Shown piece after piece: positions 1-64,000 of a stretch of 64,000 nucleotides of DNA. The stretch is from contig VUYT01000039.1 of NCBI GenBank assembly GCA_008802785.1, positions 95,673 to 159,672 of the forward strand, written 5' to 3'. The translations under genes and the position numbers were made by a program. Source of the DNA: Symmetrospora coprosmae (Eukaryota; Basidiomycota; Cystobasidiomycetes; Symmetrosporaceae). A model generated the notes under the pieces. The model ran no database searches, was not told the origin of the DNA, and worked only from the letters and a program-made list of their open reading frames with translations. Within the stretch, counting starts at the first letter, position 1, and each line of letters opens with the position of its first letter.

Positions 1-334
1 ACGCTCTTCTTGGTCGAGGCTCATCCTACCTAATCTCGGGTATCTCTGCTTCCTCGGCGGTGGAGCGAGCTGCCGACGATGACGAGAAAGGCCGCCGCCC
101 GGCTTCGGGTGCCTGCCATGCCTGCGGCCGCGCTGGGCTACGCGGTACGCATATACATGCTGGTGTACCCGTATTACGTGCAGCTGCTGTGGCCTCTGTC
201 CTGAAAGGCTGGAGGACCTCCCCCACCGCGGCAGTCAAGCTGAAGTGACGGCATGCTGGGTATGGCGCAATGACGGCGACTGCGGGCAGCTTGCCCTGAG
301 CTTTTAGCGAGCGCACGACTGTCTGTCGAAGCAT
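1..334 (-). CDS. 5' end of an unidentified gene with a mitochondrial-type presequence (partial)
   Basis: An ATG at 334 on the minus strand opens a frame rich in Arg, Ser and Ala and poor in acidic residues (MLRQTVVRSLKAQGK...). It is followed by CRHFSLTAA, which resembles a mitochondrial processing site. A GTGGGG donor follows directly, and a CGCAG acceptor further on returns to the same frame. That frame (AWQAPEAGRRPFSSSSAAR) ends at a possible donor, GTAGGA, near 30, so the gene would continue off the left edge. The family was not recognised and the splice sites are guesses. The plus strand carries a competing short reading (MPAAALGYAVRIYMLVYPYY, about 118-212) that could instead be the last exon of a plus-strand membrane protein. 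Confidence 0.35.
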
Positions 335-724
335 GTCGATATCCCTGATGTCGCTTGCGGATGCTCTCTGCGGTACTTATCGGGTCGGAGTGGTTGAAAG
401 TACAGGTGCGGTGCTGGTCCCGTAGCTGCACTAAGACGGTTCTCCGCCACAATAAACGGCCTTGCAAAAGGAGCCAAAAGAGCCAACTTAGATGAGGACG
501 CTTCACTTGTCATTTGCCCTCTGGGAATTCTGTGATTACTGGGTAGACTGGATATAGACTGGATTCTCTGTCGGACATAGCGGCGGCTTCGTCGACCTCA
601 GGGAGAAGCACATGTATAGAGACTGTACTATCAGAAGTCAAGCGCCCTGGCCAAATGCGAGCTGCTGCACAAGGAAGTAGCTAGCTTGGCGCAAGCGCTG
701 GACACTGGAGGTACCTCATTGAGG
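335..724. other. Intergenic region, nothing recognised
   Basis: This stretch separates the partial gene at the left edge from the last exon of the Par32-like gene. Open frames on both strands are short and lack family resemblance, and no tRNA-like fold or repeat was seen. Confidence 0.5.
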
Positions 725-1971
725 CTACTTGCTTATATTGCCGCTGAAGGGAGAGAAGGGGAGGAAGAGTGGTTAGAAGGCCGTCAGCTTCGACTTTGGA
801 GTGGGCTGACAAGAGGCCGGCGTGCGAGCAGACTCACGCTCCTCCACGTCCATGAGACTTCAGATGGTTGGCGTCCCCGACAGCGCGCTTCTCGTGAGCA
901 ATGCGCTGCCGGCCGCCGAGGGCAGAAGGGAAGGGAAAGGGGAAGGGGAAGGGAAGGCGGGTCAAGTGCGTCAGTCTGTCATGATCTGCGCGTTGGAAAC
1001 TCTGAAAGAACCGCTCGTTCGGCACCCACCTCCTGCTCCTTTGCCTCCTCCTGCTCCCGCTCCTCCTTGATCCGGTCCTCCGGCGCGCGACTAGCCGAGC
1101 GGAAGTTACCTGCTCCGCCTCGTCCGCCAACGACACCGAAGCCACGCTCACGGGAGCGCTCTCTAGATCGCTCGCGAGCCTCCTCCGCTCCTGGCTCTAC
1201 GGCGTCTGGCGCTCGGGTCTTTGACGAAGCACGGATGTTGCCTGCGCCGCCTCGGCCAGTGGAGACTGCGCGTCCATGTGACGTCGAATGACGCAGAGCG
1301 GCGAGAGTCAGAAGGAATCAGCATCGGTACGCGCTTGTATGTCCGTGTAGCCGGCCGCTCTGCAGCCCAACCCACCTAGGAAGTCGCCATCGACGTGGCG
1401 GCCTCGACCGCGCTCGGTGGTAGCGGTCGCGTCAGTGTGGGCTGCAGTGTGCAGATGCGAATGCAGAAGCATGCATATGTATCAGTTCTGTGACCTTTCC
1501 ACGAAAAGCTCCATCCTTTGCGAGTCTCCGGTGGTTCGTCTTGGCGCTTCCCGCGATAAGGCGAGCTTTCCTCTCTCGCAAAAGCAGGGAGACAGCAGCA
1601 TGGAGCATAGCTAGCCCAGCCTCACCCGTGCCGCCAGTGGTGGTCCTATCGAGCGACACCTCGCGGTCGCCGTGTCTGTCCCTGCTCGAGGGCCTGTTGG
1701 CAAAGACGCCCTTGAGCTTGTCGAGCGGCCCGCCGTGGTGATGTGCGTGCTCAGTGCCATTGTGGGCGGTGGCCGTGGAGGAAGTTGTGGTGCTCGACAT
1801 TCTGCGGAAATCCTGTGGCCGCTCTGTGCTCCTGCTCCTGCTTGTGCTGCGGCTGCGAATCCTCTCGAGGAAAGAAGGCGACGACGTTGTCGAGGGAGAT
1901 GCCGCCGTCATCGATGAGGACGAGGTCGTCGTCGCCCTGTCCTCCGGGACTGCCCCAAGCGTTTCTGCCAT
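725..1971 (-). CDS. PAR32: DUF3602 / Par32-like protein with repeated GRGGAGN motifs
   Basis: Spliced from four exons (1971-1626, 1265-1030, 905-838, 743-725), which sum to 669 nt and give 222 residues. The N-terminal half is Ser/Thr/Arg-rich and looks disordered (RSRSTSRSRSTERPQDF). The hallmark of the family follows: STGRGGAGNIR at the start of exon 2, GGRGGAGNFRSASR later in the same exon, and a final HGRGGAGNISK at the C-terminus, which the last intron splits inside GRGGA. A charged helix (EDRIKEEREQEEAKEQE) lies between copies 2 and 3. In budding yeast the family member Par32/Amu1 is a TORC1-dependent phosphoprotein that controls ammonium transporters; carrying that role over here is inference. 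Intron 1 (360 nt) is long for this window and could hide an extra exon. Intron 2 contains a GGGAAG-type purine tract (about 918-959). Confidence 0.72.
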
Positions 1972-2333
1972 CCCACCCCGCTGATAAGGATTTCCGGATG
2001 ATAAGGGGGGGGAGCCACTTCCTCCGTCCTCCGTCTCAATCAGGGATCCTGGCCTGTGCCTTGTTGAGAATATTCACTCTCTGTGTATACAAGAGAACAA
2101 GATGCTGTAATAAGGCGTGATTCTCTACAGAGCCATCCTGGAGTCTCTGCTACCCCACTTCCCGCCCCGGGCCCCTGCTCTCGCTCGGCGGCCTCCGCGT
2201 GACCAGCGTGAGCGACTCGGAGCGGGTGATGTCACATAGCAAGCAATTCCCATTAAGCAGTAATCATTACTTGCGCGTGGCTAGTATGGTATATCCACTC
2301 CTTTGGCAATACAACGTGTATCATCGGCAAGGA
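1972..2333. promoter_or_regulatory. Intergenic: upstream region of the Par32-like gene
   Basis: Both flanking genes are on the minus strand, so this stretch holds the 3' flank of the channel gene and the promoter of the Par32-like gene. No specific element was recognised. Confidence 0.4.
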
Positions 2334-5300
2334 TCAGGAGCTCGCCCCTGCGGCAGGTCCATCCGTCGCATCTTCCCCGTCTGAACCATCCTCCTCGCCC
2401 GTCCCCACACCGTACCCTGACCGCTTCCTGTTCTGCCGCTCACGATGCGGGAAGAACGTGTACCGTCCCGCAGGCGTATGTTCATCGTCCTCGTCGCTCT
2501 CGTCTTGTCCCCCGGCACCGTTCCCGCCCGAGCTCGCAACGCTCGGCGTCGCCTGTCGCCCATCCCTCGCCCACACATCCGTGCTGTTCTCGATATACTC
2601 GCTCTCGTCGCGCAGCCCGCTGCTGTTCTGCCGCGCGCGTGATGAAGAAGGCAGAATGCGTTCTACGCCAGAAACCGCGACCCGCTTGGCGACATTGCCC
2701 ATGTCGGTGAACCGCCGCCGGATGTCGATGAGAACGGCGCCGGAGGAGCTGAGATCGATGTCGAGCGGAGCCTGTACGGCTTGGATGTCGGAGGAGCTGG
2801 GAAGGATGTCACTTGCAGCTGCATTGTACTCCGCCGCGCCAGCCGGCAACCATGGCGTGGGCAAGCGACCTGCAATGGCAGGGTGGTTGTACCGTCTTCG
2901 GCCCGTGTTGAGGACCCCGTAGTACGATTCGGACATGGGCGGCTGCGCGTAGTCCGTCTTCTGGTCCTGCTTCACCACGTACATGGTGTCCTCGGAGCTC
3001 TCGTACCGTCCCCGGTTGAGTTCCGTCTGGGAATGGCTGACGGGGTGGCCCTTGCGGAGGCGCTCGACATCCGATGCCAGAGCACCCGCCTCGTAGTGCG
3101 CTCCACCATCGCTCTGTGCGCGCTTCACTTCAGCCGATTGCGCCAGGTTAACGTACTTGGACAGCGGAGAGAAGCGGCGATGGAGCGAGATCGAGGTGTA
3201 GAGCGTGAAGAGCAGCAGCGGAATCATGAGGAGGGTGAGCAGCGCTGCCTCGCGCAGCAGGAACAAGCCTGTCATGAAGAGCTGGAAACTGGGTGGAGGG
3301 GCAGAGCTGAATTAGTCTGCCTTTTCGCGCAACCCTGCATCCCAAGACGGAGGCACCCACATGATCAAGCCCCAGCACATCCGCGCGAACGAAAGCGGCC
3401 AGGCTTGACCCCTAGACTCGTACGGGCGAAAGTAGACAAACAGAAGCTTGTACTGAGGCAGAGCAACACGAGACATTCGGTCAGTCTGACTGGCACGACG
3501 TCATCGAGCTGCAAGGGGAGGCTGGCTCACCTTGTATACCAGGTATCCCATCCCAAAGTAGACCGCTCCGAATGGGAGGATCAAGGGCGAAATGACCGAG
3601 TACGTAAGGCAAATGAGGAAGATCAGGAGGGCCTGGGGGTAGATGGTGCCTAGGCTGATGATGGGCGGAGTGTTGAGCTCGGCGAAATCTGAGCAGCTTT
3701 GGATCAGTCATCAATCTTAGAGCCGCTCGAGAAAGTCGCCCTGACTCACCTCGCGGCGTCCTCGTGAAGAAGATCCGGTAGAACCATCTCGGGAGGATGA
3801 CGGCGAGCTGTACCAGCTGCAGGGGCATGATGCCTAGGCCCTGAAGGAGGACGTACGACAGGAAGAAGTTGCGCGCGCCTGGGAGGGACAGTGCAAGCTT
3901 GTTGATGAACTTCATCGGCTGGTCCGCGAGGTCGCGCGCCAGATCCCACGTCGACACGGCCACAATGAGGAAGAATGTGTTGATGAGCAGGAAGAAGTGG
4001 TACTTGACTAGAAGGGCGTACTCGATCTCGCTGCGCGACCGCAAGCCCTGTAGGATGGACAGCCAATCGAGCGCAAAGGGGAGCAGCCCGTTGAACGCGA
4101 TGATAGCTAGCGAAGGGAGCGAGTTCTGCACCAGCACCCGGATCCTCTCGCTGCAAGTGAAGCACACGCCCGTCAGTCATGTCGCGCTCGGGTGGGATTA
4201 CTACCAAGACGCAGGAGACGCACTTCCTGTCGAGTATCCGCGCAAGCCATGGCAGAGTCTCCCTGATCGCCTCGAGGCTGAGCAAGCGAGCGAGTGCCGA
4301 GACCGGAATGGCCCAAGTGAAGAGAAGGGCAACGATAGCGCCGAAAACGAGGACCTGGCGAGCCTGGATGCTGCTCGTACTGAGGAGCATATTGTGCCAG
4401 TGGATGTCTCGCGGGTCGGGCGCAAGCACGGTCGTCATGCTGTCCGGCTGCGGGTAGTGCGCAACCTGCGCTGCAATCTGCGCGCTTGCCAGGTCAGCGA
4501 AAGTGACGAACGCCACATTCGATGGCTTGAACCGCCCCTGCCGCCGTTTCTGGACTGCCTCGTCTGCCACGCGATACTGGTGTGCAAGGTGGTCGAGCAG
4601 GTCGACGTCTTTGCGGCCAAATACGCTCGTGCGCGTCAGGGGTCGGCTTTTGCCAGGTAGCTCAAAGAGACGGGTGGTCGTGCGGTTCTTGCTGGCTTCT
4701 AGTCCAGTTTCTATGTCATCGTGGCCGTTGCTGGCGTCCTCGTCGCCCTCGGCCGTTCTGGATGGCGGGTTCGACGGCGAGATGTCGACAAGCCTGCCGT
4801 CCTCGTCTGAAGTGCGCGCCCTCTCGCCCTGCAGGCCTCCCTCCTCTCTACCATCTTCGTCCTCGACGATGCGCCTCACAAGGTCGTGGTGGCGGTAGCC
4901 GGCCTCGAGCGCCTTCTTCGACACGGGATTGCCCACGTATCGCATCCACGCCGTCTCGAGCGCATACAGCTTGGCTGTTCGCTCCTCCAGCAGGTAGTGC
5001 AGCGATCCAACGTTTCGGCCCACGGAGACTGACTCGACGGTCAGGCCGAGATCGGCCCAGTACTGTGCCAGAACGCGCTCATTCCGGAGATGGTGCGGGA
5101 GAGACGTGATGAGCACCGTCCGAGCGGGGATGGACAGGGCATGTTCGAGCGAAAAGAGCTGCCGCGTATGCACAAAGGCGCGATATGTCCTGTAGAGGAG
5201 GTAGAGCGCCAGCAGCGAGAAGATGTAGGTGAAGATGAGGTCTGGAGGAGCGAAAGGATGAGCAGGTCCAAACTTCGCGCGCAACTGCAAAGCATGGCGA

Positions 5301-6191
5301 ACCGGCCGAACACGCACGTGATGTCAAGTACAGTGTCGAGCCATGGTATGTCTCCTTGTTGCCCTTGCTCGCGAGGCGCATGAGGGCACCTGACAGAGAC
5401 GCCGAGCCCTGGTCGTCATCGTCTTCGGCAGGGGGAGGTACGCCCTCAGACGTGCCATTCTCGCGGTAGTTGATGGGCACGAGCGCGACGCCAGCAAGTA
5501 AAGAGCATATGCCAAAGAAGTAGAAGCCCATCTTGAAGAAGTTGAGGAGCTGTGTGGGAGAGGTAGTATCCCTTAGTCGTCGACTCCCTGACGCCACGAG
5601 CGACCGTGGAATAGACTCGGTAGCATGTAGGCCACTCACGACGACCGCATCGAGGCCTACAATCTGCAGCACGGTGAACTCGCTCGTGCGCAGCGTCGGC
5701 AGGATCCAGCCAAAGAAGGTAGACTTGGAATGAACCTCGTGTGGCGAAAACCCTGGGATGCGAGACGCGCTTTCATGTCAGGTCGGACGAATGTGCCCAC
5801 GAGCCTGATGCGTGCGGGAGCTCACCTTTGAGCAGGGTTCTCGGTGCATAGAGGACCTTTGACCGCGTCCGGAGGAAGCAGAACGAGAGGAACGAGAGGA
5901 TCCCGACCGTCAGGGCTATTGCGAGCTGGGTCTGCAGCCACGGGCCTGGTGGGGAGCACACCGGACGCCGTTTCAAGCGTCAGCGACGACAGATCCCCTC
6001 AGTGATGCACCCGTTCACGACGCACCCCGCAGCTTGTTGGCCTGGTCCGCCGGACTGCCGGGGATGGTCGAGGTTGATGACGCGGGTGCGTCATCCTGCC
6101 AGATGGTCCAGCTCGGCGTTGGCTGCTGCTGCTGCTGCTGCTGCGCATAGGCGTCGCCATACGGTGCTGCTGCCACGCCGAAGATGCTCAT
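2334..6191 (-). CDS. CSC1: CSC1/OSCA/TMEM63-type osmosensitive cation channel
   Basis: A multi-exon gene for a polytopic plasma-membrane protein. The ATG at 6191 starts MSIFGVAAAPYG followed by a short polyglutamine run. Exon 2 carries the first membrane helix (QLAIALTVGILSFLSFCFLR) and the family motif TFFGWILPTLRTSE. The RSN1-type N-terminal region continues through LNFFKMGFYFFGICSLLAG. The cytosolic domain contains SARTVLITSLPHHLR-like and NVAFVTFADLASAQIAAQ segments, the two recognisable blocks of the family (PHM7_cyt). The DUF221 membrane core follows (LPSLAIIAFNGLLPFALDWL, FFLLINTFFLIVAVSTWDLA, FFLSYVLLQGLGIMPLQLVQ, YSVISPLILPFG). The C-terminal tail after 3180 is hydrophilic and acidic. 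Known members are calcium-permeable, hyperosmolality-gated channels. It diverges from the RBM18-like gene across a 194-nt promoter. Individual intron borders between 3276 and 5800 fit GT-AG, but only some were checked base by base. Confidence 0.9.
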
Positions 6192-6385
6192 CGGAGGCTG
6201 CGCTCCCCCCTGATTGTGCGTCTAACTTATGCCTGGAAGAAGGAGGAAGGGGCGTGCTCGGACAGACGTTGGACTCCAGAGTGGTGGCTCTCCTACAGAC
6301 GAACCGCTGCACCATTCCCATCCATTGACGGAAGCACATCTCGGCTGCAACAGCATCGCATTCGCATTCACATCCGCAAGCAAGC
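6192..6385. promoter_or_regulatory. Divergent promoter between channel and RBM18-like genes
   Basis: The two start codons face away from each other, 194 nt apart, so both promoters must lie here or overlap the 5' ends of the genes. No TATA-like element was seen. Confidence 0.55.
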
Positions 6386-7501
6386 ATGAGTACAACTTAT
6401 CAGTCTTCGGGGGCCACCGCCGCATCATCGTCTTCCTCGAAAGCACCAGCTGGCGCCTCCCTGTCGGCCAAACGCCTCTTTGTCGGGAACCTCGCAGAGT
6501 TGGCCGACGAGTACACCATCATCCAGTTCCTGAGCCGGTATGGCAAGATTGCAAAGTTCGACTTCCTCTTCCACAAGAGCGGGCCAAAACGGGGCAGGCC
6601 GAGAGGCTATGCCTTTGTCGAGTACGCCACCGCCGAGGTGAGCGGCCCGTCTACGATCCCAGTGGAACTGGGAGGAGGTTCTGGCCTGGCTGATACGGAT
6701 CCATTCAACCCCGAACGACTCGTGGACGCGCTCGCGTGCCTCTTCCTGGTCTACGGCCAACCATTCCTCCTTGCCAAATGTGCCCGCCAGGAAGCCTTGA
6801 AGACCACGCTCGAATTGAATGACAAGCTGCTCATGGGCAGGAAGATCTCCATCAAGGCCGCAAACGAGGTGAGCATCTGTACTCTGGAACTCGATGATTC
6901 ACGACTCATGGGCGCTGACAGTCGACCTATGCAGGCTCCCGATTATTCGAGCATGCCAGGAAGCTCTGGCGCCTGGAGAGGGAGCGGCCAGAAGAGCACG
7001 ACGCTCTCCATCCTGAAAGGGCACCAGAAGCCTGTCTCGTGAGTGCTGCCACGCGCGAGAATCGATGGTCTGTCTCGCACAAGCTGACACCGGTGCCATC
7101 CCAGCCGGCAAGGCAAGATCAGCGCACTCGAAGCCAAGCTCCAGGCGCTCGAGTCTGAGCGAGCTGGCACGCCGAGCGGCGCAGAGTCCGAGGGCGACAG
7201 CAGGGGCGGCACTCCGTCCGCGAGCACTGATGCGCAGTCCACGTTCACGCCCGCGCTCGTGAGCACGAGCACGAGCGCGAGCACAAGTACCAGCAGTGCA
7301 GTGCCATCCCTTCCCTCCAAGCCGAATCGCGATACGATACAGCGCGGCGAGGTGGCGCGGAGAGCGAAAGAGGACAGCGCGCCGGACAGGTACGACAGCA
7401 GCAAGCAGAAGGACAAGTTCCTCGCTCGCACCGGCAAGGCGCAGAAGGAGGAAGCGCCCAAAGTCACGCTGGCCTCGCTGGGCCTGTCGATGACGCAGTG
7501 A
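6386..7501 (+). CDS. RBM18: RBM18-like RRM RNA-binding protein
   Basis: Four exons (6386-6637, 6791-6868, 6935-7038, 7105-7501) give 276 residues. One RRM spans roughly residues 28-110: RNP2 is RLFVGNLAEL, and RNP1 lies in PRGYAFVEYATAE. The block YGKIAKFDFLFHKSG is very close to the signature of RBM18 (GKVKQFDFLFHKSG in animals). After the RRM, KISALEAKLQALES matches the RBM18 coiled segment. The C-terminal half is Ser/Thr-rich with a short SxS repeat (STSTSASTSTSS), then a lysine-rich tail. The molecular role of RBM18 is poorly known; RNA binding is the only safe statement. A serine-rich linker precedes the RRM. The stop is TGA at 7499. Confidence 0.85.
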
Positions 7502-7752
7502 ACGGGACGGCGCCCATCGGAGTTGTGAAGCAGCCTGTTCAGCCATGTTGTTGTTTCTTTTTGGGTGCCAGACGCAATGAGCATTGCTTGGGAGTGCGAG
7601 GGTGTGCGCGTCATGCTGGAAGCGTGAACGTGCCAGCTGCTGAGGCCGCTGCCAGCTTCCAGCTGCTTTGGGCCACCTCGACCCCTCTCTGCTCTCTCCC
7701 AGGCCAACGCTCCCCCTCACACAGCCCTCACAACACCAGCACACCCGTCACG

Positions 7753-9267
7753 ATGCCCGCACTCAACGATGACGAGGTGCGCCCTATGCTGTCCCTCGCT
7801 GCTGCACGCTGCACGCCGCAGTTCAGCAGGGAATGGCCCCGACTGCGGCGAGTGACGCCCAGAGCTAACTGACCTTCGCCGTCGCACCGCGCACCTGCAT
7901 CCACCCGCAGGTCCTCAGCGAGATGAAGAAGATGGTCAGTTCCTCGCACGTCGCTCATCTGCGCTGGCTCGCCCGCTGATCCTCTTGCTCCCGACCCACC
8001 GCTTTGCGCCTGCGCCGGTGCCCGCCGCGCCTTTGGCCTGATCCGCACCCCTCTCCCGTCCCTGTGATGCCTCCACGACCACAGGTCGCCTTCATCAAGC
8101 AAGAGGCGCTCGAGAAAGCCCGCGAGATCAAGGTCAAGGCCGATGAGGAGTTTGCCATTGAGAAGGTGGGCCTGCTTACGGGGTGCCCGGAGCCGGGGAT
8201 GCGATGTGCGAGACAGCCAGGACGCACGCGAGCCGGGCTGATTGCTTGCGACGCTGCTCTCGTACATGCAACAGGGGAAGATCGTCAGGCAGGAGTCGAT
8301 GAACATTGATGCGCTGTACGAGCGCAAGCGGAAGCAGGCAAACATCCAGAAGAAGATGTGAGCGGAAGCAGCGCCTGTCGCACAAGCGGGGTTTCTCAAC
8401 CTGGACGCGCCAGCTGCGAGTAGTCGCAGGCAGGACAAGTACTGAAGCGCTTCTGTGGAACATTCCGCATCACCAGCTCCGTATCCAACCAGAACAACAA
8501 GTCACGACTCACGCTCCTCGCTCTCCGTGAAGAACTGCTTGAGGAATCGTTCGACGATGCGCGTCAAAGCCTCAAGAGCGTGGTAGATGACGAGAAGAAG
8601 TATGAGGTGGTGCTCAAGAGTCTGATTCTGCAGGTGTGTGTGCCGCCCGAATGGCGTACTCGACCGGCCGCACTTTGAGGCCGACAACTCCTCTGACGCT
8701 CCTTCCCGTTACGATCCGCCCTCAGGCCCTCTTCACGCTGATGGAGAAGGACGTCAAGATCCTCTGCCGTGCGAAAGACTCGGCGCTAGTGAATCAGGCC
8801 AAGGACGAGGCGAAGAAGGAGTTCGAGGAGCAGGCTGGATTCGAGATTAAGCTCACCGTCGCAGAGGAGCTGCCAGAGGGGTCGTGAGTCGGGCTGCGGC
8901 ACCTGCTGTGCATGTCCTGCTTGCAGATCAAATATCGGTGCGCTAATTCGTATGCATGCCATGTTCCGGCGCAACAGGTCAGGAGGCATCTCCGTTTTCG
9001 GATATGGCGGCCGGATCAAGGTCGACAACACTCTCGACGAGCGGCTCAGACTGCTAGAGCAGCAGGTGCGTGTATTCCAGATCAAGGTACAACATGGACG
9101 ACAGGCTTACAGGCACTGCCTTAAAATGTCCACAGATGCTGCCGGAGCTGCGAGAGACATTGTTCGGCAAGAACGGTGCGTGCTTGTCTCTCTCATCCTG
9201 GACCTGCGGGTCTCAGGACTGACTTTCTTTGTTCATTTCTACAGAGAACCGCAAGCACTACACGTAG
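7753..9267 (+). CDS. VMA4: V-type proton ATPase subunit E
   Basis: Eight or more small exons spell the peripheral-stalk subunit E of the vacuolar H+-ATPase, which links the V1 ATPase ring to the membrane sector. Exon 1 (7753-7776) encodes MPALNDDE and exon 2 (7911-7934) VLSEMKKM, each exactly 24 nt. Recognisable blocks are AFIKQEALEKAREIKVKADE, FAIEKGKIVRQES, the helical KRKQANIQKK, SRLTLLALREELLEE, GGISVFGYGGRIKVDNTLDE and LLEQQMLPELRETLFGKN, ending in NRKHYT with TAG at 9265. The length, near 230 residues, is normal for the family. The N-terminal long helix and the C-terminal alpha/beta head are both present. It follows the RBM18-like gene by 251 nt on the same strand. Confidence 0.95.
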
Positions 9268-9664
9268 ATGTACTGCTATATGTGGCTTCGTGGCAGCTTG
9301 GCATGGTCCGGCCCTTTTCGTCTCCACGTTTCACGAGGGAAACTCGCAGCCCTTTCACGGGCGCGCCGTATGTAATACTAGACTGCACGAATGGATTGTC
9401 TGTATCCGAGCATGCAATAGAGCTCGGTGTGTGCGATTCTCTCAACATTTGCCTGCTCCTTCGCCTCGCTTTGTCGGCTGTTGCCGTTGCGCTGTGGGGG
9501 CCTGGCCTGCCATCGCGGTTGTCACGCTTCTCTGAGAGCCATCAACCTGTCGCAGTCGCACCCAGATCCGCCAGCTTCAGCACGGCCGAGCATTGCGATA
9601 AAGCTCGTTCATTGAATACCTGGTTCACCACTTGGAGACACTTGCTCGTTGGCCACGCACAAGG
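9268..9664. promoter_or_regulatory. Intergenic: upstream region of the VHS-GAT gene
   Basis: About 400 nt between two plus-strand genes. Open frames here are read-through of the VMA4 3' flank and show no family resemblance. Confidence 0.4.
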
Positions 9665-11920
9665 ATGTACGGGAATCGCTACCCAGGCTCGGGCGACAGG
9701 CTGGGCGGCCACCCAGGCTGGGACATGCGGCCAGCAAAGAATGACCCGTATGCGCAGCTGTCGGCGTTCATCGGTGAGCGGAAAGGAGAAGGAGAAGGGG
9801 GAAGGCTCGACTGCTCTGAGCCGTGGAGGCATTGTGCTGGGAGAGGAGAGACGTGCTGATGCGGATGTGACGGGGCATACACGCGCACGACCCAGACCGC
9901 GCCTGCAACCCGACACTCCCCGAGCCCAACATGTCGCTCAACCTCGAGATTGCAGATATGATCAATGCGAAGAAGGCCAATGCGTGGGTTGCCCGGCGGC
10001 GAAAGATGCGTGCGCGATACCCCGGGAGCTTCCGCTGAGACCAAGTTCATGCGCACTCTCGTCATGCCCCGACATCCGTCCCGCTCGACCGACCAATGCA
10101 GCCCTCGAGAGGCGGCTGTAGAGGTCCTGAAGTATATCAACAGCAGGAACACGCATCAGTCGATGCTGGGCCTCAATGTGAGCTGGTCCTGCCGACCGCC
10201 GCGCGCGATGCGTCGGACCGAGGCATGAGCGCAATGGAAAGGGGAGCATGGCTGACAATCTTCTCATATGTTCGCCCCGTCTCCTCTTGACTGTGTCCTC
10301 ACGTTCGCCCACAGCTCATTGACGCGCTCGTCAAGAACTGCGGATACCCCATGCACCTCCAGGTGGCGACCAAGGACTTCCTCAACGAGCTCGTCAGACG
10401 CTTCCCCGAGCGCCCACCTGCCTTCCCGCCCCCGCCAATGAACAAGATTCTCGAGCTCATCCACGAATGGAAGAATACCATTTGCGTGCACAGCAAGCAC
10501 AAGGAGGACCTCACGAACATACGGGATATGCATCGCTTGCTGGGTTACAAGGGTACGCAGGCTCGCAGTCGAGTAGCTTGATGTGCGACTGAAGTGTCGC
10601 ATACCCTATCACCTAGGCTATCGCTTCCGAGATTTCGACAAGCGGGCAGCTCAAGTAATGAGTCCGCAGGATGTCAGTCGTGCCTGCGACACATAGGTGG
10701 CACTCTCGACAGTGGCTGATGCCCAGTTATTCTTGAGCAGAACTTGAAGAGCCCCGACGAGCTTGAAGAAGAAGACAGAGCAGCTCAGGCAGCAGTGAGT
10801 CGGATGGCGCGCACGGAAGACGCGGCATGGGTCTCGCGACTAATGCCGCTCTGAAATCGTTCTCGCAGAAACTGCAAGAACTGATTCGGAGAGGGACGCC
10901 CAAGGATCTCGCAGCCGCGCAGGAGCTAATGAAGGTCATGTCCGGCGCAGTGCGTGGCTTCACTTCCCCTGTAAACACGCTTGTGCCGTCTGACACATTC
11001 TTGGTCAACTGTACCGCTTACAGCAACCGGAGAAGCGCCCAGACTATGCGTCGCAGACGGCGAAAGAGCTGGCAGCGGTCCAGCAGCGCGCTCTGATGCT
11101 CAACGAGATGCTCAACAATCTCAAGCCGAACGAGAAGCTCGTCGACGGCGACGCATTTGATCAGATTGCACATCGGTGCAGGAATGTGCAGCCACGCATT
11201 CAGAAGTGGATATCGGAGGATACGGGAGAGGAAGCCGACAGTGTCGGTGCGTTCACAGACTCTACGAAGTGACCGGTGCGCGGGCCGATTGCTGACGACT
11301 TGTACTCGCGGACGCTCGGATTGCGAGCAGACAAGCTGCTGCTCATGAACGACCTCATCAACAACGTCCTAGTCCGGTATAACAGCTTCAGGAAGGGCGA
11401 CCGCTCCGCAACGGCAGAAATTGATCCTGCGTAAGTGTTCAAGCTTCAGCGCACAGGTCGACGACCGGAGCTGATGAGCAGGCTACCCTCGATGCCATAC
11501 AGATTCCAAAAGACCGGCAGAGGCGAGGCCTCTTCATCGAGTCGAAAGGCAGCGAAAGCGCCAGCGGCACCCAATCTCATCGACTTTGACTTTGATGATC
11601 CGGCGTCCAGCGCATCGAATGAAAGCGGTGCCACGAATCCGTCAAACCCGATGGACGACTTCGCTGGTCTGTCGCTTGGAGGTAGTGCAACGACTTCCCA
11701 AGCACCTACAGCAGGCTCGAGCTCGAACGGCAACGACCTGCTAGCGGGACTGTCTTTCTCTTCACCTTCGGCGATGCCGTCACAACAACAGCAGCAGACG
11801 CCCGCGTCGTTCTACCAGCAATATCAAACGCCGCTTCCTGCGCAGCTGTCAGCGCAGCAGCAGGCGTCGATGTCTTGGGGCAACCTCAACTCCGCTCGGC
11901 CAGTTGCCTCAAGTCAGTCT

Positions 11921-11952
<32 letters not shown>

Positions 11953-12265
11953 GCCATACCAATCGGGTGCTCGAGGAGCAGGGACGGCGCCTATGATGCC
12001 CGCGTCGCCCGCTGGCAACCGCCCAGGCTCGGCAGCCTCCCTGCAGTCCCAGCATCAGCAAGGTCAGCGATCCACCACGCCTGGCGCTATCAGCCTGGGC
12101 ATGATGGGCAGCATGCCTAGCACGCCTACAACCAGCACAGCCGCCACAAGCTCAAGTGCGGCAATGCCCAACTACGGCGGGAACGGATATGGCCAGCAGG
12201 TGCAGCCACCTGCGCAGCAGGGCGGTAAGCCTAAGGATCCGTTCGACGACCTCCTTCTGCTTTGA
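9665..12265 (+). CDS. VHS-GAT domain endosomal/TGN adaptor (GGA/Tom1/Lsb5-like)
   Basis: Exons from 9665-9773 and 9896 onward join into MYGNRYPGSGDRLGG...SAFIDRACNPTLPEPNMSLN. The VHS domain runs over roughly residues 35-175: LEIADMINAKKANAPREAAV, SRNTHQSMLGLNLIDALVKN, FLNELVRRFPERP and IRDMHRLLGYKGYRFRDFDK. A GAT-type three-helix region follows (LQELIRRGTPKDLAAAQELM, LAAVQQRALMLNEMLNNLKP, LLLMNDLINNVLVRYNSFRK). The low-complexity tail is Ser/Gln-rich with an 11-residue glutamine run near 11925-11950. It contains a clathrin-box-like NLIDFDF and ends KDPFDDLLLL. Family members bind ubiquitinated cargo, Arf and clathrin. There is no gamma-adaptin ear, so it is closer to Tom1/Lsb5 in layout than to full GGA proteins. 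It converges on the SDR-like gene with 166 nt between stops. Confidence 0.85.
11920..11951 (+). repeat. CAG/CAA microsatellite encoding polyglutamine
   Basis: An uninterrupted run of CAG codons in the last exon of the VHS-GAT gene encodes the glutamine tract before PPYQSG. Such tracts vary in length between strains. Confidence 0.85.
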
Positions 12266-12431
12266 TGGCGTGAGTTGCTGCTGCGCATGTGAAGGTTTGC
12301 TTGTGCCTGGAGTATGTAGTTGTGTGAGCTAGATATGGGCAGTAGACGATGCTGCAAGATGGGAGCTGCGTCCCAAAGCCCGTTCTGTGGCATTGCATGA
12401 CCGAGCCCGCTGATGCTACCGGTCGGTCCAG

Positions 12432-13838
12432 CTAGCGATCCTTGCGAGCATCGGCAGATCCGCTATCTGCCAAGTGTCCGGCAACGCTGGCCACAATCCC
12501 GGCTGCTTCGTACCTGTACATTCGCTCTCCAAGCGCAGGGTCCGTCAGCTCGCTTCGCTGCAGCCTGTGGAGCGATTGTACATGCTGGATTTCAGCTCCG
12601 CTCGAGACCGCTCCAGCGTTGGGCGCACACGAATGACTTACGAGACGACCCTTCCGGCATTGATAAGCGCATTGATGGCCTTTCTATCCGCCTGCCGGAG
12701 CTGCTTGAGATCGAGGTGGATGGCCCTTTCGACCTCGGTCGTGGCCTCGTTCATACTCTTCCCGAAAGCCCAGATCAGCGGACTGACGAGAAGCACAATG
12801 AGCCAGCCAATGACTCCAAAGCGAGTCGCGAGGGTCTCTCCTATAAATGTCCGGGTGATGCCGGTCGAGACGGAAAGCGACGTGAGATCCTCCGGCGGCA
12901 TCGCAAGATGCCGGAATACAGCGACGCTTGCGAGGGCAGGTGCAGAGCCATGTGTCCATGGCTGCGATGGTCTCCAAGGTATCCGCTGGAAAGGCGAAGC
13001 TTGTTCGGTTGTAGACGGCATCGGTATCGGCGGGCTCGCGGCGTAGAAGGGCGAGACGATGTTGATGATTCGGGTGTTTGAGCTTTTGAGAACCGGCTCA
13101 AGACCTTTGACCAAAGCAATTTTTGCGCGCAAGAGTGCGAGGTGGTAATGTTCTCTGGGGTCCTGTGCCAGATTGCCGGCCATGCTACGTTGCGAGAGCG
13201 ATTCGTCATCCGAGAGAATGAGGCTGTCGATACTCTGGTTGCCGAGGTCGCCGCCAATCGGCGACTTACGCTTGGTCGTGACCCAGTACTTGCAGAACTT
13301 CTGTATGCTCGCAAGAGATGCGCCGGTACCGCTGCAGTCGACCGTCTCGGCATACACGAGCTCGTTCTCGGTCGTCGACGTGATGAGGTTCAGGAACTGC
13401 TGCACGAGCGGGGAGGCTGGATCTGGGTGCAGGAGCACGCATTGAGCGCCTTGTTCCGCTAGTGAGCGGAGCAATCTGGAGCGTTCAGGATGTGATCAGA
13501 TGGGACCGTAGCGATGTCAGTCAAGCCATGGGGATCCGCTGCGCGCTCAGCCGTTCTTGCCCGAACATACGAGAGGTTCAATGGCGTGAGGCCGCCCTGT
13601 GCGAGGAAGGACCTGTCAGCCAAAGTCATGCCGTTGCAATGTCATGACAAGGTACGCCGCGCGGCCTCACCGAAATCACAATGGTCTTGCCGTGCAAGAC
13701 GCGTCGGACGCGCAGGGAGGATGAGGAGAACCAGACGCGGATAGCAAGTAGTATCAGGCCAATCGCGACGAAGTAGACCACTGGCTTGTTGTCGAAAGTG
13801 ATGGCCCGCGAGAAGCGGTAGATGAGCGGGACTGGCAT
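12432..13838 (-). CDS. Membrane-anchored SDR-like protein (DUF1776-like)
   Basis: Four exons (13838-13671, 13596-13571, 13475-12642, 12564-12432) sum to 1161 nt and 386 residues. The N-terminus MPVPLIYRFSRAITF is followed by a membrane helix (PVVYFVAIGLILLAIRVWF). A Rossmann-type start comes next: KTIVISGGLTPLNLSLLRSLAEQGAQCVLLHPD, in which the usual SDR TGxxxGIG is degenerate, so cofactor binding is doubtful. HYHLALLRAKIALVKGLEPVL and TRIINIVSPFYAA resemble the NAG and Ser regions of SDRs. A second hydrophobic segment (GVIGWLIVLLVSPLIWAFGK) lies near the end. The fold and double anchor resemble the fungal DUF1776 family, whose biochemical role is unknown. The 26-nt second exon encodes the glycine turn. 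Confidence 0.68.
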
Positions 13839-14037
13839 GGCCTGCTGCGGTCGGTGCAAGGGAAATCGAGCTCTGGAGGGGCCCGTTCACTTGTGAACGC
13901 GGTCAATATCCGAGGCACCCGCAAAGCAGCTGGAGAGCCTTGACTCCTGCGCGACTCAGACTTCTGCTACGGCTACATTGGCACCATGAAATATATCGAA
14001 CTCTCTGACCACTCTACACGGGCTGTAAAATCCGATT

Positions 14038-15189
14038 TTAGTCATTGTAGAAAACGAGGCATCTGACTTCGATGCTCTGTCGTCCGGGGGCATCCTTCGG
14101 CGTGTTTGGATCCTCAAAAGCTGTGTGAGGAGTGAGAGCTGCGATACCCTTCTGCCCTTTCGGCTGTCCTTCGCTGCGCGAGTCGAAGCACCTAAGAGTC
14201 GCCAGAAGCTGTCAGACTCGGCTATGAGTATCTGAGGAGAATGGACAGAAGCGACTCACTTGATGAACATGACCTCCTCTGGCGTCATGTCCTTGTAGTA
14301 GTAGAAGCGATGATCCTGGCTCGGCGCCACGGCATACGTCTCTCCCTTGACCTCGTAGCCTTCCGTCGACTTGTGGGTACTCTCGTCCGCGAGCTTCTCC
14401 TTTCCGCGGTCATCATCGTCATCCTGCTGGCCGTTGCCGTCCGTCTCTGAACCATCCGCAATCAGCTTCGGATACAGCAGGTCAACCTTCACGAGGTCGT
14501 CAGGCTTTGTTGTTCGCCAATCGATGACAGCAAGCGGGAAGTCCGAGGCGGCGTTCTCGATGGGCCGCCAGACGTTGATGAGCTGGTAGCGCCGCGAGAG
14601 CAGGTCTTCCACCTCTGCTGGATCCGAGACGTGCCGCCGGACCCTAGCTTCGGCTGCTTTTTCGGTCTGATCGATATGGACCTGCTGGACTGGCTGTCGC
14701 GGGGCGTCCTTTCGGCGCCGACGGATCGTATGGTCAAAAATGACGATCCGTCCGATTTTATGGCCTTCTGAGAGTTTTTCTCGCAGCAGAACCTCGACTT
14801 CATCGTAGTAGCCACCCCGGATGGCCGAATCGTCCACGAACAGGCGTTCCTTTGCTGGATGGTTGTACACTGCAAACCCGGCAGTGTCGACAGAGCTGAA
14901 GGTGCGTAGCAGTCAGTGACTTTGTGGGCTCGAGCACCATCCAGTTGGACGCCCACCTGAACTCGGCTTCCTTTCCCCGAATATCGTGGACTTTGGCTGG
15001 CGTGTCTGTTCGCGAGAAGGAGGTGACATCGGCGTCGACCTTGCTCCAGGGCTTCGAAGCAGATAGGTTATAAGTTGCTGGGTCAATGTAGCGGAAGCGT
15101 CCCTCTGTCATGACGTCTCGAGTTGTTCGGGCTGCGGAAATGGGTCTGAATGTGGTTTTGGAGGCGCGGGCGATGCAGCTTTTGAGCAT
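14038..15189 (-). CDS. CmcJ/AsaB-like non-haem iron oxygenase (hydroxylase/desaturase family)
   Basis: Three exons (15189-14957, 14895-14260, 14191-14038) give 340 residues. The order of motifs is that of the fungal AsaB/GA4-desaturase-like family (related to CmcJ): FRYIDPATYNL near the start, DTAGFAVYNHPAKE, VIFDHTIRRR, then PVQQVHIDQTEKAAEARVRR with the HxD iron ligands. RYQLINVWRPIENAASDFPLAV, HRFYYYKDMTPEEVMFIKCF with a candidate distal His, and a closing PHTAFEDPNTPKDAPGRQSIEVR follow. The first residues, MLKSCIARASKTTFRPISAAR, look like a mitochondrial presequence. An acidic insert (DGNGQQDDDDDRGKEK) separates the last two core blocks. The substrate is unknown. It sits alone, with no adjacent synthase gene, so a secondary-metabolite role is not implied. 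Confidence 0.82.
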
Positions 15190-16454
15190 GCAAGGTGGTG
15201 TCTGCTGTGGGTTGCTGATTGAGGAAGAGAAGAAAGCGACCTAAGCTGTCATTCACCTTCCTGAAAGTCCGGCGAATGGGACCTTTGTAAGCGGCTGACT
15301 GACGATCTCCACTCTTTGCGGCACCCGTTGGCGCCATCTGGACCTCGGCTGGATCCCGAGGGCCGATCGTGACAGTCAGCGAGGCACTCACCTCGGCGCG
15401 TCTCAAATCCTTTCAGAAGATCGTACTTGCTCCTAGACGCGGCTGCTGCCGTGTATGACTCTCACCGGTGTACGCGCTCGACGCCCACTGAGGGACGCGA
15501 GGTTGTTGGACGACGCCACTTCCCCGCAGGTATGGTCTGAGCATGTCAATGAGCCGGCGACATCGAGTGCTTCTGCATCAAGCCGCCAGTCGTGACTCAA
15601 GCAGCCAAGGCCTGCTAGACTACGGTACATGGTATTTCACGCAAGGTCAAGGCTTCGGAAGCTGCCGGCTACATTTCCTCCTGTGGGGGCCATCGCAGCA
15701 AATCCACAGCTCGGCGCGCCTCAGTGTCCAGTCGAGTACGCAAGAGAGCGTCGTGGGCAGGCTTGATGTCTCCAGATATGCCTGGCTCCAGGTCGACATT
15801 TGCGTCCTCGATCCGCGTCATCCGAGTGCGTGCTGTCTCTTGAGCTGCCATCAGGCGGTTGAGGCCCATCGGGCGGCGCATTGCGTTCAAGCAAAGCATG
15901 CGGGTAGGCAGAACCTGACTTACACGCTCAGACAGGTCATGCTCAATAGTGTTAGCGGGACAAGCTGGCTTTCGAGTGCTCGGCCGAATGTCGTGCGAGA
16001 ATGAGAAGTCCAGCTGGCCGAGCTCCAGGCAGCCAGTCCCGCTCCGGTAGCGACAGCAAGGGGGAAAGCGAAAGGGATAGCCACCGGTCCTGCCAGTGTG
16101 AAGGAGGAGAGACGATGGAGACCGTCATCGAAGCCGAGTCTCGCATGGCTTTCCTTCGCTCAATAGCATACAAGTTGTCGAGACCTGTCAGACGACCATC
16201 GACTGGCATGCAATAGCCCCCGTTCTGCTTGCTGGCATCGTTGCTGGACATATGTAACGGCAGACTGCAAAGTAGCAAAGGCAAGAAGAGCGTGCTGTTT
16301 CGAGTAGGAAGGACACCTTCCGAGTCGCCATCCCGCTGCCGCCACACGTCGCCCGGCCGAAGGGGACACGCGAGCTGGAACAGGCCCGCTTCGCAACCTC
16401 GACTCCTCACGAACGACCTCATCCACCACCGTCACATCACAGCAGTACATCAGT
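15190..16454. promoter_or_regulatory. Long divergent intergenic region upstream of profilin and the oxygenase gene
   Basis: This 1.27-kb region must carry the promoters of two genes transcribed away from each other. A minus-strand frame from about 16480 to 15920 is open except for one in-frame TGA at 16160-16162. Its downstream part contains a hydrophobic segment (AGPVAIPFAFPLAVATGAG). It overlaps profilin exon 1, matches no family recognised here and is not called as a gene. Confidence 0.4.
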
Positions 16455-17258
16455 ATGAGTTGGCAGAGTGCGTTCTGCACTAACAGTGTCAGAGGGCGCC
16501 TGTAGTAGCCTCTTCAAGCGTATAAATCTCAACTGACCAAGCGGCTCCGTCAACTCGCTCCTCGCTCAATCCGCGCCGTGCACACAGCCTACGTCGATGA
16601 CCACCTGGTCGGCACTGGCAAGATCAGCCAGGCTGCCATCATTGGGCAGGCTGGTGGTTCCTGGGCGACGTCGTCCGGCCTGCAAGTGAGTTGGACCCTT
16701 GCCTCAGGGTTGTGGTGACGTGCGTGCGTGCGTGCGTGCGTGCGTACATGCACGCGCTTCACCAGAGCCGCGGAGCGGAAGGAACGAGGTGAACAGCACA
16801 AACTCGGGCAGCATTATACTGACACTGGGCGCGCCTATCGTCCGTCTGCGATAACAGGTGACACCCGAGCAGGAGCAGGCACTCCTCACGGCCTTCAAGA
16901 GCGGACCGGATGCCCTCCAGGCTTCCGGCATCAAAGTCGGTGACAACAAGTACATGTTCCTGCGTCCACAAGGCGACTCATTCTACGGCAAGAAAGGGGT
17001 GAGTCGGTGTACTTGTTGCTCCCGTTCAGCTGCCAGTGCCTGCCATGACGTAGAGCTCGCTCGCTAACGCTCCCGTCCGCTGCGCTCCCGTTCCCTGCTT
17101 TCCCCCTCGCTTGCGCTCATTACTAGGCCTCTGGAGTGTGCGTGACCAAGTCAAAGCAGGCCATCGTCATTGGCGAGTACATCGAGGGGACGACAGCCGT
17201 CGAGGCCAACGAGATTGTCGAGGGCATTGCAAACTACCTCGTCCAGCAGGGCTTCTAG
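16455..17258 (+). CDS. PFY1: Profilin
   Basis: Four exons (16455-16467, 16588-16685, 16858-16998, 17127-17258) sum to 384 nt, giving 127 residues, the usual fungal size. The N-terminal MSWQTYVDDHLVGTG is the profilin signature, created by joining a 13-nt first exon to YVDDHL. IAAIIG-type ISQAAIIGQAGGSWATSSG, the middle YMFLRPQGDSFYGKKGASGV and the C-terminal helix VEANEIVEGIANYLVQQGF complete the fold. Profilin binds G-actin, poly-proline and PIP2 and feeds actin to formins. Intron 2 carries a GTGC-repeat microsatellite (about 16716-16747), and intron 1 contains a TATAAA-like string. Confidence 0.97.
16716..16747 (+). repeat. (GTGC)n microsatellite in profilin intron 2
   Basis: A run of cgtg units follows the donor site within intron 2. 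It is a simple repeat, with no coding effect. Confidence 0.8.
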
Positions 17259-17694
17259 AAGGGCCCGCAGCCTGACGCGAGTCATCCTCGAAGAGTGAGG
17301 CAACATGACCACCCAGCCAGTCACTGCGTCAAAATTGTGCGCTGACGTTGCGTATGGTATCTTATGCTCCGCTCTGCTCGCATAGACTCGTCGCCCTGTA
17401 TCCCTTCCTCCATGCACGCGTTGTGTCTGAAGCAGATCTCGTATGACCCCAGACGCCCGTACAGCACTGTCTACCGTTGCTGTCCGTTGCAATGATACGT
17501 CCCTATCCTGCTCCGAAGCTTCACCTTGCTGTGCCTGTGTGCCTGGTTTCCCACCCGCTTCTCACCCGATTGCCCTGTCCGCCTGTGCCTACTTTCGCGA
17601 ACCGCGCTGCTGCTGCGCCTGCTCCTGCTCCCACCACCCACCATCTAGGCTTCTGCAGACAAATTACCAAAGTATCATACACACATCCGTCACC
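17259..17694. promoter_or_regulatory. Upstream region of triosephosphate isomerase, pyrimidine-rich
   Basis: The 3' half (about 17515-17640) is strongly C+T-rich, as is common upstream of highly expressed fungal glycolytic genes. The start codon context CACCATGG is strong. No TATA element was recognised. Confidence 0.5.
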
Positions 17695-19055
<1,361 letters not shown>

Positions 19056-21311
19056 CTAGCGAACCGGGACTTTCTGGCAACTCAGCATGAGAGGGCATGC
19101 AAGTAACTTAGATGCGCTATACTCCGAGACACCTCGACGTGTTCGCGCAGCCATGCCCGGACAGGCCTCCGGTCCGCTTTGCCACTTGCAGTCACACCCT
19201 CGGCAGACGGGGTCACTGCGTAGCGAACACAGGTGCTGTCGTTCCTCGCACGCCTCTTCGTTCCAGATGTATCTCACTCTCCGCAACGCAGGCGGGCCTA
19301 CCTGTGTACCGCCGCTCGCATCTTTCTCCTCGCATCCGGCGCGCTGCCAAAGGACGCCCATAAAGCAGGGTCGATGGGGGACCATCACCAGGATCACCTG
19401 GAGAGCCTTACGACGTCCTTTCAGGCAGGACAAGCTGTGTCAGACGGCTGCGACGACTCTCTTGCCGGCGCCGGCGCCGGCGGTCAGGTCTGGTCGCGCT
19501 GCTCTGGAGACAAGTACCGTACAGGCCGCGCTGGTAGTCTGCAGGCGCCCCTGCCTTGTTTGCAAGAAGAGCGAGATGCGGCAGCCTAATACCACTGCCT
19601 CTCCCCCTCGCACTCGCCCTCCCTCGTATGCCTGCCTGGACCCAGCCGGTAGTCGTGGTCTACGAGTACGCAGAGGGACACGTGACACATTGACGCTTTC
19701 GCGCAAGCCTCACCGAGCTCTTCCTTTGAGTCGTGCGCCCCGGTCCGATACTGCACCATGACTGGCCGCGTCAGTCGATAGACATAGCTCCTGCTGCTCT
19801 CGGCCCAGCTCTGCACCAGGTCTGCATGTCTTGCGCACGGTCCGCCTCGTACAGAAGTCGTCCGAGGGTACGTAGCAATCCGGAATGGCCTTGGCAAGGC
19901 AGGCCTGCAGAAGTCTGACGGACCAGCGAGCAAAGAGGGCACTGTGGTACCGTACGGTACCGGTAGCAGACGGCTTGGCTACCGGTACCTTACCGTACTG
20001 TGGACGGCTCGCTACGGAACGGCTAAAGTGCTGAGCTGATGTTCGTCCGGTGCAGAACGACCTGCTTATCTGAACAAAAGGCTTTCGCCGTACTGGAAAA
20101 GAAGGTCTGGATCCTGGATGGCCTGTGCACCTCTCTGCCTTCCCACTTGTGCATGCACCATTACCGAGCCTAGGCACAGCTCGACACCGGCCCATCCAAT
20201 CCACGGCACGGCACGGCAAGCGATCGCAACAAGTCAACATCGCTGTCCGAGACCGGTTGGCGGTCATCAGGCGTCAGCAGGCGGTGGCTGCGGCGATACA
20301 GAACAGACCGATGAACCGGCGCCTGTACATGTGTCCCTTGCAAGTTCTCACTGGGCATGCTTCAAGTCCGAGCCGTCAGGACACCCTGGATGCAGCATGA
20401 CACTCTGGAAGCAGCCCGCTTCACTCAATGCACCTCTGCCATATGCATGGTCCCGATACCCGCACCCTGCGCGCGATGCACGTGCAACGGCTTCTCCGGC
20501 CGTACCTGGATACCTGCGGGTCCATCGTTAGTGACGTACACATGCCTGTCTGACAGATCCCACATATCAGGGTCGGTATTCCGCACATGCTACCTTTAAT
20601 TCAGCCGAGGAAGCCGCCGAACCACATCGTTTGGCGCCTTTGGACTCGCTGAACAGATTGGCTTTTGTTCCCGTCGTGAAAAGCTCGGGAGGAAGGCCTT
20701 TGTTCGGCTGGCTGCCATCGTCTATCCAACCAGTGCCTGAAGTCCTGTCCACGCTTTCCAGCAAAGACGGACTTCGGTAACCGAAGCTGCAAACAGGACA
20801 CGCGGCCCAAGCTCGAAAGGCGTCCCTTCCAGTCATTGCGCTTGCTCAGATTCCCCGCTCGAGAGAGGGTCGTCAGCGAAAGACCAGCGGTATCTCCGAC
20901 TCGCATGGTACCTGAGTGTGAGATGAGGGGTACTGAGCTAGTGCCAGGACAGCCAGGCGATGCTTTCCAGCTTCGTGGACGCCGTTACCGGTACCGCTCC
21001 TATCTGTCTGCCTCCAGACACGTCTCTCTCCTCCTTCTACCTATTTCACATTTGATCTTCCGCTAGACTCGCTCGTCGTGCACAAGTACAGCTCATCCGC
21101 CCATCAGCTAGATTGCACGTGCCGACTTTTCAGCGCATCTTGCTCGTCAGATAGGACAGGCCGCTCTGGGCCCCGTTTCCTTTGCAAGCCACAAGCAGCT
21201 CTTCTCCAGCAACCGAATTACACACATCTCCGAGACCGGAGAATATCGCCGGGCACTCTAGCGTTACGAACGATCCCAATCAGTACACATTCAGCTTTAT
21301 CAATTGTGAAA
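19056..21311. other. Largest gene-free stretch (2.26 kb), upstream of the HMG-box gene
   Basis: No coding region was recognised. A 224-codon plus-strand frame at 19087-19761 has Arg/Cys-rich, low-information content and looks like a chance frame. The block 19946-19989 holds nested palindromes. A second ACCGGTACC-type string lies near 20985. The last 300 nt before 21312 are C+T-rich. A long upstream region would suit a highly regulated transcription factor gene. Confidence 0.45.
19946..19989. repeat. Nested palindrome / inverted repeat
   Basis: A perfect 16-nt palindrome (GGTACCGTACGGTACC, 19946-19961) overlaps the left arm of a perfect 12-nt inverted repeat, GGTACCGGTAGC at 19956-19967 and its complement at 19978-19989, with a 10-nt loop. 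It lies about 1.3 kb upstream of the HMG-box gene. Confidence 0.8.
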
Positions 21312-23511
21312 ATGGCTTCTACTTCCCGCCAAGCACTCTTTGGAGGTGCGAGTCCGGCTTGCGGCACAGGTGAGAGGGTTCTTGCGACGAAACGGCACGT
21401 GGAGATCGCTGCAGGCCTATGCTTGATCTGCCATTACTCGCTTTCTGCATGGGACCCGAACTGACGTGTGCCTCTTCTCCTTCACTACTCTCGACATATA
21501 TTCGCCCGCTCGTATCACTCTCCTTTATCCCATCTCCGTACAGTCACATTACCGAATCCGCAACCAGCCGAAAGTCCATCGACCACACCGACACTATCTT
21601 CCTCCGCATTGCTGCAAACTTCCTCAGTACCGGCCTCCATTGGCGGATCGTCGGATCCCCGCTCGTCTGCCCTGGACACTGCCCGACCCAGAAGTGCACG
21701 TTCAAAGACGATGTTCAACATGACATCTCAGCTCGCCTTTTCTGCGATACCTTCGATGACCCCGGGCACCCCGGGCACCTCAGATGCGGCCGCCTACTCA
21801 TATACACCATCGCTGTATTCGGAGGGTACCGGTCTGGGGTTCTTCGAAGGCGTCGATGATGATGATAGCCTCGACAACACAATGGACCCATACGCGTTTG
21901 ACCTAGACGCCAGCATCGACAGTTCCGCCTCGACGTCTACCTCACCGCAGCAGGTCTGCGAGCCCGCGACGCCGGCAGATGAGGAGGCACCGCAGGGCAA
22001 AGAGCCCAAGATTGCCCGTCCGCCCAATGCCTGGATTTTGTACCGCTCCGTCAAGCTCGCCGAGTTCAAGGAGCAGAACCCTCAGATCTACACTGGAGTC
22101 AAGAGGACGAAGGCGAACCGTGGCGCTCGCCCGACACAAGCCAACATGTCCAAGCAGATCGCCGAATTGTGGGCACAAGAGCCACCCGAGGTGAAGGACC
22201 ACTTCCATCGGGCAGCAGTGCTGAAGAGCGTCATGCACGCCGTTGAAAACCCAGGTATGCTGTGATCCGCTCTCTCCGATGAACGTTTCCTATCACCCGC
22301 TAAGTCTGATGTTTCCCGCAGGCTATCGCTTCAACCCAAACAAGGGTCGCGGAAAGAACAACGCCAAGAAGGCTGCAGGCAACAAGCAGGCCTCTGCCTC
22401 TCCGAAGAAGGCTGCTAAGCGCGAGCCGGCGACAGCGGAGCGCTTGACCTTCACACCTCCTCGCCAAGCTACAGCAACTCTGGTTGCGCCGGCCTCGGCT
22501 CCACCTGCTACGTCCCAGTACAGCTTCAGCCTGCTATCGCCTGTTGCCTTGGAAGCCTGGCCTAGCTCTGCTGCGCCCTCCACGACAGCTTCCCCTGCCC
22601 ATGCATCAGGCGGCAGCTACTTTCCTGCATATACGCAGCAGCACACCGCTGGTTCTGGCTACACTCCCGCTAGTCATCAAAGCCTCTCGGCACAGCTGGA
22701 CAGCCTCTTCCACGACGAGACTGGGGCGCCCGCTCAGGTACCGCAATGCGCGTACTCAGTCCCATCGACCACGGGTTCGTATCTATCGTCACTACAGTGG
22801 ACGGGCGGTTTGATGCCGGCGCTCTCCGTCGACGAGCACTACGGTCTCTCGACGGGCACGGCGCCCTCCCCTCAAACGCCTTTCTCCGAGACGGAGGCAT
22901 GGAGTGGGAGCTATTCCGACTACGGCTCGAGTGTTCCAAGCGATGCGTACGCCCAATGCTCGCTGCCGCCGGCCAGTCCGTACTCTAGCGAGACGAGCGC
23001 CTACGTCTTCCCGCCAGTGCAGCCTCAGGCTCAGACTCAGCACAGACTGCAGCCGTCATCCGCGCCAGGCCCGCCGAGGTTGCAAGTCGCGCCGCCATCG
23101 CCTCGTCCTCCTGTCCAGGTCGCACAGCAGATCTACTATCAGCCGCAGTCCCATCAGAGCCAGCCTATTCTGGTGCAGCAGCCTCAAGCTATGCTACCGA
23201 TACGGGAAGCCCAGTCCATACCGCATCAGGCACGGGAGACATTGCAGACGGAGTTCATGCCGACTGCATCCCTCACGAAGGTCGAAGGCTGTTTGGAGGC
23301 AGCTATGGGCGACTACAGCTCGACGCACCCCAAATGGTGGCCGTATAGGCACATCAAAGGTCAGTTTATCGCTTACACCATCCTGCTGACTCGTCGATCG
23401 CAGACTGACAGTGATTATGTTTGGTTAACAGTCCGACCCGATGTCGATGGCATTCCGCTCGAAGACTTTCTCAAGAGCTTCGAGGAGCAGAGCCTCTTTG
23501 TTCCGCAGTAA
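21312..23511 (+). CDS. HMG-box (MATA/SOX-type) transcription factor
   Basis: Four exons (21312-21345, 21544-22254, 22322-23359, 23432-23511) sum to 1863 nt, 620 residues. A 198-nt first intron joins MASTSRQALFG to VTLPNPQPAESP; a start at the downstream ATG 21711 is the alternative. The single HMG box spans roughly residues 165-240: IARPPNAWILYRSVKLAEFK, then a ten-residue basic insertion (GVKRTKANRG) before NMSKQIAELWAQEPPEVKDH and YRFNPNKGRGKNN. The insertion between helices 1 and 2 is unusual. The rest is Ser/Pro/Gln-rich, probably activating. The extreme C-terminus has a compact motif (HPKWWPYRHIK, then VRPDVDGIPLEDFLKSFEEQ). The box type is that of fungal sex and pheromone-response factors such as Prf1; orthology is inference. 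Intron 3 (72 nt) keeps the frame and has no stop, so retention would insert 24 residues. Confidence 0.85.
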
Positions 23512-23800
23512 TCTGGTATAGGTAGTCCACTATAGCATTAGGGCATGGCGCCGGAGCTGGTTCTCCTGCGCCGCGATAGCGATCCAGATCAATCAAGACC
23601 ATGTAGACCAGCATATTCACCGAGCCATAGAAGCTCTCAAAGTAGAACTAGCAGTCTATGGAAAACGCAGGCGTAGATCGTCGCCACAATAGTCTATCAT
23701 GTATTAGCGTACGGCCTGGCGCCACAGATAATCCCGAACATTTCGATTGAGTATGCACCGTGCTCGGGACCCATATTTCGTATATGTGAGGGTGAGAGCG

Positions 23801-25007
23801 CTATCCAAGTGCTTTCCAATTGGCCCTCAGACTAGACAGCCCAGCGGTGACCATGAAGACGTTCGACCAGAGCTCGTTCGTGAAGATACCGTTAGGCAAG
23901 GACCTGGGATTGACAACCCGAGAGTGTTAGTCCATCATCCGTGCGCGTGCATTGTGCGATTACCATGGGCCATGAATGGGTACCCACCAGTGTACTGTCA
24001 GCGGTGCATAAGCCAGGTTCGTCATGACGCCATTGACGAGTGCGTCACTTTCGGTCATACAAGCCCTTTCCTGCATCATGAGCCTTGCATCCTCGCTCGC
24101 CTCCTCTGCACTTTCGACGAGAGCATCAGTGTTCACCTTCTCCTGATCCTTCTCGGTCGATAGAGCCTTCTCTGATGATCCAGCTCTCCGCTGGGCAGCG
24201 AGCTTGGCCATTTTTGCCGAGAGGACTCGTGCTTGTGAGCTGTAGAGGTAGAGCTGCAGGAACACGTAGACGCCCCATGCTCGACAGGCCCACAGAATGG
24301 CCTGCAGCTTCTTAGCCGGGGCGATACTGATGATGTTGTTGGCAGCGAGGTAGTCTGTGGGGGTGAGTGCGGGGCAGTTAGACGCGTGTCCCCTGGGAAT
24401 ATGGGAGCAGGCCATGCGCGCTCCGCGTACAAATGTGCTCGGCCGGATAGTAGGCGAGCATGCTCCAGACCTGCAGCCGCTGAACATTCCGAGTCGTGCG
24501 GTCTGCTGGGGCTGTTTCTGGCCGCTCGAGCGAGAGCATCCAGCTGATGATGGGAAACAGTCCCGCGAAGCGGAGCAGCATCCGTGCGTCCGACAGCTTG
24601 GTCGCCAGGAGCGAGAGAGACTGCGCGAGACCAGCGCGTCGAGCGCCAATGAGGCCTTTGCCAGCGCTGAGCTGGTCCAGCCGTCTGCTGAGCGGGTTGG
24701 ACTTGGTGAGTAAAGCCGCCAGCAGTGGACCACCGTACTGCACGCATGGGACCGACCACACAGAGCATACGGTAGCAGCGAGGTCAGCGTCATCACCGGT
24801 CTGCGACGCCTCTGACGCGCATGAACGCACCTGCACCAGCATCAGTACCCTGTCCAGGCCGGACACACTGCCCAGCAAGCGGTTGACCTTGCCGAGCAAC
24901 TGGGCGCTCTTCTGGCTCTGCGGCACGAAGCGCGCCAGGGCCAGGGGATTGTAGCGGTCGGTCGCATCGTCATCTTGGCGATGCACTCGCTTCTCGATGT
25001 CGCTCAT
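23801..25007 (-). CDS. PEX11: Peroxisomal membrane protein Pex11 family
   Basis: Starting at 25007 (MSDIEKRVHRQDDDATDRYN), the protein reads RFVPQSQKSAQLLGKVNRLL and DRVLMLVQYGGPLLAALLTK. NPLSRRLDQLSAGKGLIGAR, ARMLLRFAGLFPIISWMLSL, PAEHIYYLAANNIISIAPAK and a membrane segment around YVFLQLYLYSS follow. The last intron (GTGGGT...CCCAG) joins LAYAPLTVHW to SLPNGIFTNELW, and the gene ends SLRANWKALG with TAG at 23801. The conserved C-terminal TVHWSL block is diagnostic. Pex11 proteins tubulate and divide peroxisomes. The loop between the last two helices is extended by an acidic, charged stretch. It converges on the HMG gene with 289 nt between stops. Confidence 0.9.
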
Positions 25008-25208
25008 CGTGGGTCTGCGTCGTCCTTGCGGGGTCAGTACGAGCAAGGCCAGCATCCGACGCTCCAGCTCGGCACTTCGGCTGCCGGTCTTTGCGAGCCG
25101 GTCGCGGACATAGGGAAGTACAATGATTCATGCAGAAGAACCGGCAGTATAGACAACGATATGGTGAGAGAGAAATAGAGGCGGACGCTACGACTGCGAA
25201 GAAACCAT

Positions 25209-28200
25209 CTACCTCGTCTTGCGACCCTTGTTGACAATGTTCAAGCCAGCGCGCTTCTTGCCGTTGCCGAGCGGGACGTACGCATACGGGTTGGGCCCAT
25301 CGCCGCGCTTGACGTCTCCTCCGGCTTTCTTGGCCTTGAAGTCCTGACCGATGCTCTCCTTCTGCTTCTTCTGGCGCTTAGGCTGCTTGGGAGCTGCCCT
25401 TCCGTCGGCGCCACCGCCTCGTTGCATGCCCAGGTCCGCCAACCGATCCTTGACGTCCTCCAGGAGCTCGTCCTCTTCGAGCTGCGCTCGCACTCGCTTT
25501 GTCGACTTATTCATCTTGACGCGACCGCGCGCGTCCCGATGGAAGCCGTCCTCGCCTCGAATGGCCTCGAGATACGCGTTCGTGCTGTCAACCTCGCCAT
25601 CTGCTGCACCATCGCCCCCGTCCTCATCGCCATCCTCATTGAACATGAGCTTGCCGGACTCCTCGTCCGTCCTGAAGCGAGAGGACGCGCCATCACGTCC
25701 CTCCTCTCGCCTCGCCCGGCGAGCCTCCTCCTGTGCAGGGTTGCTGCGCGAAATGCGGCCGACCATACGATCATCGAGCAGATCAAGGGGCTCATCGCCG
25801 CGCTCCTGGATATACGCGGCGTTCTGCTCGTCTCCCTTCTTCCGGCCAATGGCATTCTTCCGAAGCTGCTGTTGCTGCGCTTGGTGCTGCTGACCGGCCC
25901 TGCCCTTGCCGGCTGCTGCCGACTTGGATGCCGGCGCCGGAGCATCCTCATCGCTGTCCGCCTCGTCGTCCTCGGATCCGTACAGCGCGTCTTCGTAGGC
26001 GTTCCTAGTGGCACTCGGCTTGAGATTCTCTTCGCCGCTCTCCTGCCCGTCAACAGCCATGCCATCCTGCTGCTCCTTCTTGCGCTTGGCCCGCATCTGG
26101 CGCTTCCGTATGTTACTGAGAAGCTTGCGGTCGTCCTCGCGAGTCAGCTTCTCGATCTCATCGTACCCGAACTTGCGGATGAGGCGCTCGAAGATGTGCC
26201 GGATATTGAGCTTGAAATGGTTCTTGTGCTCGTGTGACCAGTCGAGGAGGGCGGGGATGAGCTTCTCGAGGTGCGGCTGGACATCGACCGGCGCGAGCGT
26301 GACGACCGCCACCTTCACAAAGCCGACGCTCGACTTGACAATCTCCCGGTTCGCTGATCCGAGGAAAACAAGGATGGTCGAGATCATCTCGCTGATCGTA
26401 GTCGAGTCAAGCTGCGTATGATACTCAAAGAGCAATCGCGAGAGCGCCGTGATTGTAGCGCTGATCATGTGCGGCGAGTTGCCAGCCAAACCAGCGGCAA
26501 CCATCGTAATGTACTCGCCAATCGTGGCGTCTGCGTCCTCCACCATGCTCTCGTCGGCTTCTCCTTCGGTTTCCTCCCCTCCGGCCTCATCCGCACCCTT
26601 GATCAAGTTGCGCTTGATGACACCTCCCTTGGCCATTTTTTCGGCCATGCCGACGAGGAGATCGTATGCAGCACCTCGTGCTGCTTCGTTCGCCTCCTTG
26701 GTCGCAAGCACCGCCTCTGGGATGATAGACGGGATGAGGTGCAGCTTGTCAGACGGCAGGAGCGGGATGATGGTGGAGAGCAAGGTCGTGCGGTCCCGCT
26801 TGGCAGCGGCCGAGACGCTTGTGTTCTTTTCGACAAGCTCATCCACGATGTCCTCGAGGTTATCCCGCACGACTTGCTCTCCCACGGCCCCGCCGGCTTC
26901 ACATAACCTGACCAATACTCGATAGCCCTTCTTCTGCACTGCAGTGTCTTTGTTTTGGAGCACATCCTCAGTCAAGACGAGCTTGAGGAGCGAGGTAGCA
27001 GTCTCCACGTCCGGCAGGAAGGGCACAAGCTGGACGAGGAAGTCCAGCATGGTCTGTGGGACAGTTGACTCTCCCGGTGCAGGCTTGACAGGCGTGGGCG
27101 CGGCTGAGAGCCCTTGCAGCAAGATTGTGCGGATCTTGTTGAAGGTCCCAGTGAGATCCTGGAGCAGTGGGGAGAGCCGTGAATCCCTGGACTCATCGCC
27201 TGGCAGCGGTAAGTTTGCTCACCTTTGGACTCAGAATGCTCAGGTATGCGCTTATGCAATCCAGGACGTAACCTCTGCCCTGCTTGCCCGACTTGCTGAA
27301 GACGTTGAACATGACCGCGAGCAGATTGGCAGCGAGGCCGGAGAGAAGCTGAATGTTCTGCTTTGCTGTGGCGTGGTCGACGCCAAGCGACTCGATAAGC
27401 ACCTCATCCGTGGACGATGAGGCGACGACGGCGTTATTCCGCTCGACGAGACGCTGCAAACCGCGGAAGAGCGCTGCCCGGAGGTGTGCCTGCGAGTAGA
27501 GGACATTCGAGAGGATCTCGCAAAATTGCTTCGTGAAGGCCTGCAGGCATGATGCGGATGCACGTCAGTTCTCAGGATTTCTGGACTGGCTGAAGCTGCA
27601 GCCGCTGTGATGGCTGACCCACCTCCGACAGATCAACCGGAAGGTCGCAATAGCCGGGGAATAGTGCCCAGATCTGGTGCACAACAGCTTCGTAGACTTT
27701 GGCTTCGATGCCTGCGCGCTTCTTGAGGTGCTCACTCTCCTCCATGTCGGCTCTGCTCTCGGCTTCTCTGTACTTGCCAAACATGCGTTCGCTAAGCGGC
27801 ACGAAGTGCGTCGTGAAGTGGGCCATGCGAGTGTTCGTAATCTTTGTACGGAAGACGGGCAGGAGCCATGCGCGGCCGACTCGATCCTTCTCGGACTGCT
27901 CCTCGCTGTCGAGGTTGAGGGGCAGGAGGTCAAGGACCCATTCTGGACCGCAGACCTCGGTCGCAGCGCCGAGGACCAGCTCAGCCGCCTCGCGATACTC
28001 GAAGCCTTCGATACCGCGCTGGTGTCCGGCAAGCTTGACATGCTCTGCGAGGAGAAGCGAAGCTGCAGGGACCATGGCGCCGTTGCTCGCGGGCACCTTG
28101 GTCCGCAGACGCCCTATGAGGGAAGCGATGACGGAGAGAAGGTGCGGCATGGCTACTGCTTGGAACTTGATGCTCTTGAGAGCTGCAAGCAGAGCGTCAC

Positions 28201-29547
28201 AGATGGCAAGGAGTGGTTGCTCCTGCCCGCTGCTACCGGAGACTGCCGAGACCGCGGCGGTCACTTCTTCATTGCTGATGCAGTAGCGTGTGAGCGCGTT
28301 CAGTGTCGATGTGGCGGCTGTCCGGACTGGCGGTGCCGGCGATGCCAGGTAGCTTAGGACACCCGAGAATGTCGAAAAGAGGGATTGTCGGCACTTGTCT
28401 GGGTTTGACCTGTGGGTGGCAGCAGCTTGCATCAACGCTGATCCTGCTGAGCAGTCGAGATTCAGTCGACTCACCGTGCGAACGCCACGAAGCCGTGCTC
28501 GACCGTTCCAAGCCATCCTGGTAGAATCCTCTCGTCGACGCTGCCCGTCCCCGCAGGCCTTGCCGCAAGAACGGCTTCCAACGTTTCCTCAACCTTGCCC
28601 TCTTCGAACGACTCGGAAGACTTGCTAAAGAGCGTCTCGAGAATATCGTATGAGGCTCCGGTGAGGAAAGGGCTGCTCAACCGCGGGAGCGATAGGAGAA
28701 GCGCGCAGAGAGGCGCAATGTAGTTGGCTGGCCAGTCCTTGCCGACCATCTTGATGAAGGCGCAGAGCCCGATAGCGCGGCTCGCCTCTTCCGATACGTT
28801 TCCTCCGTCTCCGCCGACTGTCAGCTGCGAATGTTGCTGCTTGCGCTTCCCGCCCTTCTTGCCCTCCTTCAAGGCGTCCTTCAGACTCTCTAACACGAAC
28901 TCCGCAACGCGACCAGCGTACGGGTGCCGCACGCTAGGTGCAGGCGGGTTGGCGAGCATGGCCTGGATGACCTCCTGCGCCTTGCGGCGAACTTTCGGGC
29001 GTGGGTCGACGAGATACGCAAGGAGCGCGTTGAAAGCCTGCTTTGCCTGAAGCGAGTTGACGGTCGAAGTGTCCATGGCGAGATAGATGGGCTGGAAGAG
29101 GGCGAGCAGAGATTTGGTCGTGCCTGCTTCGCCGGAAGCCGCGAGCTGCGGCGTGAGGAGCTCGAGGAGTGTGCCGAGCTTGCTGCGCAGAACTGCTTGC
29201 TGCGTGAACGGCAGCACAATGGCGAACAGATACAGCGCTGCGGGAAGCGTCTCTCCATCGTTGTCCTGCGCGGCTGCCGTCGCGGCCGCGGCGGTGGCGA
29301 CGAGCTGCTGGATGGTCGAGAGCAGGGCAGCGAAATAGGCCACGGGCGTAAGGGCTGCCCCCTGCTCCGACAGTGTCGCCTCGATGGCCACGAGTAGCGT
29401 AGCTGGCCTCTTCTGGTGGATGAGGTTCGACGTTGTCTGATGCCGAATCTTGTCGAGCGCGACCTTGAGCTGGACTGCTGCATCCCCAGAGCTGCCCGCG
29501 ACGGGCACGGCAGCGTCGACGTCGACGGCAGCAAGTGTGTCTGCCAT
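25209..29547 (-). CDS. RRP12: Ribosomal RNA-processing protein 12 (HEAT-repeat)
   Basis: A gene of at least four exons for about 1,270 residues; exon 1 is 29547-28475. It begins MADTLAAVDVDAAVPVAGSS and continues with HEAT-like helices, including the Rrp12 NUC173 core (PLSERMFGKYREAESRADME, IWALFPGYCDLPVDLSE, AFTKQFCEILSNVL-type). The conserved C-terminal region reads DEPLDLLDDRMVGRI, STNAYLEAIRGEDGFHRDAR, KMNKSTKRVRAQL and ends in a basic tail (NPYAYVPLGNGKKRAGLN then NKGRKTR). Rrp12 acts in maturation and nuclear export of both ribosomal subunits. Alanine runs in the N-terminal part (TAAAATAAAQ) are local low complexity. Confidence 0.95.
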
Positions 29548-29781
29548 CGTGTATGCTCTCAGATATGCGTAGACGACGTTGCTGACGATGTGGACGGCGC
29601 AGATGCACGAGACACTGGGGCAGGGCAAATTTATCGGACGGCTGCTGCCAGTGGCTACCCCTATTTTCGACAAAGGTACGCTCGGCGACTGAAGAGCGTG
29701 ACGCAAAATGCTACGCCATTATCCAAGACCGATAGATGATGACGCTGACATTGGACAGGGTAGAGACACACACAGCTCTAC

Positions 29782-32190
29782 CTACAGCTTGGCCTTTCCT
29801 TCCTGCTTCAAGGCAGCTTCCTGACTGTCCATCAGCATGTCGGCCGCCACACGCAGGTTCTCCACCATCTCTGCGTTCCTCCGGCCTTTCTTGCTTGTCA
29901 CGGTAAAGACGAGGTGGTTGTCGTGTATGGAATACGGCAGGCCTGAGGTGACAGAGTTCCTTCGTCAGACAATGAGCCAATTGTGCCACATGTTAAACGC
30001 AGGCAACTCACCGAAACCGTCCGGGACGACCTGACCCCAGCCGTACGCGACAAAGTGTTTTGACGTGATGGCCGATGTGCTGAGCTGCCACGTCCCGCTT
30101 CGCTTGAGCAAGCCATCGTCGAACAGGCCCACATCCGTCTCCTTCTCCCCCTCGCCCAGCTCTGCATTGATCATCTTGAGACCGAAGATATGCCTGTCGC
30201 AGCCCATGGCATTGCTTGCGTCCTTCATGTCCGCACCGTGCTGCTTCAGCGCCTCGAGGAACAAGCGGCGCTTCTCCGTGTCGCTGGCATCCGAGCCTGG
30301 CAGCGAAGCGAGGACAAAGGCCTTGCTCGCCGGCGAGCACACCCGCACCGTCTCGGTCCGGCCCAGCGCATACCGTCGGGTCATTGCGGCCTCGTACGTC
30401 CCCGTGATGGGCGCTTCAGGGTACGTGAGGGCGTACGCCAGCTGCATGACCATCTGCACCCAGCCGTCTGGCGAAGATTTGGCCGCCTTGATTCCATTCT
30501 TGCCGTATCGCGCATAGTAGAGGTAACCCAGGTCCTGCCCGTCCACCGCCGCGGCATACTCGGATTTAGCTTGCTGGATGGACGAGCGCGTTGCCTCGTC
30601 GACGGCGAATGCGAGCTTCTCAGCTTTAACGGTTCCGGAAGCGCCGTCCGTGCTGATGTCGCGCCTGGATAGCCTGTCGCCAAGGTAGTGGTTCATGCGC
30701 ATGGTAGGCGTGCCGTCCATGCACGAGTGCTCGCCGATGAAGCCAGCCTCTCCGCTGTCAAACACGATCCACTGCAGTGGCTTGTCATACCACCGATTCT
30801 CGCCATTGCCATGGAACAGCTCCCTGCTGAACTTTTGCACATTGGCGGAACCGCTGCTGCCGTCTGATGAGACTTGACTGGAGGGTTCTGCGGGATCAAG
30901 ACAGATGACGAAGGAGGCCGACTCAATTGCCGAGAGTGTTGCGACATTGTCTGGCGAAATGTCTAGCAAGTGCGCCCGCGCATCCGTCCAGAGATCTCGA
31001 TTGACGCCGGTCAGAATGCCGACCGGCTCAGGCATGGCGCCGTCAGGTTCACTGTAGAGCTGCTTGAAGGCGCTGGAAAGGATGTAGGACGATGCCTCAG
31101 CTGTTATGGAGCAGACCTGGTGCAAGGCGGTCTTTGCCTACCTCTCGAAAGCAGAAAGACTGTACTTCCTGCCCTGTGCGTCGAATAGCGGAAGCTTGTA
31201 GATGCTATTGTTCCGGATGGCGATGAAGTGAGCTCCCTCTTTCGCATCTTCCCGCAACTTGATGGCGTAGTCTGCGGGTTTTGCAGGTATCCGGCATGCG
31301 TTAAACATCCTGCAGGCTCAGCACGTAGTGAGCTTCATGCTGTTACATACGACCCGCCGCAGCGTTCTCTCTTGCTCACCACTTGTAGCTCTCCATGCAG
31401 AGCTTCGTCCCTCCAGCTGCGTCAGGCTCCACCTTGCCAGCGAGCAGGTCGGCCCGGAAATCGAGAATGGTAGAGACGAGGCTGGCGGCGACGAAAGCGG
31501 GATTGTTCGGTTCTTCGTGTGGGCTCTTGGAGGAGCAGGATAGGGATTGAGGGAGCTTGTGAAAGCCATAGTAGTACGAGACATTGAGAACGACGGGGTC
31601 GCGGTATGCCATCTGCGGGGGGACCATTCAGGGGCGTCAGAGAGCTGTGAGTACCATAGGAGCGAATCGTGGGCACGTACATATCCTTGAGTATCCCACC
31701 ATTCCGCCAGGAAGCTCGGTAGTTTCCTGAGAGAGGGAGACGATTCAGACAGGGCTCGCCAACGGCACAACTGTCAAGAGGCGCACTCGTCCTTGGCTCG
31801 AGCTTGCAGCTTGCTCTGCAGTCTTTGTCCAGGTCCGTCCGGCTTGAGAAACGCGTCAAACTTGCTCTCAAGCGCCTTGTACTCGCCATCGTCCTTTGCG
31901 AGCGCCTTTGCGCTCCGGAGGACCTTCTCGGCCGTGCTCTTGAGCTCCGGCACTGGCAGCTTGGGCAGAGAGGCGTGGTGCGCGAGCGTGGCAGAGTCAC
32001 TGGGTATGGCGCAAGGAGGGTCTAGACGCCATTCGGACCAGGAGGGCGCGGTAGACGAGGCCATGGACGTGTAGCGCCGGGCGCACTGGCTGCTGGCAGT
32101 CAGGGAGGAGCGCGTGCTCGAGCTGCGGAGGCGACTGCTGCGGGTGCTGAGCTGACGGGCGGACTGCAGCAGGAGGTTGCTGCGGTGCAT
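29782..32190 (-). CDS. CAT2: Carnitine O-acetyltransferase, with mitochondrial presequence and AKL peroxisomal signal
   Basis: The choline/carnitine acyltransferase fold is complete: LPKLPVPELKSTAEKVLRSA, KLPSFLAEWWDTQGYMAYRD, VVLNVSYYYGFHKLP, the catalytic His in GEHSCMDGTPTMRMNHYL, DGWVQMVMQLAYALTYP, TYEAAMTRRYALGRTETVR and FVAYGWGQVVPDGFGLPY. The first ATG (32190) opens an Arg/Ser-rich presequence (MHRSNLLLQSARQLSTRSSR). A second in-frame ATG at 32065 (MASSTAPSWSEW) would remove it. The last three residues are AKL, a PTS1 signal (stop at 29782). Budding-yeast Cat2 uses exactly this two-start plus AKL arrangement to serve both organelles. It shuttles acetyl units as acetylcarnitine. The intron near 31105-31170 has no fully canonical solution; a GTCTTT donor with an AACAG acceptor keeps the frame. 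Confidence 0.93.
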
Positions 32191-33137
32191 CAGTTCAGAG
32201 TGCAGACTGTCAGGAGGGCTGTTGAGATGGATGTCAGATGGAGCTCCGCCAAAGCGAAGGCGAAGACACGAGCGCGAGGATCCGGCTCTGTGGAGCCCGG
32301 CTCGGCCCGGCCCGGGCACGCCGAGGCGAGCTCAGGCACGAGACGAGCACGGTCATGGGCAGCTGCCATCCCGTCCTTCCTCCTTCTGCGCGTTGCTCTG
32401 CATTACATTTGCGTAGGCGGCGTGTACGTACATGCCAGCAATGAAGAGGTAGGCAGCTCTCGCTCGCGCACGGCTTGCCGACCGAGCCAAGCCGTGCGAC
32501 CGAGCCAAGCCGTGCGCGAGCGAGCTGCTTCTGCTGGTCGACGTAGCTCGATGAGAACCGCCTTCAAGCAGCATGATGTCCGGGCTTCCTCTGAGGCCGT
32601 TGAACAGTGTCAAGAAGGGGGCCGGCTCCGCTGGGGGACAGCCATGACCGCTCCATCCGTGCTGCGTCGGCGGACTTGCGTATAGTACCGGACCTCCGAA
32701 CCGGATCTGCGCGGCGCAGGGCACACTTTGGCGAGCTGGAGCTCTGCTGCCAGGATTTGGACAGGCGCTTCGCCAGGGGCACAGTAGCCGTGACAGATTC
32801 TCGTCATCTATTACATACAGGCGAAGAGGTTCTGCCGTCCGCTGGACTCTCATCCTCAGTTTCTCTTTTCAGCGCCGCGATTAGGAAGGTGCAGCGAGCC
32901 TGCACCGGTTCGGACAAGACGGGACGGTACAAGACAGTACAGGCAACTTCCCAAGCCGTAGCAACAGCGCTCCCTGCGACACTCCTCCGCGCTCCCGCAA
33001 TATACTGCATCAAACAGACTCCCGCACGCTCCAGCCGCGACGCGCGGGCGTTGCTAAGTAGACGTCTTGACCCGAGTCGGATCTCGCTCGGTCAGGCACG
33101 TGCGGAGCAGGGGTGCAGGAGGAGTCCAGACATCCAA
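32191..33137. promoter_or_regulatory. Divergent intergenic region with a hairpin repeat
   Basis: This separates CAT2 (minus) from the FAD monooxygenase (plus). It contains the inverted/direct repeat at 32459-32524. No gene was recognised; open frames here are short and without family resemblance. Confidence 0.45.
32459..32524. repeat. 19-bp inverted repeat enclosing a direct repeat
   Basis: The arms at 32459-32477 and 32506-32524 are perfect 19-bp complements with a 28-nt loop. The unit ACCGAGCCAAGCCGTGCG also occurs twice in tandem (about 32480-32515), so the loop and right arm share sequence. It lies about 270 nt upstream of CAT2. Confidence 0.85.
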
Positions 33138-35443
33138 AATGGCTGGAGCGCAGAGTAATGCAGGGGAGGCGTACGCGAGTGCGAGGAGCAGATCACCCTC
33201 TTTCCTCTCTTCCGACTCGTCTCTTCGCGCACCGGGCACTGACGAGGTCCCACACAACCTCCGTGGACATCTCGCAAACCTCCGCGCCTCAAGCGAGCAC
33301 AGCGCGCTCCCGTACCTTCAAGCGGACGACCGCACTTCAGGTCCGGTGAAAGCCAGCGCGAGTCCCAGACTCAAGTCTAAACTTCACTCGTTCTTCCTGC
33401 GTCCGCCGAACGGCTCGCTTGCATCGCCTCCCAGCTCATCGCCATCGCTGAGCCCAACCCCGTCAGCCGCGTTCGACGCCTTTGGAACGCCTGACTACGA
33501 GTACAGGCGGCCACCGCCCAGATCGGCGACGTCTCATAGCTACAGACGCCCAGAGAAGCTTACTGCTGCCCTCGAGCCGGAAGAAATGCGGCGTGTTCTG
33601 GGCCAGCTTCACTTACGATCAGGCACGGATCTGAAGAAGGGAAAGACGCAGGTGCGGTCAAGAAATGAGTAGCTTGAGTGTTCCAAGCTCAACGTAACCT
33701 CTTCTTGCTCGCAGAAAGAGGACGCACCTTTCGGAGCATGTCTCCTCCAAGACCCGCCCCTAACCATCATTGTCATCGGGAGCGGCTTCGGTGAGCTTGT
33801 CCTTCGAGGAGAAGCTCCATGAGGATGCTAAGGCGTCTGTTACCGCTCTCAGCTGGCTTTTCGGCTGCAATCGCCTGCGCTAGACAGGGTGAGCGTCCCA
33901 GGCTGCCCCCCCCCCCCCCAAACGATGCCCGCGTATTGACTCGTCTCCGTGTAGGCTTCTCCGTCACGCTGCTCGAGAAAGGCTCTGGCCTCTCCCCGCA
34001 CGGCGACCTGATCTCCTTCTGCCCGAATGCGAACCGCATCATCCGACGATGGGGAATGGACGATCAGGTGTGGAAGCGTGCCGTGCGCGGCGGGTACATG
34101 CTCATCAAGGACAGCAAAACGGGCAAGACAGTCGAGCAGGTCGACAATAAACGCCTTGCCAACCAATACGGAAGCCCGATGTTTCAAGGTGGGTTCCCTC
34201 AATGCATCATCGGTGCTTCTTGGTCTGGCATCCTCAGCGACGAGAGACTAAATTATCTGCCATTCTAGGCCATCGAGCGCAATTTTTGGGAGTATTTGGC
34301 GTCGAGGCACGCATGCTGGGTCAGCGTTTTCGCCGAGTCTCGTCCGAATGTCAGCACGCCTCGGTAGCTGATGCGTGGTTGAGCCTCACAGGCGTTGAAG
34401 TGGTACCCTACACCGAGATTGTCGACATCCTGGACAACCTTGACCGACCGGCATGCATTGCCGCAGACGGCCGCTTGTTCTATGCCGACTGCGTGCTGGT
34501 AGCGGACGGAGCGAATTCCAAGCTGCGCACAACAGTCTTTGGCGTACCAAGCCAGGAGAGCTGTGCGGGCTACAGCATTCATCGCAGTATTGCCAAAGTG
34601 ACGAAGGAGTTCCGGGAAGACTCGCAGTGCAGCCGTGAGTACTGCTAAGGAGGTCCAGTCTTGCTACCTGTGCTGATCCCTCTGGCACTCCAGATCTGCT
34701 CGACGGCAATGTGCGTTGCTGGCTTGGGCCCAAGAGCCAAGTTTTCTTTAGCCCGCTCGACAACGGGAACCAGATGTCCATCTCCGTCAGTCATCCCGAC
34801 ATGGACAAGGAGGCCTCCTTCGACTGGCGCGACATCAAGCCCATGACGGATGTTGCTCCCCTACTCGATGGCTGGGACCCGACTTTGCAAGCCGCATTGC
34901 GCCACTTTCGCACAGGCCTCCATTGGCGCCTCTTCCACCACGCGCCCATCTCATCCTGGATCTCGCGCAATGGCCGGGTAGCCTTTCTTGGCGATGCGAG
35001 TGCGTTTTCCCGCTGCAGGACGGGAGTCGTGTGCCCCGACCAGTGCTGATCTGGCCTGTGGCTGCTCAGTCCATACGTACCTCCCCACTTCCTTCCAAGG
35101 CGCAACTGCCTCGGTCGAAGATGGCGCCACGCTCGGCCTCTGTCTCGCTCTCGCCGGCGGTCGCGCGTCTGGCGTCCCGCTCGCACTCCGGGCCTTCGAG
35201 GCACTGCGGCAAGACACAGTCGCGGAGAAAGCGGACGCGGGCTTCGAGCAGCGCGAAGCGTGGAACAGGTACCACGACTCGCGCGATCCGGCGGACCTGA
35301 CGCTCCTCTGCGAGCGGTTCTTCGACGACGATGCGGAGCTCCGCGTGCTTCTCGAATTCGAGAGCATCGCCGCGCGGTTCACAAAGGGGTACAAGCTCGA
35401 TGCAGGCGTCAAGGTCAAGGCGATGCAGCGCGCTGGCATGTAA
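33138..35443 (+). CDS. FAD-dependent monooxygenase (salicylate hydroxylase-like) with long N-terminal extension
   Basis: The flavoprotein core is clear: TIIVIGSGFAGFSAAIACAR (dinucleotide-binding GxGxxG, assembled across two introns), FSVTLLEKGSGLSPHGD, RIIRRWGMDDQVWKR, the middle DG motif YADCVLVADGANSKLR, and the second FAD motif VAFLGDAIHTYLPTSFQGA followed by VEDGATLGLCLALAGG. Family enzymes hydroxylate aromatic or alicyclic substrates with NAD(P)H and O2; the substrate here is unknown. Uniquely, about 190 residues precede the FAD motif. They are Ser/Pro-rich (LASPPSSSPSLSPTPSAAF) and joined by a GTGCGG...CGCAG intron near 33650-33717. No in-frame ATG lies between that intron and the FAD motif, so the extension seems required. 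The short intron near 33892-33954 contains a 14-C run. Confidence 0.82.
33906..33919 (+). repeat. Poly-C run inside an intron
   Basis: Fourteen consecutive C bases form the pyrimidine tract of the intron before GFSVTLLEKG. Its length is uncertain in any sequencing method. Confidence 0.8.
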
Positions 35444-36059
35444 TGATCGTTCCACGGCACCGTCAACCTACGTTCGCGGCATCATCGTGATTCTGGCACT
35501 CCAGAAACCAGAGGAAAGGCAGTCGATCAGTAGACAACAAATACCCCTCGTTCGACCACAGGTTCGTCTGCAAAGCTTCACGCTACATCCTGTCATCCGA
35601 TCCAGTGCCCGCAGGTGGAATTGTTGTATACATCTCTGTGCGAAGCCGCGTAGTGTCCGCTGGGAAATGCTCTGCTCGCTGCCGCGGCCTGTGGCCAAAG
35701 CAGAGAAGATGTCTAATCTCGCATTCCGGCGTACAGCTGTGTGAACGAAAAGGCTACGCGACTACACAGATGGAATTGCATTAATCTGGTTGCTACGAAA
35801 GACGAGGAGTACAGACGACGGCTTGTAGGCGCGGTCAATGCGGAAGAGTGGGCAGGACAGACGACTGTAGAGCTGAAAGCGTTACGGAAGGGTAGTAAGA
35901 GGCGGCTGCAGGCCTGCGGCAGCTAGGATGTCGAGCTGGTGGGAAGAGGAACGGGCCTGGCGGGGTGCTTATATACTGCCGAGGACCGCGTCGAAGGCGG
36001 GAAATCGTGATCATGTCGTGAAGTCTTTTCAGAAAGGGGAACATGTGCAGATCGATATG
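35444..36059. other. Convergent intergenic region
   Basis: Holds the 3' flanks of the monooxygenase and Mo25 genes. Open frames extending the Mo25 strand past its TAG at 36060 have no family resemblance. Nothing else was recognised. Confidence 0.5.
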
Positions 36060-37862
36060 CTAGAGCGCCTGGATCTGCTGCAAGAGGAACTGCTTCTCGT
36101 CCTGCGAGCAAAAGTGAAATATATCAGTCTCGATTGGTTGGGCACGACGGGGATAGGATGAGACTCACGTTGAATTGCTCATCTGGCAGGAACGGGACGC
36201 GTGGAGCCGCATGGTCAGCCTCTGCGAATGAAAGTGACCTCGTGAGCCAGTACCGGACGCGCTCACCATCCCGATCGTTGTGGAAGCCCTGCAAGAAGCT
36301 GATGAGCTTTGTCTTGTTCCGACGGAGGATGCTCTCGATATGCGCCGGTTTCCTCGGGTTCGCGACGAAGACCTGCGTGGGCAAGGCGAGAGTGTGAGTA
36401 GCTGAAGAGCAGATGCCCGTAACATCGTGCCGACCGCACCTTGAAGACGTGGAACGCCTCGAACTGGATATTCTTGCTCTTGTCCCGCAGCAGGTTCATC
36501 ATTGTCTTCAGGTTCTCCTCGGACGAGATGTACCGCGTCATGACGTTGAAATTCGTCCGGTCGAGCAGGATCTCGCCTAGCAGCTTGAGCGACTGCCGCT
36601 TCGTCACGTAATTGTCGGACGAGACTAGAATGGCGTATTGCGTAAAGAACTGGAAAGAATGGAATGGGAGAGCTCAGAGTCGCGTCGAGTAAGTAGCGTG
36701 CGTGAAGATCAGCTGACCTCATCATAGTTCTTGTCGAGAAAGTCGGCCACCATTGGCTTGTGCCTCGTTAGCAGTTCCTGCGAGAGCGGGGGAGCAAGGT
36801 CAGCACGAGCCTGCTTTCCGGATGTCCCGCTGGTAAGCTGCACCCCACCTTGAAGTTCGCCTGCGCATCGCATGCTATCCCGAATGTCGTCTTGTCGATG
36901 TAACCGATGAAGTCGTACAGCCTATCCGAATGTAGAAGTGACTTGGCGAGCGGCTCATGCCGGAGCATTTCGTGCAGAATCATTCCTGTATTGAGCGCGA
37001 CTTCGGCGTTCTCGTATCTTCGACCAACAACGAGGGCAGACGTTAGCTGGACGAACTCGTTGCATGGTCTATGCAGAGTAATGCGGGACCTACCCCTTCA
37101 ACGCCGCCAACACGACGTCCGGCTTCGAGCTTAGATACTCGACTGTCGGCAAGCGCGTCCCTATTTGCCGGCGTAGCAGGTGGTTGAAGATCTGTGCGAC
37201 GTCCTTCCGCGCCTGTAGAAGCGGGCGATACACAAGGGAAGCGCGTCAGCCCGCTCGCATCGTAGTCCTGTTCAGGCGCGCTGCCATCGCCGTTCGGGGA
37301 GCCCACCTCGAATTCGAAGCGCCACATATTAGTGACGAGCAGATGGAATAGATCATTCGAATATGATTCTTGGGCAAGCTGTGCGACCAGCTCGGGTTGC
37401 GGGGCGGTCTCTGCGCATGTCCAGAGGCAGCGACGACAGGAGGAGGACGAAGCACGTGAGTTTGGGTTACGGTGGCCGATGGTACCCTCGGACACCGTCT
37501 CTGGCCAGGCTGTGGCAGTGTGTCAGCCGCCTCAACGCACCTCCTTCGCCGTACAGGATTGCCTTGACTTGGGTCAGCGTCTTGGAGATGTCCTCTGTGG
37601 CCTGATCCAGCGGGGAACGAGCGGGCGTCCAGACAGACGGAGAGAGAGAAGGGTTGCAGACGATCAGTCTGCAGTCCACCTCACACAGGCACCAGGTCCG
37701 GCGAGCACCCAGCACCGGCTTCAGCATTGCGTCAATAGAGCGGTGACCCACCTTCCGCCGTGTCTCGCTGCCTGGATAGCCCGCATCGAGCTTGCCTATC
37801 GATTCCCGGAGCGCCCGTACGAGCTCAGGGGGCGACCGCGTCTTGCTTCGCCAGAAAGCCAT
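36060..37862 (-). CDS. HYM1: Mo25/Hym1 (CAB39) scaffold protein
   Basis: The ATG at 37862 gives [20 protein letters not shown], the typical Mo25 start. The armadillo-like helical repeats follow: [17 protein letters not shown]-type, [120 protein letters not shown] and [21 protein letters not shown] 14-nt exon (36169-36182) encodes the stretch linking NDRD to [13 protein letters not shown], with the stop at 36060. Mo25 stabilises Ste20/GCK-type kinases and in yeasts works in the RAM/MOR polarity network. About nine exons are implied; the length, near 330-340, is normal. Confidence 0.95.
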
Positions 37863-38619
37863 CGCAGCGTGTGAGGGGGTTTGCGTCTGCTACGGCGTCG
37901 TGCTCCGTACAAGTGCCCTCTATGGATGATGAATCTGCCGTGTCCTGACCTTGAGCGGGTGTGCTGGCCTGGCCCTGGTCGCGTGCTGCCCTGCTGCCCC
38001 TTTCAGGTCCGACCGACGACCGACCGGGCTCAGTCCGTCTTGTGCCAGTCACAAGGGCCTGCACTGGAGCGCGACTACGAGTACGCTGGCTCGACAGAAG
38101 TCCTACGTAGAACTGATCACTATGAGCCGCTGCGATTTAGTGGGTGGACGGGCAGGCGAGAGAGAAGGAGGTGCCAGATGAGGGGACTGTCACCGAGCGA
38201 GCGGAGGGCTGCAGCGAAGGCGTCGCGTGAAATCACGATTTCGGGTACGGAAAGAGACAGAAAGGCTTTGCAAGATCCAGGACGTCTCCTCGCCAGAGGA
38301 AGGAACCACATTCAAGCTTTATTCACGCACGCGATGGTTCGCGGCGCTTCACTCCGCCCAGCCAAGCCGTCCCATGACGCAAAGAGGGGTCGACAGACGT
38401 CCCGTTCAGTCGTCCCCACTCGAACCCCTGGCGATCCTATTGCTACACGTTACTCATACAGCCTTGTACGACTTGTACGGCCTACTGCACTCATCGACGT
38501 ACGCGTGTATGCGGGCTTCCGCCACGGCCGAGTAAAAGGCAAATCACTGCGATTCACAGAGGTCCACGTCATGCCCTGTGGATTGTCCAAGAGACTGGCT
38601 TTGTATACTGTCTGCCAGG
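37863..38619. promoter_or_regulatory. Intergenic: upstream region of Mo25/Hym1
   Basis: Lies between the Mo25 start and the Skt5 stop, both on the minus strand. A 249-codon plus-strand frame (37881-38630) runs across it and into the last Skt5 exon. It shows no domain and is treated as chance. Confidence 0.45.
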
Positions 38620-41531
38620 TCAGCAGATGACGCATTCATCCTTTGCCTGCTGCCGCGTCGGACGCGCCGCCTGTCCGGCCTTCTTGTTGCCGAGCTTCTT
38701 GAGCTCGCTCAGCCGCTGCATGGCCCGGCGATTTCCAGATGCTGCGAACAGAGCAGAGCCATATGGCAGGTGTCAGCCTAGGGCACTGTATGTTCTGTCA
38801 ATGGGAGGCAGGAGGCGTTGCTTACCGGCCGCTCGCAGGTACCACATTTTGGCTTCGTCCAGGTCGGCCTTTACGCCGATGCCGATCTCTGAATAGTATC
38901 TGTGAAGCGGCGTGGTGTCAGGGGGCTTGTCTGGCAGACCCTCATGTCAGCATTGCGCCTATACTCACCCGACTGCATATTCAGCCTTGCTCAGGCCCTT
39001 GTTGGCCGCGCGGCGCGCCCACAGGTAGGCTTCGCTGTCGCTCTGTTTCAAGACTCTGTGAAACGGACAGTGGAGGAACATGCGTAAGCGCATGCTGTGC
39101 AGTGCCCTTCGAAAATAGCGCATCAAACGACACGCGGTCAGATGGCGGCGCTCGGACTCACTCTGGACTTCCGGCTAGCGGCATCGATAGTCACCTCCGT
39201 CAGCATTGCTATTCCGCCCAACGAATGCCGATAGTGCACACTCACTGAGGTACCATCCACTGAGAGCCAGCTCGCTCTCGGCGTGCTGCTTCTCCGCTGC
39301 GCGCTAAAAGGCAAACACGCTCATCGCAACGTCAGTCTCGACATAGCATGCCGTGGCGATCCGCGCTGCGCTGCACCTACCGTATACCAGGCTATGCTGC
39401 GTCTCGGATCGACCGGACATGTCAAGCTGCCGTACTCATAACAGCTTCCAAGCCTGTACTGGCTCGGCGGGTGGCCGAGCTGGGCTGCCTGGGTGTACAG
39501 CTCCCTCGCCTGCGGCTCGTCCCGCACGACGGGGAGCGGTATTGGCTGTCCTTCCTTTGTAAACTCCTGCTGCTTCTCGTAAAGGGCTGCGAGCTCGTGC
39601 AGGGCGTGCGGGTTCTCCTCGTCGGCCTGCCCCGCGGCCTTCTTGAGCCACGTCACGGCCTCGCGCGGGTTGCGCTGCTGGCCGAGCAGCCCGCCGAGGA
39701 GAATCATGCCGAGCTTGTACATGCCCGCCGTGTCGCCCAGCGACGACGCCTTCCTGTAAAATAGAAATGCGCGGTTCGGGTCGCGCCGCGTCCCCGCGCC
39801 GACCTCATTGCATACGGCCGTGCGGTACGTCGCGGCAGGATGGTTCTGCTTGCTCGCCTGCACGTACAGATTGTACGCCTTTTCGTGGTCCACGGCCAGG
39901 CCGAGCGCGCCATGCCCTAAGCAGTTGGCGAGGAAGAACTGCGCGTCGGCGTACGCGGGCTTGCCCAGCCCGCTGCCCTGCGTAGCGAGCCGCTTGATGA
40001 GCTTGAGCGCCTCCTGCAGCAGGCTGTCTCTGTACTTTTTGACGCTCTTGGCGTCCTCGACGACCCCGCCCTGCTGCGTCGCCACGGCGAGCCTTCTCGC
40101 CGCTTCAATGAGGAACCGCGCAAAGTTGAACTGCGTCTCTGGATCCGGGTCCGACTTGATCCGGTTCCGGTAGTCGTCCACGGCCTGCTTTGTGATGGGC
40201 TGCGAGCGGTCCCGGTCCGATGTCCCAGACTTGGTCGAGGCGGTCGTGCGGGCGCGCGATAGGGAAGGAGGCTGCTGGTGCTGTGGGGGCGGAGGCATTG
40301 ACTGATGCGGTACGTGAGGCGGCGGAAAGACTTCTTGCTGATGCTGCTGAGGGTAGCCAATCTGCGGCATGTACTGCACCTGCTGCTGCTGCTGGTGGTG
40401 GTGTTGCGGGGCGGCGTAATTAGGATCCTCGTAATACCCTCCCGGACCTTGCATTGGATAACCCTGCTGTTGCTGCTGAGCATATGGGTCGCCGTACTGA
40501 GCCGGATCGGCATACTGACCCGGCTCGGCATACTGCTGTGAGTGGCCGTAGAAATCTGACCCGGGCGGAGGATGTTGTTGCTGGTAGGGGTAGTACTGTC
40601 CGGTATTGGGGTCGTAGTAGCCATCATTTGGATCGCCGTATGGAGGTTGGCCAGGGTGCTGTTGACTGTGCTGCGGTTGCTGCTGGTACGGGTCCTGACC
40701 GTAGTAGCCGCCGGGGCCTCCCCCGGCCTGTGGATCTTGCGGGTGCGGGTAGTAACCCTGCTGCGAGGTGGAAGCATACATGGACGGATCAAAGTCCGCG
40801 CCGTACTCTGACTGGGGTTGGTGCGGTCCTCCGGGCGCGGCCATCCCCTGCTGGTACGCCGCGTTCGGATCCCCTCCTCCTGGCGCGCCGCCGTACGGCA
40901 GCTCGCTCCCTTCGTACGACGCTCTGGACGGCGGGAGCGAGTATGGCGATCCCTGCTGGGATCGTGAGGGTACGCGTCCGACACTGTGTATGCTCGCAGG
41001 CTGGGATGGCCGCCTTTGCCGGTCTCCTGGGTGGCCCCCCTGTCCGCCCGGTCCACCGTTGCCGTTGCCGTTGCCGCCGCCAGCTGGGTCGTTCAGGTTC
41101 ATCTGCGAGAAGCTGAGCGAGTCGACGCTGTGCTGTCGATGAGGCTGACTGCCCTCGTCTGCGGTCACGTTGATAATATGGGTCAGCGACTGTGTGTGCG
41201 TGTGTGCGTGTGTCCTGGCTGGAGTCGCGTGGAGAACCGGGGAGTCGCGCCGGCGGCCACCCCGGACTTACTCACCTCTGCTGTAGCCAGCACTGCCATT
41301 CTGCCTCGGATCATTGCTGCTCCTGTTTGAGCTGCTCTCGTAAGAGCCAGGCCGTCCCTGTGTCTGTCCCTGTCCTGACCCGCGCTGGTATCGCTTGCCA
41401 GCTGCAGCGAGGTCGTCCCGCCTGAGCTCGTTCAGCGAGCGCGACGAGGTGGACGTGGGGAACTGCCCTGGACCGCTGTCATTGATGTAATGCTGCTGCG
41501 ACGACGATGACGCCTCTGCTGCGTTGGCCAT
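38620..41531 (-). CDS. SKT5: Skt5/Chs4-type chitin synthase activator (Sel1 repeats, CaaX box)
   Basis: The start at 41531 (MANAAEASSSSQQHY) and a 100-nt-class intron lead into DEGSQPHRQHSVDSLSFSQM. The N-terminal 300 residues are low complexity, rich in Gln, Tyr, Gly and Pro. From ITKQAVDDYRNRIKSDPDPE onward come tandem Sel1 repeats: ADAQFFLANCLGHGALGLAV, HPAATYRTAVCNEVGAGTRR, SLGDTAGMYKLGMILLGGLL, LGHPPSQYRLGSCYEYGSLT and KAEYAVGYYSEIGIGV. The C-terminus ends KDECVIC, a CaaX prenylation motif (CVIC); yeast Skt5/Chs4 also ends in a CaaX box that is farnesylated. The protein activates and localises chitin synthase III (Chs3). A GT-rich microsatellite (about 41187-41214) lies in intron 1, and a GGGA repeat (about 41549-41577) lies just upstream of the start. 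Confidence 0.93.
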
Positions 41532-41548
41532 GTCTGTAAAGTGGGAGA

Positions 41549-41577
41549 GGGAGGGAGGGAGGGAGGGAGGGAGAGAG
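41549..41577 (+). repeat. (GGGA)n microsatellite between Skt5 and PMI start regions
   Basis: A tandem GGGA run sits in the 185-nt divergent region between the start codons of Skt5 (41531) and PMI (41717), close to the Skt5 ATG, so probably in its 5' leader. Confidence 0.8.
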
Positions 41578-41716
41578 TGGGATGTGCCTCTGAATCTGTC
41601 GGAGATGCGTCGATCAGGGCAACCAAGATGAAGTCCCTCCGCAACTGTGCTTCTCGACGACACCATCCCCCTCCCACCTCACCTTCGCACTATCGTATCT
41701 GCACTGCATTCGCAAC

Positions 41717-43414
41717 ATGCCCGCCGTCACACCAGTATTCGAAATCTACGGGGCCGCACAGAGCTACGACTGGGGCACCCTCGGCAGGGACGGCAGCAAG
41801 GTCGCCCAGTTCAGCAAGGCCATCCCCGGGTTCGAGTACAGTGAGAGCAAGCCATACGCAGAGGTGCGCGCTCTGCATGCCTTACATGTCGGCCGTGTGC
41901 TGATGCGGGCACAGTACACAGCTCTGGATGGGCACCCACCCGTCCCTCCCGTCCAAGCTCGCCTCGGACGGCTCGAGCTTGAAGGAGTACCTCGAGAAGA
42001 ACGACGCCCTGCTGGGCGACAAGGTGCAGCAGCACTACCAGGGCAAAGACCTCCCGTTCCTCTTCAAGGTCCTCGCCATTGGAAAAGCCCTGTCAATCCA
42101 GGCACACCCGGACAAGCAGCTCGCGAAGCGCTTGTTCAAGGAGCGGCCCGATGTCTACAAGGGTGGGTGATGCGCATGCGGGTGCGCGCGAACACGCTCT
42201 GCTCCCCAGGACTGACCTCCCTGTCTCTGCTCGTGTCCGTGCAGATGACAACCACAAGGTGAGGCTGCTGCTCTGCTCTGCTCTGCTCTGCTCTGCTCTG
42301 CTCCAGCCCCGGCTGCCCGCAATGCAAAGACGCGTCTAGTCGCGCTGCAGATGTATCTGACGCGCCCAATCACTCCAGCCGGAAATGGCCGTTGCCATCA
42401 GCGAGACGTTTGCCGGCTTCTGCGGCTTCCGCCCCTTGCCGCAGATTGTCGACTTCCTCAAGAGCGTCCCAGAGTTCTCTGCCGTCGTGGGCGAGGACGC
42501 GTCGGCCGCATTCACCTCTGCCGTGGCGAGCGCGTCCCCCTCGCTCGTCGAGCGCTCCCCGCCCGCCGAGTCGCCAAAGCCAGAGTACGCCGACCTGCAA
42601 AAGGCGCTCCGCGCCCTCTTCTCCGCCCTGATGAACGCCAACCCGGACGAGGCCGTCAAGCCCCAGCTGGCAAAGCTCGTCAAGCGCTACCAGAGCGAGA
42701 CAGGCAAGACGCACAGCAAGCACCTCGAGTACGGCACCATCGAGGAGCTCGTCCTCCGCCTCAATGAGCAGTTCCCAGAGGACGTTGGCGCATTCTGCTC
42801 CTTCCTCCTCAACGTCGTCGACCTCAAGAAGGGCGAGGCCGTCTTCCTGAAGGCCAACGAGCCGCACGCGTACCTGAAGGGCGGTGCGTTCAGGCTTTCT
42901 TCCGCCCTTCCCAATCGAGTCTGAGAGACAAGCTCATCAAGCCTGCGTCTCCTTCATTCTCACAGACATCATGGAGTGCATGGCGACGAGCGACAATGTT
43001 GTCCGCGCGGGTCTGACGCCCAAGCTGCGCGACGTGCCGACGCTCACGTCCATGCTCACGTACACGTACGGCCCGTCCGACTCGCAGCTCATGGCGCCCA
43101 AGCCGTTCCGCTCCCCCTCAAAGTACACGACCGAGTACAATCCGCCCATCGAGGAGTTCTCGGTCCTCCTCGTCGACACGACGAAAGCGGGCAAGGACGA
43201 GGCAGAGGCAGAGGTGCATGCGCCGGTCGACGGACCAAGCATCATCATCGTCACGGAGCTCCCGGAGCAAGGTGCAAAGCTCTCGTATGGCAAGAGCGGC
43301 GAGAACATCAAGCTTACCCACCAGGGACAGACGCTGTTCGTCGGAGCTGGGACAGAGATCCAGTTCCACGGCAAGCTCGTCGCATACCGCGCGTACGTCG
43401 AGGTCGACAACTGA
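41717..43414 (+). CDS. PMI40: Mannose-6-phosphate isomerase (type I)
   Basis: Five exons (41717-41863, 41922-42162, 42245-42258, 42379-42883, 42966-43414) sum to 1356 nt, 451 residues. The enzyme interconverts fructose-6-phosphate and mannose-6-phosphate, feeding GDP-mannose for glycosylation and cell-wall mannan, and uses zinc. Motifs in order: YGAAQSYDWGTLG, PYAELWMGTHPSLPS, FKVLAIGKALSIQAHPDKQL with two zinc ligands (Q and H of IQAHPD), DDNHKPEMAVAISETFAGFC with the Glu ligand, YLKGDIMECMATSDNVVRAG, GLTPKLRDV and PKPFRSPSKYTTEYNPPIEE. Exon 3 is only 14 nt and encodes the centre of the DDNHK motif. The intron after it carries a CTCTG microsatellite. All catalytic motifs are intact. Confidence 0.96.
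42266..42302 (+). repeat. (CTCTG)n microsatellite in a PMI intron
   Basis: About seven tandem CTCTG/CTGCT units follow the 14-nt exon, inside the intron that ends before the PEMA-encoding exon. Confidence 0.85.
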
Positions 43415-43664
43415 CTAGATGGTCTGAGCACTCTAGTGGAGAGGAACAGCAGGCTGTAGATGCTACGTCCCATCGGACCTTACTTCGCTTATACTGTGCA
43501 TTCGTGATGCAACGGACACTATGCTCTTCAACTTGTGACGTCTCATCTTTGCAAGCGAATCGGATCTAGTACAGATGGGTCACGAAGCACCTCGACTGGT
43601 AGATTAGGGTATAACAGAAGGCGCTGAATGACGCGAAAGCGAGTCACAGCAGAAGTGCTGCGCC

Positions 43665-45476
43665 TTACTTCCTAGGCTGCTTCTTCTTGTTCTTCCTGTC
43701 GGCATTGGCCTGCGCAACGAGGCGCTCCATCTCTCTGCGCTCCTCGTCCGTCTCGTCCACCTCTGCCTTTGCGAGGATGGTCCCGAGAGTGAGGATGGCC
43801 TTTGCGCGGATGACGAGCTGGACCTCGGAGAGGTTCCGGTCGCTCTGCTTGGATAGGACACCGTCGACGACCTGGCGGAGGATGCCCGCAACCTCGAACT
43901 TGGTGCCTTTCCAGGTGACGAGCATCATCTTGCCCATGAAGGCCTCCTCGCGCTGCGCCTGCTCGGCGTCCTGCCCTTCCTTCTCCATCTCTGCCATGCT
44001 GCTCTGCAGGTCCATGGTCGTCGACAGGAAGCTGTAACCTTCCTTGATGGTCGCGCCTTTGTCCTTCATGCGGCCCCACCAGCTAGGGATGCCGAGGAAG
44101 TTGCTGAGCGCCGTCTTGTGCGTCTTGAGGTACGCCGTGGCCTTTTGCACGTAGATCTGCCCGATGAGGTGGCACAGCTCGAGGCCAAACGACTGCCCTT
44201 TGAGGTCGTCAATCTCGTCGCGCATCCGCGCCTCCCACTTCTGGCATTCTGCATCCGACGGGTCCCCGGGCTTCGCGCTCTGGCAGTACGGCCGGATCCG
44301 GTCTTTGAGCTTGTCCGTGAGCATGGCGATCCGCTCAATCTCGTTCTTGCGCCGCTCGTCGTACAGCGCGTCCATCTGCTTGCGCTGCTCGACCGAGAGC
44401 TTGGGCTTGCCGCCGGGCTGTCCTGGCTTTTCCGCACCGCCCGCAGGTGTGGCGGCGTGGCTGTGCTGTCCATGGCCGTGCTTGTGCACGTCGGTCGAAG
44501 TGAGCGGAGGGGAAGTGCCATCTACTGATGTAGCTGCTGGGGCCGTGCCTGAAGCAGCGGCGGCCGTGGTACCAGAAGTAGATGCACCTGGCGCCGGAGC
44601 CGCTGCTGCCGGCGTCCCTGTCGCAGTTTGTGTCACGTTGTGCTTCTCCGCGGCTGCTGGAGTGGTGGCGAAGACGGCTCCTGTAGTGGTGTCCGAGACG
44701 GCCGGTGTCGCCGTTGCTGCATCACCCCCTTCGCCAGCCATCTCTGCTCGCATTGCCTCCTTCTCCTCCTCGGTCATCGAGATGTCCATGGCCTTGGTGA
44801 AGTCCTTGCCCATGCTGTGAGGCATCGCGCGAGGCACAAGTCTGGTGCGTCAGTCCTGTCCCTGCATAGCTCGGAGAATCGCACTCATATCGCACCTGAT
44901 CTCCCCAATCCAGTGGTAGAATCGCTCGCCACCAAACAGCTGGGCAAAGAGCTGGCCCGGGTCCATGAACCCGGCTTCAGGGGTGGACTGGTCGCTCTTC
45001 TTGCCATAGCGGTCGTATGCACCACGCAGGTCAGAATCCGAGAGAATCTGGTACGCCTCTCCAATCTCTTGGAAGCGCTGCTCGGCGTTCGGGTCGTCGC
45101 GGTTGCGGTCTGCCGGGATTTCAAAGGGGCGGGAGGGGACGTCAGAGTGCGCGATTCCATGAGGTGGTGCAGATTGGGCCTGTCGGAGCTGCGGGAAGCG
45201 CACCTGGGTGGAACTGCGGATTTGGGGACAACGCAGCCGTGTCAGTCCGAGTGACACCGACGCGCTTGCAGACCCGGACCCGCCCGAGTTGCCCGGCCCA
45301 CCCACCTTGAGCGCCGCCTTTCTGTACGCGGTCTTTATCTGAGCGTCTGTCGCGTCTGCTCTGACGCCCAAGAGCTCATAGTACCCTGTATCCTTGACGG
45401 GGGCGCCATCCCTCGAGAGGTTGGCACCGGTCGTCGGGGCGGCGGTGCCACCAGCGGCTGCCGAAATCTCTGCCAT
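43665..45476 (-). CDS. CAJ1: Caj1/Djp1-type J-domain protein (DnaJ-X)
   Basis: Four exons (45476-45306, 45213-45204, 45109-44896, 44814-43665) sum to 1545 nt, 514 residues. The J domain, KDTGYYELLGVRADATDAQI then AYRKAALKFHPDRNRDDPNA and EAYQILSDSDLRGAYDRYGK, depends on a 10-nt exon that supplies FHPD, the tripeptide that stimulates Hsp70 ATPase. MDPGQLFAQLFGGERFYHWI and ISMGKDFTKAMDISMTEEEK follow. A Thr/Ala-rich linker separates this from the DnaJ-X domain (RKNEIERIAMLTDKLKDRI, ELCHLIGQIYVQKATAYLKT, FLGIPSWWGRMKDKG, MGKMMLVTWKGTKFEVAGIL, LSKQSDRNLSEVQLVIRAKA). The C-terminus is basic (NKKKQPRK). Caj1 and Djp1 are cytosolic; Djp1 assists peroxisomal import. Neither specific role is proven here. 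Confidence 0.92.
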
Positions 45477-45825
45477 GCTGCGATGAGGATATGACGGTGG
45501 TGTTGCTGCTGTGCTGTGAGAATGCTGTTCAGACAGTGCTCGCTGTTGTTGCTGTTGTAAGCAGAGCAGAGCCGTGCCAAGGGCTGCGCGACTCCCAAAA
45601 AAAGCGTGCACCCCGTATGAGCTGGCGATGACGATGGAGACCAAGGACGCGGCACCACCGCACCAGCTGCAAGATGGAAGCACATACTGGAAGGGCGGGA
45701 AGCTCCCATCCATAGCACAGCAGACTGCTGTAGTAATTGTGCAAACTGTCTGTGCAAGCCCGCCTCGCCTGCTGGATGCGCTGAGGCTGCCTGGCTCGCT
45801 CGCTCTTGTTCTCCCTCCGCACGCC
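45477..45825. promoter_or_regulatory. Divergent promoter between the J-protein and Tul1-like genes
   Basis: The start codons are 349 nt apart and face away from each other. The segment carries CTG/GTT-rich short repeats near 45500-45560. No discrete element was recognised. Confidence 0.5.
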
Positions 45826-48706
45826 ATGGCAGACCGCCGGCCCGCAGGAGAAGCGACCACCGACGACGATGGCATTGTCACTGCAGCGACGGGGCCATCG
45901 CCTCAACAGCAGCAGCAGCGAGGGCAGATATCCTACTTCCTCTTCCTCTCGATGCTCTTCTTCTTCATGAACAGCAACTCGCTGCCAGACACGGGCGCAG
46001 AGGACAGGCTGCGCGGCGCGCTCGTCCGCCTCGAGCACGAGAGGGACGACTTCAAGGAGTGGCTCTACCCGGGCAGTGTACCCCATCGCAATGCCACCAC
46101 CTCGTCATCCACCACGCCCCTCGTCTCTGCGACCATCAGTGACACCAGAGCACCGGCTGGCAGCGACGCCACAGCCACGTCAAGCACGTCAATAGCGGAC
46201 CAGCTGGGCGGCTCGCCCAACGCAGTGCCCACGAATGGGTCGCAGAGGGGTCAGCCAGATCCTGTCGACGACCAACGGCCGCCTTTTGTCCTGCCAGATC
46301 TCACGCCGCCACCTGTCATTCTGGGCAAGGTCGAGCAGCTCCTCGCTCCCGGGCATAACGCCGTGTACTACCGCAACATCTCTGGCTTCTTCAAGGGCGC
46401 CTACGTCGTCCATCCAAGCGTCAACGTCTCGGACGGGACCCGCAACAGCACAGAGGAGCAGGAACATCAGGGCCGCTTCCCCTGGACCGGGCTGAGCGCG
46501 AGAAAGACGCGCGAGGGAAGGACAGTCCGCCTGAACGTTAGAGAGGCAGTCCCGCACGTCAAAGATGCAGACGTCGAGAAGGAGAGGAAGCGCGCCGAGG
46601 TGGTCATGTTTAGGGGCAGCATGACCCTCGAGCTGCACGATATGCTGCGAGACCAGAGTGAAGGCGGCGGGGTGGATGAGGAAACAAGGAGCACAGAGCT
46701 CGATATGGAGGGTGTTCAGTGCGTCCCTCTCTCTCCCTCTGTGTGTGTGCGCGAGGCTGCGGTCTCTGACTGACTTGCTTTCTCCGTCATACTCGCAAGC
46801 TACCTGAACAACGGCTCTTTCTTCATCCACGCAGCTCCCCCTTGGAAGGACCTCGACATGCGCGAGCTGCCCGGATTGATGATGAGCAACTCTACCCGCA
46901 ACTCGACTGCGCAGACCGTGCTGACAGAGCTGGACGCGCGCCTCGAGCGGATACGAAAAGTGCTGGCGAGTGGGCAGTTCCCGGACAACACGGGAAGCGA
47001 AGGGGACACGCGGATGAACTGCACCTTCTCAATGTACGGGCAGCTGCGGCCTCTGCCGCCCGGTACGACCCAGAACGACGTGCGAGAGTTCGAGGAAGAG
47101 TTGCACACGCCCACGGGACGCAGCGTGGCGTCTCTCCCGCGCTCGAAGATGGATGTCGTGGTTTACAGCCGGGATTGCAACCTCCTCTTTGAGCTCGATG
47201 GAATGGAGGGCCTCGAGATTGACCGGTTCTGGAGTAAGGCTACATCCTATGCGGCCGTGCTGTCGGTCTTGACCCTCCTTCAGACGTGGGTGCTCGTCAA
47301 GCAGATGGAGTATACCTCGACGCCGACGGTAAGGATGGTGCTGCGCAAGCCGCGCATGCCCATCCGAGAAGCTGAGGCGCCTCGCTTTCTTCCGTTCTGC
47401 AGTCGCTCACCAAAGTCGCGCACCTAACCATCGCGATGCAGGTATTCATGGACGTCTACTTCTGCGTGAGTCACGTCACGTCTCGTCGCATGCCGCAAGG
47501 CCCTAGCGGTTGTCCTGTACTTGTACTGACTCGCCACCTCGATATTCGTAGGTCACGCATTTGACGCTCGGCATCGTCACCGATAACCGCGCATCGCTCG
47601 CTCTGCTCATACCGGGCTTCTTCGGGATTCTATCTGGCCTGCTGTTTGGCCTACGCTACGCGGCCACCATCCGCGCTACCACGTATCGCCCGCAGACGGC
47701 GTTTGTGCGTCCCACTGCCCCAGCACCGGCACCGGAACGGGTCGCACCGCCCGCGGTTGCGTCGGCTGCACCCGGTGGCATGTCAGAGGCTGCACCCCGT
47801 CGATCGTCCGAGATGCCCAACACGTCGACGCCCTTGTTGCCAAGGACACCAGCTGCGGCTGCAGGCCAGCCGGCCCCTGAGCCCGTCTTTGACGTTGCAG
47901 AATACGCTGAGCGAAGCAAGCGTGAGTGACCGCCTGACTGACTGACTATTCCTAGCGCAAAGCCGAGTTCAGCTCAGCACGTCGTCCATCCCTCGTCCCC
48001 TGCAGAATTCGTGATCTTTGCCGTCTCGGCTCTGGCGGTCGTGCTGGTGTTCGCCTACATTGGCTGGTTCCCGATCCTCATGACGGCCGTCTATTCTTTC
48101 TGGATTCCCCAGATCTACCACACCGCAGAGCGGGGCAGCGGGCGGAACGCTTTGCTGAAGAAGTATATCCTCGGGACGACGCTCTCGCGGTTGTTCATCC
48201 CCGTATACGTCTGGGCGTGCCCGGACAACCTTCTATTTGCCGAGACGTCGCTGTGGGTCTGGCTGCTCGTAGCGTACCAGCTCGCCCAGGTCGCAACGCT
48301 CCTTCTGCAGGACACGCTTGGGGCGCGCTTCTTCCTTCCAAGAGGGTTCTGGTTCCCAGAGCTCGACACGTGGGACTACCACCCGGTCATGCCCGCGCCG
48401 GACCTCGAGAGCGCAGACTCAGGCGCGGATGGACAAGGAGCGGGAGATGTCAACTGTGTCATCTGCTTTGAGAAGATTGAGGTCGACGGGTCTGGCGAGA
48501 CCAAGGCGGACGATGAGCAGGATGGGGCTGGGGCGAGCGGCAGCGGTCCGGTCGGGGACGTAGTCAATGCATCCAAACGCGCAGCCAACAGGATGTCTTA
48601 CATGGTGCCCCCATGTCATCACCTCGCGCACACGACATGCCTCGAGAGCTGGGCGGCCATTAAGCTCGAGTGCCCGCTGTGCAGGCGGCCTCTCCCTCCG
48701 TTCTGA
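45826..48706 (+). CDS. TUL1: Tul1/Dsc1-type transmembrane RING E3 ubiquitin ligase
   Basis: From MADRRPAGEATTDDDG the protein enters an N-terminal hydrophobic segment (ISYFLFLSMLFFFMNSNSLP). A large lumenal domain with several N-x-S/T sites follows (NAVYYRNISGFFKGAYVVHP, HYLNNGSFFIHAAPPW, LMMSNSTRNSTAQ, MNCTFSMYGQLRPLPPG). Multiple membrane helices come next (SYAAVLSVLTLLQTWVLVKQ, ALLIPGFFGILSGLLFGLRY, VIFAVSALAVVLVFAYIGWF, LWVWLLVAYQLAQVATLLLQ). The C-terminal RING-H2 reads VNCVICFEKIEVDG, then YMVPPCHHLAHTTCLESW and LECPLCRRPLPPF, all eight zinc ligands present. Tul1/Dsc1 is the ligase of the Dsc complex, active in Golgi/endosome membrane-protein quality control and, in some fungi, sterol-factor (SREBP) cleavage. 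The cytosolic loop before FVIFAV is Ala/Pro-rich, and the RING carries an acidic insertion between its Cys pairs. Confidence 0.93.
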
Positions 48707-49056
48707 GCTGGAGAAATAGGCCGATTTACTCTGCGTACATAGTTGTCGTTGTACAAGGCTGCTTTCGAACGGGTAGTGCTCCATGCCTCCGGTTTCGTCG
48801 CTCTGCGAGTACTCGAGTACTCGAGTATTGGATCGCCCTTGCTCTCTCGACCCGTTGACATGCACGTGCCTAACGATCGACCTCGGCCGGTGCCTGCCGC
48901 GGGCTCTCCGAAATAGCGATGACATCCTCGTCCGGCGGAGCAGTGCAGAGTGCTGCGAGCTCCTCGAGCGTGTTCGCGTCCGACAACGTCGCCTGCGTCC
49001 GTACTGCAACCTGACGTGTCCATTACAAACCACTTGAGCCCACTGATCCTGCCCTA
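48707..49056. promoter_or_regulatory. Upstream region of glutamate decarboxylase
   Basis: 350 nt between two plus-strand genes. It contains a CGAGTACT tandem palindrome (about 48806-48828). Nothing else was recognised. Confidence 0.45.
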
Positions 49057-51806
49057 ATGTCCCTCCGCGCTCACATCAAGTTCGTTCTAGCCACCTCCAC
49101 GCACGCTGGCAGTCGGGAGATCCGCGCTTATTCCCGTCCACCTTTCGTCTCACAGGCCCGAACAGCTGCTCCAGGAGGCAAGGGAGCACCCTCACCGCAA
49201 GCTCACAGCGTACAGCCGCAAGCACGATGATGCTTCCGTCGGCGGAGCATATGGTGAGGACGGGCCAGTGCGTCCATTCGGGCTGGGGCCAATTCAGGAC
49301 TGACAGGGCGCCGGGTTTTCTGCTCCTCATCTGCAGTCGGGAGGTACACGACCGACCCGTACGTCTCTGGCTGCTTCGCCGCTCGCAGTCCGGCTCTCCG
49401 TGACGCCAGCTGTTTGCTGATACCGTCCCCGCTCCCTCCGCCGCCAATCTAGGATTCCCAAGTTCAAGATCCCCAGCAAGGGAATAGAAGCAAAGGCAGC
49501 TTACCAGGTCCGTATGGCCTGGTGCCTGCCATCGGACGCAAGTGATCATGCTTACGCAGGTTTCATCCATCTCCGTCTCCACAATATCCCTCCTACGCCG
49601 GTCACCACAGCTCGTCCATGACCACCTTGCTCTGGATGGAGAGCCACTCCTCAACCTGGCATCCTTCGTGCACACGTGAGTCTCTTACCTCATCACAGGC
49701 TGTACTCCCTGTCTGATCAGTAAACGGACCCGACGCACCACCCCCGTCAGCTGGATGCCCGACGAGGCCGTCAAGCTCATGGTGGAGAACATGAGCAAAA
49801 ACCTGATTGACGAGGACGAGTACCCGCAGATGGTCCAGATCCACTCGCGCTGCGTCTCGATGATTGCACACCTCTGGAAGGCCCACCACGCAAAAGACGC
49901 CCTCGGCACGGCTACCACGGGAAGCTCAGAGGCAATCATGCTCGGCGGCCTCGCCATGAAGAAGATCTGGCAGGCGAAGATGAAGGCCGCAGGCAAGAAC
50001 ATGCACGAGCCTGGGCCAGTGGGTCTGCGACATTTGCATGTGTGAACAGCCCGGAACACTGACCGACGTCCTGCGATTGTACAGAACGTAGTCATGGGTG
50101 CCAATGCGCAGGTACGTCTCGAGCATAGCCCAACAGTTTGTTGGAGGGTGGACTGACATACCTGCTCCTCTCCTTCTAGGTCGCTCTCGAGGTAAGGCTG
50201 GGTCGCAGTGCGTTGGCCCGCAATTGACCGTGATGAGGCGCTCACACGTGGTACGTCTTGCCGCACTGCAGAAATTCGCGAGGTATTTCGACGTCGAGTG
50301 CCGTCTCGTCCCGGTCGACGAATCCACTCGCTTCTGCATGTCGCCCGACCGGGCCATGGAGTACGTCGACGAGAACACGATCGGTGTCTTCGTCATTGCT
50401 GGCTCTACCTACACCGGGCACTACGAGGACGTCGAGCGTGTGCGTTGACCTGGCCTCTGGACACTTTGATGCTGCTCGCACCCTGACAACGATGTCCACT
50501 CTACTCCGCAGATGGACAAGCTGCTCACAGAGTACGAGGAGAAGACGGGCGTCCACGTCCCCATTCACGTCGACGCAGCCTCGGGCGGATTTGTCGCGCC
50601 TTTCGCTCACCCGAACTTCAAGATGAGCTTTGATCTCCCCCGCGTCGTGTCCATCAACACGTCTGGACACAAGTTCGGTCTCGCATTTGTCGGCGTCGGT
50701 TGGGTTGTCTGGAGATCTAAGGAGTTCCTGCCCAAGGAGCTGGTCTTCGAGGTGAGGCATAGAGACGAGGCATGCTTGCTGCTCTTGCTCTCGGCCCTGA
50801 CTGAATGCCACTGCAGCTTCACTACCTCGGGTCGACCGAGTTCTCCTTCTCGCTCAATTTGTACGCTGGGACAGTCCACTACCAAGCGACTTTTAGCGAG
50901 CTGACATCTTCCATACCAACAGCTCGAGACCTGCAGCGTGAGGTTCCTGGATTGACGGGTCCAAGATCATAGCTGATCTTCTCTCCGTGCGCGCAAAGAC
51001 CCATCATCGCCCAGTACTTCTCGCTCATCAACCTGGGCTTTGAAGGCTACCGCCGCATTGCGCTGGCAGACCTGTCGAACGCGCGACTGCTCAGCAAGGC
51101 ACTCGACAAGTCCGGTTACTTCAAGGTCCTGAGCGAGATCCACCACGGGCTCGACGGCAAGGAGGTACCGAGGGACAAGGAGGATCAGGTCGAGATGTAC
51201 AAGCCTGGCCTTCCCGTCGTCGCCTTCCGCTTCAGCGACGAGTTCCAGAAGAAATACCCCGACATTCAGCAGGTGCGATGCAAGATAGGAGGGGCTGGCC
51301 TTCTTTGGCAGGTGTGAAGGCATCCCGGTGACTCACGACCTTTACTCTTTGCCAGAAATGGGTCCAGACGCTCCTGCGCGCCAAGGGCTGGATCTCGCCA
51401 AACTACAACCTCCCTCCCAACGCCGAGAAGATTGAGGTCCTGCGTGTTGTCGTCAGGTGAGTCGGTTCCACACACCATTCGATGGCGCGGGGCTGAAGCC
51501 GATGCAACGCCTGTCAACGCCTGTCGCAGGGAGAACATGAGCGAGGAGCTCATCGATCTCTACTTGAGTGATCTGCTGGTGAGCAGCGCGTCTTGCCATG
51601 TGCAGCACTCCCTACCTCCAGCTGATCAGCACCGTCTTCGCACGCAGTCCGTCACGGAGGACCTCACCAAGGCCGATAGTCCCGCCAGGGGTCTTGCGAC
51701 TCTCGGCCGAGGCAAGTACAACCAGAGCGCAGAGCTCAAGGCTGGCAGCTCTGGTCACGAGGAGGGCGACGCCCACAAGCCGACCACGTACGCTCGACAG
51801 TGCTGA
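49057..51806 (+). CDS. GAD1: Glutamate decarboxylase (PLP-dependent)
   Basis: A gene of at least 14 exons, several tiny. Exon 1 (49057-49079, MSLRAHI) probably uses a GTTCGT donor and joins PEQLLQEAREHPHRKLTAYS (49156-49253). A 22-nt exon (49337-49358) and then IPKFKIPSKGIEAKAAYQ follow. Further on come LLNLASFVHTWMPDEA, ENMSKNLIDEDEYPQMVQIH, ALGTATTGSSEAIMLGGLAM and VVMGANAQVALEKFARYFDV (spanning a 12-nt exon, 50180-50191). PIHVDAASGGFVAPFAHPNF and the PLP lysine in NTSGHKFGLAFVGVGWVVWR follow, then HYLGSTEFSFSLNFSRPAAP (a 15-nt exon, 50923-50937, supplies SRPA) and QVEMYKPGLPVVAFRFSDEF. The enzyme makes GABA from glutamate, consuming a proton. The C-terminus is a polar tail ending ARQC; no plant-type calmodulin-binding segment is evident. 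Confidence 0.95.
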
Positions 51807-52108
51807 GCGAGCGGAGAAGGAGCAATGGAAGCTCAGGAAGCGAAATCTGTAGCACACAGAGATTGAGATACGCAATCTGATGAAGGGGAGAGTAATAGCC
51901 ATGTGCCCGGTCGTGATTGCTGCTTCAATTGTTTGTTGCGATTCGGGTTCTCCGAGCTTGAGCTCGAGGCCGTTACAGTATAGGCAGAGCCAGAGCCGCG
52001 CGCAGATCACCACGGCGAGGAGACGCATTGCCCCTCTGCCCGCCTATCCATTAATCCACACCTCCGCCAGACACCTTCTTCGGATCAGCACGCACATATC
52101 TGCCCAGC
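51807..52108. promoter_or_regulatory. Upstream region of beta-NAC
   Basis: 302 nt between two plus-strand genes; no distinct element was recognised. Confidence 0.4.
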
Positions 52109-53205
52109 ATGGATGTCGAAAAGATCAAGAAGCTCCAGGCGCAGGCAAAGGCCAACAAGGGCGGTGAGTGAGAGACGGGGGTTGCGTCGTATGCTCGCCG
52201 GACTGGATGCGTTCGGCGACTGCAGCGGGAAGCAGCAGTCGCAGCCCAACTGGAGCATGGCGTCGGACATGCAGAATCCTCATTTGCGCTATGTGCGATT
52301 GCCGCAGCTCTGCTCATGCTGACGTGCTGGCCGCGGTCGCTGTCCCCTGTCCTCCTGCAGGCGCGAAAGGATTCCGCAAGCCGGTGCGAGCGACTGGAAC
52401 GTCCGAGAGCGACGACAAGAAGCTCAGTCTGGCACTGAAGAAGCTTGGTCAGTGCTTGCTGCTACGGCATGCGCTCAATGCCGTCTGGCGCCCGTCCGGA
52501 TGCTGATCCTCGTATCCTTGCACCTCGCACCTCGCACCTCGCACCTCTGCCCCTTGATCACCTGCACCTGCACTCGGCGTTGTGGCGGCACGCTGGGAAC
52601 CACAGGCGTCCAGCCCATCCAGGGCGTCGAGGAGGTCAACATGTTCCAGGACAACGGCAATGTTCTCCACTTTGGCGCGCCGAAAGGTGGGTTCGCCCGT
52701 CGAGTGTCCCGGGTCCTGCAGGGCCGAGACCCGCATGACTCGAGCCTCGCACTCGAGAGTACCGCACACAGGACAAGTCGCTCACGCCTGTCTCGCGCGC
52801 ATCGTGTGCCACGCCCGCCTCACACAGTCCACGCCGCCGTGCCGAGCAACACATACGCCATCTACGGAAACGGGCAGGACAAGGACATGGCCGAGCTCGT
52901 CCCGGGCATCCTGAACCAGCTTGGCCCAGACAGCCTCGCGAGCCTCAAGCGGATGGCAGAGTCGTACAACGCCGCGCAGGCTGCCCAGGCCGGAAAAGGG
53001 GCCGCTGCCGAGCCAGATGATGACGATTTGCCAGACCTCGTCGAGAACTTTGACGTCGACGAGAAGGCGGGAGACGCGCCTGCGGCATCGTCGTTGGAGG
53101 AGGTGAGTCGTATTGTGCCTGGTAACGAGAGGGCGCTGTTCCCGGGCTGCGAATGGCTGACTTCTGTGCCCCTTTTCCTCATCCTCACGCTGACAGCTCG
53201 AGTAA
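52109..53205 (+). CDS. EGD1: Nascent polypeptide-associated complex subunit beta
   Basis: Five exons encode about 160 residues. [20 protein letters not shown] with the basic ribosome-binding start is followed by [20 protein letters not shown] and [20 protein letters not shown]. Next come [40 protein letters not shown] and [13 protein letters not shown], a complete NAC domain, and then an acidic tail ([19 protein letters not shown]). The final exon adds only LE before TAA at 53203. NAC shields nascent chains on the ribosome as a dimer with alpha-NAC. The intron before VQPIQG carries a CACCTCG tandem repeat (about 52520-52548). It converges on DPB2, 309 nt between stops. Confidence 0.95.
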
Positions 53206-53514
53206 AGGACGAAGCAGCCACAAAGTAAAGTGAAAAGGGTGAAGCTGTTACCACGCGAAGGAATGGCGTCCGATGCTACCCAGCTGCTTGAAATGCATGA
53301 TACCTCGAGCCCGCGTGCTACCGGCCGCTGGGCACTTTTGCTTCGCCTGATCTGCCCAAAGCAGGTCGGCGAATTCGCTTTCTTCCCTGTCTCGTCGCTA
53401 CTCGTACAACAACAGCTAATAGTGCTAGTGCAAGACGCGTACCACCGACACGCACGACCAACGCCTCACCGGTACGCTGAAAAGCCACTCTGCTCTGACC
53501 TCCTCTTCGCAGGA
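53206..53514. other. Convergent 3' flank between beta-NAC and DPB2
   Basis: The two genes end toward each other, 309 nt apart. No additional gene was seen. Confidence 0.5.
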
Positions 53515-55805
53515 TCATCTATCAGATAGGTCGACGCAGGGCAAGCCAATGTCAGCTGCCGATTGAACTGCGCAAGAAGGCTCTCCGCCGTACTCACAAA
53601 CAGACCAGGAGTAATCCGAGCCTGCGAAGCCGCTTGGATTGAAGACGTGGCAGTCTTCGTACGTCACATCGTACGGCAGGTACTTGTCTGCCAGTATCAG
53701 CGCAGTAGGGAGGGGAAAGAGGCGGAGGGCCTGATCGTATTCCCAAGCGACAGGTCGTACCGACAGCGGAAAGGGGGCGAGGTGCGACTGATCGCAAATG
53801 GTGCCAACCAGCTGTGCGGGTCGATGCATCAGCTCAGCCCGCAGCATGACCGGAGAACAAGCTCGGTCTGACTCACAAACTGCGAGAGGACCTTCTTCCT
53901 CGCTTGTGCCACTTCCTCGTCGCTCCACGACGTGGGCGCCGTCCCGTCCGCACCCTCCATCTGCATTTCCTCCTCCATCATGACTGCGAGTTCCTGGTTT
54001 GCGAGGCTGGCGAGGTCGCTCTTCAACCGGACAGTATTGCGCAAGATGCGGCTCATGAGGTCCTCGCGGTACACGACAATTTCCTGCGACTTGTACGAGA
54101 TGCGGCACGGGTTGGAGGTGAAGGTCACTTTGGGCAGCTTGAGCTTGAGGTCCTTGACGAGCGAGTGCGGGAGCGGCCGCCGCGGCAGGAGCGAGTTAAT
54201 CACGTCGTACGGGTCTGAAGGGCCCGGCACGAAGACGAAGTGGATGTCGCGTGCGCAGCGAGGGTATGAGAGGAGGAGGTCGGCAAAGCTGGAAAAGTTG
54301 GCTGCGGCGGGAACACGATGACGGGACCGATCGTCAGCCGGAGCAGGGAGTCACCAGCTTTGGGCAGCACCTAATAGAGCGCACCCGTGTACTCCTTCAA
54401 CCCTTTCCCATCCGTCAAGCTGACGGGCTTCGAGCTGAAGTTGCCGCAGAGGATGCACAGGCTCGGCGGCTGTTCCGGATGTGTTTCGTACGCTTGCAGC
54501 ACGTTGCGGAAGTTTGTGAGGTCCTTTGCAGAGTCGAGGTGGAGGTCGGAGAAGACGAGGAACGAGTCTGGGTGGAGCTCCTCTGATTGCCGGAGCTTGG
54601 CCTCCTCCGTCGTGGCGAGTGCGCCAGTGCCCAAAAAGTCGACGTGTCCATAGATCGTTCTGAGCGCGAGGAGGGGGCAGCTTCAGCCCTATATAGAACA
54701 CTTGAAGACTGGACCGATTGTCTAAGCGACCCACCTCGACACTTCGCGCCGTTCGCTTGGTGGGTGACCAATCTCTGCCACTTTGAAGATGCTGTCTTTT
54801 GTGAAGACGCCGTCAAGCAGGGCGAAGCAGCCTTCTGTGAACATGCCGCTCGCGGGTGAAGCCTCTGATATGTCGAGCTCGATCTTGTCGTCGAGATCTT
54901 CGAGGACGAAAGAGCCGTCTTCGGAGCGGGTCAGCATGCCGAAGATGAGGAAGTGGCCGCCTTGCCGGCCGAGCAGGTTCTTGATTCCCGTGAGCTGCGG
55001 GCGTACTCCACCGCTCAGTGTCCGCTATTCGTCAAAGACATGCTTGCCTCCACCCCACCTTCATGTAGCTGTCTCGGTCGTGGCCTGGCAGAGCCGGTGG
55101 ACTAAAATGCTCGTTCCGCAGGATGACCTGCTTGAGGATGTTATATCTGTCTCGCAGGTACATTGCCTTCGAGTCTGGTGCTCCCGCCAGTGACGGCTTC
55201 TTCCGGTTGGCCTCTCTGCTGCTCGCGCCTGCCGCTCCGCTGGCGTTCGCGGAGGAGAGGTTATTGTGGTGGACGAATGCGCGCTTCTCGCCGTCGAAAT
55301 GCAGCCAGGGCATGTCAAAGCTGTCGATGATGCGCGTGTATGTTGCCGGATCGAGCGTCTCGCCGTCCCGCAATCCCGCTGCTGCTGCAGGCGCTGGCAC
55401 GGCTGCGCCATTGAGCGCGTCGACATCCCCCTCGACGGCCTGCAGGCGCGCATACACCTCCTCGAGCCCGGCGACGGTGACGATCTGGGCATAGTCTTCC
55501 GTGTCGTTCGTGTAGCTCTGCGCCATCTTCTCCATCGCCTCCACAAAGGCCTCGAGCGTGTCTGGGTCATCGAGGTCTGTGAGGTTGAAGTGGTCGACCA
55601 TTGTCTCGAGCCAGGACAGGCTGTCGGGCTTGAGGGTGAGGCCATACTTGGCTGACCATATCTGGGTGGGAGGATCGGAGGTGCACAGACGTGTTAGTCA
55701 AGAGAGGAGAGGACTGCTGCTGCTGCTGCTGCTGCTGGTGTTGCCATCGAAGCGGGTTGCAAGCTGCTTCACCTTGAGGATGCGGCTACGCGTAGATGGA
55801 GCCAT
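53515..55805 (-). CDS. DPB2: DNA polymerase epsilon subunit B (Dpb2/POLE2)
   Basis: The start at 55805 gives MAPSTRSRILK joined to IWSAKYGLTLKPDSLSWLET, which parallels the human POLE2 N-terminus. The helical N-domain and FDMPWLHFDGEKRAFVHHNN, AMYLRDRYNILKQVILRNEH lead to the OB and calcineurin-like domains. These read LTGIKNLLGRQGGHFLIFGM, GMFTEGCFALLDGVFTKDSI, FLVFSDLHLDSAKDLTNFRN, PSLCILCGNFSSKPVSL, HFVFVPGPSDPYDVINSLLP, KVTFTSNPCRISYKSQEIVV, YREDLMSRILRNTVR and LILADKYLPYDVTYEDCHVF. It ends CVDLSDR, TGA at 53515. The phosphodiesterase metal ligands are mostly lost, as in all B subunits. The protein is essential for the leading-strand polymerase and CMG assembly. Intron 1 carries a CTG/CAG microsatellite (about 55717-55739). 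Confidence 0.94.
55717..55739 (+). repeat. (CTG)n microsatellite in DPB2 intron 1
   Basis: Tandem CTG triplets (CAG on the gene strand) lie between the donor after RSRILK and the acceptor before IWSAKY. If the intron were retained it would read as polyserine. Confidence 0.85.
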
Positions 55806-56380
55806 TGCAGGCCGTGTGCCCCTGCTTGTCCTCTGGCTGCAGAGGCCAGTAGGTGCTGTGCACAAGGATGCCACCCTCTCGATCTGAGCAGCAGAAGGAG
55901 CAATGCTGCAGGTGTCCTCTGGCCTCCTCCTGCGTCAGCTGCTCTTCGTTGGTCTCAGTCAGAAGTCAGAAGAAAGCCTCGACGCGTCTCCCTCGAGAGC
56001 AGCAGTCAATCGAGACGGTGGCGGAGTGTTAGCCAGAGCAGGCAGGGACAGTGAGGTCCTTATTTCCTGTCCCTTTTCCCCCATACCACCGTGTTCAGAT
56101 TCACGTCCAGGGCCTCTCCCAATTGGCCGAGTGTCCTTCCGTCTGTCTGATGTGGCGTGCACCCTTGTCTGGCGGGCGACCTCGAGTCACGGGAATTTGG
56201 GCAGAACGACGGGGGAGAAGAGGGCTCCTTGGACTCGCTTCAACTACGACTACCCATGCATGCAAGCTAACAGGCGCAACAGTAACAAGGAAGAACATTC
56301 CCGCTGTATCACCGTCCAAGACAGGGTCCTCTCCGCGCGGCAACCCAGCTCGCAAGAACTCTTTCCGTGCCTGAACACGC
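55806..56380. promoter_or_regulatory. Divergent promoter between DPB2 and TRL1
   Basis: A 575-nt region between two start codons facing away from each other. No distinct element or coding region was recognised. Confidence 0.45.
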
Positions 56381-59300
56381 ATGACGACGATGACGACGAC
56401 GACAGCTTCCAACTCGTCTGCATCTGCGTCTGGACTGTCGCCTGCCCTCTCCGAGTCAGACAGAGCCAGCACGCAAGAGCTCCTGCAGTCCCTCTATGCC
56501 CTCGGAAAGGATCCTACCAAAGCGGCCGAGGACAACGCGAAGCTCAGCAAGCTACTGCGTCACACCGACCATGCTGTCGGAGGCGCAACCGACAGGGGCG
56601 ATGCAGCTTCAGAGGGTAGGAACGATGCCGGAGCGCAGGAGAGCTACACCATTACAAGCTGGAAGATGCAGGACTATGCCTACAAGCGAGACCCGTGTCC
56701 GTACCCGACACGAGCAAGAGGGCTCTTCACCGTGGGGACAGAGCGCATCGTAGCGAGGGCGTACGACAAGTTCTTCAACGTCGACGAAGTGACGTGGACA
56801 AAAGTGAATCACCTCACATCTCTCCATGTTCGCGGCGGTCTTTCCAGGGAAAAGCGGACTGATCACTCGTGTCGCATCTGCCCGCATAAACTCGCAGTGG
56901 GACAACCTGCCAGATCTCACAACAGCGCCGTACTATCTCACCCTCAAAGCGAACGGATGCCTCATCCTCGTCGCCGCACTCTCGCCAACCGAGCTCCTCA
57001 TCACTTCCAAGCACGCGATCGGGCAGGCGAAAGAAGCAGGGGCAGTCTCGCACGCAGAGGTCGGCGAGCGCTGGCTCGACAGGGGACTAGCCAAGATCGG
57101 CAAGACAAGGGATCAGCTGGCCGAGAGGCTGTGGAGGGAGAATTGGACCTGTGTTGCGGAGGTGAGCGACCGAGAGCTGCTGACACGCCGTCCAACAGTC
57201 TTAGCTGACAACCACATGCCTCCTCAACAGCTCTGCGACGACTCGTTCGAGGAGCACATCCTGCCCTACCCGGCCGACAAGTCTGGTCTCCATCTACACG
57301 GGCTAGTCGTCAATCACCCGACGCTGCTCACTCTGCCCCCAGCCGCGGTGAACAAGGTAGCGGCAGAGTACGGCTTTGTTGAGACACCCTTCGTGGTTTT
57401 CGACAGCGTATCCGAGGTCCGCGCATTCGCGGACGACGTCGCGCGCACGGGCATGTGGCGCGGCGAGTACGTCGAGGGTTTTGTCGTCCGCGCGGCGCTC
57501 AAGCCCGGCTCGCTCGAGCAGCAGCCTGCGCCCAACGACCTCACAGAGGATAACTGGCAGGATGAGCGCCGCGTCTTCATGTGGAAGATCAAGTTTGACC
57601 AGCCGTACCTTATGTGGCGCGAATGGAGAGAGCTCACAAAGAAGATCCTGACGTCGAGAAAGAAGGATGGGGATGATGTGGCACAGAAGGGGAAGGAAAA
57701 GCGGGCAGCCATCGGAAGCGCCTCGAGCGGTGGGCAGCGTGGGATCGACACAACACAGGTGTCATTGCAGCAAGGGATGGAGCGCGTAGCTTTGGACGGG
57801 ACCGATGCCAGCGACGGTCCATCATCACAGAAGCCAACGGCCGCACCTCGGTCAACTGCCAGCAAAGGCAAGGGGAGAGCGACCATTGCAGAAGGACAAG
57901 ATGATACGGAGTCGCAGGAGCCTGTCGAGAACGATGAAGTGGCTCGAGCACTGCCGCCAACCATCCAGATAGACAAGATCCGTAACCCAGAGTCGCGCCT
58001 GTACGCGGTCTGGGTCGGCGACTACATGACTTCGCATCCGGAGGAGTTCGCCGAATACCAGGACAACCGGGGCATCATTGCGGTCAGGGATGCCTTCCTC
58101 AAGTGGAGGCACACGGAGAACGGTCTAGCTACCGCTGACAGGGTCCTCGGAAAGGAGAAGGGCAAGACGGGGATGAAGGAACGGCATCAGCCTGGGATGA
58201 AGGAACGGCATCAGCCTGAGCAGCCGGACGGACCGTTTGAGAAGACGCTAATTGTGCCGATAGCGGTACCTGGCTGCGGTGAGCCGCGGATGAGCTCATC
58301 TGTGTTGCGAGACGGGCTGATGCGAAATCTCCCTTTCTCGTCTTTGCAGGCAAGACGATGGTCGGTGTCGCCCTGTCTTACCTCTTTGGCTTCGCGCACA
58401 CTCAGTCAGACGATGTCAAGGCGAAGAAGGCAGCCAAGCACTTCGAGGCAGAGGTTGCCAAGCTTCTAACAAAAGGCGATGTTGTTTTTGCCGATAAGTG
58501 AGTTGGCTGGGCTTCAGCCTGTAGAGCCGTACTCTTTCTGAAGATCTGGTTTCGCGCAGGAATAACCACCTGGAGCAGCACCGCGCTGCGCTCGTAGATA
58601 TTGCTCAAAAGGCGAAAGGACGGACGCGCATCGTTGTCATCCACTGGCCGCTCACCACCCTCCCACACAACGAGATACACCGGATATGCAGTGACCGCAT
58701 CGTTGCGCGCGGGGAGAATCACCAGACCCTGCGCCCTGTCGCGACGGGCGAGCACGAGAGCATCCTTTCGCGCTTCTTCTCGCAGAACGAAGTATTTGAT
58801 CCCGTCTTCAACAGCAAGAGCGACGCGCAGGTCGACGACGTGATTGAGGTCAACATCGCCTGGCCGCTCGAGCAGGCACTGCAGCATATCGTGGACAAGC
58901 TCGTCGGGATCGGGGATGTCAAGGGTGTTCGGCGGCCCGCACCCGAAGAGATGCAGGAAGCAATCGCAAGGACGAAAGGGTACAAGACATCCATCATCAA
59001 GGAGATGAAGCTCGAAGGCCTGGACAGTGGGTCCAAGAATGGCGGCAAGAGCAAGGGCGCGCGATACTACGGCATTGCAGTGGAGGTGGACCTCAATTCG
59101 CTGCTTCGGGATGCATTCCCAGCTCAGACGCCGGAGATTCTGCAGCAATTTAGAAGCAGAGATCGCGTCGAGAAGAAGCCGCACGTCACGCTCGTGCATG
59201 AGAACATGCTCGAGCTCGTGGAGAATGGTTCCAATAGGGCGAACGTCGAGGCAGCCACGACGCTCTGGGAGAAATGCAAGAAGGCTGCTCAGCGCTTCGG

Positions 59301-59613
59301 CGACGACGTAGTGGACGTCACGCTCACACTCGGTCCGCTGGTCGTCTGGGACTCGCGCGCGATGAGCATCCAAGTTTCGGCAGTAGAGTATGGGGGCACG
59401 AAGGTCGATCCGGCAGACCTGCCCTCGGACGAGCACAAGCACAGCTATCACATCACGGTGGGGACGCTCGAGGAGGACATCCGGCCGATAGAAGGCAAGT
59501 GGCTCCTCGAGAGCGCGCTGAAGGGAGAGCAGACCAGCCGAGCGGGTGCGAAGATCGAGCGCGCGGAGATTGCCGAAGTGCAGGTTCGCGGACGGATACG
59601 TGGCCTTTTCTAG
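56381..59613 (+). CDS. TRL1: Fungal tRNA ligase (ligase-kinase-cyclic phosphodiesterase)
   Basis: About 1,000 residues in order: a Ser/Thr-rich start (MTTMTTTTASNSSASAS); the adenylyltransferase domain with RGLFTVGTERIVARAYDKFF, TKWDNLPDLTTAPYYLTLKA and the nucleophilic Lys of KANGCLILVAA; and MWRGEYVEGFVVRA and RVFMWKIKFDQPYLMWREWR. A disordered linker and QIDKIRNPESRLYAVWVGDY follow. The polynucleotide kinase has a P-loop, VPGCGKTMVGVALSYLFG, split by an intron inside GCGKT. The C-terminal 2H phosphodiesterase has HVTLVHEN and HITVGT. It joins exons after tRNA splicing and HAC1 mRNA splicing in the unfolded protein response. A perfect 24-nt tandem duplication (58170-58193, 58194-58217) repeats GMKERHQP in the linker. 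The start could also be the ATG at 56390. Confidence 0.96.
58170..58217 (+). repeat. 24-bp perfect tandem duplication in the TRL1 linker
   Basis: Two identical 24-nt copies encode GMKERHQP twice, in frame, just before the kinase domain of the tRNA ligase. Confidence 0.9.
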
Positions 59614-59631
59614 GACGTGGCCTTTTCTAGG
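59598..59631 (+). repeat. 17-bp tandem duplication across the TRL1 stop codon
   Basis: The unit ACGTGGCCTTTTCTAGG occurs twice in direct succession. The first copy contains the TAG stop at 59611-59613; the second lies in the 3' flank in a shifted frame. Confidence 0.9.
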
Positions 59632-59839
59632 CTGATTCATCAGGGGAAAGTGTCATCTCAGGGTATTAGCTGTCGGTGGATAACATTGTATGCAGTTCCT
59701 CGTCATCGCAAAGTGCAGTATAGCATGAACGTGAAGGTACCAAATGCGAGGAAGGGTGACTATGCTACATGGGCACTCGTAACGGACTCGAGCGTTCGAG
59801 TAGCATCTGCGCGACAGCGACTGATGGGAGGACGCGTTG

Positions 59840-60795
59840 TCACCGCTTCTGCGGTCTGACGGACGAGAAGAGCAGTAGCAGAAGGATGAGCACAACAAAG
59901 CTGCAATGACAAGGCATGTCAGCCATCAGGACAATCATGGCCTGCCTTGGGGCAAACAGGTCCACACGCACCCGGTCAGGACCATGAGCTTCATGTTCTT
60001 CCACCACTGCTTCCTCCGCATGGCCTGCGAGCGCTTCCTGAACGCCTTGGCCTGAGTAGACATGTGATCCGTCTTGTCGACGAGGAGCTCGATGCGCTCG
60101 CCGCGGCTCAGAATCTGCTCGACATTCTGCACCATGATGGCCTTCACGCCTGCAATCTCCTCTTGCGCTTGCCGCACGGGGTCTGCAGGCGGGTTCGTCG
60201 TGAAGGTCGTCATGAGCGAGCTGATTGTGCTGTTGAACGAGGCCATCCCGTATGGCGGCGCATCGGCGATCTCGTCCGCGCCAAAGGAGGTCGTGAACTG
60301 CCGAGAGGGGCAGGAGAGCGCAGGTCAGCTCGTGAAGGGCCACGGCGTGAGTCACGCGCCCGTAAGGCCAGACGTCAGCTCACCCGCTTCAGTAGCTCGT
60401 TCAGGAAGCCAAATGCGATCCGACGGGGGCAGTCCTGGTCCGCCATGACCATCACGGTCACGCCTGTGTGCAGCAGTCTCGTTAGCTGCTAGTCTGTACG
60501 TCCGACACCGTCCAGGGCGCGCCAGCTTGAGCTTGTGCGTTGGTCTTGGCCACCCTGACGCGAACGCCGTCAACGCTCCAGCTCGCTCACCGTCCTGTCT
60601 GATGTAATGACACAGGTAGTCCTCGAGCTGGTACGAAAGCTTGGAGTTGTTCGGCGGGATCTTCTTCAGGATGGTCGACGTTGCCTGGCTGAATTGCGAC
60701 CCTTGCTCTGGGTCGTGCGAGATGCTCGGGCCGTGTGCCTCAGCGAGCACCGTCGTGTCAGCTGCGACGAGGGCATGCAGGAGGGAAGGCGCCAT
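59840..60795 (-). CDS. NYV1: Longin-domain R-SNARE (VAMP7/Nyv1-like)
   Basis: Starting at 60795, MAPSLLHALVAADTTVLAEA opens a longin domain that continues with SQATSTILKKIPPNNSKLSY, YLCHYIRQDGVTVMVMADQD and RIAFGFLNELLKR. The SNARE motif reads DPVRQAQEEIAGVKAIMVQN, VEQILSRGERIELLVDKTDH with the zero-layer Arg (LSRGERI), then AKAFRKRSQAMRRKQWWKN. A C-terminal anchor is completed by the last exon (MVLTGFVVLILLLLLFSSVR, ending PQKR with TGA at 59840). The length, near 230 residues, is typical. It drives fusion at the vacuole/late endosome in this family; the assignment to Nyv1 rather than another longin VAMP is by fold, not proven. It converges on TRL1, 226 nt between stops. Confidence 0.9.
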
Positions 60796-61241
60796 GCTGA
60801 GATGCGATGCGACCAAGATGCAGGATGTTATGCTGCTGTGATATGCACGGGCGATAAGATTGTCCTGGAGGAGAGCTGGCAGGCTGCGAACCCCGTGCCG
60901 GCGTCACTGCGCTCGGCTCGGTGGCGTCGGAGTACGCCGCAGTTCTTTGCTTCAGGCGCATCCAGACCCGATATACGCCCGCTTTCTCTAAGCGCAGAGC
61001 AGACTGACACACTGACGAGCTCGGATGAATACCATTCTGTTTTCCCTTTCGTGTGCACACCCTTTGTGGCTCGGAGGCTATATACCTGACGCCCTTCTAG
61101 ATCTGCTGGCCCTAATGCGCGTTACCTTCATAAAGACCTGACACTAGCTCACCCTCCCCCGAACCCGCATTGTCCATCCTGACCTACGAACTGCGATATA
61201 CTATTCCTGCCCAACAACCTACAAGATCGCGTCTCGGCACT
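60796..61241. promoter_or_regulatory. Divergent promoter between the R-SNARE and the polytopic protein gene
   Basis: 446 nt between two start codons facing away from each other. Nothing specific was recognised. Confidence 0.45.
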
Positions 61242-62556
61242 ATGTCAAGCAATGCCTACCGAATGCGCAAAGTGCATTGATATCCCCTTCGTTGCTCAGG
61301 GCTGCCAGACTGCATTGTAGGCTGACCCTGCTACTCTTTCACCCTCGTCCGACTAGAAGACTTTCCGCGATGCTGTATGCTCGCCGACAGGATACTTTCT
61401 CGGCCTTTCCGGGCTGAGTTTCGTTTCCATGGGCGCCCTGTGTGGGCCGTCTCTGCTCATCTTCGCTCATTCTGGCAAGACCTGAGTTGTCTTCTCCTCT
61501 TTAGTCTTCACTTTGTCCGTGGTCCAGGACCCCACGCGATACCTTAATCAATGCTCTCCGTCCTCTGCCGCCTACTTCTCCTTCATTCCCCTCGCGATCC
61601 TCAGACAATGCCTGTGCTCGCTCTACACGACTATACAGACATCCAGCGAGGACTCCGCAAGTGCCAGCTCTACGCTTTCGTCGCAACTGCTGCACCTTGG
61701 CATCATCTTCGTCCCCATCATCGCCCTGGAATCGCAGAGACAGACTCGGTTCCGGCCACGTCGCGGGATAGACGGCTTCATGCTCCTGGCGACAGCGCTC
61801 AGCGACGCAGTCGGCATCCCACTGTATCTTGCTGTCACCTGCCACCACATCGACAGCGAAGATGTCCCATTCTTGCTCGCGAAGACGAGGCCCGAGCACG
61901 CATGGATCGCCCTCATCACCACTTTGGTTGGGTACTGCCTTCCGCTCGTCTACGGCGTCAGGACGGGCTGGAGCAACAACGCCATCTCCGTCTTCCTATG
62001 CTCTCCACTCTTATTCGCTTTGCTCAACCAGGTTCTTCCGCCGGTAGTGCGCGGATCGGCTTTGATGTCAAAGACCATCCGCCCGTCACTCCCCATCCTC
62101 ATAGCAGCAACACTGGCAGGCATCCTGTCCGCCATTGCGCACGTCAAGCTCTTGATCAGCGCCATCCTGAAGCATGTGTTCTGGCCATACACTGCTGCGC
62201 CCAACGCGGCACGCGATCTGCACGTTCTCCTCGAGCATGACTACCTCTTTCTCACTGTGGCCCTTGCGAGCTATGTACTCTTGCGGATCCCGCCGAAGAG
62301 CCCGCTCGCTCGAAGTAGAAGCGCTGTCATCATGCTGGGGCAAGCTGCTGTTCTTGGGCCATCAGCTGCGATAGCGTGGGCGTGGGCCAAACTCGAGCTC
62401 GAACAGTCGACCGTCCAGTCTCGCAACCCAGGGCGAACGGCACTTGCTGTGCCCCTCACCAGGTCCGCTTATGTAGCTGACCCTCTACGAGCTAGTCTGG
62501 CAGACACCGACACTGAATGTGATCCAGAAGCTTTACAACACAAGGCGACTATATAG
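61242..62556 (+). CDS. Polytopic membrane protein of unrecognised family
   Basis: Three exons (61242-61271, 61357-61441, 61505-62556) sum to 1167 nt, 388 residues. Two short exons supply MSSNAYRMRKKTFRDAV and CSPTGYFLGLSGLSFVSMGA before the large exon. About eight hydrophobic segments are visible, including LLHLGIIFVPIIALES, FMLLATALSDAVGIPLYLAV, AWIALITTLVGYCLPLVYGV, AISVFLCSPLLFALLNQVLP, LPILIAATLAGILSAIAHVK, DYLFLTVALASYVLLR and VIMLGQAAVLGPSAAIAWAW. The C-terminal tail is polar. No catalytic motif or known family was recognised, so no function is proposed. The large exon has no internal ATG until residue ~120, which supports the upstream exons. Codon use resembles the neighbours. Confidence 0.65.
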
Positions 62557-62834
62557 CAACACCTGGGCCATGAGACATTCCTCGTCAGGCCTTATCGCCG
62601 ATCTTTGACGTCATAGCACCGACACGTGATCTAAGCGCCTTTCAGGGCGAGAGGGGTGAAACCACTATAAACGCCTAACGCCGTCGCCGTTATCGCCTGC
62701 GAGCAAATCGGTGCAGGACGTTACCGCCGCATACTACGAAACTCAACCGCGCTTTTGGAGAGCTTGGTTGTCTTCGTACATATCGAAAGAGAAGAAAAGA
62801 TCGACTGGATAAAACCATACACAGCTCCTCTACC
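62557..62834 (+). promoter_or_regulatory. Upstream region of the SDR gene with TATA-like element
   Basis: CTATAAAC at about 62665-62672 lies some 165 nt before the SDR start codon and is the clearest TATA-like string upstream of any gene here. Confidence 0.35.
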
Positions 62835-63846
62835 ATGACCGACAAAGTAGTGTACCTCGGTAAGCTTGACAGGTATGGACACGCACGGCCATAGCACGTT
62901 CATTTTGTAGAATAGACTAACGCGTAATATGCCTGACGCAACCTCAAACGACAGTCACCGGCGCCAATCGAGGCATAGGATTCGGACTGGTCAAATCGCT
63001 GGCAGACCGCCCGAATGCAATCGTCTTTGCTGGTGTCCGAGACGTTTCGAAAGCCGACGACTTGCGCAAAGTCGGTGACAACATACACCCGATCACGATA
63101 AATGCTGGGGACGCAGAGGACAACAAGGCCGCTGTCGAGACGATGCGGAAGATAGCAGGCGGAGTCGACGTCGTAATTGCCAACGCAGGTGCGCACAGAG
63201 TTCCTATCAGGCTCTGAATGTGTTGCCCGAACTCAAGCCCAACTCATTGCTAGGGATTTCGACGGATCACTCGAGGGTCCTGGATGTTCCGATCAGCGCC
63301 GTAGTGGACCATCATGCCGTCAACACACTGGGCCCACTGGTGCTCTTTCAAGCAGTATACCCATTGCTTTCAGAGAGCAAAAGACCAAAATTCATCGTCA
63401 TATCCTCGCAAGGCGGATCCATCTCGGATCAGTCTAAATTGCAGTTCCCAATCGCGGCCTACGGCAGCTCCAAGGCTGCACTCAACTACCTTGTCCGCAA
63501 GATCCATTTCGAACACGAGGATGTGCGCCGCCGTTGATCGGAAACCAGGGATTGTGCTGCTGCTGAACCGGCCTTGTTGCTCGCAGATGATCTGCTTCCC
63601 GCTTAATCCCGGTTGGGTGGCTACCGGTACGTGGCTTCCGTCTTCCAAAGTGTTCATGACATGCAAGCTTAATATACGGCAACAGACATGGCAAGCGATA
63701 ACAAGAATGACATGTCTGCGCTGGGCGACGGTCCGATGCCTGTCGAGAAGAGCGTCGAAGGCCTTCTGCACCAGATCGACATCTCTTCGCGCGCTACGCA
63801 CGGTGGTTGTTTCATGTCTTTCGACGGTGAAAAGTTTCTCTGGTAG
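62835..63846 (+). CDS. C-factor-type short-chain dehydrogenase/reductase
   Basis: Five exons encode a classical SDR of about 245 residues. MTDKVVYLVTGANRGIGFGL carries the TGxxxGxG cofactor motif, created by joining exon 1 at VYL. VDVVIANAG, KFIVISSQGG and the catalytic AAYGSSKAA (Tyr-x-x-x-Lys) follow. FPLNPGWVATDMAS is the usual PG segment, and the gene ends SFDGEKFLW with TAG at 63844. Relatives (bacterial C-factor, fungal norsolorinic-acid-ketoreductase-like SDRs) are cytosolic NAD(P)H oxidoreductases of diverse ketones; the substrate is not predictable. The gene is complete despite lying only about 60 nt from the degraded contig end. Confidence 0.88.
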
Positions 63847-63908
63847 AGATAGACGGAGATACCTGTACCTCGCAGTAGTCTTCCAATTCGTGGACGTCAA
63901 AGATGCTG

Positions 63909-64000
63909 CCCCCCCCCCGCCCCCCAGCACCCCCCCCCACCCGCCCCCCCCCCCCCCCCCCGCCCCCCCCCCCCCCCCCCCCCCCCGCCCCCCCCCCCCC
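63909..64000. other. Poly-C contig-end artefact
   Basis: From 63909 the sequence is almost only C with rare G or A. It is not the fungal telomere repeat (CCCTAA) and carries no structure. The likeliest explanation is assembly of poly-G/poly-C reads at a contig end. Confidence 0.8.

Follow-up and report, generated by a model that had tools for sequence, protein, structure and literature searches.

The window analyzed here, a 64-kb stretch of DNA of Symmetrospora coprosmae (GC content 59.7%), carries on its minus strand a gene for a J-protein which is predicted to consist of four exons (Table 1). The gene content and introns of the window suggest a GC-rich, basidiomycete-like fungus with dense introns. 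Splicing of 45476-45306, 45213-45204, 45109-44896 and 44814-43665 gives 1545 nt and a protein of 514 residues, the length that an earlier sequence-only reading had assigned to this frame. In this protein the Pfam DnaJ-X profile (PF14308) is matched over positions 3-203 of its 203 with a score of 183 bits. Since the predicted product has both a J domain with HPD and a C-terminal DnaJ-X domain, we call it Caj1/Djp1-type, a name based on this domain architecture; we also take H34 of yeast Caj1 to be the histidine of HPD. Searches by tblastn found no relatives of the DnaJ-X exon among 12 pattern stretches in a viral contig collection or among 50 pattern stretches in a prokaryote contig collection.

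Table 1. Predicted features of the J-protein gene and other very small exons, in window positions
Feature	Position	Strand	Remarks
Exon 1, J-protein gene	45306-45476	-	ATG to ...AALK; Pfam DnaJ begins at residue 32
Intron 1, 92 nt, GTGGGT...CCGCAG	45214-45305	-	From splice scores
Branch motif CTGAC, intron 1 (branch A 45242)	45241-45245	-	Next AG is the microexon acceptor
Microexon TTCCACCCAG, 10 nt	45204-45213	-	Codes for F-H-P and base 1 of the codon for D in HPD
Alternative acceptor AG at the microexon 3' end	45204-45205	-	10 nt beyond the microexon acceptor; preferred by the ab initio finder
Intron 2, 94 nt, GTGCGC...CGGCAG	45110-45203	-	From splice scores
Branch motif CTGAC, intron 2 (branch A 45142)	45141-45145	-	
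Exon 3	44896-45109	-	Finishes D of HPD; remaining J domain
Intron 3, 81 nt	44815-44895	-	From splicing and splice scores
Exon 4	43665-44814	-	Linker, DnaJ-X domain (PF14308, 5.8e-54) and stop
14-nt microexon ATGACAACCACAAG, phosphomannose isomerase	42245-42258	+	Encodes DDNHK of DDNHKPEM
27-nt and 12-nt successive microexons, glutamate decarboxylase	50085-50111, 50180-50191	+	
13-nt microexon CCGGAAGTCCAGA, Sel1-repeat gene (probable)	39162-39174	-	Restores the frame and the TGSPEVLKQSD stretch

The second exon of this gene is a predicted microexon of 10 nt at 45204-45213, which reads TTCCACCCAG on the minus strand and CTGGGTGGAA on the plus strand and occurs a single time within the 64-kb window. 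On the coding strand its surroundings are CCGCAG/TTCCACCCAG/GTGCGC. We use the term microexon for an internal exon of at most 15 nt (in a wider sense 30 nt) between two spliceosomal introns; the sequence here is bounded by AG and GT and has a branch motif in both flanking introns. The preceding intron has phase 0 and lies just ahead of F, and the following one interrupts the D codon in phase 1. Sequence, splice signals, frame and J-domain alignments confirm the original proposal that an exon of this size and HPD content lies at this position. The proposal had spoken of a "93-nt-class" intron; the measured lengths are 92 nt for intron 1 and 94 nt for intron 2. With an acceptor closer to the branch, intron 3 would end at 44842 and the next exon would start from 44841, for a protein of 523 residues. 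This acceptor is disfavored because its AG ends just 9 nt beyond the branch A, under the 5th percentile of this distance among the predicted introns of the window (16.3 nt).

Different ways of processing the two introns around the microexon lead to very different J domains. With the microexon included, the protein reads AALK-FHPD-RN and the DnaJ profile (PF00226) is matched in one stretch at residues 32-93 with 89 bits. The best PDB matches, which are to DnaJ (5nro, 1bq0), are gapless through ALKFHPDRN / AMKYHPDRN. Skipping of the microexon both deletes HPD and shifts the frame, as had been anticipated, and results in a product of 141 residues with a Pfam J-domain match at profile positions 2-28 of 63 only (29.5 bits). 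If intron 1 alone is kept, the frame is also shifted; if intron 2 alone is kept, the protein continues as KFHPGAL... and soon meets a stop. Retention of both introns keeps the frame and gives 576 residues, with a J-domain match which drops to 61.6 bits and falls into two stretches. An intact HPD is lost in all four of these readings (skipping, either intron kept, both kept), in line with the earlier statement that only inclusion yields KFHPDRN. Among the computed readings, inclusion alone yields an uninterrupted J domain.

When the 196-nt interval was dinucleotide-shuffled 200,000 times, 82 of the shuffles recreated an exon AG-NNN-CAY-CCN-G-GT whose flanking introns were both no shorter than 45 nt. 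Across the whole window the bare pattern has one match against a mean of 0.29 expected, and 23 of 100 shuffles contained at least one match. The bare pattern is no rarity at this scale, and therefore the weight of TTCCACCCAG rests on its place: the J-domain alignment requires exactly four residues between AALK and RN, which are supplied where the microexon lies. One could argue that the microexon is spurious and that the gene in truth encodes a J-like protein without HPD, especially as our ab initio gene finder produced an HPD-less model of 543 residues. Against this stand the exact restoration of an uninterrupted J domain, the AG/GT boundaries and branch motifs on both sides and the low frequency in shuffled intervals, and we regard a spurious exon as highly improbable.

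Splice sites were scored using our own small gene finder, with the sites at 45100-45320 excluded from splice-site training. The output of the finder comprises 21 genes with 107 other introns in the window, and these predicted introns are the reference for all percentiles reported here. Their median length is 77 nt, 98 of the 107 have a CAG acceptor, and their commonest branch motifs are CTGAC (45 introns) and CTGAT (22 introns). Intron 1 has a total score at the 89th percentile (donor 83rd, acceptor 28th, branch 100th) and intron 2 at the 72nd percentile (donor 74th, acceptor 92nd, branch 50th). The microexon acceptor is the first AG past the branch motif of intron 1. The next AG is the end of the microexon itself, 10 nt further on and 39 nt from the branch A, and it scores 3.63 vs 3.49 for the first. 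Past the branch motif of intron 2 there is one AG only. Apart from the modest acceptor of intron 1 and this second AG, none of the sites looks as if it were kept weak to permit regulation. The AAG/TTC junction between exon 1 and the microexon recreates no 5' site, so we do not expect plain recursive skipping. The internal 5' site 10 nt past this junction resembles the "cryptic microexon" arrangement in PMC6224609, where the data are from human cells.

The sequence-only reading had suggested that a microexon placed on the single essential motif could act as an on/off switch for the co-chaperone. Under such a scheme, regulated skipping would set the level of active co-chaperone, with the frameshifted transcript for 141 residues presumably subject to nonsense-mediated decay. 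The removal of HPD together with the frame shift would suit this scheme, as would two published cases: a 20-nt microexon of Xlr2 in Trichoderma virens whose inclusion is glucose-dependent (PMC11121469) and a 9-nt DPN mini-exon in cold-stressed potato, for which alternative splicing is cited in PMC3340406. Yet the skip product would be cut short, keep under half of the J domain and not amount to an "off" co-chaperone. The total scores of the two flanking introns are at the 89th and 72nd percentile, no other AG stands between the branch motif and the microexon acceptor, and the window has about as many microexons of this size as random placement predicts (see below). Even for Xlr2, reads joining exon 1 to exon 3 are absent; when the microexon is left out, exon 1 and exons 3-5 form two transcripts with no exon 1-3 junction (PMC11121469). 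According to the same source, regulated microexons usually have a length that is a multiple of three, with the 20 nt of Xlr2 as an exception (PMC11121469), and the HPD exon with its 10 nt does not have such a length. The strength of the splice sites gives a mixed picture, with totals at the 89th and 72nd percentile but a 28th-percentile acceptor in intron 1 and a similarly scoring AG 10 nt downstream. Overall, we consider regulated skipping to be quite unlikely.

The ab initio finder passed over the microexon. Its model has a single 102-nt intron, joining 45306 to 45203, and thus combines the second acceptor (the AG at 45204) with retention of intron 2 to give a predicted in-frame protein of 543 residues lacking HPD. 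This model scored 1.25 vs -0.15 for the microexon model, a margin of 1.4 log units at an intron penalty of -17. Penalties of -17 and -20 both led to the choice of the 543-residue model, and the figures reported are from the -17 run; the margin is due to the fixed penalty carried by every intron, and a larger penalty would widen it. Neither protein homology nor J domains are known to the finder. All predicted models, the 543-residue one included, went into the training of its codon table, which causes a slight lean towards that model. Per codon, the three long exons of the gene score between 0.23 and 0.32, intron 1 plus microexon -0.19 (non-coding) and intron 2 0.04 (near zero). We dropped the open frame across both introns as a sign of a coding insert: it is weak evidence, since shuffles of the interval with matched composition are also open in 64% of cases. 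An in-frame stop is lacking in 25 of the 107 window introns, and 6 of the 107 are in addition a multiple of three in length.

Another possibility is that HPD is lost in frame, in the form of 543 or 576 residues, and that the resulting J-protein is stable, its J domain being broken and its DnaJ-X domain intact. Such forms could possibly be dominant-negative or Hsp70-independent. Both readings are open and in frame, the second AG is about equal in score to the first, and the finder favors the 543-residue model. A study on Cryptococcus neoformans (PMC3990503) also reports that in more than 11.4% of introns the intron-to-exon transcription ratio exceeds 0.05; the same study states that intron retention very commonly introduces a stop or a frameshift. 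For the J-protein gene, the absence of stops is weak evidence for the reason given above, the codon scores of the sequence to be retained are below those of the long exons, and the second AG is at a distance from the branch A that is within range, yet second in line. We therefore rate in-frame loss of HPD as very unlikely. We judge in the same way the particular case in which a choice between acceptors 10 nt apart, tied to retention of intron 2, would supply both the 514-residue J-protein and a stable HPD-less form of 543 residues; if this choice were true, splicing would edit only the Hsp70-activating motif and the DnaJ-X domain would be kept. The 543-residue model is likely more of an annotation hazard than biology. 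The deposited annotation of this gene may share the same HPD-less error.

Several other tiny exons were identified in the window. In the phosphomannose isomerase gene, the residues encoded by the 14-nt exon are gapless in the best PDB match. The glutamate right after it serves as a zinc ligand in Candida phosphomannose isomerase. This exon, about 3 kb from the HPD microexon, is a second one on an active-site motif. The residues of the two glutamate decarboxylase microexons align without gaps to glutamate decarboxylase 1 (3hbx) through NVVMGANAQVALEKFARYF, and the alignment has a two-residue gap just upstream of them. Support is weaker for the 13-nt exon of the Sel1-repeat gene, which we take to resemble Skt5/Chs4. 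Here the Pfam Sel1 match is downstream of the TGSPEVLKQSD stretch, and of the two PDB chains shown for this gene, 8sxq (fourth repeat) aligns with the stretch without gaps and 6ok3 (fifth and eighth repeats) with a two-residue gap. The predicted product of this gene ends in a CAAX-like CVIC. A V-ATPase subunit E gene, predicted ab initio, begins with two 24-nt exons at 7753-7776 and 7911-7934 on the plus strand, and its Pfam match starts at residue 19, past both of them.

The number of such exons was compared with a null model in which each gene keeps its number of introns and their positions are random. For the 109 introns of the 21 model genes, 6.1 (sd 2.3) internal exons of at most 15 nt are expected vs 6 in the models; for the 7 Pfam-supported genes, the expectation is 3.6 (sd 1.7) vs 3. 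Exons of at most 10 nt number 2 vs 4.2 expected in the 21 genes and 1 vs 2.4 in the 7 genes, and exons of at most 30 nt number 9 vs 11.8 and 5 vs 6.8, respectively. These counts depend on a model set which is mostly ab initio: four of the 6 exons of at most 15 nt have homology support (weak for the 13-nt one), and two others, of 6 nt (59670-59675) and 15 nt (50923-50937), are counted without it, the 15-nt exon being merged with its neighbor in the 7-gene count. The 13-nt exon was substituted by hand for a 1-nt call of the finder, with the following exon entered as 88 instead of 87 nt, and the four exons of the J-protein gene were likewise substituted for the finder's three. Tiny exons are ordinary in this window, where they are about as many as random placement predicts, so that microexons can be seen as the yield of this intron density. 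Given this null model and the other microexons present, the location of the HPD exon is unremarkable. That this exon was noticed may partly reflect ascertainment, because sequence alone reveals a microexon only in a strongly conserved protein.

Tiny exons on essential motifs are already a known kind. Plant GH32 invertases and fructosyltransferases have a 9-nt mini-exon coding for DPN of WMNDPNG, and in chicory 1-FEH IIb the loss of this exon is inferred to inactivate the enzyme (PMC3340406, PMC4477480). The likeness to our case is a tiny exon bearing an essential tripeptide, which in GH32 belongs to the active site; however, the 9 nt of GH32 keep the frame, whereas the 10 nt of the HPD exon shift it. 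The DPN exon is present in all Agave genes sequenced there and is reported for several species. The Xlr2 "switch" microexon of Trichoderma virens carries two Cys of a Zn2Cys6 cluster (PMC11121469). It shares with the HPD exon a fungal origin, a length that is not a multiple of three, essential residues, GT-AG introns and having been missed by gene prediction; it differs by its conservation in the genus and its glucose dependence in RNA-seq. P450 genes of the basidiomycete Phanerochaete chrysosporium are rich in small introns and have exons as short as 6 bp (PMC1184071). These are different genes with the same combination of small introns and tiny exons, and the microexons are described there as genome-wide and not linked to one P450 family. 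With regard to the motif itself, overexpression of yeast Caj1, a cytosolic J-protein, stabilised tryptophan permeases and the H34Q mutant did not (PMC9798423), so this histidine, taken above to be that of HPD, matters in a Caj1-type J-protein. In the open-licence literature searched, we found no paper on "microexon" together with "HPD motif", and no precedent for splicing that acts on the Hsp70-activating motif alone.

We propose, with a probability of roughly 85%, that the 10-nt coding exon is included constitutively and belongs to a normal J-protein with HPD, in a fungal genome dense in introns. Two introns would happen to fall across the HPD codons with 10 coding bases between them, and the microexon may have originated simply by independent placement of these introns. 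In intron definition, the splicing machinery deals with every short intron by itself. Each of the two introns would be recognised singly, across the intron, by its 5' site, its CTGAC branch and the first AG, so the tiny exon would need no exon definition and its length would hardly matter. Once both are removed, the mRNA would code for KFHPDRN. We infer constitutive inclusion from the strength of the signals, the null model and the loss of HPD in the other computed readings; the choice of the 543-residue model by the finder and the 28th-percentile acceptor of intron 1 speak against it. Two spliceosomes would also be cramped on an exon of 10 nt, so a degree of misprocessing is plausible.

The exon has the look of a genuine one with normal splicing, and these data as yet give no hint of an on/off switch at HPD. 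Splicing would target the single Hsp70-activating motif if an in-frame form lacking HPD were produced under regulation. If the exon is constitutive, gene predictors may annotate this J-protein without HPD, as our own finder did, and annotation errors of this kind could account for some of the "HPD-less J-like proteins" in fungi with many introns.
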